Below the pieces are notes generated by a model. The model did not search any database and was not told where the DNA came from. It worked only from the letters and a program-made list of their open reading frames with translations. The position numbers and the translations under genes are program-made. A stretch of DNA of 49,222 nucleotides. Origin: Daejeonella sp. (lineage in GTDB: Bacteria > Bacteroidota > Bacteroidia > Sphingobacteriales > Sphingobacteriaceae). How positions within the stretch are numbered: the stretch's first letter is position 1; the number at the start of each line of letters is the position of its first letter. Of this stretch, positions 1 through 49,222 are shown one piece after another. The stretch is taken from the NCBI RefSeq assembly GCF_030684675.1, contig NZ_JAUXXZ010000074.1:1-49222 (forward strand), read 5' to 3'.

Positions 1-61
1 TATTATTAAGTAGGGATTTAGGCGCTATGCTGTGCCCCTTTGGAGGGGCTACGGGGAGGTT

Positions 62-93
62 CCACCCCCTTTAATTCCCCCGCCGGCGGGGGA
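62..93. repeat. GC-rich palindromic intergenic repeat, copy 1
   Basis: A 32-bp block identical to positions 38525-38556. It ends in the perfect palindrome CCCCCGCCGGCGGGGG (77-92). It lies in the 276-bp spacer before the first gene, next to another G/C inverted stretch (CCCCTTTGGAGGGG near 36-49). A looser relative, CCCCCTCTAGAGGGGG, is at 25671-25686. No gene is supported in 1-276: the short open frames there run through this repeat. Confidence 0.75.
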
Positions 94-276
94 TACTGGA
101 TGCCTAAGCATAACGACACAGAAATGTGTCCACACGATAGGGTTTTATCGGATGAAAAGTCGTGAGGGAGGTTCCAGCTTCCCTTTAGAATCTTATCCTT
201 TTTATGGTAAATTTTTTGTGTCATCACCTTCAGGCATAGTTTTTTCCATATTTTCGGGTATTATGGATTTTACACT

Positions 277-2721
277 ATGAACATTCGTCAATTAGGGTTT
301 AGCCTTTTTCTGTTTTTTCCACTTTTCGTTTCCGGACAAAGCTCCATCCAACTCAATTCATCAGAAATTAAGCTTGGACTCAAAAAATTAAATACCCTGG
401 GTTCTGCATTATATATTGCTGCGCATCCTGATGATGAAAACACCCGTTTACTGGCATTTCTTGCTAAGGAAAAGAAATTCAGAACAGGTTATTTATCGCT
501 GACCAGAGGCGATGGAGGCCAAAACTTAATTGGAAATGAGCAATCTGAATTACTCGGACTCATACGTACCCAGGAATTACTTGCAGCAAGACGCACCGAT
601 GGTGCTGAACAATTCTTTTCGAGGGCAATCGATTTTGGGTTCTCAAAAAATTCGGATGAAACTTTTAGAATCTGGGATAAAGAACAAATCCTGGCCGATG
701 CAGTTTGGGTAATCAGGAAGTTCAAACCGGATGTCATCATCACACGCTTTCCTGAAGATGAACGTGCCGGACATGGTCAGCATGCCGCATCTGCGATCAT
801 TGCCCGCGAAGCATTTATCGCCGCATCAGATCCAAAACGTTTCCCTGAACAACTAAAATATGTAAATGCCTGGCAAGCCAAACGAATAGTTTGGAATACC
901 TATAATTTCGGCTCAATGAATACAACAGCCGAAGATCAGTTAAAACTGGATGTTGGTATTTATAATCCATTGCTGGGTAAAGGTTATGGCGAAATCGCCG
1001 CTGAGAGCCGTACCCATCATAAAAGTCAGGGTTTTGGAAGCGCCAGACAGCGCGGACAGGCAGTCGAATATTTTATACAAACTGCAGGTACTATATCAAA
1101 AAACGACCTCTTTGAAGGGATAAATTCAAAATGGAACCGCATCCCGGGAGGAGAAGAAATCGGGAGGATGATCAATGAAGCAGATCAGAATTTTAACACT
1201 GATGAACCTTCCGCCTCCGTTCCAACATTAATCAATATCCTCAAAACAATTAACAGACTGCCTGAAGGTTACTGGAAGGACCGAAAGACCAGGGAATTAA
1301 AAGATCTGATTGCAGCAGCCGCCGGGCTTTGGTTTGAGTCCTATACTTTACAGGCCATGCAGGCATTAGGTGACAGTATCAGACTGCGTTCTGATATTGT
1401 ACTTCAATCCAAAATCCCTGTTAAATTGCTGAGCATAAACGGACAAAAACAGGATTTTGATCTGAAAGAAGGAGTATCAAAAAGTATTCAAAGCAGTGTA
1501 TTGGCAAAAGAGATCACAGAACCTTACTGGCTATTCGAAAATCATCCGATGGGCATGTTCAAAATCGATGATCAGCAATTAATCGGGTATCCTGAGAAGC
1601 CTAGTTCAGCCGCAATTGGCTTCAGTTTCAGGATTTCAGATGAGGTAATTTCATATCAGCGTCCGGCGGTTTTTAAATTTACCGACCAGGTTCGGGGTGA
1701 GGTATACCAGCCATTAATCATTGCTCCGGCAGTCACAGCCAGTATCGCCGACAAAGCCTATGTCTTTTCCGGAAATACCTCCAAAACGATACAAATACTC
1801 CTGAAAAGCTTTCGTGATAAAACAGAAGGCAGCCTGAGACCTAAGGTACCCTCCGGATGGAAAATTGAACCCCAAAGTATAGCGTTTAATCTTCCGAAAA
1901 AAGGAGATGAAAAAACAGTTCAGTTTACTATAAGCCCCAGCGAGCAGGCTGAATCCGGAAAATTCACTCTTAGTATTCAGTCGGGTGGACAGAATTATAA
2001 TCGGGCTCATCGAATCATAGATTATGATCATATTCCAATTCAAAATCTTTTTCCGCTCGCCGAAGCGAAAATCGAGCGGGTTGAGCTTAAAACAGCAGGT
2101 AAAAAGATCGGATATATTGCAGGAGCCGGTGATCTGATCCCTGAATCCTTACAACAAATTGGTTACCAGGTCAGTACCCTGTCAGAAACCGAGATAATGA
2201 ATACTGATCTTGCACAATACGATGCAATCATCACCGGGGTGAGGGCTTATAATGTTAATGAAAGATTAGCCCTTATGCAGCCTAAACTGATGGAATATGT
2301 CAATAAAGGGGGAACTTTATTGATTCAATATAATGTCAATAACCCATTGCTGGTACAGAATATTGGCCCATATCCGTTTAAAATAACGCGCGACAGGGTA
2401 ACTGATGAGAATGCGGGTGTACGGTTTCTTGAAAAAGATCATCCTGTTTTGAACTATCCGAATAAGATTACAGCTAAGGATTTTGAAGGATGGATTCAGG
2501 AAAGAGGCCTGTATTTCCTTTCGGATGCAGATCCAAAATACAGCCGTATATTAAGCATGAATGATCCGGGAGAAACTGCAAAAGACGGATCACTACTGGT
2601 TGCCGATTATGGCAAGGGAAGATTTGTATATACCTCCCTTGTTTTTTTCAGGGAATTACCTGCCGGAATACCCGGTGCATATAGATTATTTGTAAATTTG
2701 ATCACAAAACAAAAAGAATAA
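277..2721 (+). CDS. Secreted PIG-L (LmbE-like) family deacetylase, long form
   Basis: An 814-residue protein with an N-terminal signal peptide (hydrophobic residues about 7-20), so probably periplasmic. The PIG-L/LmbE zinc motif AHPDDE is at residues 49-54 and the distal GHGQH motif ends at His169, giving likely Zn ligands His50, Asp53 and His169. This family removes N-acetyl groups from sugar conjugates such as GlcNAc derivatives. The catalytic domain covers about the first 270 residues. The rest is a long C-terminal extension ending in a Rossmann-like, ThuA/GATase-resembling stretch (about 610-810). The stop is 5 bp before the next gene, so it leads an operon ending in a sodium:solute symporter. 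Inference: it trims an acetylated glycoconjugate outside the membrane and the symporter imports a product. The substrate is unknown. Confidence 0.85.
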   Translation: MNIRQLGFSLFLFFPLFVSGQSSIQLNSSEIKLGLKKLNTLGSALYIAAHPDDENTRLLAFLAKEKKFRTGYLSLTRGDGGQNLIGNEQSELLGLIRTQELLAARRTDGAEQFFSRAIDFGFSKNSDETFRIWDKEQILADAVWVIRKFKPDVIITRFPEDERAGHGQHAASAIIAREAFIAASDPKRFPEQLKYVNAWQAKRIVWNTYNFGSMNTTAEDQLKLDVGIYNPLLGKGYGEIAAESRTHHKSQGFGSARQRGQAVEYFIQTAGTISKNDLFEGINSKWNRIPGGEEIGRMINEADQNFNTDEPSASVPTLINILKTINRLPEGYWKDRKTRELKDLIAAAAGLWFESYTLQAMQALGDSIRLRSDIVLQSKIPVKLLSINGQKQDFDLKEGVSKSIQSSVLAKEITEPYWLFENHPMGMFKIDDQQLIGYPEKPSSAAIGFSFRISDEVISYQRPAVFKFTDQVRGEVYQPLIIAPAVTASIADKAYVFSGNTSKTIQILLKSFRDKTEGSLRPKVPSGWKIEPQSIAFNLPKKGDEKTVQFTISPSEQAESGKFTLSIQSGGQNYNRAHRIIDYDHIPIQNLFPLAEAKIERVELKTAGKKIGYIAGAGDLIPESLQQIGYQVSTLSETEIMNTDLAQYDAIITGVRAYNVNERLALMQPKLMEYVNKGGTLLIQYNVNNPLLVQNIGPYPFKITRDRVTDENAGVRFLEKDHPVLNYPNKITAKDFEGWIQERGLYFLSDADPKYSRILSMNDPGETAKDGSLLVADYGKGRFVYTSLVFFRELPAGIPGAYRLFVNLITKQKE

Positions 2722-2726
2722 TAAAG

Positions 2727-2909
2727 ATGAAAACTGAAAACTCTGCAAAAACCAATAGTGCTTATTACATCGTTCCGGCCGTATTATGTGGTATTCTTAC
2801 TGCCTGTGTGGTAACAGGATCATTTGGCTACATGGTGTTGGGAGCAATATTGGGTCTTCTTACCGCAGGCCTCTGGGCCAATGTTGTTCAGCATGGAGAA
2901 GAAGCCTGA
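2727..2909 (+). CDS. Small two-helix membrane protein, unknown function
   Basis: A 60-residue protein with a polar N-terminus and two adjacent hydrophobic segments (about residues 13-31 and 33-51), the second glycine- and alanine-rich. It starts 5 bp after the PIG-L stop, with a purine-rich AATAAAG before the ATG. It overlaps the next small gene by 17 bp. Its place between deacetylase and symporter suggests a symporter accessory subunit, but nothing in the sequence proves that. I do not recognise a named family. Confidence 0.6.
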   Translation: MKTENSAKTNSAYYIVPAVLCGILTACVVTGSFGYMVLGAILGLLTAGLWANVVQHGEEA

Positions 2910-3021
2910 TCAGGATCTTCCACCGTTTGTAAAGACATGGAACCAGTTCTACTATCTTCTGATTGTATGGCTGGTACTTCTTATTGTCTTGTTTTATCTG
3001 TTCACTAAAACTTTTGAATGA
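2893..3021 (+). CDS. Very small single-pass membrane protein, unknown function
   Basis: A 42-residue protein beginning MEKKPDQDLPPFVKTWNQFY, followed by one strongly hydrophobic helix (about residues 21-38). An in-frame open stretch extends upstream to 2824, but it lies in the previous gene, and the ATG at 2893 gives a sensible acidic/basic N-terminus, so I start there. Its TGA overlaps the symporter ATG in an ATGA arrangement at 3018-3021, implying translational coupling. It may be a small subunit of the SSS transporter, as in other transporters that need a tiny partner; this is inference from position. Confidence 0.6.
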   Translation: MEKKPDQDLPPFVKTWNQFYYLLIVWLVLLIVLFYLFTKTFE

Positions 3022-4724
3022 GCGGGATTGACTGGATAGTACTGTTTACTACCCTCCTCATAATTGTCGTATATGGCATTTACAAGAGTCGGGGGACAGA
3101 AAATATTGAAGGTTACCTGCTTGGAAATCACTCTTTTCCCTGGTATAGTGTAACCTTGTCGGTCATGGCCACTCAGGCCAGTGCAATCACTTTTCTTTCG
3201 GCTCCCGGACTTGCATTCTCATCAGGAATGGCATTTGTTCAGTTTTACTTCGGCCTTCCGCTGGCCATGATTGTACTCTGTATTACCTTTGTCCCTATTT
3301 TTCATAAACTCAAAGTTTATACTGCGTACGAATTTCTTGAAAATCGATTTGATCTTAAAACCAGGGCATTAACTGCCTTTTTATTCCTGATTCAGCGCGG
3401 ACTATCAACCGGAATCACCATTTATGCCCCATCCATTATACTCTCTACGATTCTTAATATTGACACGACCATTACTACGCTATTTATCGGCGGACTTGTA
3501 ATCAGCTATACGGTTTATGGTGGCACAAAAGCAGTATCCTATACACAAATGCTGCAAATGGCTGTCATATTTTCAGGGATTCTGATAGCAGGAATTCTGG
3601 TCGTAAAAATGCTTCCTGAAAGTGTGGGGTTCGGAAAAGCCTTACAAATAGCCGGTAAAATGGGCCGGACAAATGCAATAGATTTTTCTTTCGACTGGAA
3701 TAATCAATATACTGTATGGAGTGGCTTAATCGGCGGATTTTTTCTGCAATTATCCTATTTCGGAACTGATCAAAGTCAGGTAGGGCGGTATCTTACCGGT
3801 TCATCAGTTGGTCAAAGCCGGCTTGGTTTGTTAATGAACGGTCTTTTAAAGATCCCGATGCAGTTTCTGATCCTTTTGATCGGAGTACTTGTTTTTACAT
3901 TCTATCAGTATCATCAGCCACCAATATTTTTTAATAGTTATGAGCTCGGCAAACTGGAAAAGAGTCCGTATAACAAGGAACTTGAACAGATAAAAACAGA
4001 TTATTCGAATGCATTTACCGAGAAACAGGCAGAGATCAATCGTCTCGAACAGGCAATGAATGCAGAGGATGAGGCAGCAATAAATACACAACGTACAATT
4101 CTGGAGAATGCCGATAAAAAAACCAAAGCAATCCGGCAGCAGGCAGTTGACCTGATGAAAAAGAATGATCCGGACGCTGAAACGAATGATAATAATTATG
4201 TGTTCCTCAGTTTTGTCACTAAATATCTTCCTCAGGGACTTATCGGCTTACTGATTGCGATCATTTTCCTGGCTTCAATGGGATCCACTTCAAGTGCATT
4301 AAACTCCCTGGCTTCAACTACCGTTATTGATATTTATAAGCGACTGGTTAATCCGGATGCTTCGGATGAAAAATACCTTTCGGTATCCAGATGGACAACC
4401 ATAATCTGGGGCATATTTTGTATCCTGATGGCACTCTATGCAAGTAAAATGGGCAATTTGATTGAGGCGGTTAATGTATTAGGATCATTATTCTATGGAA
4501 CGATACTCGGCATATTCATCGTTGCCTTTTACCTAAAAAAGATCGGAGGATCAGCAACCTTCACAGCGGCCATCATTACAGAAGTTATAGTATTTAGCTG
4601 CTGGATGCTGGATCTTATGGCTTTTTTATGGCTGAATGTGGTGGGATGTTTCCTGGTTGTAATGATGGCGCTTATTCTGCAAACGATATTGAAGAATGAT
4701 CCGGAGGCAGGTCAAACGCATTAA
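3018..4724 (+). CDS. Sodium:solute symporter (SSS family)
   Basis: A 568-residue polytopic membrane protein with about 13 hydrophobic segments and the SSS-type conserved region FLSAPGLAFSSGMAFVQFYF in its second to third helices. Family members couple Na+ influx to uptake of sugars, sialic acid, amino acids and similar solutes. A charged, coiled-coil-like insert of about 80 residues (roughly 310-395, rich in E, K and Q) separates the helix after VLVFTFYQYHQPPIFF from the later bundle that starts near LPQGLIGLLIAIIFLAS. It is the last gene of the deacetylase operon and is coupled by a 4-bp overlap. The substrate is unknown; a sugar released or modified by the PIG-L enzyme is the natural guess. 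Confidence 0.88.
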   Translation: MSGIDWIVLFTTLLIIVVYGIYKSRGTENIEGYLLGNHSFPWYSVTLSVMATQASAITFLSAPGLAFSSGMAFVQFYFGLPLAMIVLCITFVPIFHKLKVYTAYEFLENRFDLKTRALTAFLFLIQRGLSTGITIYAPSIILSTILNIDTTITTLFIGGLVISYTVYGGTKAVSYTQMLQMAVIFSGILIAGILVVKMLPESVGFGKALQIAGKMGRTNAIDFSFDWNNQYTVWSGLIGGFFLQLSYFGTDQSQVGRYLTGSSVGQSRLGLLMNGLLKIPMQFLILLIGVLVFTFYQYHQPPIFFNSYELGKLEKSPYNKELEQIKTDYSNAFTEKQAEINRLEQAMNAEDEAAINTQRTILENADKKTKAIRQQAVDLMKKNDPDAETNDNNYVFLSFVTKYLPQGLIGLLIAIIFLASMGSTSSALNSLASTTVIDIYKRLVNPDASDEKYLSVSRWTTIIWGIFCILMALYASKMGNLIEAVNVLGSLFYGTILGIFIVAFYLKKIGGSATFTAAIITEVIVFSCWMLDLMAFLWLNVVGCFLVVMMALILQTILKNDPEAGQTH

Positions 4725-4835
4725 AATAGCAGTCTATTTGTTTTAAATTTAAATGACTGATTATCAAATATTTAACTTACTTATGTGATGGTTTTTTGTA
4801 TATTTTCCTGACAATCAGATGGATGCAAAAAATAA

Positions 4836-5081
4836 CACCAGCACTATTTTAACGAAATGGAAGACTTTCGCTTGAACAGAAAAAAGCGGTATTTACTAAC
4901 CGATATTATAATCATAACTATAGCAGCGGTTCTTAAGGGGTATGAAAAGTTATGACGATATTGAAGATTTTGGAATAATGAGGGAGGCCATAAATATCCT
5001 TAAAAGGGATGAATCAAAAAAATTAGTATCAGAAGGAAAATGAATATTGCTGCACTGGATCTTAATGTGTTCCTTCTCTGA
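4836..5081 (+). pseudogene. Decayed ISAs1-type transposase remnant
   Basis: Reading from 4836 gives YFNEMEDFRLNRKKRYLLTD, then IIIITIAAVLKGYEK, up to a TGA at 4953. After a frame shift it continues YDDIEDFG. This matches the N-terminal region I know from ISAs1-family transposases (an EDPR-like motif, then a hydrophobic helix, then YEDIEDFG). The next stretch, IMREAINILKRDESKK and then KMNIAALDLNVFLL in a third frame, resembles the C-terminal end of the same family, so the catalytic middle seems deleted. Two frame changes and one large internal deletion make it inactive. I saw no terminal inverted repeats. It fills most of the spacer between the symporter gene and the convergent signalling island. 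Confidence 0.6.
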
Positions 5082-5091
5082 AATACCTGAC

Positions 5092-6111
5092 TTAATCCTG
5101 TATATTAGTATTAATATCCTCTGCTTTTTTAACAATATCCCGTATGATATGATCCAGTTCATTACAGCAGTTGACTAAATTATTAAACCATTCTTCGTAT
5201 TCCGTGTATTCTGATTTTATTTCGGTAAGAATGTTTATAATACCCATCATTCTTGCTAAGGGAGCCCTTACTACGTGCGATTGTATCCAGGCAATATCCT
5301 GAAGCTTTTTATTCTGATCTTCTACAGTTTTAATATATTGAACGCGTTCAGTAATATCATTTGCAAGGATCAAACGGGCTTTCCTATTCTTAAAATAAAA
5401 AATATCGCTTTGAATCTCCACATAAATGATATCGCCATTTTTTCTTTTATGCCTGTAAACTGCTTTTGCAAACCGTTTATCAAATTCTTTGTAGAAATTC
5501 ACAGCTTCTTCCACTATCGGAATATCTTCTTCAGGCCTGATATCTTTGATAGTCATGCTGAGAAACTCGTTTTTAGTATATCCGTAATTTCTGACCGCAG
5601 CATCATTCACTTTTAAAAACCGGTATGATTCAAGATCAAAAATCCACATAGGCTGGGGACTCAAATGAAACAGGTCGCTATAGCGTTTTTCAGATTCTTT
5701 AAGTTGTAAACTTGCTTTCGATCGCTCTATAGCATAGATAATGCTCTTGAAAAGAGTGGTAGAATTCAGATCGTCTTTGATCAGATAATCTGAAATACCC
5801 TTAGAAATCGACTTTGTACTAAAATCAATATCGGCATATCCTGTTAAAATGATAATGGGTATCAGTGAAGCTGCTTCAAGTATATCGGTAACCAAATCCT
5901 GGCCGCCTTTATGCGGTAAAGTAAGATCTAATAAAATTATATCGAATAAAGCATCTCCAGCTGACAAAACTTCGGATGCCTGTTTAAAATTACTGGCATG
6001 TGCAATAAAAGGATTTAAGATCTGTTCTGTTAAAAAATCTTCAATTATAGCAAGATCACCCGGGTTATCTTCTACAACTAAAACCCGGCATGACATTTTG
6101 AATTTTACCAT
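5092..6111 (-). CDS. Receiver-PAS-DHp protein without an ATPase domain
   Basis: A protein of about 339 residues. It has an N-terminal receiver (VLVVEDNPGD acidic pocket, phospho-acceptor Asp in IILLDLTLP, Lys in LIKDD), a PAS/PAC sensor domain (about 135-255), and a C-terminal helical part with IQSHVVRAPLARMM, which resembles the H-box of a HisKA dimerisation domain. It stops there with no N, G1 or G2 boxes, so it cannot bind ATP as a normal kinase. It may be a phosphorelay intermediate or a dimerisation partner for the PAS kinase encoded two genes upstream. The frame is open to a TTG at 6117; I prefer the ATG at 6111, with 6096 as the alternative. It lies 6 bp after the preceding regulator stop. 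Confidence 0.8.
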   Translation of the reverse strand: MVKFKMSCRVLVVEDNPGDLAIIEDFLTEQILNPFIAHASNFKQASEVLSAGDALFDIILLDLTLPHKGGQDLVTDILEAASLIPIIILTGYADIDFSTKSISKGISDYLIKDDLNSTTLFKSIIYAIERSKASLQLKESEKRYSDLFHLSPQPMWIFDLESYRFLKVNDAAVRNYGYTKNEFLSMTIKDIRPEEDIPIVEEAVNFYKEFDKRFAKAVYRHKRKNGDIIYVEIQSDIFYFKNRKARLILANDITERVQYIKTVEDQNKKLQDIAWIQSHVVRAPLARMMGIINILTEIKSEYTEYEEWFNNLVNCCNELDHIIRDIVKKAEDINTNIQD

Positions 6112-6117
6112 CCGCAA

Positions 6118-6549
6118 TTATTTTTTTGAGGGTAATTTAACTATCGAGATCCAGAAGTCCTCTATTTTTGAAATAGCATCTATGAAATCATCTACCTCTA
6201 CAGGTTTGGTAATATAACAATTGGCATAGTTATTATAGGACTGGTTGATGTCTTTTTCGGAAGATGAAGTGGTAAGCATGATTACAGGTATATGTTTCAG
6301 GTTGCCGTTGGTTTTAATATATTGAAGCACTTCCTGCCCGCTTCTTCTGGGCAGGTTAATATCTAATAAGATCAAATCCGGAGATTCTGTATCGGCATAC
6401 CCGCCTGTTTTGTTTACAAAATCGATTGCTTTTTCGCCATCCTTTACTACGCTGATCTTATTTGTGATCTTGCCATTCTGCAGGGCTTCGGTCGTAAGAA
6501 GTATATCGCCATCATTGTCTTCAATTAATAAAATATGGATTGGGCTCAT
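6118..6549 (-). CDS. Rcp1-like single-domain response regulator
   Basis: A 143-residue CheY-like protein consisting only of a receiver: acidic pair in ILLIEDNDGD, phospho-acceptor Asp in LILLDINLP, Thr/Ser in MLTTSS and Lys in YITKPVE. The longer alpha4 region and the IEDNDGD start are typical of the Rcp1 (phytochrome-partner) class. The upstream kinase (6562-9078) has the matching phytochrome-type HisKA sequence ASHDLQEPLR, and the two genes are 12 bp apart, so this is its likely phosphate acceptor. With no output domain it probably acts by protein contact or passes phosphate onward. Confidence 0.88.
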   Translation of the reverse strand: MSPIHILLIEDNDGDILLTTEALQNGKITNKISVVKDGEKAIDFVNKTGGYADTESPDLILLDINLPRRSGQEVLQYIKTNGNLKHIPVIMLTTSSSEKDINQSYNNYANCYITKPVEVDDFIDAISKIEDFWISIVKLPSKK

Positions 6550-6561
6550 TTGTTTGCTCTG

Positions 6562-9078
6562 TTAGGTTTTTATAATTGTAAAATAAAATTTGCTTCCTTT
6601 GCCTTCTTCTGATTCTACCCAGATCTTTCCACCCTGGTTCTCAATGATTTTTTTGGTCACTGCTAGTCCCATTCCGGTACCGGGATAATCGTCTTTATTA
6701 TGAAGCCTTTGAAAAATAACAAAAATTTTATCAAAATACTCCTTCCTGATGCCTATTCCATTGTCGCTGACAATAAATTGCCAGTAATTTTTAAACTCTA
6801 TAGCGCTGATGTGAATTTGAGCAGGTATGCCTTGCTGAGAATATTTTAAAGCATTGCTGATCAGATTTTGAAAAACCTGGCGAAGCGGGGTTTTATATGC
6901 CCGGATCACCGGAAGCTTTCCTGCATGGATCATTGCGTTCTTTTCTGCAATTTGTTTTCTGCACAAAACTAGAATTTCGCTGAGCAGATCATTCAAATTA
7001 AGATCCTCCTGGGTATCTTCCGTTTTACCTACTTTTGAAAACTCGAGTAAGTCAAGGATGATCTGCCGCATTCTCCTAGCTCCGTCAACAGCGAATCCGA
7101 TATATTTTTTACCGTTATCATCAATAACATTTCCATATTTTTTTTCTATTTGAGTCAGAAAACTGGTTACCATCCGCAGGGGCTCCTGTAAATCATGGGA
7201 TGCCACATAGGCAAATTGCTCCAGTTCTGCGTTGGATACAGCAAGCTCTTTTACATGTTTCCGGATGCTTTCGTTTAACTCTCTTAAACGGATTTCAGAA
7301 AGTTTACGTTCGGTTACATCCTTAAAGTACACAGACAGCCCGTTATCAGAAGGGTAGGCGCTGATTTCATACCATTTTTCTAAAGGGGGATAGTAGTCTT
7401 CAAAATGCACTACCTGGTTGGTTTCAAGGGCCAGGTGATATTTACCGTACGATTCTGATCCTACAGAACTCGAATATACATCCCACAAATTATGATTAAG
7501 TATATCTTCTTTGTGTCTTCCCAGTACTTTCTCTGCTTCCTTATTCCAGTACGTAACTTTCCAATTCTTATCCACAGCAAAAAAAGCATCCCTTATACTT
7601 TCAAGGATGGTGTTTTTCTCTTTCAGGGTATTAATGAAATCCGTCTCAGCTTTCTTCCGCCAGGTAATGTCCTGCATGGCGCCCACCATCCGGATTGCTT
7701 TACCCTGTTCATCTCTTATTACAAAGCCATTGTCTGCAACATGAGCATACGTTTGATCGGATTTGCAATAGCGGTACTCATCCGACCAATTTGTTTGTAC
7801 TCCATTAATCACTTGATAAATTCCGCTTACAACCCGCTCAATATCTTCCGGATGGATATGGGCTGTCCAGGAGCTAACATCGGTTTTAAACCCTTGTGAG
7901 GTGTAGCCGAATATGGTTTGAAATCCCTCACCCCAATATAAGGTATTATTAGCCAGATCCCAGTCCCAAATGGCATCTGATGTAGCCCGGGTGGCGTACT
8001 GATATCGCTGATTACTTTCTTTAAGTTTCATCAATACCCGTTCACGCTCGGTAATATCGTTGAAAAAGGCCGTAACTCCTGAAAAAAGGCCGCTTTGATA
8101 GTCTAAAACAATATTCCCTTCTACCATTATTATTTTTTCACTTTTACTTTTAAGCGTTAGCCGTATATTGCTTATGATTTCTCCAAATTCTGCTTTGGCG
8201 GTATAGGCTTTATAAAGGTATTTAGATTCCTCTGACAAGATATCAGGCACAGTGAGGCTGAAAATTTCTTCGTCACTGTATTCCAGTTTTTGTTTAAACG
8301 AATCATTGGCAAACACCAGCCTGCCCTCCGCATCGCACTGACTGATTATTTCGTGGGTGTTCTCGGCCAGCAGATGGTATTTATGTTCGCGTTCTGCCAA
8401 CTGTAAATTATTTGTTCTGAGTTTTCCAATTATTCTGGAAAGCAATATCCCTAAAAGGGTTAAAAGGATAAGAATTGAGCCATTCAGCCATAGCTTTGTT
8501 GCCTCAATTGTATGAAGCTGGTCTTCTATATTCTTGATATTTGTATTGTCTTTTTTGCCTGCATAATCAGATAAGGTGGTCTGCGCCTGTTGGAAATTCT
8601 GAAATGCGCTGTATACAAACCTTAAATTAAAGTTCACAGCTTCATCATGTCTGCCTTCTTCAATTAATTGAATTAGCGTTGCCCTTACTTTTGCATAGTG
8701 TACCCTGAATGATCTAAGCTTATTGAAAAGGCGCTGTTCATGCGGATCTGTTACCAGTTTTTCATATTCTTTCAGGTTGGAGTCATTCTTTCCTCCTTCA
8801 GCCAATACTGTCTTTAATGCCTCATTTTTTGCCTTTTTTTCGGTGTAATATAAAAAGCGCAACAGATTAACATGAACATAATCACTCCCCTTGCGCATAC
8901 GGATGAGGATAGCCTGCTTATGGAGAGATTTATTGAGTAACTCGCTTATGATATGATGGGTTTTCTGCTGGTGCTTATATTCATTGACCCCAACAGTAAG
9001 TAAGCCTGTCAGTAATGCTGTGTAAACGAGCAGCAGCAGGTGTGATATAGGTATATTTTTAATAAACATGAGTTTCAT
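6562..9078 (-). CDS. Membrane sensor histidine kinase with three PAS domains
   Basis: A protein of about 838 residues. It has a transmembrane helix near residues 12-30, a periplasmic helical sensor of about 165 residues (four-helix-bundle or CHASE3-like), a second helix near 198-218, three PAS/PAC modules (about 235-345, 365-475, 490-600), HisKA with AYVASHDLQEPLRMV, and a HATPase_c domain with NLISNALKYS, DNGIGI and GTGMGLA boxes. The kinase end is of the phytochrome-like class that signals to Rcp1-type regulators, and such a gene follows directly. The frame opens at a TTG at 9099; the ATG at 9078 fits the membrane anchor better (9069 also possible). The 289 bp upstream probably hold the promoter. 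The ligand is unknown. Confidence 0.9.
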   Translation of the reverse strand: MKLMFIKNIPISHLLLLVYTALLTGLLTVGVNEYKHQQKTHHIISELLNKSLHKQAILIRMRKGSDYVHVNLLRFLYYTEKKAKNEALKTVLAEGGKNDSNLKEYEKLVTDPHEQRLFNKLRSFRVHYAKVRATLIQLIEEGRHDEAVNFNLRFVYSAFQNFQQAQTTLSDYAGKKDNTNIKNIEDQLHTIEATKLWLNGSILILLTLLGILLSRIIGKLRTNNLQLAEREHKYHLLAENTHEIISQCDAEGRLVFANDSFKQKLEYSDEEIFSLTVPDILSEESKYLYKAYTAKAEFGEIISNIRLTLKSKSEKIIMVEGNIVLDYQSGLFSGVTAFFNDITERERVLMKLKESNQRYQYATRATSDAIWDWDLANNTLYWGEGFQTIFGYTSQGFKTDVSSWTAHIHPEDIERVVSGIYQVINGVQTNWSDEYRYCKSDQTYAHVADNGFVIRDEQGKAIRMVGAMQDITWRKKAETDFINTLKEKNTILESIRDAFFAVDKNWKVTYWNKEAEKVLGRHKEDILNHNLWDVYSSSVGSESYGKYHLALETNQVVHFEDYYPPLEKWYEISAYPSDNGLSVYFKDVTERKLSEIRLRELNESIRKHVKELAVSNAELEQFAYVASHDLQEPLRMVTSFLTQIEKKYGNVIDDNGKKYIGFAVDGARRMRQIILDLLEFSKVGKTEDTQEDLNLNDLLSEILVLCRKQIAEKNAMIHAGKLPVIRAYKTPLRQVFQNLISNALKYSQQGIPAQIHISAIEFKNYWQFIVSDNGIGIRKEYFDKIFVIFQRLHNKDDYPGTGMGLAVTKKIIENQGGKIWVESEEGKGSKFYFTIIKT

Positions 9079-9367
9079 TAGCCAAAAACTACTTATCAAG
9101 TTACGGAATATTAATTGCTGGCCAAATTAGAAGATCGGCATTACCAGGGCAAACGCATAAAAATAGTTGGTTTCGGATGTACCAAATAACTATTTGATTA
9201 TCTGATAGTTAATTTACTTATAGGGCGATTTTAGATATAATTATCTGATTAGCCTTCGTTATAACAATACTCCGAAGATTAATTCTGCTTTCTAAAAACG
9301 GCAGACTATGATGGAACTCTTGATATTGCTTAACAGCGGATTCTGTCTGAGCTTTGAAATACGGCAC

Positions 9368-10975
9368 TCAATTTATACCCAGAAGAAAACTAATTTTTTG
9401 ATGCAATACAACCGGATCAAAAGGTTTACTGAGTATATCATTAACACCCGCATCCCAGCCGGCTTGCTGCTCTTCCTCTAACACCGCAGCAGACAATGAA
9501 ATGATCGGTATATTTTTTTGCGGTTCATCAAAATCGGTACGTATTCGTCTTGTTGCCTCAAAGCCATTCATGGTCGGCATGTGCGTATCCATAAGGATCA
9601 GATCATAATGCGTGTCCTTTATCTTATCAAGCACTTTGCCGCCATCATCAACTATATCAACGCAAATATTCCAGTTTGTAAGAATTTTACTTATCATGAA
9701 TTGGTTTATAGAATTATCTTCAGCCAGCAGAATAGTTACATTCTTAAATTTGGGAAGATCCGCGACCGAAATTTTCTTTTCCATATTTTGCTTACCTGTG
9801 ATCACTTCATACTTATTTGTAAAAGTAAATGTGCTCCCCTTACCCGGTATACTGCTCACAGAAAGATCCCCGCCTTTTAAATCTGCAAGCTTTTTAACGA
9901 TGGACAGGCCTAAACCTGTGCCCCCATACTTTTGCGCCGTTGAATCTTCTGCCTGTTCAAATGAATTGAAAACTTTGCCCAGACCTTCTTCAGAAATACC
10001 AATTCCGGTATCAATAATGGAAAACTGCAGTTGTGCTGAATGATCCTTTTTATCCAGATTTATAACCCTTAGCGTTACAGACCCTTTATCAGTAAATTTT
10101 ATAGCATTTCCCATCAGATTCATTAAAATCTGGTTTAACCTTAACGCATCTGCTATGATATAATCAGGTACCTTATTATCAATTTCCAATACCAGCTTAA
10201 CATTCTTTTCATCTGCTCTAAATTTCATAAGATCTACAACAGCCTGTACAAGATCCCTGATATTGGTTTCGGCTTTAACTATCTTAAATTTACCGGCTTC
10301 GATCTTCGAAATATCTAAAATATCATTGATTACCCCTAATAATGATTGAGATGATACCTCAAGGAGTTTAACAAATTCTTTCTGATCATCACTAAGCTCT
10401 GTATTCTTTAATAAGTGCGCCAGGCCAATTATTCCATTAATGGGTGTACGGATTTCATGGCTCATATTGGCCAAAAAGCTTTCCTTGACTCTTTTTGCCG
10501 CCTCGGCCTGCTCTTTTGCTTTTACAAGCTCCTTTTGAAATTCCTCTAATTCTATATTTTTTTGTTTAAGCTCCTGCTGACTTCTTACAACGCTGATAAA
10601 AGCGTCCACCTTTGCTATCGTAATATAGGGGTCAAGAGGTTTGTATAAATAATCCACCGCACCTGATTCGAGCCCTTTTACTACGTATTTTGTTTCTTTA
10701 GAGATAGCTGTAACAAATATGACCACCATTTCACGGGTTCGTGGATTACTTTTCAGGATCTGTACCAACTCAAATCCATCCATTTCAGGCATTTGAACAT
10801 CTACCAGGGCAATAGCAATATCCTGATCCCAACAAATCCGTAATGCTTCGTTTGGAGATGTGGTAGTAATCAGGTTAATATCATCCCGTCGAATAAGAGC
10901 TTCCAAAGCAATAATGTTTTCTTCCCTATCATCAACGATAAGGATATTAACAGGTTGTAATTGTGTTCCGGCCAT
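9368..10975 (-). CDS. Hybrid histidine kinase, REC-HisKA-HATPase-REC
   Basis: A 535-residue soluble protein. It has an N-terminal receiver (ILIVDDREEN; Asp in IALVDVQMPEMDG; Lys in LYKPLD), a coiled linker, HisKA with FLANMSHEIRTPINGIIGLA (about 165-230), HATPase_c with N-box LMNLMGNAIKFT and GTGLGLS, then a C-terminal receiver (ILLAEDNSIN; Asp in LILMDTHMPTMNG; Lys in LSKPFD). It has no sensor or membrane domain, so its input is probably phosphotransfer through the N-terminal receiver. It starts 6 bp after the CheB stop and is likely cotranscribed with cheB, cheR and the large CHASE3 kinase. Confidence 0.92.
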   Translation of the reverse strand: MAGTQLQPVNILIVDDREENIIALEALIRRDDINLITTTSPNEALRICWDQDIAIALVDVQMPEMDGFELVQILKSNPRTREMVVIFVTAISKETKYVVKGLESGAVDYLYKPLDPYITIAKVDAFISVVRSQQELKQKNIELEEFQKELVKAKEQAEAAKRVKESFLANMSHEIRTPINGIIGLAHLLKNTELSDDQKEFVKLLEVSSQSLLGVINDILDISKIEAGKFKIVKAETNIRDLVQAVVDLMKFRADEKNVKLVLEIDNKVPDYIIADALRLNQILMNLMGNAIKFTDKGSVTLRVINLDKKDHSAQLQFSIIDTGIGISEEGLGKVFNSFEQAEDSTAQKYGGTGLGLSIVKKLADLKGGDLSVSSIPGKGSTFTFTNKYEVITGKQNMEKKISVADLPKFKNVTILLAEDNSINQFMISKILTNWNICVDIVDDGGKVLDKIKDTHYDLILMDTHMPTMNGFEATRRIRTDFDEPQKNIPIISLSAAVLEEEQQAGWDAGVNDILSKPFDPVVLHQKISFLLGIN

Positions 10976-10981
10976 TATAAA

Positions 10982-11614
10982 TTATAAATTATTAACATTA
11001 GCGGATGTAACCTTTATACGGTAAATTTCATCAAACAGATTAAATAGTTCCTCATTTTTCAAAATCAGGTCTACCTGGGTGAGTGCAATTGCCGATTGCG
11101 GCATCGTATTAACTTCAGCTTCCTGAGGATCCTGTACAACTGTCAGCCCGCCCTTATCTCCTATATATTTGATGCCATTTGCCCCATCCCGATTAGCTCC
11201 TGATAATAACACGCCTATTACTTTACTTCCCAGCACATCAGAAACACTCTGAAAAGTGACATCTATAGAAGGGCGGCAAAAATGAACAGGCTCTGAAAAA
11301 TCGAGTGTAAAGCTACGGTCAGGCTCTAATAACAGGTGATAATCAGCAGGGGCGAAATATACATTTCCCGGTTTCATCCATTGTTTATCTGCTGCCAGCT
11401 TTACGGGGATCAGCCCTTTGGCAGTAAGGATCTTTTCTATTCTGGACTCATATTTTCTACTGCGGTGAATAATAACGATCACTGCAACCGGATAATTTTC
11501 AGGCAGTTGTAAAATAAGATCGTGAAGCAATGAAAAACCGCCTGCTGAGCAGCCGATCATTAAAACTTCTGTTTGTTTTATTTTATCATTTATATATGAA
11601 CTAATTTTAGCCAA
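10982..11614 (-). CDS. CheB-type protein-glutamate methylesterase, catalytic domain only
   Basis: A 210-residue protein equal to the CheB catalytic domain without the usual N-terminal receiver. The triad is visible: Ser23 in GCSAGG, His50 in IIHRSRK and Asp143 in LLSGANRDGANG. CheB hydrolyses glutamyl methyl esters made by CheR. The start is TTG at 11614, overlapping the cheR stop by 8 bp. The first in-frame ATG (Met19) would remove the first beta-strand, so a TTG start with translational coupling is the better reading. With no receiver, activity cannot be controlled by direct phosphorylation as in classical chemotaxis. No chemoreceptor is nearby; the partner may be the coiled-coil kinase encoded upstream. 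Confidence 0.88.
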   Translation of the reverse strand: MAKISSYINDKIKQTEVLMIGCSAGGFSLLHDLILQLPENYPVAVIVIIHRSRKYESRIEKILTAKGLIPVKLAADKQWMKPGNVYFAPADYHLLLEPDRSFTLDFSEPVHFCRPSIDVTFQSVSDVLGSKVIGVLLSGANRDGANGIKYIGDKGGLTVVQDPQEAEVNTMPQSAIALTQVDLILKNEELFNLFDEIYRIKVTSANVNNL

Positions 11615-12434
11615 TTTTCTGATATATATTAAACTTCTTATCTATTACTTTGAAATGCTTTGAAATAGCTTCGTCTCTTAAACATTCTTTTGAACCCAGG
11701 CACAAAAAACCCAGGGGCTGAAGGCTATCATAAAATAGCCGTATTACTTTTTCCTGAAGGCTTACGGTAAAATATATCAGCACATTTCTGCAGGAGATCA
11801 ACTGAAATTCATTAAATACCCCATCTGAAACGAGGTTATGAATGGAAAATAAAGTTTTAGTCTTCAAATTATGGTTAATAGCTGCGGCATCGTACAGCGC
11901 TGTATAGGAATCCGATAAAGAGTGTGCGGTACCGGTGTCCCGATAATTCTCGGAATATAATTTCATTTTCTTAAGATCATAAATTCCTTTTCGTGCATGC
12001 TCCAGAACATCTGCATTAATATCCGTGCCGTATAACAAAGAACGGTTATATAGTTCCTGTTCCTTTAATAAAACAGCATACGAATATACCTCTTCCCCTG
12101 TTGAACAACCGGCATTCCAGATCTTAATATGTTGAAAAGATGCGAGATAAGGCAAAACCTTTTCCCTTAAACCTTTGAAAAATTCAGGGTCACGGAACAT
12201 TTCCGTTACATTCACTGTAATTTCTTTCAAAAAGTACTCAAAAAATTCCTCATCATTTATTAACCGGTTATTCAGCTCGAATAAGTTTATTTTGTTCAGG
12301 CCCATTACACGGCTGACTCTTCTCTTTAAAGAGGCTCGGGAATATTCAAAAAAATTATATCCATGAACCTTATTAACCAGGTGAATTACCTCTTCAAGTT
12401 CTTCAAATGTTATAAACTCTGCCGAGGATGCCAT
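11607..12434 (-). CDS. CheR-type protein-glutamate methyltransferase
   Basis: A 275-residue SAM-dependent methyltransferase. Visible are the N-terminal helical domain with RRV at 38-40, the conserved NVTEMFRDPEFF (75-86), the SAM motif GCSTGEE (109-115), an acidic GTDIN (136-140) and SCRNVLIYF (214-222). Length matches classical CheR. It methylates glutamates, normally on chemoreceptors. It sits between a hybrid kinase gene (10 bp away) and cheB (8-bp overlap). There is no cheA or cheW in the island, so the substrate is probably not a canonical receptor array. The ATG at 12434 is well placed. Confidence 0.92.
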   Translation of the reverse strand: MASSAEFITFEELEEVIHLVNKVHGYNFFEYSRASLKRRVSRVMGLNKINLFELNNRLINDEEFFEYFLKEITVNVTEMFRDPEFFKGLREKVLPYLASFQHIKIWNAGCSTGEEVYSYAVLLKEQELYNRSLLYGTDINADVLEHARKGIYDLKKMKLYSENYRDTGTAHSLSDSYTALYDAAAINHNLKTKTLFSIHNLVSDGVFNEFQLISCRNVLIYFTVSLQEKVIRLFYDSLQPLGFLCLGSKECLRDEAISKHFKVIDKKFNIYQKIG

Positions 12435-12444
12435 ATTTAAAATC

Positions 12445-15400
12445 TTAACTTAACCACACGCGAATGAGAGACAATAACTTATCGACATCCACGGGTTTTG
12501 AGGCATAATCATTCGCCCCGGATGAAATACATTTATCACGATCGTTTTTCATGGCTTTTGCGGTTAGAGCAATGATAGGCAAATTTTTAAACCTGCTTTG
12601 CTTTCTGATCTCCGTCATCGCTTCATAACCATCCATTTCCGGCATCATTATATCCATTAATACCAGGTTGATATCAGGTTTCGAATCCAGCTTATTTAAT
12701 GCTTCCCTACCATTGTGGGCAACTTCAATGCTCAAGTCATAAGCTTGCAGTGCGCTGGACAGCGCGAATATGTTTCTCATATCATCGTCAACAATTAATA
12801 TGGTCTTGTCTTTTAATACTTTTTCAAGTGTACTGGAGTTTCCGGTAGATGGCAAAGGTGAAGAATAAGCCGGAACTGTTGATTTAACCTTGTTCATAAA
12901 CAGGTTAACTTCATCAAGCAGCCTTTCGTTGGATTTACTATTTTTTAAAACCATGGCATCAGTATGCTCCATTACTCTGGCCAAACTGTTCTTATCTAAT
13001 TCCATTGCCGTATTAATAACCACAGGGATATCTTTAAGATCTTTATTGGATCTTATCTCGTCCAAAAGATCCAAGCCTGAAATATCGGGCAGGTTTACAT
13101 CTAATATCAGGCAATCGAAATCATGTTCGTCATTTAATATTTTCCGGGCTTCATTTCCAGTAAATGCCTGGACTACCTGAATGTTATGTTCCACGAATTT
13201 TCGCTTAATATCTTCGCTCTGAATCTCATGATCCTCTACAATAAGTACTTTAGCTAACTTTAAATCCCTGTTTTTGACAAGATTATCAAATACTTCGTCC
13301 AGCTTTTCCTTAGTTACAGGTTTTTTAAGAAATCCAAGAGCCCCGCCACGTTCCGCTTTATTCTTTTTTTCATCTCCTGCTGACATCATGTGTACCGGTA
13401 TATCCTTAGTGCCGGGATCAGATTTTAAATGTTTTAAAACCGTCCATCCATCCATCACAGGCAGCATAATATCAAGGATAATGGCTTGAGGCCTGAGCTT
13501 TTTTGCAAGTTCCAGGCCTGTATCGCCGCTATACGCTAAAATTGGTTTAAATCCGCGTTGTATCGCATAATCCTTCAGTATCTCAGCAAAGTTTGTATCA
13601 TCTTCAATAATAAGTACGACACTTTCTCCTGGTGCAGAAGCCTTTTCTAATACTGGAAAAGGTTCAATAGGGGCTCTTTCATCTGGAATTTTAAACTCTT
13701 CAACCGCTTCTTCGTCCTTTGCCTGAAGAACCCGTGGAAGAAATAAAGTAAATATACTTCCACCCCCTTTAGCACTTGAAACACTAATTTCCCCCCCTAG
13801 TACCACCGCCAGTTCGCGGCTGATAGAAAGACCAAGCCCAGTCCCGCCGTACTTTCTGCTGGTGGAGCCGTCCGCCTGCTGAAAAGCTTCAAATATCAGT
13901 TGCTGCTTTTCTTCAGGAATACCTATGCCGGTATCAGTTACAGCCATTGAAATAATATCTTTTGAATCCAGGGTTTTTAAAACACTGCTTGTAAAAGCAT
14001 GACCCTCATCTCCTGATTTAACCTTTACTGTCACTGAACCATTCTCAGGAGTGAATTTAAAAGCATTTGATAATAAATTTCTGAGGATCTGCTCAACCCT
14101 TACCCGGTCTGAAACAATGGAAGCCGGAACACCTTTTTCTACCTGCACACTGAAATTGACTTTTTTATTGCCTGCTACTTCATCGAAGAGTAGCTCAAGG
14201 TCTCGTTTTATATCGTCGATATAAACATCTTCAATAGTCAGATCCATTTTGCCCGACTCAACCTTTGAAAGATCCAGGATATCATTTATAAGTGTTAACA
14301 GATCGCTGCCGGCATTGTGAATTACCCTTGCATACTTTAACTGTTCTTCATTCAGGTTAGCATGCTTATTATCTCCAAGTATTCTTGCCAGTATTAAAAT
14401 ACTGTTTAAGGGTGTGCGCAGCTCATGGCTCATATTAGCCAGAAATTCAGATTTATACTTACCCGTTTGTTCCAGCTCCTGAGCTTTAACACTAATAGCT
14501 TCACGGGCTTCATTAATTAACTTATTGCGTTCTTCAAGCTGCTCTGCCTGCTCTTCAAGCTCCACATTTATCTGCCGGAGCTCTTCCTGCTGAACTCTGA
14601 GTTCCTCTTCTGAAGCCTGAAGCGCTTCAGTTTTATTAAGCAGTTCTTCATTGGCGGTACGTAATTCTTCCTGTTGCGACTCAAGTTCTTCAGCCTGCGC
14701 CTGCGAGCGTTCATAGAGATTTTGCATTTCAACGCTGGACTGAACTGCGTTAATACCCATAGCAATACTATTACTAACTTTATCAAGAAATTCCATTGCG
14801 TTCGGAGCAATACCGCTCAAAAAGCCAAGCTCAATGACACCTTTTAACTGACCCTGTAATATTAAGGGATAAATTAACACTCCTGCAAGTGAAGCATTTC
14901 CCAATGCTGAGGTAACTTTGATGTAATCTGAAGGGATATTAGTTAAAATAATACCTTTTTTTTCTAAAGCAGCCTGTCCTACCATACCTTCTCCCAGCCT
15001 GAAGGTGGTCACAGCATGTTGGGGCTGAAAGGCAAACATTCCGGCCAGTGTCACCATATTCCCCTCTTTTTCAGCGATATAAATTGCTCCCAGATCGGCC
15101 TTTACATATTTTGCTAATTCACTAATTATACTTTGGGCACATTCAGCTAAAGTTTGCGTCCCCCGCATGGCCTCATCCACAACAACAGCCCCTTCAAGAA
15201 GCCAGTTTTGACGCTTATTTTCTGCAGAAACCTTATTCAGTTCCTTGTTAGTTTCCAAAATACTTGCTTCTATACGCTTCTGTTTGCTGAATGTCCTCCG
15301 TATAAATCCTAATAACACAAGTACCATTAGCAGAATCAGTAAGCATCCTAAAACAATAACAGCTATTGCATTGTCAACATCGCGATCCGAATTTGCTTTC

Positions 15401-15915
15401 CGTACTGCTAACAACCTCATTTCTTCCCGCCGCATATCAGAAATAACCCGGTGGGCATTATCCATGTGCATTTTGCCGCGGTTAGTGAGTACCTCCTCCC
15501 GGGCGGCTTCAAATGTAGATTGTTGAAGTACATTTAAAACGTTTTGCAACTCCTGAAGCCTTGCCATAGAGTGAAAACCCAACGAATCGGCGCGGCTTAA
15601 CTGTTCCGGATTATCACTGACCAATACCTGCAGATCACTGATTAAAATGGGGATATTGTCGGCATTGATCCTGTATCGCTCTAAATAAGAAGTTTCGCCG
15701 GTTACTAAATATCCACGCTGGCCCGTTTCAGCGCTGGTAAGCTGGTACTCAATTTCCCTGGTTTTTACAATCACTTCTTCCGAATGAACCACCCATGCAA
15801 GCGAGCTCTGAAGCTTTTTAATGCTTAAATAAGAGCTTAACGCAACAATAAAGACACAGGCAAGGGTTACGATAAATCCTGTTATTACCACCGTTTGAAA
15901 AGAAAATTTTCGCAT
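12445..15915 (-). CDS. Large hybrid kinase, CHASE3-GAF-HisKA-HATPase-REC-REC-REC
   Basis: An 1156-residue protein, head of the che-like operon. It has a transmembrane helix near 10-30, a CHASE3 sensor with the signature TGQRGYLVTGETSYLERY, a second helix near 185-205, a GAF domain (about 240-395), then a striking Glu/Gln-rich coiled coil (about 395-480, with repeated QEEL and NEEL). HisKA follows with FLANMSHELRTPLNSILILA, HATPase_c with NLLSNAFKFT and GTGLGLS, and three receivers whose Asp residues lie in ILDIMLP, ILDVNLP and LMDIMMP. The coiled coil between GAF and kinase is where receptor-like methylation could occur, and CheR and CheB are the next two genes. That link is inference. The CHASE3 ligand is unknown. 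Confidence 0.92.
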   Translation of the reverse strand: MRKFSFQTVVITGFIVTLACVFIVALSSYLSIKKLQSSLAWVVHSEEVIVKTREIEYQLTSAETGQRGYLVTGETSYLERYRINADNIPILISDLQVLVSDNPEQLSRADSLGFHSMARLQELQNVLNVLQQSTFEAAREEVLTNRGKMHMDNAHRVISDMRREEMRLLAVRKANSDRDVDNAIAVIVLGCLLILLMVLVLLGFIRRTFSKQKRIEASILETNKELNKVSAENKRQNWLLEGAVVVDEAMRGTQTLAECAQSIISELAKYVKADLGAIYIAEKEGNMVTLAGMFAFQPQHAVTTFRLGEGMVGQAALEKKGIILTNIPSDYIKVTSALGNASLAGVLIYPLILQGQLKGVIELGFLSGIAPNAMEFLDKVSNSIAMGINAVQSSVEMQNLYERSQAQAEELESQQEELRTANEELLNKTEALQASEEELRVQQEELRQINVELEEQAEQLEERNKLINEAREAISVKAQELEQTGKYKSEFLANMSHELRTPLNSILILARILGDNKHANLNEEQLKYARVIHNAGSDLLTLINDILDLSKVESGKMDLTIEDVYIDDIKRDLELLFDEVAGNKKVNFSVQVEKGVPASIVSDRVRVEQILRNLLSNAFKFTPENGSVTVKVKSGDEGHAFTSSVLKTLDSKDIISMAVTDTGIGIPEEKQQLIFEAFQQADGSTSRKYGGTGLGLSISRELAVVLGGEISVSSAKGGGSIFTLFLPRVLQAKDEEAVEEFKIPDERAPIEPFPVLEKASAPGESVVLIIEDDTNFAEILKDYAIQRGFKPILAYSGDTGLELAKKLRPQAIILDIMLPVMDGWTVLKHLKSDPGTKDIPVHMMSAGDEKKNKAERGGALGFLKKPVTKEKLDEVFDNLVKNRDLKLAKVLIVEDHEIQSEDIKRKFVEHNIQVVQAFTGNEARKILNDEHDFDCLILDVNLPDISGLDLLDEIRSNKDLKDIPVVINTAMELDKNSLARVMEHTDAMVLKNSKSNERLLDEVNLFMNKVKSTVPAYSSPLPSTGNSSTLEKVLKDKTILIVDDDMRNIFALSSALQAYDLSIEVAHNGREALNKLDSKPDINLVLMDIMMPEMDGYEAMTEIRKQSRFKNLPIIALTAKAMKNDRDKCISSGANDYASKPVDVDKLLSLIRVWLS

Positions 15916-16323
15916 AATTTACTTACAGAAATATAAATTTAAAATCCGGGAAACATCACATTAATATGAAAATTGCTGCCGCGCTAATAATAACTCATAT
16001 CCAAGATATAGATATTGAATAATAAATTTTTGATTTTTTAAAAGTATACTTTTGATTTGTAATTTATGAGCCGATCAGGCTCTTAATTGAGAAGTACGTG
16101 TACCAAACTGGTAAACATAAGCAGCATCTGATTTCTTAGGTATAAACTACCATAAAGAAGTGATTCCGGTCTCACAGGTAAGTTTCTGAATAGACCTCCC
16201 TGATTTATTTAAATGAAACCCCCGCTATTTACGGGGGCTCCAACCTAAACCTTATCACAATTGAACCGAAAAAACGGTTCTTAAAGACAACCATCCTGAA
16301 CTTAAAAAGTTCTGAAAAATAAT
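15916..16323. other. 408-bp spacer: likely kinase promoter plus minus-strand terminator
   Basis: No coding region is supported. It must hold the promoter for the minus-strand kinase operon starting at 15915. It contains a perfect 14-bp palindrome AAAAGTATACTTTT (16040-16053), an operator-like sequence about 125 bp upstream of that kinase. It also contains a terminator hairpin for the sigma/anti-sigma operon at 16219-16237 and a small hairpin (AACCG...CGGTT) near 16263. Confidence 0.5.
16219..16237 (-). terminator. Hairpin terminator after the sigma/anti-sigma operon
   Basis: CCCCCG and CGGGGG arms (6 bp) around the 7-nt loop CTATTTA. On the minus strand the stem is followed by TTTCATTT. It lies 87 bp downstream of the anti-sigma gene stop, the right place for a minus-strand terminator. 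Confidence 0.65.
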
Positions 16324-16821
16324 TTATATATTTTTTGAACGGATACGCTTTCTCAGAAATCCATCAAACAGGTACAAACCGGCAATAATATCCGCAAAGA
16401 AAAAAATATTAATTAAAGTGGTGTTTAAATATTTAGAAATGTCAATTTCAGGTATTTGGTAATTCTGCATACCGGAAGAAATATGCTGAGACCAGTCGAT
16501 CTGATAAAACAAAACCCCAAGCAAAGCAGTAATCGTAAACAGGAAAAATGCTGCTATTCCGAAAACAATCCTTTTATCGATCAATGATTTAAGTGAAGAG
16601 TGAACTGGTTCCAGGTTAATCCTCTCCATCACATTTCTGGTAAAACCCATTGAGGGTTCATCCTGATCTGCTGCAGAAACCAGGCTATTAAATGATTTAC
16701 ATTCTTGATATACCTGTTGATAAACAGGATCAGTTTTTATCAGACGCTCTGTTAACTCTCTTTCCTGAAGAGTACCTGTTCCATCCAGATAATCCCAGAT
16801 TCTTTGTTCTATAAGGTTCAT
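16324..16821 (-). CDS. Putative membrane anti-sigma factor
   Basis: A 165-residue protein with an N-terminal helical cytoplasmic part starting NLIEQRIWDYLDGTGTLQER, similar to the zinc-less N-terminal domains of Bacteroidota anti-sigma proteins. Hydrophobic segments follow at about 86-107 and 134-153, and the C-terminus is basic (RKRIRSK). It overlaps the sigma gene by 4 bp (start 16821, sigma stop 16818). The gene pair, small size and topology support regulation of the upstream ECF factor. I see no HxxxCxxC zinc motif. Confidence 0.65.
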   Translation of the reverse strand: MNLIEQRIWDYLDGTGTLQERELTERLIKTDPVYQQVYQECKSFNSLVSAADQDEPSMGFTRNVMERINLEPVHSSLKSLIDKRIVFGIAAFFLFTITALLGVLFYQIDWSQHISSGMQNYQIPEIDISKYLNTTLINIFFFADIIAGLYLFDGFLRKRIRSKNI

Positions 16822-17399
16822 AGTAATTCCCTCACTTCATGGTGTAAAATATTCTCAATTTTCTCTTTCAGGCGATGCCTTGCCCGGTGCAGCTTTACCT
16901 TAACTGTATTTGTTTCCATCCCAAGTGCCTGCCCGATCTCTTCCAGCGATTGCTCTCCCTGATAGAAAAGTGAGATTACTGCAGCATCATCAGGTAACAG
17001 CTGATCAATAGCCTGGTTCACAAAGACCATTTTCGATTTATGTTCCACTTCATCTGAGTTCAGATCTGAAACATGGTTTTCGACATTCAGCAAACCGATT
17101 TCGGTATCAATTGATTGAATATCCAGCCGCTTTTTTCTTAAAAAGGTCATCGCTGTTGTATACACAATACTATAAAGCCAGGTGCTGAACTTAGAAGTAT
17201 TTCTAAATGTATTTAAAGAACGGTAGGCCTTTATAAAACAGTCCTGAGCAATTTCTTCAGCATCCTCGCGATTCTTTGCAAATCTTAAGGCCAGCGTAAA
17301 CACAAAGCGTTGGTGGCGCTTCATAAGGTCGGCATAGGCCGCCTTGTCGCCGCCGAGTACCTTATTTATCAGTTCTGTATCTGAATACTTGTTCTGCAT
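16818..17399 (-). CDS. RNA polymerase sigma factor, ECF (sigma-70) family
   Basis: A protein of about 193 residues. Region 2 runs from YADLMKRHQRFVFTLALRFA through DAEEIAQDCFIKAYRSL and FSTWLYSIVYTTAMTFLRKK. Region 4 contains QSLEEIGQALGMETNTVKVK, a helix-turn-helix. It recruits RNA polymerase core to a dedicated set of promoters. The frame starts at a TTG just upstream, but the next codon is ATG (17399) and I use that. It is followed by a putative anti-sigma gene with a 4-bp overlap, the usual autoregulated pair. The target regulon cannot be read from this window. Confidence 0.92.
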   Translation of the reverse strand: MQNKYSDTELINKVLGGDKAAYADLMKRHQRFVFTLALRFAKNREDAEEIAQDCFIKAYRSLNTFRNTSKFSTWLYSIVYTTAMTFLRKKRLDIQSIDTEIGLLNVENHVSDLNSDEVEHKSKMVFVNQAIDQLLPDDAAVISLFYQGEQSLEEIGQALGMETNTVKVKLHRARHRLKEKIENILHHEVRELL

Positions 17400-18039
17400 C
17401 AATCATCCATGTGACGCCTGAATATTTGGAAAGGTTACAGCTTATAAACAATAATAATCGTTTAAGTAAACGTAAGGTAAAACCGAGAACTAAGAGCCAA
17501 TTTTATGATTATAATTGGTCACCTAAGGTATTGAAGGCACAATAATTTGATTTTGAAAAGCAATACCTGTGTGTTATAGGCTGGTTCAGCCCTTTCCTCC
17601 GGGTTAGTTCCGGCAAGAAATCGCGTTCTACATCAAATTACCAATAGCCGGAAGCTACCTCCTCCGGCAAGGTTTATTTTACCCGGACTTGTATTTCATG
17701 GGGACGGATAGCCCGGCAAAAGAACCATTTGCCATTTGAAATAAACCCGTGGCAGCTGTAGCTTTTTGCCAGGCAGATTTTTATGTTACAAAGGAATTTA
17801 TGGGCAAAAAAACGGCAGAACACGGGACTACCAGGACCGAAGAGGCACAGACCCTGCTTTCTAAAACAAAAGAAATAATTCAATTTAAACATTACCCAAG
17901 CAAAATTTTATATCGGAATAAGGTTAAAATAGGAAAAAATCAACCCGGGTGTAACCTGATTCAAAAAGCTGTTGTCATAGTTTTCAGATCAGGTGATCAG
18001 GAAAGAAATTATTTATTATTAACCATAAAAATAAACATC
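17400..18039. other. 640-bp divergent spacer without a supported gene
   Basis: The region separates the minus-strand sigma gene from the plus-strand DUF6249-type gene. An open frame from 17749 runs in frame into the latter, but its first 97 residues look non-coding (no domain, basic and low in pattern), and the natural protein start is at 18040. A small inverted repeat GCCGGA...TCCGGC lies at 17647-17668. Promoters for both flanking genes should be here; I could not identify a convincing box. Confidence 0.4.
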
Positions 18040-18402
18040 ATGGGAATTTTAGTACCAATTTTACTAGGCCTTGGCCTTTTTGCTGCACTATTCGGCATCC
18101 GTTATCTGCAGAACAAAGAGAATATGTTAATGATTCAAAATGGTATGGACCCGGGAATACGCCGGCCAAAAGGTAAGTCTTATATTAACCTTACCTGGGG
18201 CTTGTTATTAATGGGTGCCGGTATCGGATTATTTTTAGCTCACCTATTGGCTAATACAGTCCTGGACTTCGATCCTTCAAACATGAATGAAGACGCTAAT
18301 GTGGCGATCTATTTCTCTCTGGTAGCCATATTCGGCGGATTAGGTCTTTTGATTTCACATGTCATTGAAAAAAAGGAATCTAAAGAAGAGAATAAGGCTT
18401 AA
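18040..18402 (+). CDS. DUF6249-type small membrane protein
   Basis: A 120-residue protein starting MGILVPILLGLGLFAALFGI. One hydrophobic helix is at the N-terminus, then a cytoplasmic stretch with ENMLMIQNGMDPGIRRPKGK, then two more helices (about 46-66 and 84-107) and a charged tail rich in K and E. The order of a short helix, an RYLQNKENMLMI-like segment and two C-terminal helices is what I recall for DUF6249. Function unknown. The open frame extends 291 bp further upstream, but the ATG at 18040 follows an A-rich leader and gives the normal family length. A strong terminator follows 13 bp after the stop. Divergent position from an ECF sigma gene may mean co-regulation. Confidence 0.75.
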   Translation: MGILVPILLGLGLFAALFGIRYLQNKENMLMIQNGMDPGIRRPKGKSYINLTWGLLLMGAGIGLFLAHLLANTVLDFDPSNMNEDANVAIYFSLVAIFGGLGLLISHVIEKKESKEENKA

Positions 18403-18415
18403 TAAACAGAAAAAG

Positions 18416-18441
18416 GAGGCTTTAAACAAGCCTCTTTTTTT
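18416..18441. terminator. Bidirectional intrinsic terminator
   Basis: GAGGCTT and AAGCCTC arms around a short AT loop, followed by seven or more T on the plus strand and, read the other way, CCTCCTTTTT. It ends the plus-strand DUF6249-type gene and can end the convergent thioesterase operon, whose stop codon (18440-18442) overlaps its T-tract. Confidence 0.85.
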
Positions 18442-18862
18442 AGGTTTTAGGTATTATCGCCACAGTCAGCCTGCTGACACAATTCATTTTCCCCCTGTCG
18501 TCATACAGCCTGATATCCCAGACATGGGTTTTACCGCCGATATGAATCGGTTTACAAATTCCGGTTACGAAGCCAGATTTAACCGGCCTGAGATGATTGG
18601 CATTAACCTCTAGTCCTACCCCGATATACTTATTCGAATCGACGATCATGTTTGAAGCCACGCTACCCAGGGACTCGGCCAGAACCACCGATGCTCCTCC
18701 ATGGAGTATCCCATGAGGTTGATGTGTTTTTTCATTGACAGGCATTCGGGCGGAAATAGAATCCTCCGTAATTTCGGTAAATTCAATTCCAATCAGTTCA
18801 CCAATATGTCCCTTGGGCCTGCCATTAAGCTCTTCGACAGTATAATCCCTTGACCAGATCAT
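18440..18862 (-). CDS. Hotdog-fold thioesterase (PaaI/MenI-like)
   Basis: A 140-residue protein of the PaaI/YdiI thioesterase family. It has the hotdog motif THQPHGILHGGASVVLAESL (about 46-65) with a likely catalytic Glu in LAESLG, then SNKYIGVGLEVNANHLRP and a C-terminal strand pair. Such enzymes hydrolyse aromatic or menaquinone-pathway acyl-CoA esters such as 1,4-dihydroxy-2-naphthoyl-CoA; which one applies here is not clear, as no men genes are nearby. It overlaps the upstream DinB-like gene by 4 bp. Its last codons (PKT, stop) fall in two heptamers of the type TTAGGTA as read on the plus strand. Confidence 0.88.
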   Translation of the reverse strand: MIWSRDYTVEELNGRPKGHIGELIGIEFTEITEDSISARMPVNEKTHQPHGILHGGASVVLAESLGSVASNMIVDSNKYIGVGLEVNANHLRPVKSGFVTGICKPIHIGGKTHVWDIRLYDDRGKMNCVSRLTVAIIPKT

Positions 18863-19365
18863 AAATATCTTTCCTTAAGAATCCGCATGTGATGATTCAA
18901 ATGACCGGCAATAATAAAAACAAGGGCTTTAACTGAAATAGGTTTCTCATTCGAAATTCCAAAACGTGCAAGTTCAGTCTCATTCAAACTTTTGATCAGA
19001 AAGAGATTAGCTTTACGCAGATGTTCAAACTCTTTTGCCATGCTGTCGAGGCTTCTGTCGGCAAAATGAGCATTCGCCACATAATCATTTTCTTCAAAAC
19101 CGGCTAAAGGTGTTGCATCGTTTCGGGCAATCCGCAAGGCTCTGTAAGCCATGATCCTTTCGGTATCCAATATATGGCCAAGAAGTTCAATGATAGTCCA
19201 TTTTCCTTCAGCATAGGCAAAACCGGCCTTTTCTTGAGGGATTTCCTTCAATAAGACCTGAAAGGATTCGATCTGATGTTCAAGCTCAGCAAGTACATCA
19301 TCCTTTACAGTATCAATATATCCCTTGTAAAAAAGAGGATATTCATCAGCTTGTGGTCGGTTCAT
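18859..19365 (-). CDS. DinB-like four-helix metal-binding protein
   Basis: A 168-residue protein of the DinB/YfiT superfamily. It has four amphipathic helices and the three expected metal-ligand histidines, in GKWTIIELLGHILDTER (about residue 66), near NAHFADRS, and in HLNHHMRILKERY close to the C-terminus. Members act as thiol-dependent (for example bacillithiol) transferases or are uncharacterised. It overlaps the upstream kinase gene by 20 bp and the downstream thioesterase by 4 bp, so all three are one transcript. Function beyond the fold is not shown by the sequence. Confidence 0.8.
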   Translation of the reverse strand: MNRPQADEYPLFYKGYIDTVKDDVLAELEHQIESFQVLLKEIPQEKAGFAYAEGKWTIIELLGHILDTERIMAYRALRIARNDATPLAGFEENDYVANAHFADRSLDSMAKEFEHLRKANLFLIKSLNETELARFGISNEKPISVKALVFIIAGHLNHHMRILKERYL

Positions 19366-20572
19366 AAGTCATATTACTTTTTAAAACAATCCGGAAGGTT
19401 GTTCCTTTCCCGATTTCAGATTCTTTAACAAAGACACTCCCCTGGTGATAATTTTCTACGATCCTTTTGGTGAGCGAAAGACCAAGTCCCCAGCCACGCT
19501 TACGAGTGGTGTATCCGGGTTGAAATACCGCTTCAAATTTAAGTCGCGGTATACCTCCCCCGGTATCAGAAATATCAATAAATACCTGCTCCTTAACAAG
19601 ATTTTCCCTGATCTCAACTTTAATACTTCCGGCACCTTCAATTGCATTCACTGCATTTTTCAGGATATTCTCAATTACCCAGTCGAATAAGGGAACATTG
19701 ATCAGTGCCTCAACCTGCTTATCACCCATAAGGATAAATTCAATCTTATCACTCACCCTCACCCTGAAATAGTTTACAAACTCCTCAACCACATCATAAA
19801 CAACGTGATTATGGAGAATGGGCTTGGATCCAATCTTTGAAAACCTGTCGGCCACCATTTCAAGGCGCTTCACATCATTCTCCATTTCAAGAATCAGCGG
19901 ATCATCTGGTACATTGAACCTTGATTTCAGCAATTCTGTCCAGGCCATTAACGAAGAGATCGGTGTACCCAGCTGATGGGCGGTTTCTTTCGCTAGTCCG
20001 ACCCAAACCTGATCCTGTTCCAATCTCTTTGCGGAACTAAAAACAGCGTAAGCAACCAGCAAAAAGATAGCGATCACCGATAACTGTATGTAGGGGAATG
20101 CCCTTAGTTGAGTTAAAAGCATCGAATCTTTATAATAAACATACCATCGCTGATTACCCATGGTATTTAAATCCAGAACTATCGGTTGAGGATGCTGGGA
20201 TTTCATCTCCTTTAACTCCCTCCTGAAATATTTCGGATCATATTTTTTGGTCGTATCAGAATCCAGCTCAAAATTAGTTTTAGTACTGTCGAGTCCGCGC
20301 CAGGTGACGATATTCTCTGCCGAATCAACCACAATTGCAGGAACAGCAAGGCTGTCACGCATGCTGTAAATGAAGGTGATATACTCATCATTCACATCAG
20401 GCATGGCGATAATGTTACGGGTACTTTTCGCCCATAATTCGGCCCTGGTACGCTCAGCTACTGATATATTCCTGACCAGATAATCGGTATACCACAAGGA
20501 GGCACCGGCAATAACCACTGCAAAAGCAAGCAAAATAAACTTCCAGCGGCGTTTCCATTCGTATTGGTTCAT
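19346..20572 (-). CDS. Membrane sensor histidine kinase
   Basis: A 408-residue kinase. It has a transmembrane helix near residues 11-30, a periplasmic sensor (about 31-165) with no domain I can name, a second helix near 168-187, then a DHp helix with KETAHQLGTPISSLMAW, an H-box with Gln and Gly in place of Glu and a leucine, seen in a distinct Bacteroidota kinase class. HATPase_c follows with IENILKNAVNAI, DTGGGI and GWGLGLSL. The frame opens at a TTG (20584); the ATG at 20572 is the natural start. No response regulator gene is adjacent, so its partner lies elsewhere. It is first in a three-gene overlapping operon. Confidence 0.9.
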   Translation of the reverse strand: MNQYEWKRRWKFILLAFAVVIAGASLWYTDYLVRNISVAERTRAELWAKSTRNIIAMPDVNDEYITFIYSMRDSLAVPAIVVDSAENIVTWRGLDSTKTNFELDSDTTKKYDPKYFRRELKEMKSQHPQPIVLDLNTMGNQRWYVYYKDSMLLTQLRAFPYIQLSVIAIFLLVAYAVFSSAKRLEQDQVWVGLAKETAHQLGTPISSLMAWTELLKSRFNVPDDPLILEMENDVKRLEMVADRFSKIGSKPILHNHVVYDVVEEFVNYFRVRVSDKIEFILMGDKQVEALINVPLFDWVIENILKNAVNAIEGAGSIKVEIRENLVKEQVFIDISDTGGGIPRLKFEAVFQPGYTTRKRGWGLGLSLTKRIVENYHQGSVFVKESEIGKGTTFRIVLKSNMTYEPTTS

Positions 20573-20614
20573 ATCGATAAGCAAATTACAAAAGGAAACT
20601 GAAAGAGCAGGAAT

Positions 20615-20793
20615 TTAGTTGTTAGTTGTTAGGACTGTTTTGGTTCATGAAAATCAATTAGTCATGATCAGCGCAATTCCCAATTCTCAACTGTCAATTG
20701 TCAACTATCAATTCAATATCTAAGTTCCCTCCTGCGTTAGATGACATCCTTGCTTTGACCCATTCTCAATTCTCAACTCTCAATTCTCAACTA
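20615..20793. repeat. Three heptanucleotide repeat tracts between the sensor kinase gene and gltX
   Basis: Three separate period-7 tracts: 20615-20635 (TTAGTTG x3), 20673-20714 (six units of TCAAYTS type) and 20759-20793 (TCAATTC/TCAACTC alternating, four to five units). Between them lies a fragment of the dispersed GATGACATCCT-type repeat (about 20735-20750) also seen near 25580 and 38870. The third tract ends 5 bp before the gltX -7 promoter box. Confidence 0.8.
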
Positions 20794-20798
20794 TTCCC

Positions 20799-20806
20799 TA
20801 TCTTTG
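20799..20806 (+). promoter_or_regulatory. Possible Bacteroidota -7 promoter box for gltX
   Basis: TATCTTTG matches the Bacteroidota -7 consensus TAnnTTTG and sits 4 bp before the first gltX ATG (20811). Transcription would then begin at or next to that ATG, which favours the second in-frame ATG (20820) as the real start or a leaderless message. I saw no TTG at the expected -33 spacing, where the heptamer tract lies instead. Confidence 0.45.
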
Positions 20807-20810
20807 CCCT

Positions 20811-22340
20811 ATGCCTAATATGACTAAGAAAGTAAGAGTACGATTTGCACCCAGCCCTACAGGAGGTTTACATCTTGGGGGAGTAAGAACTGTATTATTT
20901 AATTATCTTTTTGCCCGCAAACATGGCGGGGATTTTATACTCAGAATAGAAGATACCGATCAAAGCCGTTATGTTGAGGGGGCAGAACAATACATACTTG
21001 ATTGTCTCGCCTGGTGCGGATTAAATCCTGATGAAGGACCTCAAAATGGTGGCCCCTATGCTCCATACCGTCAGAGCGAGCGCAAAGACAATTACCGGAA
21101 ATACGCCGAGCAGCTTGTCAGGGATAATCATGCTTATTATGCGTTCGACACCCCGGCAGAACTGGATGAGCAGCGACAAATATTTCCAAACTTTCGTTAC
21201 GGCCATGAAAACCGTGATGTTTTAAAAAATTCCCTGAACCTGTCGCAGGAAGAAACGCAGACACTTTTGGATCAGGGAGTACCGCATGTTATCCGCATTA
21301 AAGTTCCTGCAGATGATACGGTTCATTTCTACGATATGATTCGCGGGGATGTCAGCTTTGACACCAATCTTGTTGATGATAAAGTACTGTTAAAAGCTGA
21401 TGGCATGCCAACCTATCACCTCGCTGTGGTTGTGGATGATTATCTGATGAAAATAAGCCATGCCTTCCGCGGAGAAGAATGGCTCCCTTCAGCGCCGGTT
21501 CATATCCTGCTCTGGGAATATCTTGGATGGAAAGCCGACATGCCTCATTGGGTACATCTTCCACTGATCCTCAAACCTGATGGCAATGGTAAATTAAGCA
21601 AGCGTGATGGCGACCGGCTTGGTTTCCCTGTCTATGCAATGAACTGGAAGGACCCGAAAAGCGAAGAAATTATCCGGGGATTCCGTGAGATGGGATACCT
21701 GCCCGAAGCTTTTGTCAATATGCTGGCCCTTTTAGGCTGGAATGATGGGACCGAACAGGAGATCTTCAGTATGGAAGAATTAATTGAGAAGTTCAGTATC
21801 GAACGGGTGAGCAAAGCAGGCGCAAAATTTGATTTTGAGAAAGCGAAGTGGTTTAATCATGAGTATATAAAGAAGTATCAGGTATCACGTATCAGGTATC
21901 AGGTACTTGAAATACTGAAAGCTAAAGGCGTCCAAATTCAGGATAATGAGTATTTCGATAAAGTTCTTGAGACTGTCAAAGAGCGCATGACCTTTCTTCA
22001 GGATTTCTGGGATCAGGCTTCATTCTTCTTTGAGCAGCCTGCATTTTATGACCTGAATGCTGTAAAACCTAAATGGAGCGAGGCCAAAACAGAATATTTC
22101 AATGAGCTGATTAAAACCTGGGAAGGGACAAAAGCATGGGATGCTGTAAATCTGGAAACTATTTTTAAAACTTTGGCAGAAGAAAAAGGCATTAAACCGG
22201 GTGAGTTGATGTTACCATTCAGGGTTATGCTGGTTGGGGGCAAATTTGGTCCGGGAGTTTTTGATATTGCAGTGCTTCTTGGTAAAGAGAATACAATTCA
22301 GAGGATTCAAAAAGCGATTATTGCTTTTACGGAGGAGTAA
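20811..22340 (+). CDS. gltX: Glutamate--tRNA ligase
   Basis: A 509-residue class I aminoacyl-tRNA synthetase that charges tRNA-Glu with glutamate in the cytoplasm. It has the HIGH-type motif in RFAPSPTGGLHLGG (residues 11-24), RIEDTDQSR, the GEEWLPSAP segment and the KMSKS-type motif KLSKRDGD (from about residue 261), then the anticodon-binding helical domain. Length is normal. Met4 (20820, MTKKVRVRFAPSP) is as good a start as Met1, given the promoter box 4 bp upstream. Oddity: residues of about 356-366 (YQVSRIRYQVL) are encoded by a tandem heptamer tract of GGTATCA type (21875-21906), apparently an intergenic-style minisatellite within the helical domain, reading through in frame. Confidence 0.96.
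   Translation: MPNMTKKVRVRFAPSPTGGLHLGGVRTVLFNYLFARKHGGDFILRIEDTDQSRYVEGAEQYILDCLAWCGLNPDEGPQNGGPYAPYRQSERKDNYRKYAEQLVRDNHAYYAFDTPAELDEQRQIFPNFRYGHENRDVLKNSLNLSQEETQTLLDQGVPHVIRIKVPADDTVHFYDMIRGDVSFDTNLVDDKVLLKADGMPTYHLAVVVDDYLMKISHAFRGEEWLPSAPVHILLWEYLGWKADMPHWVHLPLILKPDGNGKLSKRDGDRLGFPVYAMNWKDPKSEEIIRGFREMGYLPEAFVNMLALLGWNDGTEQEIFSMEELIEKFSIERVSKAGAKFDFEKAKWFNHEYIKKYQVSRIRYQVLEILKAKGVQIQDNEYFDKVLETVKERMTFLQDFWDQASFFFEQPAFYDLNAVKPKWSEAKTEYFNELIKTWEGTKAWDAVNLETIFKTLAEEKGIKPGELMLPFRVMLVGGKFGPGVFDIAVLLGKENTIQRIQKAIIAFTEE
21875..21906 (+). repeat. Heptamer tract inside the gltX coding region
   Basis: GTATCA, GGTATCA, CGTATCA, GGTATCA, then GGTAC: period 7, four to five units. Three heptamers make seven codons, so the frame is kept with no stop. 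The tract resembles the intergenic heptamers elsewhere in the window. Confidence 0.8.
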
Positions 22341-22350
22341 AAGGGATAAA

Positions 22351-22688
22351 GACTTACGAAATTACCTGGGCGAAAAGAAAGTCGATTTCGTCAGTCACAT
22401 TCCGGGATAGCGACTGACGAATTTAAATGCATGACGCCTAAGTAAATTCGTAAGTCTGAATTTCCCGACTTACGAAATCACCTGGGCGAAAAGAAAGTCG
22501 ATTTCGTCAGTCACATTCCGGGATAGCGACTGACGAATTTAAATGCATGACGCCTAAGTAAATTCGTAAGTCTGAATTTCCCGACTTGCGAAATCACCTG
22601 GGCGAAAAGAAAGTCGATTTCGTCAGTCGCGTTTATAGATGTGACTGACGAATTTAACCAGTTTAACGCCTAAGCAAATTCGTAAGTC
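22351..22688. repeat. Three-copy array of a 106-bp palindromic element
   Basis: Units at 22351-22456, 22467-22572 and 22583-22688, each 106 bp, separated by the identical 10-nt linker TGAATTTCCC (period 116). Each unit starts with GACTTACGAA (or GACTTGCGAA) and ends with TTCGTAAGTC. Inside are TTCGTCAGTC and GACTGACGAA around a loop of about 15 nt. Secondary arms ACCTGGGCG and CGCCTAAGT extend the outer stem. The array begins 10 bp after the gltX stop. Related copies are at 34247-35052 and 47944-48051. The rest of the spacer to 22812 (about 22690-22812) shows nothing I can name and must hold the amidohydrolase promoter. Confidence 0.93.
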
Positions 22689-22812
22689 TTACTGGATTTT
22701 CAGCATAAATCACTACAATCACACTAATCATAAAAATCACAGTTCAGACAAAATACTATCCCATTTTTCCTAAACGGTTAATTCATATATTTAATTAACC
22801 AAAGCCTCAATA

Positions 22813-24510
22813 ATGAATTTCAAATCTTCATTCATACCTCTAAGGTCGAATACCCGTTATTTCTTCATTCTATCCTTGTTCCTGTGTGTAAATTTTTCTG
22901 CCTGTAAAACAACTGAAAGCCCCACTCTGGCTATCATCAATGCCCGCATCTGGACCGGTGATGAGGCTCAGCCCTGGGCAGAAGCAATTGCAGTAAAAGG
23001 CGAAACGATAATCCATGTAGGAAGCAGTAAAGAAGTCAGGAAAATGCTGGCTGATGGTACAGAACTTATCGATGCCAAAGGCCAGATGCTGGTGCCCGGA
23101 TTCAATGATTCTCATGTTCATTTTATTGATGGGGGGTTCGGACTGTCCTCTGTCTCTTTACGGGATGCGAAAACAAAACAGGAATTTATTGATCGTATCG
23201 CTACCTTTGTCAAAACGGTGCCTCCCGGTACCTGGATTTTGAATGGCGACTGGGACCATACCAATTGGGGTGGCGAACTTCCACAAGCCAGCTGGATTGA
23301 CTCGGTAAGTGCCGAACACCCGGTTTTCATTCAGCGCCTTGATGGGCACATGGGTCTGGCGAATTCTGCGGCAATGAGAATCGCAAAAATAAATCCCGCT
23401 AATCCGGATGTTGAAGGCGGCTCGATAGTCCGTGCTAAAAATGGAATGCCCGAAGGTATTTTCAAGGACAATGCGATGGGACTGATTGGTCAGCATATTT
23501 CCGATCCTTCGGATGAGTTAAAAGACAGAGCAATCGAGGCAGCGATGAAATATGTAGCCGCCAATGGAGTTACCTCCGTTCAAAGTATGGGTGGCTGGCA
23601 GGATCTGGAAGTCTACCGCAGAGTTGCGAAAAAAGGACTCTTAAACACACGAATCTATGCTGTAGTGCCTTTGAGTTCCTGGAAAAAACTTAATGAAGAA
23701 ATTAAAAAAACAGGAAAAGGGGATTCCTGGCTAAAGATTGGGGGGCTAAAGGGATTTGTTGACGGATCTTTGGGATCGCACACCGCGGCCTTTAAAAAGC
23801 CTTTCAGTGATACCCCGACTGATAGCGGCTTTCTCGTTACCCCAGTAAAAGAACTCTATGAGCAAATATCCGGCGCCGACAAGGCCGGATTGCAGGTCAT
23901 GGTACATGCCATAGGTGATAAAGCGATTGAAGAACAACTGAATATATTTGAAAGGGTTGAAAAGGAAAATGGCAAACGCGACCGGCGTTTCCGCATTGAA
24001 CATGCCCAGCATATTGCACCGGAAGATTTGAGCCGCTTCAAAACACTCAATGTCATTGCCAGTATGCAGCCCTATCATGCGATTGACGATGGTAGATGGG
24101 CTGAAAAGGTAATCGGCCCCGAACGTATAAAAACGACCTATGCTTTTAAAAGTCTGTTGGATAATGAAGCGGTTCTGGCCTTTGGCAGCGACTGGTTTGT
24201 TGCCCCTCCAACACCAATTGAGGGTATTTATGCTGCGGTGACTCGTCGCACACTCGATGATAAAAACCCCGGAGGATGGGTCCCTGAACAAAAAGTCAGC
24301 CTTGAGCAGGCCTTAAAAGCATATACCTATACTTCGGCATACGCCTCTTTCGATGAAAGTAATAAAGGCATTTTAAAAAAGGGCTATCTCGCAGATTTCG
24401 TAATTCTGGATCAGAATTTGTTTGATATCAAAGCTGAAGCAATAAGGGATGTCAAAGTTATGAAGACCTTTACAGGTGGAAAGCTAGTTTTTGAACGTGA
24501 TAAAAAATAG
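22813..24510 (+). CDS. Amidohydrolase lipoprotein (YtcJ-like, amidohydrolase 3 family)
   Basis: A 565-residue protein with a lipoprotein signal (hydrophobic run, then NFSAC lipobox with Cys about residue 31), so membrane-anchored and extracytoplasmic. The metal-dependent hydrolase motifs are present: NDSHVHF (His100 and His102 region), DGSLGSHTAAF, HAIGDKA, RIEHAQH and FGSDWFVAPP, plus the composite beta-sandwich start INARIWTGD and end VILDQNLFDI. The family hydrolyses amide or similar bonds on varied small substrates; the substrate here cannot be read. It lies after the 106-bp repeat array and 58 bp before the metallopeptidase gene, possibly cotranscribed. Confidence 0.88.
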   Translation: MNFKSSFIPLRSNTRYFFILSLFLCVNFSACKTTESPTLAIINARIWTGDEAQPWAEAIAVKGETIIHVGSSKEVRKMLADGTELIDAKGQMLVPGFNDSHVHFIDGGFGLSSVSLRDAKTKQEFIDRIATFVKTVPPGTWILNGDWDHTNWGGELPQASWIDSVSAEHPVFIQRLDGHMGLANSAAMRIAKINPANPDVEGGSIVRAKNGMPEGIFKDNAMGLIGQHISDPSDELKDRAIEAAMKYVAANGVTSVQSMGGWQDLEVYRRVAKKGLLNTRIYAVVPLSSWKKLNEEIKKTGKGDSWLKIGGLKGFVDGSLGSHTAAFKKPFSDTPTDSGFLVTPVKELYEQISGADKAGLQVMVHAIGDKAIEEQLNIFERVEKENGKRDRRFRIEHAQHIAPEDLSRFKTLNVIASMQPYHAIDDGRWAEKVIGPERIKTTYAFKSLLDNEAVLAFGSDWFVAPPTPIEGIYAAVTRRTLDDKNPGGWVPEQKVSLEQALKAYTYTSAYASFDESNKGILKKGYLADFVILDQNLFDIKAEAIRDVKVMKTFTGGKLVFERDKK

Positions 24511-24568
24511 ATTTGTTCTTAAACATTTGAAGAATGAATTTTAATAGTTTTATTAAAAGTATAAGAAT

Positions 24569-25417
24569 ATGAAGTGGTTAGGCAGACGCGGAAGCGGAAA
24601 CATTGATGACAGACGTGGAATGAGTGGTGGTGGTATGGCCATTGGCGGCGGGACAATTATTCTCGTTATCCTCGGCTTATTATTTGGCGGAGATCCACAA
24701 TCCATTTTAAATCAGGTGTCTCAGAATCAGCCTGTTCAGGAAGGCAAGGTCGGTTCACCACAGGATGATGCCGGTAAATTTGCCGATGTGGTGCTGGCCG
24801 ATACAGACGAATTATGGACTGAATTATTCAGGGAAAACGGAAAACAATATGAAAGGCCAACCATGGTGCTTTTCGACGATCTGGTAGCCTCTGCCTGCGG
24901 ATCTGCAAGCTCTGCAACCGGACCATTTTACTGCCCTTCAGATCGTCAAATCTACCTTGACCTCAGCTTCCAGGCGGAGCTTAAGAACAAGTTTGGAGCA
25001 GGAGGTGATTTTCCGATGGCCTATGTCATTGCCCATGAAGTAGGGCATCATGTTCAGAACCTTCTGGGTGTATCAGAAAATGTTCAACGCTTGCGTAGTA
25101 GCCTGAGTGAAGCCGAGTATAACCAATTATCAGTAAAACTGGAATTGCAGGCAGATTTTTATGCCGGTATTTATGCTAATTATATTGAAAAACTGCAGCA
25201 AAATGGCGAAAGTGTACTGGAAGCAGGAGATATCGAAGAAGCCCTTACTGCGGCCAGTGCGATTGGAGACGACCGCCTGCAGAAGCAATCCCAAGGCAGG
25301 GTAGTTCCTGATTCCTTTACCCACGGAACCTCAGAGCAGCGAATGAAATGGTTCAAAAAAGGCTATGAAAGCGGGGATATGAAACAGGGTGATACGTTTA
25401 ATGCGAGGGATTTGTAG
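24569..25417 (+). CDS. YpfJ-family neutral zinc metallopeptidase
   Basis: A 282-residue membrane-anchored protein. It has a basic N-terminus (MKWLGRRGSGNIDDRRG), a glycine-rich hydrophobic helix (about 21-40), a linker, then a peptidase domain with ACGSASSATGPFYCPSDRQI (two cysteines), the HEVGHH zinc motif at 156-161 and ELQADFYAG supplying the third ligand. These are hallmarks of the predicted metalloprotease family of E. coli YpfJ (Pfam zinc-peptidase type). Physiological substrates are unknown. The ATG at 24569 follows an AAGAAT leader. Confidence 0.92.
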   Translation: MKWLGRRGSGNIDDRRGMSGGGMAIGGGTIILVILGLLFGGDPQSILNQVSQNQPVQEGKVGSPQDDAGKFADVVLADTDELWTELFRENGKQYERPTMVLFDDLVASACGSASSATGPFYCPSDRQIYLDLSFQAELKNKFGAGGDFPMAYVIAHEVGHHVQNLLGVSENVQRLRSSLSEAEYNQLSVKLELQADFYAGIYANYIEKLQQNGESVLEAGDIEEALTAASAIGDDRLQKQSQGRVVPDSFTHGTSEQRMKWFKKGYESGDMKQGDTFNARDL

Positions 25418-25862
25418 TAATTCATCGTCGACGAAGTTCTCTCTCCGCGAAGGGCGGATCAGGAATCCAATTGAAATTAATTCTGAAGCGCATTGCAACC
25501 TGTCATCCTGAACGAAGTGAAGGAACTTCGGGCTCAAGAAACAAACTCTAATCTAAAATCACTAAGTTCCCTCCTGCGGGATGACATCCTGCTTTTAATT
25601 CTCAACTGTAACCCCGATAGCTATTGGGTCTCAACTCCCTTCCTGCACAATCCCTGGGCACCTTGCTTATCCCCCTCTAGAGGGGGCAGGGGGAGGTATT
25701 AGAAAAATCCTCCCCCTCCATTGCTCAGGCCTTACCCGCCCCCCTCTCCCAAGGAGTTCTATGGACCAAAGGGGGACAATAATCCTGATTCATTGCATAA
25801 TATTCTTCCAAAACCACAACCCGATAGCTATCGGATCCCTATTCCCCATTGTCAACTGTCAA
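25418..25862. other. 445-bp convergent spacer packed with dispersed repeats
   Basis: No gene is supported. Contents in order: a GTCATCCTGAACGAAGTGAA dispersed repeat (about 25500); a GGGATGACATCCT relative (about 25579); short CTCAACT heptamers (about 25600); CCGATAGCTATTGG (25614-25627) and a perfect palindrome CCGATAGCTATCGG (25821-25834); CCCCCTCTAGAGGGGG (25671-25686) in a C/G-rich block to about 25770; and a heptamer tract 25845-25865. The tract contains the stop codon of the convergent permease gene. No clean terminator hairpin with a T-run was seen. Confidence 0.6.
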
Positions 25863-28433
25863 CTAAACCTCGCTCCTCAACACCTCCAGCGGTGGCCTGT
25901 TCAGCACTCCTCTGCTGTTAAATAACCCAATCAATACAGTTAATGAAGTAATCAGCAGGAACAGGATCAAAACCGGAACTAGTTCCGGAGAAAAAGTAGT
26001 CTCAAAAACAAATCTTGCCAATCCCCAGCTTGCTATCAGCGCTAAAACAATACCCGCACCGGCAGCCAAAGCACCCAGGAAGAAATACTCCAGGGCCGTA
26101 ATTGCCAGGATCTGCTTGCGACTGGCGCCCATCGTCCTTAACAACACACTCTCCCTGATCCGCTGATATTTACTGATCAGCACCGAAGCGATCAGAACAA
26201 TCAGGCCAGTAATGATACTAAATGCGGCCATGAAACGGATTACAAAGCCCATTTTATTGAGAATTTCATCCAGAACACTTAATACCAATCCGAGATCAAT
26301 CATCGAAATATTAGGGAAAGTCCTTACCACAGCCTGCTGGTATTTCGCCGACAATTCATTGGAAGGTACCTGGGTAAGCAGCACATGAAACTGTGGGGCA
26401 TCCTCCAGAACACCAGTCGGAAAGATCAGGATAAAGTTTGTCTGAATCCGATTCCAATCGACCTTACGGGTACTGCCAACCAAAACCTTTAATGGAGCGC
26501 CCTGCACATTAAAGGTCAGTTCATCCCCTATCTTAACCCCGATTCGTTTTGCATAGCCTTCCTCCAGAGAAACATACACCGGCTTGCCGGGTTCAGCCCT
26601 TCCGATCCATTTCCCATCAATAAGCTCCTCCGAATCACTCAGGCTATCGCGGTAGGTAACACGGTATTCCCGTTCCAATCCGCGCATTGCACCCCAGGCC
26701 ACACTATCCTTTTTATAGCTGGCTGCATTGCGACCTTTAATTTCAGTCATCCGCATATTCACGATTGGAACTTCCTGTAAAACAGGCAGATTCAAACTCT
26801 TCGTCAAATCAGCCACTGCCTGTTTCTGATTGCTCTGAATATCAAAGAGCACCATATTTGGCTGATTCTTACTGGAAGAACGCGTAACCCGGTTGATCAG
26901 AATATCCTGAACAAAGAAAAGTGTGCAAATAAAGGCAGTCCCCAGACCGATTGAAACCACCAGAATCAAGGTCTGATTATTCGGTCTGAAAAGATTCGCA
27001 AAACCCTGCCGCCATAAATAAGACCATGAAGATGGAAAATAACGTCGTGCAAGCCACATCATCGCATAAGCCAAAGCGGCAAGGATAATAAATCCGGCAA
27101 GAACACCCGCAGTAAATAATACCGTCTTCTTTATCGAACCCATCTGCAGGTAGGTAAATCCAAAAATGAAGAGCACAATTATAAAATACACCAGCCATTT
27201 TATAGGATCCTTGAACAGGGAAGTTTCTTCCAGTGAAAGCCTGAGTGTGTTTAAAGGCGATATATTTCTGACCGACACCAGTGGCAGGAGGGCAAACAAT
27301 ATCGAAATGATCAAACCGAGTAAAAGACCCTGTCCGACAGCCATCCATGAAATGGCAACGGTGATTTCAACTGGTAAAAAGTCTTTCAGAACTATCGGCA
27401 AAAACTGCTGGATGAGTGTTCCCAAAATAGCACCAATCAGGGAACCGATCAAGCCAATACCGGCAATCTGGATCAGATAGATCAGAAATGCCTGTCTTGA
27501 ACTGGTACCGAGGCAACGCAGAACAGCGATGGTATTAATCTTTTCACGAATATAAATATGAATGGCGCTGGCAACACCTATACAGCCCAGTAGCAGCGCA
27601 ATGAATCCAACAAGAGCCAGAAATTCGGTCATATCTTCAAAAGAACGGCCCGTATTTTCCTTCCGGGATTCAACTGTTTCATAATCCAGCTCTGCTTTTT
27701 CGAGTTGTGGCTCGAGGCGTTTTGCCAGTTTATTAACATTAGTTTCGGGAGGAAACTTATAGTAAAAATTATAGGTGATGCGGCTTCCCTTTTGTGAAAG
27801 ACCCGTTTCTTCGAGGTAGGAAAGCGGAATATAAACAATCGGAGCAACAGCAGCATTAAAACCCGTCTGACCCGGAGCTTTATTCAGAACCCCCGCAATC
27901 TGAAAAATGACCTCACCCACTTTTATTGAATCACCCGGCTTAGCATCATACTGAAGCATCAGGGTTTTATCAACCAGCGCCTGCTTCCCGAGCCTGAAAC
28001 TGCGGCTGGCAGTTTTCGGTGTAGTTTCTATATCTCCGTAATAAGGAAAATCTCCGGATAAGGCCCGGACATTGACCAGGCGGGTGCCTCCATTCTTTTG
28101 AAAATAGATCATGGAAGCGAAAGTCCGCTCTTCTGAACGCTCAGTCCCCAATGATTTAAGCATTGGGAGAGATTCTTGTTTGACAGTTTTATTCGTCTCA
28201 ATAATCAGATCAGCACCCAGCAGACTTTTTGCTTGTGAATCAATATCATTCCTGAGATTATATTCAAAAGAATAAATAGCCACCAAAGCAGCAATTCCAA
28301 GAATGATCGAGGAAATGAACAGAAATAAGCGTGAGCGGTTACGCCTGCTATCCCGCCATGCCATGAGCAGCAGCCATTTGAAATTGAGGGAAGCTTTATG
28401 CTCCTCTGTCACAGGGTCATTAAGCTCCGACAT
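25863..28433 (-). CDS. FtsX-like ABC transporter permease (YbbP/LolC-like)
   Basis: A protein of about 856 residues with an N-terminal transmembrane helix, a large periplasmic MacB-PCD-like domain (about 60-240), three helices, a further central pair of helices, a second periplasmic domain (about 500-700) and a final set of three helices. This two-repeat FtsX arrangement is that of the YbbP-type permeases that pair with a LolD-like ATPase. The ATPase gene directly precedes it and overlaps by 14 bp when the ATG at 28433 is used; the frame also opens at a TTG at 28457. Likely role: mechanotransmission or extraction of lipid or lipoprotein at the membrane. The stop codon TAG lies in a heptamer tract. 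Confidence 0.9.
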   Translation of the reverse strand: MSELNDPVTEEHKASLNFKWLLLMAWRDSRRNRSRLFLFISSIILGIAALVAIYSFEYNLRNDIDSQAKSLLGADLIIETNKTVKQESLPMLKSLGTERSEERTFASMIYFQKNGGTRLVNVRALSGDFPYYGDIETTPKTASRSFRLGKQALVDKTLMLQYDAKPGDSIKVGEVIFQIAGVLNKAPGQTGFNAAVAPIVYIPLSYLEETGLSQKGSRITYNFYYKFPPETNVNKLAKRLEPQLEKAELDYETVESRKENTGRSFEDMTEFLALVGFIALLLGCIGVASAIHIYIREKINTIAVLRCLGTSSRQAFLIYLIQIAGIGLIGSLIGAILGTLIQQFLPIVLKDFLPVEITVAISWMAVGQGLLLGLIISILFALLPLVSVRNISPLNTLRLSLEETSLFKDPIKWLVYFIIVLFIFGFTYLQMGSIKKTVLFTAGVLAGFIILAALAYAMMWLARRYFPSSWSYLWRQGFANLFRPNNQTLILVVSIGLGTAFICTLFFVQDILINRVTRSSSKNQPNMVLFDIQSNQKQAVADLTKSLNLPVLQEVPIVNMRMTEIKGRNAASYKKDSVAWGAMRGLEREYRVTYRDSLSDSEELIDGKWIGRAEPGKPVYVSLEEGYAKRIGVKIGDELTFNVQGAPLKVLVGSTRKVDWNRIQTNFILIFPTGVLEDAPQFHVLLTQVPSNELSAKYQQAVVRTFPNISMIDLGLVLSVLDEILNKMGFVIRFMAAFSIITGLIVLIASVLISKYQRIRESVLLRTMGASRKQILAITALEYFFLGALAAGAGIVLALIASWGLARFVFETTFSPELVPVLILFLLITSLTVLIGLFNSRGVLNRPPLEVLRSEV

Positions 28434-29139
28434 GGTCCGGTCTTTCAGGGTTTTCAATCTTCGTCTTCACATCCGAAACCAGGGAACCGCCTTTGATGCG
28501 GATGATGCGCTGGGTTTTGGAAGCCAAATCCAGATCATGAGTAACCAGAATCAGGGTTGTTCCGGCTTCTTTATTCAGATCAAAGATCAGCTTTACGACT
28601 TTTTCACTCGTTTCCGCATCCAGATTTCCTGTAGGTTCATCGGCAAATAAGATCTTTGGGGAATTTGAAAAAGCCCTTGCGAGTGAAACCCGTTGCTGTT
28701 CACCACCAGACAATTGGGTTGGGTAATGATGCCCCCGATCAGCCAGACCAACCTTATCAAGCAATTCCAATGCCCGCGGACGGATATTCTTTTCTCCTCT
28801 GAGCTCAAGCGGAACCATTACGTTTTCTAAGGCAGTCAAGGTTGGCAATAGCTGGAAGTTCTGAAAAATAAAACCTACATGCTGATTCCTGACCTGAGCC
28901 CGCTGATCCTCGTTCAGATTATCCAGTCGGATATGATTCAGCTCCACGATGCCCGAAGTCGAGCGATCAAGGCCTGCACATAAACCAAGGAGCGTTGTTT
29001 TACCACTTCCCGAAGGACCGACGATCGACATGGTCGAGCCTGCTTCTATCGCAAAACTTATATCATCCAAAACGGTAAGAGTCCGGCCCCCGCTTTGATA
29101 GGTTTTGCTCAGATTCTGAATATTCAGTATAATGTCCAA
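28420..29139 (-). CDS. ABC transporter ATP-binding protein (LolD/YbbA-like)
   Basis: A 239-residue ATPase with Walker A GPSGSGKTTL (41-50), Q-loop FIFQNFQLLP, signature LSGGEQQR (143-150), Walker B ILFADEPTGNLD (163-174) and H-loop LVTHD. It belongs to the MacB/LolD/YbbA class that powers FtsX-type permeases, and such a permease gene follows with overlap. The start codon is TTG (29139): no in-frame ATG precedes the Walker A motif, and an in-frame stop lies just upstream. Together the two genes form one transporter complex at the inner membrane. Confidence 0.93.
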   Translation of the reverse strand: MDIILNIQNLSKTYQSGGRTLTVLDDISFAIEAGSTMSIVGPSGSGKTTLLGLCAGLDRSTSGIVELNHIRLDNLNEDQRAQVRNQHVGFIFQNFQLLPTLTALENVMVPLELRGEKNIRPRALELLDKVGLADRGHHYPTQLSGGEQQRVSLARAFSNSPKILFADEPTGNLDAETSEKVVKLIFDLNKEAGTTLILVTHDLDLASKTQRIIRIKGGSLVSDVKTKIENPERPDHVGA

Positions 29140-29411
29140 GGTGTCTGATTAAATTAAATAATGGATTAGCAATCTTTGCAAAATAAACAAAATGAAGGTC
29201 TTAGACAGACCTGCTTTGTAAAAATCTTCTCATATTATGAGATGATTGGAGGCGGGGGATGTTACAAATTCTTGAATCCTATCAGAACCTTATAGTCTCC
29301 TTGTCCCCTCCGGTACAAGCTTATTGCCATACACTCTTCAGATAAAAACCTTTTTGCACGCCAGCACGGTTTTTATACCAAATCAAAAAACAGTCTAAAA
29401 AAGAACTTTTG

Positions 29412-29491
29412 TTGATACCTTGTTCAGCTTTTCTTCGGCTAAAATGCGTTTTTGGCTATCCCAGCCCAATAAGAGCCGAACAAGGTATCAA
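29412..29491. repeat. Long inverted repeat with 14-bp perfect arms
   Basis: Left arm TTGATACCTTGTTC (29412-29425) and right arm GAACAAGGTATCAA (29478-29491) are perfect reverse complements around 52 nt. The inner part has its own partial complements (TCGGCT, TGGCTA, GAGCC). A further copy of AAGGTATCAAC follows at 29493-29503. It could be a structured RNA, a recombination-type site or a small mobile element. I cannot decide from the sequence. Confidence 0.7.
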
Positions 29492-29552
29492 GAAGGTATC
29501 AACAAAGTGGCACTAAACAGGAAGGTTTGACAAGTGGACAGCAAAAGCCGAC

Positions 29553-29576
29553 CATTTCGAGGATATCCTCGAAATG
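29553..29576. repeat. Perfect 24-bp palindrome
   Basis: CATTTCGAGGAT followed immediately by its exact reverse complement, with no loop. It may be an operator or a remnant of a dispersed CATTTCGAGGA-type intergenic repeat known in this bacterial group. Confidence 0.75.
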
Positions 29577-29668
29577 ATAAGAAGCAGCAACAGCATGAGC
29601 AGAAATAGAAGAAATGAATCCGGCATAAAATTTTGCTTCCATAATGGAGTGAATATGCGGTGGTTTTT

Positions 29669-29696
29669 TTAGGTATTAGGTGTTAGGCTTTAGCAG
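29669..29696 (+). repeat. Heptamer tract TTAGGTA type
   Basis: TTAGGTA, TTAGGTG, TTAGGCT, TTAGCAG: four degenerate heptamers in phase. Same consensus as the pair at 18440-18453. Confidence 0.75.
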
Positions 29697-29766
29697 TTAT
29701 AGATATAACATTACAAAATCGGATTTTAACAAAAGGAGGAAATGTCTTTTTTATTTCCCTTATACA

Positions 29767-29815
29767 CGGAATAACTTTCCCCTTATTCCGCTTTTCGATT
29801 ATAAACGCGGAATAA
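29767..29815 (+). promoter_or_regulatory. Triple CGGAATAA motif upstream of the Fic gene
   Basis: CGGAATAA at 29767-29774, its reverse complement TTATTCCG at 29783-29790, and a second direct copy at 29808-29815, ending 39 bp before the Fic ATG. The first two form an 8-bp inverted repeat with an 8-nt loop. The layout is operator-like, but no cognate regulator is known. Confidence 0.3.
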
Positions 29816-29854
29816 GAAAATTTTTATTCTTATTTTTAATTAAAATTAAGAATA

Positions 29855-30982
29855 ATGGAAAAGTTCAAAGCAGGCATGTATATCAGCCAAACCGGCTATA
29901 AAAGCTTCGAGCTAAACAAAGTGAACCGCAACTGGATCATATAGAATATCCAGATCATCAACTTGCTGAGCAAAGCAGATCGTTCGCTAGGCCGGTTGGA
30001 TATGTATTCAGAATATGTAAACATCGATTTGTTTATCCGGATGCATATTGCAAAGGAGGCCACTCAGTCTACCAAAATAGAAGGAACTCAAACTAATATG
30101 GAAGAGGCTTTCCTGGAAAAATCTGAAGTCGCTGCTGATAAACGGGATGATTGGGAAGAAGTGCAGCATTATATAGCCGCAATGAACGAGGCGATGCAAT
30201 TATTGCACAAACTGCCATTTTCTTCCCGTCTCATTAAACAAACTCACAAAACACTTCTAAGTAATGTGAGGGGGGGGAAACATAAATTACCTGGCGAATA
30301 CCGGAGAAGTCAGAATTGGATCGGTGGTGCAAGTATAAATGACGCCACATTTATTCCGCCCGTACATAGTTCAATTGACGAACTCATGTCAGACATTGAA
30401 AAATTCGTAAATGATGAGGGCAATGAATTACCAGATTTGCTAAAAATTGCGATTATTCATTATCAGTTTGAAACCATTCACCCATTTTTAGATGGAAATG
30501 GTCGTGTTGGCCGACCCTTAATTACCCTTTATCTGGTGAGCAAAGGCATCCTGAAACGACCGATACTTTACCTTTCTGATTTCTTTGAGCGCAACCGGGC
30601 CTTGTATTATGATAATTTGATGCGCGTCCGTACGCATAATGATCTCGAACAGTGGCTTAAATTTTTCTTAACCGGGGTCATAGAAATTTCGAAAAAAGGG
30701 GTCGAGATATTTGATGGGATCTTACAGCTTCAAAAACACATCGACATTCAAATCCGTACATTAGGTAGCCGGGCTAAAGACGCTCAATTATTAATCGAAT
30801 ACCTTTATCAGCAGCCTATAGTGGATGCTTCAAGAATTGAACCCATTACAAAGAAAGGAAAAACGGCAAACTATCGCCTGCTTTCAGATTTAGAACAGCT
30901 GGGCATATTGAAAGAGATATCCGGAAGGGAAAGAAACAAACTATATGCTTTTAATCAATACCTTAAACTTTTTGATAATTAA
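29855..30982 (+). pseudogene. Fic family protein gene interrupted by an in-frame TAG
   Basis: The frame from the ATG at 29855 reads MEKFKAGMYISQTGYKSFEL and on to NRNWII, then TAG at 29942-29944, then NIQIINLLSKADRSLGRLDM in the same frame to 30982. The segment before the stop matches the usual N-terminus of Bacteroidota Fic proteins, so the ancestral protein was about 375 residues. The Fic core is intact: HPFLDGNGRVGR starting at His209 (AMP transfer to target hydroxyls). An N-terminal inhibitory motif STKIEG (72-77), fitting [ST]xxxE[GN], is kept. A winged-helix-like C-terminus follows. Translation could restart at the TTG at 29963 or ATG at 30002 and still give a complete Fic domain, so it may be a shortened working protein, a fresh pseudogene or a sequencing error. 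Confidence 0.75.
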
Positions 30983-31154
30983 TTCCTCCCTAATGTCAGC
31001 CATTTGCGCCTGCGTAAGTCAAACCGTCCCGCACAATTTCCACTTGTAAAGGTATTACGGTGGCAACAGGATAATTTTCTCTCTGATTTCAAAAATTTAT
31101 TTAATTGATATTCAATTGATTATAAAATATAATGTGATACTATTTTGTATTATA

Positions 31155-31190
31155 AAATATTTTGTTCTACAATTGTAGAACAAAATATTT
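31155..31190. promoter_or_regulatory. BlaI-type operator: 36-bp perfect palindrome
   Basis: A perfect palindrome centred on CTACAATTGTAG, containing TACAnnTGTA, the core recognised by BlaI/MecI/CopY repressors. It ends 12 bp before the blaI ATG (31203). A further half-like TTGTAGAACA lies at 31193-31202, touching the ATG. This points to autoregulation of the blaI-blaR1 operon. Confidence 0.8.
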
Positions 31191-31202
31191 ATTTGTAGAA
31201 CA

Positions 31203-31577
31203 ATGCAATTAACAAAAACAGAAGAACAACTCATGCAATACTTGTGGGAAAAGGAAAAGGCTTTCATGAAAGACCTCATTGAAGCTTACCCGGAGCCGAG
31301 GCCGGCAGCCACCACAATTGCGACTTTATTGAAAAGAATGGCGGATAAAAAATTCATCGGCTACAAACTTTATGGCAACTCAAGGGAGTATCATCCCCTG
31401 GTTAAAAAATCAGATTACTTTTCAAAACACATGAGCGGACTTATCAAAACTTTCTTCAATGATTCGGCTTCACAGTTTGCATCATTCTTTACAAAAGAAT
31501 CAGACCTGAGTCAGGCTGAGCTGGAAGAACTAAAGAAAATAATTGATCAGGAAATTAGCAAAAAGAAAAGACTATGA
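31203..31577 (+). CDS. BlaI/MecI/CopY family transcriptional repressor
   Basis: A 124-residue winged-helix repressor. It opens with LTKTEEQLMQYLWEKEKAFM, then a recognition helix region PAATTIATLLKRMADKKFIG, then YHPLVKKSDYF and a C-terminal dimerisation helix. It binds the operator palindrome just upstream and is inactivated by proteolysis triggered by BlaR1-type sensors. Its stop overlaps the BlaR1-like gene by 4 bp (31574). No beta-lactamase gene is next to it; in Bacteroidota such pairs often serve regulons other than resistance. Confidence 0.93.
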   Translation: MQLTKTEEQLMQYLWEKEKAFMKDLIEAYPEPRPAATTIATLLKRMADKKFIGYKLYGNSREYHPLVKKSDYFSKHMSGLIKTFFNDSASQFASFFTKESDLSQAELEELKKIIDQEISKKKRL

Positions 31578-32578
31578 TAGAATATCTTATCAAATCAGGA
31601 CTAATCCTGATAATCTTGTTAGCGATTTACCATATCTGGCTCGAAAAAGAGAAAATGCATCAGTTTAACAGGTTCTTTCTCATTCTCAGTGTTGTTTTTG
31701 GTCTGACAGTTCCACTGATAAGCTTTGAGGTATTCTCAAAGATGGAAGTTGAACTATCACCAGTAATGAACCTGGCTTCAGCCCCTCTGATTATCACTTT
31801 TCCTGAGGTAACTAATCAGGTTATAGTTGAAGATTACAGTTATTGGCCAGTAATTATCTACGGAATCGTTGCCCTTCTACTTCTTATTAAGTTCGTTGTT
31901 AATCTCCTAAATTTAAAATTAAAAGTTAGCAGAAATCAACAGAAAAGAACTGCTGAGGGGACAATCGTTTTAATAAAAGAAAAAATGATCCCGCACAGTT
32001 TTCTGTCCTATACATTTCTGAATGAGGAGGACTATTTGAATAATCGTATTGAAGATGAAATTATCAGGCATGAGTTTGCTCATATCCTGCAGAAACATTC
32101 AGCAGACCTGCTCTTCATAGAGTTTTTGAAAATTATCTTCTGGTTTAACCCTGCTTTTCTATTGTATAAAAAAGCTATCCAGCTAAATCATGAGTTTTTA
32201 GCAGATGAGGCAGTGGTTAAATCATCTAACAATGTATCAGCTTATCAACAAATACTTTTACAAAAGGTCAGCTTAAAAACGGTTAATCTGGCAAGTAATC
32301 TAAATTATTCAGTTACTAAAAAAAGATTTAAAATGATGAAAAAGCAAACTTCAAGAACATGGAAAATGATAAAAGGTTTATCATTGCTTCCAGTCGCAGC
32401 AATCCTGATATTAACATTCAGTAATCAGATCTTCGCTGATGATGATTCTGTAAGCTCGGGGATAAAAACCAATCTAACAACCAGTAATCAAATTTCAAAA
32501 GATAAATTCTATGGTGGAGGGTTTGTAAGGTTCAAGAATGCTTCCGGCGAATTGCTAACAAAAAATACGAAGTGCTGA
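31574..32578 (+). CDS. BlaR1-like M56 membrane metallopeptidase, main part
   Basis: 334 residues before the stop. Membrane helices lie near 5-20, 35-52 and 94-115, then a cytoplasmic zinc peptidase domain with HEFAH at 166-170 and a downstream NHEFLADEAV supplying the third ligand, then another helix near 270-288 leading to the periplasm. M56 sensors transmit an outside signal by cleaving BlaI. The reading frame ends early at LLTKNTKC, just after a run of six A (32560-32565). In another frame the expected continuation KKYEVLTTEEKKLFPAP follows to 32892, so the full protein was probably about 440 residues. Either a real frameshift mutation, slippage or a sequencing error. Confidence 0.85.
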   Translation: MIEYLIKSGLILIILLAIYHIWLEKEKMHQFNRFFLILSVVFGLTVPLISFEVFSKMEVELSPVMNLASAPLIITFPEVTNQVIVEDYSYWPVIIYGIVALLLLIKFVVNLLNLKLKVSRNQQKRTAEGTIVLIKEKMIPHSFLSYTFLNEEDYLNNRIEDEIIRHEFAHILQKHSADLLFIEFLKIIFWFNPAFLLYKKAIQLNHEFLADEAVVKSSNNVSAYQQILLQKVSLKTVNLASNLNYSVTKKRFKMMKKQTSRTWKMIKGLSLLPVAAILILTFSNQIFADDDSVSSGIKTNLTTSNQISKDKFYGGGFVRFKNASGELLTKNTKC

Positions 32579-32892
32579 CGACTGAGGAGAAAAAATTATT
32601 CCCAGCTCCTTTAGTCCCAACAACAGAGTTATTTAAAAGCTGGCAGAATTCTGATAAGTTCACTATCTTGATAGGATACCAAAAAATCAAAGAAAGTATC
32701 AGCGAATTAAAGTCTGGTGACTTTGTAACTTATTACTCCATAAAATCCCCTATAGATTCGAAAACTTATGTTATTCTGATCAAACCTGATTGGCTGGAAG
32801 ACTACAAAAAATATGGAGGAATATTTAGCATGGAAAATGAAGGTTTAGTATTGATTCCGCCACCACCCATTGTTACTCCTGCTAAAAATTGA
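32566..32892 (+). pseudogene. Frameshifted C-terminal part of the BlaR1-like protein
   Basis: About 108 residues reading YEVLTTEEKKLFPAPLVPTT and on to PPPPIVTPAKN. The motif KKYEVLT-EEKK followed by a proline-rich linker is the kind of periplasmic tail seen in Bacteroidota M56 proteins. It also contains KSGDFVTYYSIKSP, similar to their small extracellular domain. It has no start codon or ribosome site of its own near the junction (the nearest is a non-ATG codon at 32572), so an independent gene is less likely than a frame break in blaR1. Confidence 0.6.
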
Positions 32893-32905
32893 AAGAGTAA
32901 GCTGA

Positions 32906-32969
32906 TGCAATAAAATGGTTGGGGAAAATTCCTCTGCCATTTTGTTGCATAAATTAGCTATAGAATTAG
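32906..32969 (+). terminator. Stem-loop after the blaI-blaR1 operon
   Basis: Arms TGCAATAAAATGG and CCATTTTGTTGCA (12 of 13 paired plus one G-T) around an 18-nt loop, starting 13 bp after the reading frame ends. No long T-run follows, so termination is probable but not certain. The rest of the spacer to 33169 holds nothing recognisable. Confidence 0.5.
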
Positions 32970-33169
32970 TGCAAAGCTTTACGAATTCTTCTGATCTTAA
33001 GTTGATGCGTATCATTCTACATATCAGAGCTATAAGCTACCCATTTTTCAATTCCAATTCTCCCCCTAAAGCTGTATATTGTTTTTACAAATCCTGATGA
33101 AACTTCATGAAAGCTGAAGAAAAGGATGTGGATATAAGGAGTAATTAACTTTACAATGAAACCAATCTC

Positions 33170-34177
33170 ATGAAAAACCATTCAAAGTTTACCATCGCCA
33201 GCCTGCTGCTGTTTTTATTTTTGATACCAATGGCTCAGGCAACAAATAAGGTCAGAATAGCAACAATTGGGGCTTCCCCTACCATCAATAAAAATCAGTC
33301 GCCAGAGGTTTTAGTGGAACAAATGATTAGTTTTTGGCAGGGCCAGCTCAATCAGGTTCTTAAATCTAAACTGGATTTGATTGTCTTGCCCGAAATTTGT
33401 GATGTGCCGGTAGGTTTGAGTACTGCAGAGCAAAAACTGTATGTCGATGTAAGAAAAGACAGGCTTTCAGATTTTTTTGCTTCGGTAGCAAAGGAAAATA
33501 ATTGTTATATCGCGTTTGGATCATTACATAATGCTGATAAAGGCCTTCGCAATTCCCTGATTTTACTGGACAGGGCCGGTAAAATAGCCGGGACTTATCA
33601 CAAGAACTTTCCAACTATTCCTGAAATGGAACAGGGAGTTATTCCGGGTGATCAGGCCCAGATTTTTCAATGTGATTTCGGTACGGTTGGAATGGCCATT
33701 TGTTTTGATTTGAATTATGATGAATTGCGTTTAAAATATGCACAACAACAGCCTGATATCATCCTCTTTTCCTCGGTTTACCACGGGGGATTGATGCAAA
33801 GCGTATGGGCTTATTCCTGCCGCTCTTATTTTGTAAGTGCCATTGGAGTTGTACAATTGCCATCGGAAGTTCTTAATCCGCTCGGAGAGATCGTCGCAAG
33901 CAGTACCAATTACTTCAATTATACGCTGGCCACCATTAACCTGGATTATGAATTAGCACATCTGGATTATAACTGGGATAAACTTAAAAAGCTAAAGGCG
34001 AAATATGGGGATGCAGTTAGCATTCATGATCCCGGAAAAGTTGGGTCGATAATGATTACCAGTGAGGATCAAGCCGTGACTGCCAAACAGATGGTTAAGG
34101 AATTCGATATCGAACTTCTTGATACCTATTTTGACCGTTCGAGAATGTTTAGAAAAAAGCAAATGGTTTTACCTTAA
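33170..34177 (+). CDS. Secreted nitrilase-superfamily carbon-nitrogen hydrolase
   Basis: A 335-residue protein with a signal peptide (hydrophobic 9-22, cleavage near AQA). The catalytic triad is present: Glu75 in VLPEICD, Lys145 in GTYHKNFP and Cys178 in MAICFDLNYDELR. The superfamily hydrolyses nitriles or amides or transfers N-acyl groups; export to the periplasm is unusual for the amidase branch and may point to a cell-envelope or scavenging substrate. It has its own spacer and no obvious operon partner. A cluster of 106-bp repeats starts 70 bp after its stop. Confidence 0.88.
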   Translation: MKNHSKFTIASLLLFLFLIPMAQATNKVRIATIGASPTINKNQSPEVLVEQMISFWQGQLNQVLKSKLDLIVLPEICDVPVGLSTAEQKLYVDVRKDRLSDFFASVAKENNCYIAFGSLHNADKGLRNSLILLDRAGKIAGTYHKNFPTIPEMEQGVIPGDQAQIFQCDFGTVGMAICFDLNYDELRLKYAQQQPDIILFSSVYHGGLMQSVWAYSCRSYFVSAIGVVQLPSEVLNPLGEIVASSTNYFNYTLATINLDYELAHLDYNWDKLKKLKAKYGDAVSIHDPGKVGSIMITSEDQAVTAKQMVKEFDIELLDTYFDRSRMFRKKQMVLP

Positions 34178-34246
34178 AACGCGATTTTTCGGAATGTTCG
34201 GGAGTGGCCTCACGGTGAAAGCTGTGTATTAGCTCGTCTACGATTC

Positions 34247-34505
34247 GACTTACGAAATCACCTGACAGAGCGGAAAGTAGATTTCGTCAGTCGCATTAAG
34301 ATATGGTGACTGACGAATTTAAATGCATAACGCCTAAGTAAATTCGTAAGTCTGAACTACCCGACTTGCAAAATCACCTGACAGAGCGGAAAGTCGATTT
34401 CGTCAGTCACATCCAGCGTGGCGACTGACGAATTTAAATATATGACGCCCAGGTAAATTCGTAAGTCAACGATCCTACTTACAAAATCACCTGAGCGGGC
34501 GGAAA
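34247..34505. repeat. 106-bp palindromic elements, two full copies and one 5' fragment
   Basis: Unit A 34247-34352 (106 bp), linker TGAACTACCC, unit B 34363-34467 (105 bp), then a 7-nt gap and a 5' fragment (about 34475-34505) that keeps only the outer arm and the ACCTGAGCG arm. Unit B has the 3' arm CGCCCAGGT, which exactly complements ACCTGGGCG in the gltX array. The 34178-35114 spacer is otherwise non-coding, with nothing recognisable in 34506-34892. Confidence 0.9.
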
Positions 34506-34892
34506 TTTTATCTAATTTCAAATTTCATTGGTTCCTGTCTGTTATCCCAAAAAAAGAGCATCTCGATCTTATCTGGTTTAAATCATAAAAAACAGATGAT
34601 ATTTGATCTCAAATTGCCTCAAAAGTTTTAACGCCGGTTTCGGAAATAATAACCGGCAAACTCATTTGCTAATAGCTATCTTATCCTTAAACTCTTCTAA
34701 TGTTATACTTAAGTTTCCATAATACAAATTCGTTAATATCTTTCTAATGAAGAGATTGCCTCAGACTATCTTTTAATATTACCTGGCAGCTTTTTTTAAG
34801 TTCTTTACTTATACGCTCATATTAACTCAAATTTACAAATTATCATGCAATAATTATTCTATCCATTTAGCGCGGCGACCAGATAGTTATCG

Positions 34893-35052
34893 GGTGACGG
34901 ATTTAAATGTATAGCGCCTAAGTAAATTCGTAAGTCTGAACTACCCGACTTGCGAAATCACCTGACAGAGCGGAAAGTCGATTTCGTCAGTCACTTTTAG
35001 ATATGGTGACTGACGAATTTAAATGTATAACGCCTAAGTAAATTCGTAAGTC
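34893..35052. repeat. 106-bp palindromic elements, one 3' fragment and one full copy
   Basis: A 3' fragment (about 34893-34936) with GACGGATTTAAATG...TTCGTAAGTC, linker TGAACTACCC (same as between units A and B), then a full unit at 34947-35052. The full unit has 12-bp inner arms (TTCGTCAGTCAC and GTGACTGACGAA). It ends 62 bp before the SGNH esterase start. Confidence 0.9.
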
Positions 35053-35114
35053 AATAATCCTTTTAGGAAACAAAACCCTAAATCTGTATTTTCGGATTCC
35101 CTTATTCAAATGAT

Positions 35115-35789
35115 ATGTTCAAAATAAAATTGTACGGCATACTTTTCCTCTTTGCCATTCTCAGCGCATGTGGAAACGGTGAAAATAAAAAAGCCGAAAG
35201 TGAAACTGCTGATAGTTTAAGTGTCCAAAAAGTAACTGAAAAGAAAAATATTCTTGTTTTTGGAAATAGTCTTACTGCCGGACTCGGGGTTGAGCCTGAT
35301 GAAGCCTTTCCGGCACTTATCGGAAATAAAATTGATTCCTTAAATCTTCCTTATGAAGTGATCAATGCCGGATTAAGTGGTGAAACTACTGCCGCCGGAA
35401 AAGAACGAATCAATTGGTTATTAAAACAAAAAGTCGATGTGTTCGTGCTCGAACTGGGTGCAAATGATGGTTTAAGAGGGATTCCGCTTACTGAAACCCG
35501 GAAGAACCTGCAGAGTATCATTGACCAGGTAAAAGCTAAATATCCTGAAGCGAAACTGATAATGACCGGCATGGAAGTACCACCCAATATGGGTAGCAAA
35601 TATGCTTCTGAATTCAGGGTGATCTTTCCGGAGCTGGCTAAGAAAAACAATATGGCATTGGTTCCATTCCTGCTCGATAAGGTTGGTGGTGTTCCTGCAC
35701 TGAATCAGAGCGACGGCATCCATCCTATTCCTGAAGGCCATAAAATATTAGCCGAAAATGTATGGGTAGTATTGAAAGAGCTCCTCTAA
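35115..35789 (+). CDS. SGNH-hydrolase lipoprotein (TesA/arylesterase-like)
   Basis: A 224-residue lipoprotein (LFLFAILSAC lipobox, Cys about 19) of the TesA/lysophospholipase L1 type. The SGNH blocks are visible: Ser52 in FGNSLTAGLG, Asn117 in ELGAND, and Asp200 and His203 in SDGIHPIPEGH. The family cleaves ester or thioester bonds of lipids or small aryl esters; here it acts outside the cytoplasm. A GC-rich terminator hairpin follows 10 bp after the stop. Upstream lies the 106-bp repeat cluster, so the promoter must lie in the last 60 bp or within the repeats. Confidence 0.92.
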   Translation: MFKIKLYGILFLFAILSACGNGENKKAESETADSLSVQKVTEKKNILVFGNSLTAGLGVEPDEAFPALIGNKIDSLNLPYEVINAGLSGETTAAGKERINWLLKQKVDVFVLELGANDGLRGIPLTETRKNLQSIIDQVKAKYPEAKLIMTGMEVPPNMGSKYASEFRVIFPELAKKNNMALVPFLLDKVGGVPALNQSDGIHPIPEGHKILAENVWVVLKELL

Positions 35790-35799
35790 TGAAACGAAA

Positions 35800-35817
35800 G
35801 GCCCCGCTCCCGGGGCC
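35800..35817. terminator. GC-rich terminator hairpin
   Basis: GGCCCCG and CGGGGCC, seven perfect pairs with a CTCC loop, lying between the convergent esterase gene and the outer-membrane protein gene. Followed by ATTTC on the plus strand and preceded by GAAA, so it may work both ways. Confidence 0.75.
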
Positions 35818-35839
35818 ATTTCAACCAATCAACATTAAA

Positions 35840-38290
35840 CTAATTCTTAATTCGTCTTTGCTCATCTTCCAGTCCGGTTGAGCGGCGGCGTTCGGGTTTA
35901 ATTTCAGTCTTCCCGAAACGATAGCTCAGACTTAAACGGCCAACCCGGGTTTCATTTTTCTGCTCCAGGTTGTAGTTAAGTCCGGTATAAGCACTGGTTA
36001 TTGTTTGGCGGCGGGTATCAAATACATCGCTTAGCGCAAATTTTATGTTTACCCGCTTGTTAAGTAAAGTTTTACTGATACCCAGATCAATACCATATTG
36101 TGAACTTATTTTCAAAGTCCCATACTCAATCGGGGATCTGTAATCAGCCATAAGCTCAGCACTTAAGGTCTTGCTGATACTGAATTTATGCTGGGAGTTA
36201 ACTTGAAATGCTACTTTTCCGCTGTTCAGATCCTGCCCTCGGAGGTCGGAAGAACGAAATCCCAGATAATATGCAAGCACATTATTACTGCTGCTCCACC
36301 ATTTGCTTAAAGTGAGCGGGGCATTCAGGTTTAACCCATAATTGATCTGTTTATCCAGATTCTCATTGGTCTGGAATAATGCCTTTTTTGCAGTATCAGG
36401 AAGCAAAACCTCGGTAATAACATCCCTGGTTAGGCTATAATTTAATGATAGATTATAGGTCTTTTTATAGTTGTAAGATACTTCATAATTATTGGTGTAC
36501 TGCGGATTCAGGAATGGATTTCCCTGGTTATAGGTGTACTGATCCAGAAAATAAATGAATGGGTTTAGGGCATCATAGCTCGGGCGGTCGATACGGCGAC
36601 TGTATGAGAAGGACATATCAAGATTTTTTGATAAGGTCTGATTGATAAAAAGGCTTGGAAAAACATCCAGATAGCTACGTTCAACCAGTTTGGAAGTAGT
36701 GATGGAATTTCCCTTCGAATTTGTTTGCTCTGCCCTCAATCCAAACTGAACACTTGTTTTCTTAAACTGCTTGTTCAGATTTGTATAGGCAGCATTTACA
36801 TTTTCATCATATACAAACTGATTGCTTCTTCGGCTATCATTTTCCCAATTGCTGCTTTTCAGTTCCTCAAACCTGAAATCATTGTCGGTTTTAACAATAC
36901 TGCTCTTTATGCCGGCTTCAAATTTCATGGTCTTATTCAAAGGCAGGGTATAATCTGCTTTAAGTGCCTTAATATTGATCAGCGAGGGGGTACTGTTCCT
37001 GATTAAAGAAGGGGCTTTATTAGGTCCATTATAATTCACAAAACGGTTATCATAAAGAGTTCTGTTATCGCCATTAAAACGTGAATAGTCAAGGTCAACC
37101 GAAAGCTCCATTCCCGAAGTATCCAGGACAGATTTATAATTCAAATTATAAGCCATATTACTGTACTTATTTTTTTCATTGTTGATAGCAATCACCGACG
37201 AATCGGCCTGGCTGAATGATCGCCCAATAGCAGTTATATTATTGTTCAAATCTGAACCTGAATTGCTGTAACCATTCAATAGAAATCCCAGTGTATTATT
37301 CTTATTCAGAAAAAAGTCAAGCCCTGCTTTAAAATTATTGCTATCGCTCTTCCTTAATGAATTTACCTGCTGCCCGAAATAGGTCATCACATTTGAATTT
37401 GAAACCTCCCTGTTGATGCTCATATCCTGACCCCGATCAACACTTGAGAAATTATAGTTTCCAAAAAGATTAATATCCTTGTTTCTGTGATTCAATGAAA
37501 GTCCGGCATTTGAACGATAATTATCCCCATAGCCAGTACCCGCTGTAAGGGTACCGTTTGTACCGACATTATTGCTCTTTTTGGTTTTAATATTGATAAT
37601 CCCTGAATTTCCGGCTGCATCATATTTGGCTGAAGGGTTGGTGATGAGTTCGATGGTTTCGATCTGTGAACTGGGCATACTTTTCAGCAGGTTCGCTACA
37701 TCTGCATTACTCATATAGGTCTGCTTGCCATCAATCATAACCAAAACACCCTGTTTGCCCTGCATGGCTATGTTATCATTCTGGTCGACGGTAACCCCCG
37801 GGGCCCTCTGAAGTACCTCCAGTGCTGTTGAACCTGCTGATACACTGCTGTTTTCAACATTTACAACCAGCCTGTCCATTTTCCACTCTACAAATGGCTT
37901 AATGGCTCTCACAGTTACTTCTCCAAGCATTTTACTATCCTTTGCTACGATAATCTCAGGGAAATTCATAACAGGATTAGCCTGATTGATACTGAATGAT
38001 TTAGTACTTATTTTCTTAAATCCTATCATGCTGGCGGTCAGAAAATAGTCTCCTGTGGGTAAATCAGAAAGTAAAAACTTTCCTTCCAGATCGCTTACAG
38101 CTGTACGTACGAGTGAAGAATCAAGGCTTTTCAAAAGGCTGATAGTCGCAAAGTCAAGGGGCTTTTTTTCTTCATCCAATACAGTTCCGCTAATTTTTGA
38201 TCCCGAAATTTTGCTTTGGGCAAAGCCGGATCCTGCAGCGCAAAGGAAAAAAAGTACAGTAAGTAAAGAAGCAAAGTATAGTTTATTCAT
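35840..38290 (-). CDS. Outer-membrane beta-barrel family protein (TonB-dependent-receptor-like)
   Basis: A protein of about 816 residues. It has a signal peptide (LLTVLFFLCAAGSGFAQ), a carboxypeptidase-regulatory-like beta-sandwich domain (about 26-110), a plug-like domain with MDRLVVNVENSS and VLVMIDGKQTYMSNADV (about 125-225), then a beta-barrel to the C-terminus. This is the architecture of Bacteroidota OMP beta-barrel proteins related to SusC/TonB receptors but shorter. It has no SusD partner here, so it stands alone and its ligand is unknown. The frame opens at a TTG (38314), but the ATG at 38290 begins a proper signal peptide. Confidence 0.9.
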   Translation of the reverse strand: MNKLYFASLLTVLFFLCAAGSGFAQSKISGSKISGTVLDEEKKPLDFATISLLKSLDSSLVRTAVSDLEGKFLLSDLPTGDYFLTASMIGFKKISTKSFSINQANPVMNFPEIIVAKDSKMLGEVTVRAIKPFVEWKMDRLVVNVENSSVSAGSTALEVLQRAPGVTVDQNDNIAMQGKQGVLVMIDGKQTYMSNADVANLLKSMPSSQIETIELITNPSAKYDAAGNSGIINIKTKKSNNVGTNGTLTAGTGYGDNYRSNAGLSLNHRNKDINLFGNYNFSSVDRGQDMSINREVSNSNVMTYFGQQVNSLRKSDSNNFKAGLDFFLNKNNTLGFLLNGYSNSGSDLNNNITAIGRSFSQADSSVIAINNEKNKYSNMAYNLNYKSVLDTSGMELSVDLDYSRFNGDNRTLYDNRFVNYNGPNKAPSLIRNSTPSLINIKALKADYTLPLNKTMKFEAGIKSSIVKTDNDFRFEELKSSNWENDSRRSNQFVYDENVNAAYTNLNKQFKKTSVQFGLRAEQTNSKGNSITTSKLVERSYLDVFPSLFINQTLSKNLDMSFSYSRRIDRPSYDALNPFIYFLDQYTYNQGNPFLNPQYTNNYEVSYNYKKTYNLSLNYSLTRDVITEVLLPDTAKKALFQTNENLDKQINYGLNLNAPLTLSKWWSSSNNVLAYYLGFRSSDLRGQDLNSGKVAFQVNSQHKFSISKTLSAELMADYRSPIEYGTLKISSQYGIDLGISKTLLNKRVNIKFALSDVFDTRRQTITSAYTGLNYNLEQKNETRVGRLSLSYRFGKTEIKPERRRSTGLEDEQRRIKN

Positions 38291-38931
38291 TTCTATTTTT
38301 AAAATTTCGCACAAAAGACTCCTGAGAATCTTTTCGATGATTCTTGCTACAAAACAGGAAATCTGATTGCTGGTATTGGTTTAAATGTATTTGTTAATAA
38401 GACGGCAGGGAAAAGAATAGGTTACAGTAAAAATGTGAAAAAGGGATTTTCGCATATCGGGGGGCTTTGGCTTATTGGGTTGGCAAAGGGAATATATTCT
38501 TATAATTACTGATAATCTTACACACCACCCCCTTTAATTCCCCCGCCGGCGGGGGACACTACCGCTAATGCACAGCGCTAGAGGATAATCTGTTTATAGT
38601 TTATTTTAGATGCCACGCCGTCCTCCACAGGAGGGGCTGTGATTTGCCCGGTGAGGTGGCATGGGGAGGTGGCGGGTCAAGCCCGCCATGACAACGCATT
38701 GGTGGTTTAATAAGGAATACGGCGCGGAGGCCGGAATCTGACTCAATAAATACTGATTTGTCATCCTGGCGGATGCAAGGACCTCAATTATAAAATTGAT
38801 TGTCCCCTTTCTAAGCTCAATAATCTATTTTCAGTTCTTATTACTAAGTTCCTTCTCCTACTGCAGGCTGGGATAACATCCTACTCCAAATGAAATAAAA
38901 AGATATAGATTTTGTTTACTTTTCGCAATTC
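38291..38931. other. 641-bp spacer with dispersed repeats
   Basis: No gene is supported. It holds the GC-rich palindromic repeat copy 2 (38525-38556, palindrome 38540-38555), further G/C-rich inverted stretches to about 38690 (GGCGGG...CCCGCC near 38671-38687), two GTCATCCTG/ATAACATCCT-type dispersed repeats (about 38760 and 38870) and a heptamer tract starting at 38925. The promoter of the outer-membrane protein gene should lie near 38300-38400. Confidence 0.55.
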
Positions 38932-38959
38932 TCAACTCTCCATTCTCAACTCTCCACTA
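38925..38959. repeat. Heptamer tract overlapping the 3' end of a kinase gene
   Basis: GCAATTC, TCAACTC, TCCATTC, TCAACTC, TCCACTA: five units in phase. The minus-strand kinase stop codon (38932-38934) and its last residues (SGELRMES) are encoded within the tract. Confidence 0.85.
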
Positions 38960-40284
38960 CCCACCAGTTCCTCCGGAAAAGCAATCGTAAAGGTCGTTCC
39001 CTTAGAAATCTCAGAAATGATTCCAATTTTTATCTGATGATAATCAGCAATACTTTTTACAATCGATAGTCCGAGGCCATAACCGGCAGATTCCTCCGAC
39101 TGATTTGCTTTCTTGAAACGGTTGAAAATGGTCCCAAGTTCATCTTCGGAAATACCGATACCGGTATCAGTGATATTAATCCCATAAGAACCATCGGGAT
39201 TTAACTGATCCCAGATGCGGATACTTCCATTGCTCTTATTGTACCTGATCGCATTGTTCACCAGATTGTAAACCAACTGGAATAACAGATCGCGGTTAAT
39301 ATTAACGAGCAGGAGATGGTCTGAAAGTTTTGTCTCCAGACTGATCTCCTTTTCACTAAGTCTGTGATTGATCTCATCCAGGACATCATCAAACAATTCG
39401 GCCACAGTTACCGATTCCTTTTTGCTGAACTGTTCATTTTCAATTCTCGAGATCAGGAGCAGTGAATGTACAATGCGTTTGAGCCGGTTCAGGGTTCTTT
39501 GCATTCCGATCAAGCGTAACTGCACCAGTTCTGTTACTTCCTGCTCCACCATCAGGTTTTCAATTTTGTTCTGAAGTATGCCTATCGGAGTCATTAGCTC
39601 GTGCGATGCATTTGCCGTAAATTCCCTTTCCTTCTCAAAAGCTTCATGAATCTGCTGCATCAGACTGATCAGGGAAGTATCCAGGTATTGAAAATCAGTG
39701 GTTGAGGTTTTAACCGGGATTGAATTCTCATTAAATGGGAATTTCCTGTTCCTGATTTTAGTATTGATGATTTCACCCAATGGGCGAAGAAGGTAGCGGG
39801 TATAAAACAGATCTACAACCAGAGTGATCAGAATCAGTGCGAGAAGCACATAAGTTGCAATCCGCTGCAAGGGCCGGTTATACTGATCAATCGTATCAAT
39901 GGTCTTGCCGACTTCCATCAGGTAAGTGCCGCTGTCAGCCGGAAAAGAATGGGTTAAGACCCTGTAATTCAGGGTATCCTGCTCAATGATCCGCTCATCA
40001 GTATAAATTGTATCCATTTTAAAACCTTTGGCGACGGGTTCGAGCGATATATATTCTTCTTTCAGCATGGTATAACTACCATAGCTTTCTTCGCCCTGCA
40101 GATAGGACTCAACCCCATTTTTAGATACCACATCAAGAACCTTTTCTTGCTGCTGCCTGAGGTAATAATCGGTATAGGTTCTGGCAATTCCTCCAATCAG
40201 ATAGGGTAGGGTAAGTACGAAAAGCAATACGATGGCAAGCTTCGACAGCGTAATAAATAGGGTAAGCTTGCTGATTAATTTCAC
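38932..40284 (-). CDS. Sensor histidine kinase of an OmpR-type two-component system
   Basis: A 450-residue kinase. It has a transmembrane helix near 10-30, a periplasmic sensor (about 31-140), a second helix near 142-162, a HAMP-like linker, HisKA with FTANASHELMTPIGILQNKI, then HATPase_c with LVYNLVNNAIRYN, DTGIGIS and GYGLGLSIV. The start is GTG at 40284, overlapping the regulator stop as TAGTG, so translation is coupled. The extreme C-terminal residues SGELRMES derive from a heptamer repeat tract, so the original end was probably different. It pairs with the adjacent response regulator. Upstream operon genes encode envelope proteins, which suggests envelope sensing. Confidence 0.92.
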   Translation of the reverse strand: MKLISKLTLFITLSKLAIVLLFVLTLPYLIGGIARTYTDYYLRQQQEKVLDVVSKNGVESYLQGEESYGSYTMLKEEYISLEPVAKGFKMDTIYTDERIIEQDTLNYRVLTHSFPADSGTYLMEVGKTIDTIDQYNRPLQRIATYVLLALILITLVVDLFYTRYLLRPLGEIINTKIRNRKFPFNENSIPVKTSTTDFQYLDTSLISLMQQIHEAFEKEREFTANASHELMTPIGILQNKIENLMVEQEVTELVQLRLIGMQRTLNRLKRIVHSLLLISRIENEQFSKKESVTVAELFDDVLDEINHRLSEKEISLETKLSDHLLLVNINRDLLFQLVYNLVNNAIRYNKSNGSIRIWDQLNPDGSYGINITDTGIGISEDELGTIFNRFKKANQSEESAGYGLGLSIVKSIADYHQIKIGIISEISKGTTFTIAFPEELVGSGELRMES

Positions 40285-40958
40285 TACTTCCTGATTTTAT
40301 AACCTACACCCCTAACCGTTTCGAGCCATTCAACCGGTCCAAAAGCACTCAGTTTTTTGCGGATATTCTTGATATGGACATCAATGTAATTAGAATCGTA
40401 ATCATCATCTGCAAAGGTGCCCCAGATATGTTCACTTAGCTGCATCCTGGTAAGTACCCTGTTTTTATGCAGGAGCAGGTAGCTGAGCAGGTCAAATTCC
40501 TTTCTGGTCAGATCGATCTCCTTTCCTGAATGGCTGACTATCCTCTTCTGAAGATCGATTTTAAATTCGCCCAGATCAAGTTCATGGGTGTTGACATTAA
40601 ACTTTCTCCGGGATATTGCCTGCATTCTGGATTGTAATTCGAGAAGGGAAAATGGTTTCGGGAGGTAATCATCGGCACCCAGATCCAGACCAACAATGCG
40701 GTCTTCGATATTTCCCCTGGCTGTAAGAATGATGTATGCCGCATCAGGATTTAATTTTTTTGCTTCCTGTAAAACCTTTAGTCCGTCAAGATCGGGTAGT
40801 CCAAGATCCAGCAAAACAAAGTCATAGGGATTCACTCCAAGCATCTCCAGGCCCTTGCGTGCAGTATGGGCAAGGTCACAGATATAAAATGCCTTTTTAA
40901 GGAACGCTTCAACTTCATAAGCCAGCGTCTTTTCGTCTTCGATCAGGAGTACTTTCAA
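40284..40958 (-). CDS. OmpR/PhoB-family response regulator
   Basis: A 224-residue regulator. The receiver has LLIEDEKTLAYEVEAFLKKA, Asp in YDFVLLDLGLPDLDG and Lys in DYLPKPFSLLELQSRM. The winged-helix output has EIDLTRKEFDLLSYLLLHKN and the recognition end YDSNYIDVHIKNIRKKL. It starts at a TTG (40958) one base after the TGA of the outer-membrane-like gene, with no nearer ATG that would keep the first beta-strand, so translational coupling is likely. Its stop overlaps the kinase start. Confidence 0.93.
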   Translation of the reverse strand: MKVLLIEDEKTLAYEVEAFLKKAFYICDLAHTARKGLEMLGVNPYDFVLLDLGLPDLDGLKVLQEAKKLNPDAAYIILTARGNIEDRIVGLDLGADDYLPKPFSLLELQSRMQAISRRKFNVNTHELDLGEFKIDLQKRIVSHSGKEIDLTRKEFDLLSYLLLHKNRVLTRMQLSEHIWGTFADDDYDSNYIDVHIKNIRKKLSAFGPVEWLETVRGVGYKIRK

Positions 40959-40959
40959 A

Positions 40960-41811
40960 TCAGAATTGGTAGTAGAGACTTAAATTAAAAAATGAACGTG
41001 CTTTTTGTTTCGACTCCGAAACATTCTTGCCTAAAGCTGAAATCTGCCAGCCGGTCTCAATCAGATAATTACTCCGGTTATAGCCCAGCAAAAAATTCAT
41101 ATTGTATGAAATCATATCGAAGCTGCTCGCATCCCGGGTAATTCTATAGCTTAACTCCCGGCTTGTTGGATAGGGATCAATTGGCATCGGATTAAGCGGT
41201 CTGTCGCGCCTCACAATATATTCCTCAAGGTAATGAAGCGTGCCTCCTACCACTTCTACACCCGGCTCAAAGGAAATAAAATCATTTTTACTGAATAAAC
41301 TTCCGAGATTTAATGCTTTAGAAGCACTGAACGACATGAATAAATCACGCTGGGTACCAAAGGCATAATAGGTATTCAAACCTGTTTTAAAAATATTCAG
41401 GTCGTAAGCCAAAGAAGCACTCAATGTATTTTCATTTGCAGCGCCCAAAAGAGGAGAGTTTTGAGCAAATATGGAACGGCTGTATCCAACCGCAGCATTG
41501 AAATTTTTTGAGATATCGGCTTCAAATCCGGCAGAAAGATCCAGCTCAGATATGGCCGAACCACCTGCATTGATTAATTTATACGAGCCAGCTGAAAAAT
41601 AAAAACCACTCTTTAAGCGTAAAGATGCATTGGTAAGAACGTAGGGCAATTTTTGTTCTGCGGTTTGTCCGTAATAATTGGCATTATTACCATAAATGCC
41701 GGCAAGGGTAAGGGTAGTCCGCTTAGCATCTTCTTGCGTAGAATCACGCTGGGCAAACGTATTTTCGGCAAAAAGTAATGCAGCTACCAATAAAATGATC
41801 CAACTCTTCAT
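40960..41811 (-). CDS. Predicted outer-membrane beta-barrel protein, unknown function
   Basis: A 283-residue protein with a signal peptide (IILLVAALLFAENTFAQ). Alternating hydrophobic/polar strands run throughout (for example SGFYFSAGSYKLINAGGSAI, FNAAVGYSRSIF, LSASLAYDLNIF) and a terminal aromatic Phe ends SLYYQF, the outer-membrane insertion signal. I recognise no named family. It lies 18 bp after the basic secreted protein gene and directly before the response regulator, whose TTG start abuts its stop. That makes it a likely target or sensor partner of the two-component system. Confidence 0.7.
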   Translation of the reverse strand: MKSWIILLVAALLFAENTFAQRDSTQEDAKRTTLTLAGIYGNNANYYGQTAEQKLPYVLTNASLRLKSGFYFSAGSYKLINAGGSAISELDLSAGFEADISKNFNAAVGYSRSIFAQNSPLLGAANENTLSASLAYDLNIFKTGLNTYYAFGTQRDLFMSFSASKALNLGSLFSKNDFISFEPGVEVVGGTLHYLEEYIVRRDRPLNPMPIDPYPTSRELSYRITRDASSFDMISYNMNFLLGYNRSNYLIETGWQISALGKNVSESKQKARSFFNLSLYYQF

Positions 41812-41829
41812 ATCAAATAAATAGAACCT

Positions 41830-42270
41830 TTAATAATGAATACCTCCAAATCCTTTCTTCGGTATCCTCATCGGTGGTCTTCTTATTGGTATACGGTCGG
41901 TAACTGCCTTGGGCTTTAATTTTGGTATGGAACGGGGTACTTGCTTGATCCCTGATTTCTGACGAATCCTTTGATTTTCAGCATTTATCTCCTCTATTCG
42001 CCTGATATCCTCCGGTCTGTTTTCTCCGGGTCCGTTATCACCCGATCTATTTCCACCTTGCCTGGTATCTGCAGCCGGACGATCCTGTTCTTTTTTTTCG
42101 CCTCCTCTTCTTATTGGAATCGAATCCTGAAAAATAACGGGAACGGCTTCTATAGATAATATTCTGACTGGTTTACCATCAATTTCCTTCTCCACAGCAT
42201 ATAGATTAGCCGGTAGAATGCCAAAAGTGGCAAACAGGAAAATTGTAAGATAAACAGCTATTAATTTCAT
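41830..42270 (-). CDS. Secreted basic proline/arginine-rich protein, unknown
   Basis: A 146-residue protein with a signal peptide (VYLTIFLFATFGILPANLYA). The mature part is low in structure: a short conserved-looking start (KEIDGKPVRILSIEAVPVIF), a G/N/E/R-rich middle with degenerate GENRPED and GGNRSGDNG repeats, and a strongly basic end (PRSIPKLKPKAVTDRIPIRR). It could bind acidic polymer such as lipopolysaccharide or nucleic acid, but this is speculation. It is the second gene of the operon with the two-component system. Confidence 0.55.
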   Translation of the reverse strand: MKLIAVYLTIFLFATFGILPANLYAVEKEIDGKPVRILSIEAVPVIFQDSIPIRRGGEKKEQDRPAADTRQGGNRSGDNGPGENRPEDIRRIEEINAENQRIRQKSGIKQVPRSIPKLKPKAVTDRIPIRRPPMRIPKKGFGGIHY

Positions 42271-42351
42271 TCCGTGTAAAAATAACGAAAGTTTGCCTCA
42301 AAAAGAGGCAAACAATCACTCAAAATAAAGGCAATATATATGATGGAAGCC

Positions 42352-42693
42352 TTAAAAACTCCGAACTCCTGTATTAGTTCGGATATTTGGCTGGCTGATT
42401 TTCGTTCCTGCACCAGTTCTTGTACCAATTCCTGTTCTTGTTCTAACCCCCGTTCCTGATGTACCACCGGCATCGATTCCGGTGCCCCTGCCTCCGGGAT
42501 TACAATCACCTCCCTGCCTGCGCTTTTTACCCTTTACTCCTTCTGCAGGCCTTTGCCCTGTTCTTTGACCCTCAGTACCCATTGTTTGAGTTCCGGTTCC
42601 TCTTCCCCCGCCTCTGCGCATACCTCCACCTGTTTGCGAATACGCAGTAAAGGATAATAGAAATACGATAAAAAATAAAATATAAGTTTTCAT
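42352..42693 (-). CDS. Secreted glycine/arginine/threonine-rich repeat protein, unknown
   Basis: A 113-residue protein with a clear signal peptide (ILFFIVFLLSFTAYSQ). The mature part is almost all Gly, Arg, Thr and Gln, with RGGGRGTGTQ and imperfect GTRTG/GTGVRTRTG repeats, plus a single Cys. The open frame starts three codons upstream at a TTG (42702), but the ATG at 42693 has the Shine-Dalgarno-like GGAAG just ahead and begins the signal peptide directly. That GGAAG is inside one arm of an inverted repeat. The DNA repeats also create a long open frame in another frame (42267-42509), which I take to be a shadow. It leads the operon running to 38932. Confidence 0.6.
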   Translation of the reverse strand: MKTYILFFIVFLLSFTAYSQTGGGMRRGGGRGTGTQTMGTEGQRTGQRPAEGVKGKKRRQGGDCNPGGRGTGIDAGGTSGTGVRTRTGIGTRTGAGTKISQPNIRTNTGVRSF

Positions 42694-42743
42694 GTCTTCC
42701 AATTTTAAGCATGATTTTAAATAATACTTAAAGATTGGAAGAC
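42694..42743 (-). promoter_or_regulatory. Inverted repeat covering the ribosome binding site of the G/R-rich gene
   Basis: On the plus strand, GTCTTCCAATTTTAAG (42694-42709) and CTTAAAGATTGGAAGAC (42727-42743): 10 perfect outer pairs plus an inner AT-rich stem, loop about 17 nt. In minus-strand RNA the second arm ends exactly at the ATG and contains the GGAAG ribosome site. It may be an attenuator, a protein-binding site or a terminator for the cytochrome operon. An 11-bp direct repeat GACTAGATGAA x2 (42741-42762) overlaps it. Confidence 0.5.
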
Positions 42744-42783
42744 TAGATGAAGACTAGATGAATTTTTCGAATTAATTTAAATT

Positions 42784-44736
42784 CTATCTCAGTGAGTTAA
42801 TATAGGCTGCTATTTTCAAACCATCCTCCTTTTTTACCTGTGGCATCGGAGGCATCGGTGTTGGGTACTCCGGCCAGTTCTCTGGCTGTGGATTATGAAT
42901 AAGCTGAAGAATCTTTTCAGCATTGTATTTACGCTTAGCAATATCCTTAAAGGAAGGTCCAACCAGTTTTCTATCGGGATTATGGCATGATAAACAGGTA
43001 TAGGAAGCCATCATTGCCTTAACATCATTAAACGTGGGCACCTTTTCGCCTTGTGCAAGCTTTGCAGCTGATGTTGCATTAGAAACCGCCGATTTTTGAG
43101 GAACAACGCTGCTTTGTTGAGTCCTTTCGGGGATTAAAGCTGAATTTTTTGTACTTAATTCAGAAATTGACAATTTTAGCCCTTCCGGAATGTTATTCAG
43201 GGTATAGTAAGCTGTCGGATGTACAAGTGAATAATAATTATCCTTTTCACGTACTCCATCGAGCTTAATTGTATGAATATAAAACCTGCGAAGATTGTCC
43301 ACCACAATTCTTGCTTTCAATCCGTCTGCAGAAAGTTTCACTCCTTTAATATTCAGGGTTTGAGTGTTTACCGGCGGACTTCCATAAACCGGATGATATT
43401 TATAGATATAACTTTCTACTGAGTAGGAGGCCAGATCTTTGGCTGAAACAGGATCAACCGGCTGGGTAAATTCGATCTCAAATCCATCAGGCATAGCCCT
43501 TACCGCTTTCATTTCAAAGGGCATTTTATTATTCCATACCAGTCTTTCCAAACCTTCATTTGCTTCGCCGGCGGAACCCCAGCCCCGGTTTGTTTCACCA
43601 ATAAACAAAGAACCATCCCTTGCCCATGACATCCGCATTACCCCGGATCTGAAACCGGTTTTAAATACAAATGATGCGCCCTGATATTCGCCGTTCACCT
43701 TTTCCATAAACACTCTAGAGAGCATGCTCATTCCCTGATCGCCAACCAAAATCTGACCTTCAAAAGGTCCGAAATGCCCTTTAGGAATAGTTATTGGCTC
43801 GGAAGTTGAAATTCCCAGAATCCCGTAAGGCAGCCATACAGCAGGTAAACGCAGTTCAGAAAACTCCTTTTTCATATCGAAAAGAGTCTTAAAACTCTCA
43901 TTGACAACATTTTCAGGCTTTATATAGCGGCCCTTGTCATTCTTCGTTTTACGGGGATCAATCTTTGAATTGAACTGTGCTTCTGTCAACTTAACCGGTG
44001 ATTCAGGTCTGCCGGTCCAGGCTAAACCTGCCGGATGTCCCATAAAATCACCCTTTCCCATTTTCCATAAAGCACCAGATCCCATCCAATCACCCTGATT
44101 ATCTGTATAAAAGAGTTCCATGTTCAAAAACCCAAGTCCTGCAGGTGAGCGCATTCCGGTAGCCCATGGCTGCATTTTACCATCTTCAGTTATGCGCATT
44201 GCCCAGCCTCTCCATGGCACCCGGCTTTCGCCTCTCCACCATTCCTCACTCCCAAATGCTACGTTGCCTGTGACAAAAAATGAACCATCGGGAGCAATCT
44301 TCGGACCGAAACTATATTCATGATAATGACCGGATAGCGGCCAGGAATAAACGGTTTCATACACATCAGCTTTGCCATCCAGATTGGTATCCAGCAATTT
44401 AGTCAGTTCGCCCCTTTGGGCACAATATAATGCACCATCTTTATAAGCCAGGCCCAGAACCTCATGCATACCGGAAGCAAATTTTCTAAAATATGGTCTG
44501 CTGCTTGTCGGATTCTCAACAATGAAAATATCTCCACGGCGGGTTGAAATACCCAGATCACCATTTGGCAGGCTAACGAGTCCGCCAACCTCCAAAATAA
44601 TCCCTTCTGGGGTAGCAACCTTCATAATTTTAAAGAAATCTTCCTCCTTAGGAGTTTCCTGTGCATGAGCTGAAATACTGCAGCCAAGCATAGAAATGAA
44701 GAGAATTGAATGATATATATATTTTAGATGTCTCAT
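42784..44736 (-). CDS. Secreted beta-propeller/cytochrome c fusion protein
   Basis: A 650-residue protein with a signal peptide (LFISMLGCSISAHA). The N-terminal about 440 residues look like a beta-propeller of the sugar-dehydrogenase/NHL-like type (repeated blades such as GGLVSLPNGDLGISTRRGDI, GLAYKDGALYCAQRGELTKL, SFGPKIAPDGSFFVTGN). A beta-sandwich linker follows (about 415-530), then a C-terminal cytochrome c domain with one heme site CLSCH and distal Met in TPMPPMPQ. It starts after the DUF1080 gene with a 7-bp gap. Such proteins probably oxidise a carbohydrate or pass electrons in the periplasm; the substrate is unknown. Confidence 0.85.
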   Translation of the reverse strand: MRHLKYIYHSILFISMLGCSISAHAQETPKEEDFFKIMKVATPEGIILEVGGLVSLPNGDLGISTRRGDIFIVENPTSSRPYFRKFASGMHEVLGLAYKDGALYCAQRGELTKLLDTNLDGKADVYETVYSWPLSGHYHEYSFGPKIAPDGSFFVTGNVAFGSEEWWRGESRVPWRGWAMRITEDGKMQPWATGMRSPAGLGFLNMELFYTDNQGDWMGSGALWKMGKGDFMGHPAGLAWTGRPESPVKLTEAQFNSKIDPRKTKNDKGRYIKPENVVNESFKTLFDMKKEFSELRLPAVWLPYGILGISTSEPITIPKGHFGPFEGQILVGDQGMSMLSRVFMEKVNGEYQGASFVFKTGFRSGVMRMSWARDGSLFIGETNRGWGSAGEANEGLERLVWNNKMPFEMKAVRAMPDGFEIEFTQPVDPVSAKDLASYSVESYIYKYHPVYGSPPVNTQTLNIKGVKLSADGLKARIVVDNLRRFYIHTIKLDGVREKDNYYSLVHPTAYYTLNNIPEGLKLSISELSTKNSALIPERTQQSSVVPQKSAVSNATSAAKLAQGEKVPTFNDVKAMMASYTCLSCHNPDRKLVGPSFKDIAKRKYNAEKILQLIHNPQPENWPEYPTPMPPMPQVKKEDGLKIAAYINSLR

Positions 44737-44743
44737 GTCGGGA

Positions 44744-46192
44744 TCAGAATAAAATTGAATAGCTTAAACTCTTAACTGCTGAAATGATTAATTCCTTTCG
44801 GCCATTTTGGTCACGGATCAGGGCTTTTGCCCCAGCAGTTTCATCCAGACGCAGGAAGTAGGACTGATCATCTACCAGATAAAGGCCTTCTGATACTTCA
44901 GTAATATTTGCTGCTTCAGCCAGGCGGAAATACAGACCAGCAGGATTGTCTGAAAGACTAATCTGCCTGGTGATTCCCTGTCCCTTTTCGAGCAATTTAA
45001 CCCCATCATTCACTGTAATACCATAAGTAATGTACTTGAATGTTGGCCTGCCATCTGCATCAAGCACATAGCCCTTGGGACGATATCCTGTTCCAATGGT
45101 ATCGCTAATCCATGCAGACTGCCCGTTTGAAAGTTTTGATAGTGTTTGTGCGGGTTTACCGAAGCGCTGCACCATACCCAATGGTCTTGAAGATCCGTCG
45201 CCACGATCATGCCACATTGGTGTGGCATTCAGAAATCCGCCTCTCCAGACCTGAATGATTGCCGCATTATCCATATCGTAGGTATAATGAACTTTCTCAG
45301 GACTTCCAACAGAAACGGCATGAACCACTCTGGGAGATCCCGGCAGGTCCATAAAACTTCTTAAAATATAATTCTCTGAAGGATCGATAAGGATCGGGTC
45401 TACAGAATTTCCATTTGCCTGGACTGCCTCAGCCGGTCTTCCATTATCAAATCTGCTGACCTTAATATTGCGAAATGCTACTGCACCATGATCGCCCTGA
45501 ATACGCAATGGGCCGGATGCCGTCTCGCCATCCCCGATTGCTCCGCGTGTTGGGCCTGATAATTCCACATGATCATGAATGAGCACTCCATTCAGCTCAA
45601 CCTTCAGCATCACTGCATTGGCTGTCTTTTTTCCATTTGAATCAAAACGCGGTGCCTGAAAAGAAATCTTTAGTTTCTGCCAAATGCCTGGTGCACGACT
45701 TGCATTTTGTCTCGGTGCATAACCCATATAACCTTTTTGTCCATTGGGTTTTGATTCATCCCAGCGCTCATAGATCCCTCCATTACTACCTGATCTGATT
45801 GCAGTTGCACCCCAGGTATCAATCAATTGAATCTCATACCTGCCCTGAAGGTAAATGCCTGAATTTGATTCTGAAGCCATCAGATACTCCAGCTCCAGAT
45901 CTATATCTCCGTAATCTGCAAGGCTGTATAAATCTTCCCCTTTTTGCTGATGATCCGGGAGATTAATTAGAACCCCGGTTCCTTTTGTAAAGTAAAGCGT
46001 ATTTACTTTATTCAGATCTGCCTGAACACTACCTACAATCTGCCAGGTTTTGGAAGATTTTTTAAAGAATGTCAGATCATTCAGACCTGGCTGAATTACT
46101 GACTGTCCGTGAAGCATTTTTGAAAAACCAATACAGAGGATTATTCCCAGAGTTTTAAACAATGCTGATGAATATTTGAATGTGAAAATCAT
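44744..46192 (-). CDS. Secreted DUF1080 (3-keto-disaccharide hydrolase-like) protein
   Basis: A 482-residue protein with a signal peptide (IILCIGFSKMLHGQ). The N-terminal half (about 45-245) is the DUF1080/LamG-like jelly roll, with the landmarks YGDIDLELEYLM, NSGIYLQGRYEIQLIDTWG and GPLRIQGDHGAVAFRNIKV. DUF1080 members include hydrolases of 3-keto-glycosides. The C-terminal half (about 265-482) is a second domain with VHYTYDMDNAAIIQVWRGGF and ATPMWHDRGDGSSRPLG, which I cannot name. It precedes the propeller-cytochrome gene by 7 bp, so the two act together, perhaps as a keto-sugar oxidation/cleavage pair. An inverted repeat TTAACCGC/GCGGTTAA (46206-46256) lies in its promoter region. Confidence 0.87.
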   Translation of the reverse strand: MIFTFKYSSALFKTLGIILCIGFSKMLHGQSVIQPGLNDLTFFKKSSKTWQIVGSVQADLNKVNTLYFTKGTGVLINLPDHQQKGEDLYSLADYGDIDLELEYLMASESNSGIYLQGRYEIQLIDTWGATAIRSGSNGGIYERWDESKPNGQKGYMGYAPRQNASRAPGIWQKLKISFQAPRFDSNGKKTANAVMLKVELNGVLIHDHVELSGPTRGAIGDGETASGPLRIQGDHGAVAFRNIKVSRFDNGRPAEAVQANGNSVDPILIDPSENYILRSFMDLPGSPRVVHAVSVGSPEKVHYTYDMDNAAIIQVWRGGFLNATPMWHDRGDGSSRPLGMVQRFGKPAQTLSKLSNGQSAWISDTIGTGYRPKGYVLDADGRPTFKYITYGITVNDGVKLLEKGQGITRQISLSDNPAGLYFRLAEAANITEVSEGLYLVDDQSYFLRLDETAGAKALIRDQNGRKELIISAVKSLSYSILF

Positions 46193-46356
46193 TTTATAAT
46201 TCTATTTAACCGCGAAAGATAATAATGAAATATTAAAATGGGATTATAGCGGTTAATTTTTTTCTTAGAGGACGCTATGTAGTAAAAGCAAAATCATTAA
46301 GAGTATCAACAATTTAAACGGCTAAATACGATGCTGAACCATTGAAATGGCTAAAA

Positions 46357-46938
46357 TCAGGGTTTGAAAGATAAGTTTACGGCCAACAGCGCCTCCCTTA
46401 ATTTGGGTAGGGAAGACGGACCCATTCCGTGAAATTTTAAAATTTCTGCTTCGCGATATTCAGAAAGCTGTTTCAGAGTTTTTATCCCATTACTCTCCAA
46501 TGCTCTTTTAGCAGGTGCTCCGAGGGAATCGGGAAATCCATCAATGCTTGTAGAGATCTTCTTTGTCTTCGTCTTTACTTTCTCAAGATTTTCCTGCAGC
46601 CTGAATTGTACAATCCTGCTGATCAGATCAAAGGGGATTTCTTTGTCCATTGGAAACTGAATTGAGCCCTTTCCGCTTTCATAAACCGAGAGTTCCTGTT
46701 TAAAGACTGATATTCCAGATGGTGCCGGATAAAATCCAATATGATTTTTAAATGCCCCAAAATGAACCAGGTTGCCATTCAGAACAAATGTTGGGAGCTG
46801 ATATTTTATCGCCTCCATCGCCTCAGGTGCTGCCTTCTTTATTACCATCCTGACCTTTTGCAAAAGCTCCTGAACCTTTGGGGGATGAAGGGAAATATAT
46901 TCGTCAATAGTTTCGGGTTTATGGGCAGAAGTAATCAT
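46357..46938 (-). CDS. DUF1801 (YdhG/iron-chaperone-like) protein with C-terminal helix-hairpin-helix
   Basis: A 193-residue protein. The N-terminal DUF1801 domain (about 8-120) has ETIDEYISLHPPKVQELLQK, AIKYQLPTFVLNGNLVHFGA and GFYPAPSGI. The C-terminal part (about 135-190) reads FPDSLGAPAKRALESNGIKT and ILKFHGMGPSSLPKLREAL, a helix-hairpin-helix like the RNA polymerase alpha C-terminal domain, which may bind nucleic acid. DUF1801 is related to the frataxin-like fold. Function unknown. The gap from the yihY stop is almost entirely a heptamer tract that ends 1 bp before this ATG. Confidence 0.85.
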   Translation of the reverse strand: MITSAHKPETIDEYISLHPPKVQELLQKVRMVIKKAAPEAMEAIKYQLPTFVLNGNLVHFGAFKNHIGFYPAPSGISVFKQELSVYESGKGSIQFPMDKEIPFDLISRIVQFRLQENLEKVKTKTKKISTSIDGFPDSLGAPAKRALESNGIKTLKQLSEYREAEILKFHGMGPSSLPKLREALLAVNLSFKP

Positions 46939-46939
46939 G

Positions 46940-46974
46940 GTAATTCGTAATTGATAATTCGTAATTTCTAATTA
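46940..46974. repeat. Heptamer tract filling the gap between yihY and the DUF1801 gene
   Basis: GTAATTC, GTAATTG, ATAATTC, GTAATTT, CTAATTA: five units in phase. The last unit contains the yihY stop codon (46972-46974) and the first ends 1 bp before the downstream ATG, so the whole ribosome-binding region of the DUF1801 gene is repeat-derived. Confidence 0.85.
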
Positions 46975-47907
46975 ATTATCTTTTATCTCGAGTAATTCAA
47001 CTGAAAAGGCCTCCTTTACCGTGCGGATGGGTTTTCCCTGAGCATCACTCAATATCTTGACAAAACATGCTCCGTAGTATAAGATAATAGAGGAGTAAAA
47101 TACAAAGAGCAGGATAAGAACCATTGAACCGGATGCACCGTAGATGATCCCGATATTACTTTGGACTAGCAGATAACCCAAAATCCATTTACCAAGATTA
47201 AAAAGGATTGCGGTAAAAAGTGCTCCGCCAAAGGCAATATTCCACCTGGGTCTTCCAATCGTAAGAAATCTGAACAATACTGTAAACCAAATACTTACAA
47301 CTATCACAAAAATCAGGTCATTGATAAGATAGTAAAAAAATCTTTTGCCGACGCCCAGGATTCCTCCAAGATAATTTCCCAAAATCACCTGTGATCCTTC
47401 CATAAACAATGCGGCCAAAAACAAAAAGCCGGCAAGAAAAATGATAATAAGTGAACGCATACGATACCGGATACTAAAAAGAATGCCCGACTTAGGCCGT
47501 TTACGAATATCCCAGATCTGTTCCAGAGAATTCTTAATCACATCAAAAAGTGTGGTAGCAACAAACATCAAAAATATAAAGCCAAACACCGTGACATACC
47601 AGCTTTGATTCAAACCGCTAACAGCCTCCAAAACTCCCTCTACCTGGCGCGCACTGCTTCTGCCCAGAATATGGCCCAGTCTGCTGATCAGTTCTGAACT
47701 TAGTTCACCCGGATCAACCCAGAACCTGAAAAATTGTGTAAAAATGATGAGTATGGGTGGCAGAGCAAAAGTGGTAAAGAAGGCTGTTGCCGCAGCCATA
47801 CGAAGTGGATCATTCAATCTGAGAAGGCTGATTGAACTTTTCATCTGGGAGAATAGTGCCGATACCTTTTCAGGTAAACTCTGATCTTTTTGAATTTTCT
47901 TTGCCAA
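46972..47907 (-). CDS. YihY/BrkB family inner-membrane protein
   Basis: A 311-residue protein with about six transmembrane helices. The family start is NDPLRMAAATAFFTTFALPP (about 36-55), followed by LGHILGRSSARQVEGVLEAV, the helices around SLIIIFLAGFLFLAALFM and FVIVVSIWFTVLFRFL, and GASGSMVLILLFVFYSSIIL near the end. This family was once misnamed ribonuclease BN and is probably a transporter or envelope protein. The only start that keeps the full N-terminus is TTG at 47907; Met18 is an alternative that still leaves all helices. A 106-bp repeat lies between it and the upstream GDPD gene. Confidence 0.9.
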   Translation of the reverse strand: MAKKIQKDQSLPEKVSALFSQMKSSISLLRLNDPLRMAAATAFFTTFALPPILIIFTQFFRFWVDPGELSSELISRLGHILGRSSARQVEGVLEAVSGLNQSWYVTVFGFIFLMFVATTLFDVIKNSLEQIWDIRKRPKSGILFSIRYRMRSLIIIFLAGFLFLAALFMEGSQVILGNYLGGILGVGKRFFYYLINDLIFVIVVSIWFTVLFRFLTIGRPRWNIAFGGALFTAILFNLGKWILGYLLVQSNIGIIYGASGSMVLILLFVFYSSIILYYGACFVKILSDAQGKPIRTVKEAFSVELLEIKDN

Positions 47908-47926
47908 GCTGTAAAAGTACGGAAAA

Positions 47927-48051
47927 GACTTACGAAATCACTCGACTTGCGAAATCACCTTGGCGAGCGGAAAGTCGATTTCGTCAGTCGCATGTAAACT
48001 ATGGAGACTGACGAATTTATCTTGCTTGACGCCTATGTAAATTCGTAAGTC
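47927..48051. repeat. 106-bp-type palindromic element, single full copy with a 5' stub
   Basis: Full copy 47944-48051 (108 bp) with outer arms GACTTGCGAA and TTCGTAAGTC, inner arms TTCGTCAGTC and GACTGACGAA, and ACCTTGGCG/CGCCTATGT secondary arms. It is preceded directly by a 17-nt stub GACTTACGAAATCACTC (47927-47943), the start of another copy. It occupies the gap between the GDPD stop (48058) and the yihY start (47907). Confidence 0.92.
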
Positions 48052-48057
48052 TCAATA

Positions 48058-49083
48058 CTACTTCCCAACCATCTTCAACAGCAACTCAGGCTCATTGGTC
48101 GTAATAAAATCGATTTTCTGATCCAGAAACCATTGCAGCAGTTTTGGGTCATTTACTGTCCAGGTATTGATTGTTAATCCTTTAGCATTAGCTTGTTCAA
48201 TCCATTCCGGATTTTTTTGAAAAATACTTTGGTTATAATCGAGACCCCATAATTTATCGGCGGCAAGCAAATCCGGTGCTTTATCTCCATTCAGGTACGC
48301 CACTCTTGCATGTGGATCGAGGCGCATCAGCTCCAGACAAATGTTATAATCAAAGCTGATATAATCAATCCATGCCTCAGCCTTCATTGATCTGACCATT
48401 TCATAAACCTTACCTGCACTTTGAATGGCACGTTCCTTATTAATTGTTGGCTTTAATTCGAGTATGAGTTTGGTTGAATTTTGTTTCATACCTTCTGCAA
48501 GGTACTCTTCCAAACCGGGCATATTTTCTCCATTCGAAAGCTTTAACTGCTTCAATTCAGCAAAGCTCGTATTATGAATAATTTTCCCTTTAAAAGAGGG
48601 ATCATGGTTAACAATCAGACCCGAATCTAATGTCATATGCACATCAAACTCTGATCCCTGACAACCCAAACGAACTGCATGCTGCAATGCGGAGATTGAA
48701 TTTTCGGATGCCCCTGTATTTTTCCAGGCTCCTCGGTGAGCAATGACCCTGTTTCTATGAAAATCGTCTTTCACTAATCTGAATGTTTCCTGAACAGGGC
48801 CCGAAACCGATTGTGCCTCAATTGTTAGGTCATACCATTTTGTGCCAGTCTCAATGTATTTTTTACGGATTGAAAGTTTATTCCCCTTTAGCGTAAATCG
48901 TTTGGCATTCTCGCCTTTAAGTTTGGATTTAGACTCAGGTCCCTTCAAACTGACTGTCCCGATCGTATTATCTATACTTGAAAATGTATGATTACTTAAA
49001 TAAACAGAGGGCTTATCCTGAGCTGATAACTTGCTGTACATCGCAGTCATTAGTAAAATTGAAAAGCAGAGGTTTTTGATCAT
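48058..49083 (-). CDS. Secreted glycerophosphodiester phosphodiesterase
   Basis: A 341-residue protein with a signal peptide (LCFSILLMTAMYSKLSAQ). A beta-sandwich-like N-terminal domain (about 22-108) precedes the GDPD TIM barrel. Active-site blocks: VIAHRGAWKNTGASENS, EFDVHMTLDSGLIVNHD, LILELKP and TINTWTVNDPKLL, with NEP near the C-terminus. It hydrolyses glycerophosphodiesters to glycerol-3-phosphate and an alcohol, here in the periplasm. The ATG at 49083 stands 3 bp from a perfect heptamer array that occupies the place of the ribosome site and promoter. Downstream come a 106-bp element and then yihY on the same strand. Confidence 0.92.
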   Translation of the reverse strand: MIKNLCFSILLMTAMYSKLSAQDKPSVYLSNHTFSSIDNTIGTVSLKGPESKSKLKGENAKRFTLKGNKLSIRKKYIETGTKWYDLTIEAQSVSGPVQETFRLVKDDFHRNRVIAHRGAWKNTGASENSISALQHAVRLGCQGSEFDVHMTLDSGLIVNHDPSFKGKIIHNTSFAELKQLKLSNGENMPGLEEYLAEGMKQNSTKLILELKPTINKERAIQSAGKVYEMVRSMKAEAWIDYISFDYNICLELMRLDPHARVAYLNGDKAPDLLAADKLWGLDYNQSIFQKNPEWIEQANAKGLTINTWTVNDPKLLQWFLDQKIDFITTNEPELLLKMVGK

Positions 49084-49086
49084 GGG

Positions 49087-49222
49087 TGAGTATTGAGTAT
49101 TGAGTATTGAGTATTGAGTATTGAGTATTGAGTATTGAGTATTGAGTATTGAGTATTGAGTATTGAGTATTGAGTATTGAGTATTGAGTATTGAGTATTG
49201 AGTATTGAGTATTGAGTATTGA
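49087..49222. repeat. Perfect heptanucleotide array, about 19 copies, at window edge
   Basis: TGAGTAT repeated without interruption for 136 bp to the end of the window, so the true length is unknown. It begins 3 bp upstream of the GDPD start codon (minus strand, where it reads ATACTCA). It is by far the most regular of the window's heptamer tracts. Confidence 0.97.

Follow-up and report, generated by a model that had tools for sequence, protein, structure and literature searches.

A dispersed 106-bp palindromic unit of Daejeonella interpreted as a REPIN with a cognate Y1 HUH transposase

The 106-bp palindromic unit found repeatedly in the genome of Daejeonella sp. is very probably a REPIN, i.e. 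a non-autonomous element whose copying or movement, as single-stranded DNA, is most likely due to a cognate Y1 HUH transposase (RAYT) encoded on contig C63 of the same genome. The sequence of the unit, its copy number and intergenic placement, the presence of the RAYT gene within a repeat array in two genomes, a core shared with the surroundings of related RAYTs, intact catalytic motifs and the predicted fold are direct observations; binding, cleavage and mobilisation by the RAYT, and the way in which arrays grow, are inferred. The original prediction, made from the window (the whole analysed stretch of 49,222 nucleotides), had proposed a REP/BIME-type or MITE-like element; the REP/BIME-type assignment is supported by the Y1 HUH gene located inside a repeat array, both in the host and in a congener, and by the dispersed, intergenic copies.

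Anatomy of the unit and its copies in the window

The principal array consists of three 106-bp units with identical 10-nt linkers and a 116-bp period (Table 1), as had been predicted; both the coordinates and Tandem Repeats Finder (positions 22351-22689, period 116, 2.9 copies, 92% matches) agree with this description. The gene upstream (20811-22340), which ends before 22351, encodes tRNA-synt_1c and anticodon-binding domains of the glutamyl-tRNA synthetase type, so that its assignment as gltX fits, consistent with the array having been placed directly after that gene.

Five parts make up each unit, in the order P, Q', loop, Q and P'; P has the sequence GACTTACGAA (often GACTTGCGAA), and Q the sequence GACTGACGAA. 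In the predicted long hairpin P pairs with P' and Q with Q', but a half of about 46 nt, running from P to Q' or from Q to P', is also able to form an imperfect hairpin by itself, with a loop of about 20 nt and one conserved mispair. In the alignment this mispair lies at the fifth pair and is shared by 28 of the 29 left and 26 of the 29 right halves. Since the halves are foldable alone and are found solo, we equate the half with the REP and the 106-bp unit with the REPIN. The predicted palindromy is borne out by unit 1, which folds better than any of 200 dinucleotide shuffles (z of -6.05 for RNA and -4.80 for DNA). Pair counts gave no covariation beyond shuffles for either the long hairpin or the two half hairpins, and the arms thus look, to judge from their sequence, to be conserved for recognition rather than for structure; a structure selected as RNA was rejected on this basis.

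Of the further copies predicted in the window, those at 34247-35052 are real, but form a broken cluster. Two full units are followed there by a fragment and then, after 385 bp of other DNA, by a right half and another full unit. The two groups of this cluster (34247-34508 and 34894-35052), i.e. two of the four groups in the window, lie in one common intergenic gap. The site at 47944-48051 holds one unit, as proposed, which lies 6 bp past the stop of a GDPD gene and 36 bp before the called start codon of a BrkB-like gene.

Short tandem repeats of other types are also present in the window, including a 7-bp repeat of TGAGTAT (49087-49222, 19.4 copies, 100% matches) that reaches the end of the window, which is also the contig end, and repeats such as ATTCTCA and GTATCAG at 20681-20792, 21875-21905 and 38928-38956. 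Low-complexity words like the latter two adjoin many REP loci.

Table 1. Repeat features of the window, with coordinates in window positions
Feature	Position	Strand	Basis
REPIN unit 1 (P-Q'-loop-Q-P'), made of two ~46-nt REP halves, left and right, facing each other head to head	22351..22456	+	sequence, Tandem Repeats Finder, fold
Linker TGAATTTCCC	22457..22466	+	sequence
REPIN unit 2, 99% identical to unit 1	22467..22572	+	sequence, alignment
Linker TGAATTTCCC, second copy	22573..22582	+	sequence
REPIN unit 3, sharing 86-87% identity with units 1 and 2	22583..22688	+	sequence, alignment
16-bp palindrome CCCGATAGCTATCGGG	25613-25628		repeat search
16-bp palindrome CCCGATAGCTATCGGG	25820-25835		repeat search
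REPIN unit	34247..34352	+	sequence, profile match
Linker TGAACTACCC	34353..34362	+	sequence
REPIN unit	34363..34467	+	sequence, profile match
Left REP half fragment (model 2-33)	34477..34508	+	profile match
Degenerate 16-bp palindrome CCAGATAGTTATCGGG, against the foot of a right REP half	34879..34894	.	sequence
Right REP half (model 64-107), left half missing	34894..34936	+	profile match
Linker TGAACTACCC, second copy	34937..34946	+	sequence
REPIN unit	34947..35052	+	sequence, profile match
17-nt left-arm fragment directly 5' of the unit at 47944-48051	47927..47943	+	read from sequence
REPIN unit between two minus-strand genes	47944..48051	+	sequence, profile match

Dispersal, unit ends and mode of movement

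In the host genome (4.25 Mb, 84 contigs) BLAST placed the unit at 61 positions, some of which represent both strands of one palindrome. Searching 33 stretches at these positions (164,569 bases) with nhmmer gave 59 non-overlapping places, a census confined to those stretches, in which one unit is possibly counted twice through the identical ends of contigs C15 and C63. These comprise 31 full P-Q'-Q-P' units, solo halves (16 left and 10 right) and two other fragments, and group into 36 loci, 24 of which hold a single copy or fragment. The repeat is therefore dispersed and not limited to the sites seen in the window; the same dispersal rules out a CRISPR or minisatellite, in agreement with the original prediction.

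No REP place in the host overlaps a called gene by more than 30 bp; the coding fraction of the window is 86%. By simple ORF calls of at least 90 codons, 18 of the 36 loci lie between co-directional genes, eight between convergent and five between divergent genes, with five at contig edges, and 30 lie downstream of a stop codon, at distances from -24 to 716 bp. The claim that copies are always downstream of a gene thus holds for the three window sites, but genome-wide only for 30 of 36 loci.

It is highly improbable that the unit is a cis-acting RNA element of 3' ends (a terminator or mRNA stabiliser) copied for that role, as the 30 loci downstream of stop codons and the strong fold might suggest, given the five loci between divergent genes, the lack of covariation beyond shuffles, the absence of a terminator-like site in two scanned stretches, and the absence of any Rfam family at gathering score within the window, on which ground a known RNA family was likewise discarded. 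The REPIN units may have a secondary effect on transcripts.

Adjacent units can be near-identical (99-100%), and full units resemble each other more within one array than between arrays (identity 0.856 versus 0.788; P 2e-4 in a Mann-Whitney test whose pairs are not independent), a pattern in keeping with local duplication. The linker consensus is roughly TKAAnnnYCC; in 24 of 37 cases P' is followed directly by TGAA or TTAA, and one linker, TTAACGATCC, is found repeatedly in arrays on C84, C15 and C63. Because identical units occur at the start of C63 and the end of C15, these contigs are probably neighbours in the genome, a join that would put the RAYT inside one large cluster. A comparison of divergence between solo and paired halves gave 0.879 against 0.825 for the left halves (P 0.25) and 0.893 against 0.872 for the right (P 0.19); the difference is not significant and does not bear out the view of solo halves as decayed doublets.

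The outer ends of the unit bear no unpaired GTAG or CGTC tag. Within 8 nt of them GT[AG]G was found at none of 40 left ends and its complement at three of 37 right ends. By contrast with this strict form, a degenerate GT[ACT]G stands 2 nt before the inner stem, on one strand only, in 39 of 47 host left halves (GTAG 18, GTCG 17, GTTG 4, top strand), the other 8 having different words; none of these three words is among the tetranucleotides listed for the mirror strand of the inner stem. The inner motif could be a degenerate GTAG guide, but its variable third base speaks against a strict one.

At the nine of 36 loci that are testable, i.e. with complete outer ends, the target-site duplication is 0 nt at eight and 2 nt at the ninth; such near-absence fits the Y1 HUH class. 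It also bears on the MITE-like alternative, in which the unit would be the terminal inverted repeats of a DDE-type insertion sequence, its middle deleted. The perfect terminal inverted repeats and the dispersed, non-coding copies accord with that origin, for which we see very little probability in view of the duplications just described, of the common solo halves (16 left, 10 right), which a two-ended MITE does not predict, and of the transposase gene within the arrays of two genomes, which is of Y1 HUH type. The term MITE-like hence remains apt for a non-autonomous element, but not in the sense of an ordinary DDE-type MITE.

For the REPIN, whose arms GACTTACGAA and GACTGACGAA (or their complements) make up two head-to-head imperfect REP hairpins, the most likely mechanism, by analogy with Escherichia coli TnpA_REP, is that the RAYT would bind the halves on single-stranded DNA, cleave close to the base of the stem and join the DNA to another site. 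The arrays with a 116-bp period would most likely lengthen when a unit and its linker are duplicated locally.

The transposase, its relatives and the carriers of the unit

A search for a REP-associated Y1 HUH transposase in the host, suggested with the original prediction, located such a gene at C63:202-762, within the repeat array. It is flanked by its own REPs (a REPtron) in two genomes, the host (G000, on C63) and the congener G007 (on C70), and the reading frame is intact in both. The 177-aa protein of C63 has a Y1 HUH domain with H-u-H and Y---NP, its catalytic motifs are intact, and it carries YIH[QN]NP, NHFH and FQ. The NCBIfam REP_Tyr_transpos equivalog is its best-scoring model, at 56.5 bits, below the cut-off of 80, which is a curated threshold and not a class-defining trait; the sequence match to 4er8 is weak (E 0.065). 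A scan of viral contigs with the RAYT alignment matched 166 stretches, none of them a relative, and a phage origin was rejected accordingly.

By DNA search the unit is present in 10 of 100 genomes, these being 10 of the 20 of the same genus and none of the 80 outside it (up to eight candidates per genome). Covariance-model matches on both strands (up to 150 candidates scored per genome) number 68 in the host, 42 in G007 and 2-15 in eight others, with ten having none. The highest copy numbers are thus those of the RAYT-bearing genomes, although these are two of 20 and fragmented assemblies could have lost RAYTs; a close RAYT was not found in eight of the 10 carriers, several of which are fragmented assemblies.

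At the gltX locus there are three units in the host and one in G007, and no unit in about 700 nt downstream of the gene in G010, G018, G008, G004 or G011. At the C84 locus, the downstream gene of which is presumably gapA, judged by eye from its first residues, the host carries three units, G008 and G018 a single decayed one each, G010 a remnant and G007 none. Neither locus offers an exact, clean empty site; the gltX locus of repeat-free G010 holds other sequence, and the C84 locus is likewise not clean.

The graded series at the C84 locus, and the few copies kept by congeners without a close RAYT, are what would be expected if the units were decayed, immobile remains of a REP family, with arrays now changing by recombination only. 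This reading is unlikely, if conceivable, as adjacent units are 99-100% identical, the RAYT frame is intact in two genomes and copy numbers are highest where the RAYT is present. Against the preferred reading of a REPIN moved by its RAYT stand the missing close RAYT in eight of 10 carriers, the lack of covariation, of a clean empty site and of an outer GT[AG]G, the solo halves that, unlike in the published REPIN pattern, are not significantly more diverged than paired ones, the score of 56.5 bits below the NCBIfam cut-off, and the 4er8 match at E 0.065.

Of 540 relatives matched when genome contigs were scanned with both RAYTs, the best 80 were kept; of these, 45 loci entered a hairpin survey and 43 a count of the core ACTTnCGAA, with 36 proteins aligned. 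Among these best 80, the nearest relatives (57-69% identity) are from Pedobacter, Mucilaginibacter and Bacteroidetes bins. The core occurs 47 times within 300 bp of the gene at the 14 nearest loci, on both sides at 11 of them, and eight times in the rest; at the 14 loci it forms short symmetric hairpins, e.g. ACTTACGAAGTTTT-N-AAAACTTCGTAAGT, or hairpins with 21-25-nt loops. The 14 RAYTs together with those of the host and G007 form one supported branch (95/98). Outside it, a Ferruginibacter RAYT (L136) has ACTTCCGAA, and other hairpins, e.g. AACGCTGACAGGGTTT and CTGGTCGGTG, lie near RAYTs elsewhere in Bacteroidota and near other RAYTs of the genus. With a shared core inside the branch and other hairpins outside, the kind of hairpin tends to go with the kind of RAYT. 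The short hairpin of the related RAYTs is absent from the host (at up to two mismatches) and present in four of 61 family genomes.

Other Y1 genes of the genus have hairpins of their own. A second Y1 transposase family (L094, L096, L097; C83:12365 in the host, plus congeners) has CTGGTCGGTG...CACCGACCAG hairpins nearby, probably another REP family, and similar words stand beside REP loci such as C53:16498. Near further RAYTs of the genus (L089, L090, L092, with a variant in L088, and L087) there are AACGCTGACAGGGTTT-n-AAACCCTGTCAGCGTT or AACCTTTCCAAAAGTTT hairpins, and five host Y1 genes (C51, C45, C7, C57, C13) have no matching hairpin pair nearby. The RAYT relatives of four Pedobacter species (L126, L127, L134, L135) seemingly occupy the same chromosomal position, the flanks being alike by eye, which suggests vertical inheritance.

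A palindrome at the arm foot, and comparison with known systems

The 16-bp palindrome CCCGATAGCTATCGGG has 67 host places at up to two mismatches (control 1), and exact copies of it occur in 61 of the 198 Bacteroidia genomes searched, where the control gave 0 throughout. In 18 of 73 distinct contexts within the genus, a biased rate as the loci were mostly chosen because they bear REPs, it directly abuts an exact REP arm T[GT][AG]CGAA, with GA before it in 16 of the 18; other offsets from -16 to 30 have at most four contexts each. That count uses exact matching, looser matching of the arm foot giving 30 of 75, including look-alikes such as TTGCTAA. The host has five exact and one near-exact case at an arm foot among the 67 places. 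Relative to intact arms (GACTKACGAA), the abutted arms amount to a 15-nt gain at C|T, and at the C84 locus versions of CCCGATAGCTATCGGG align at the inner arms of G000, G008 and G010. Outside the genus the palindrome is flanked mostly by T and A (19 of 26 hand-picked contexts), so its target rule may differ there. None was found near the genes at 14 Y1 loci checked, and a RAYT flanked by CCCGATAGCTATCGGG was rejected.

It may be that the arm foot, GAC^TKACGAA, is the in vivo cut and join point of the Bacteroidota RAYT system and that CCCGATAGCTATCGGG is a minimal mobile hairpin joined into REPs there, although we regard this combined proposal as rather improbable. If true, it is the arm sequence, helped at most by a degenerate GT[ACT]G, that would define the cut site, with no strict GTAG guide involved; CCCGATAGCTATCGGG would then be a footprint recording past strand-transfer events, its one exact insertion point making REP target choice readable directly from genomes.

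Full-text literature searches returned no paper with CTTACGAAGTTTT or CCGATAGCTATCGG, an unrelated glioma paper for CGATAGCTATCG, no description of CCCGATAGCTATCGGG, and a taxonomy review only for 'repetitive extragenic palindromic' with Pedobacter. Tobes and Pareja (2006, PMC1525189) described REPs as hot spots at which insertion sequences land, and CCCGATAGCTATCGGG likewise sits in REPs; unlike a full insertion sequence, it is a bare 16-bp palindrome at one exact point.

The unit resembles the REPINs described in Pseudomonas fluorescens SBW25 (PMC3116915) in having two inverted REPs and a spacer, foldable as a long hairpin or clover, in its tandem clusters that include flanking sequence, and in its RAYT link. 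It differs from them in its half loops of about 20 nt, the lack of an outer GTAG and a RAYT of another group; in SBW25 singlets are reported as more diverged than doublets, whereas here they are not significantly so.

The GTAG and CGTC REP superfamilies as described by Di Nocera et al. (2013, PMC3733652) are, like the present family, intergenic, often dimeric and mostly downstream of genes, and a RAYT is shared with the GTAG REPs; an unpaired GTAG or CGTC tag at the unit ends is not shared with either. The CGTC REPs are described there with an unpaired CGTC at one end, an 8-9 bp stem, a 4-5 nt loop and no transposase. By contrast, CGTC lies here inside arms and loops and not at unit ends, half loops are about 20 nt and a RAYT is present, so the family was not taken for a CGTC REP.

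In E. coli, TnpA_REP is reported to act on REP DNA in single-stranded form, cutting it at C|T sites next to the stem, with GTAG at the foot being crucial (PMC8266576). Similarities with that REP/BIME system are the protein fold (4er8), a conserved stem mispairing and a C|T in the foot GACT. Differences are the degenerate GT[ACT]G 2 nt off the inner stem, and a single mispair in place of the AA-GC bulge.

Another close group is the Bacteroidetes TnpA_Y1 subclass 2.6 (Quentin et al. 2018, PMC6006769), characterised as having a median length of 179 aa and the motifs YIH[QN]NP, NH[LIV]H and WQ. The present system fits with the REPtrons of this subclass in its Bacteroidota host, its length of 177 aa, its YIH[QN]NP and its RAYT flanked by atypical structures that recur elsewhere in the genome; it departs from them in having NHFH, not NH[LIV]H, and FQ, not WQ. 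The atypical repeats of Bacteroidota RAYTs thereby gain a defined anatomy of arms, mispair, doublet, linker, array and embedded transposase. The REPIN type itself is known; what we judge to be new is a REPIN without an end tag, found with its RAYT, the relation of which to simpler hairpins of sister genera is visible. The link to the short hairpins of Pedobacter and Mucilaginibacter RAYTs makes the change between simple hairpin and REPIN traceable in one protein clade, and provides a system for testing REP recognition without the strict GTAG guide.
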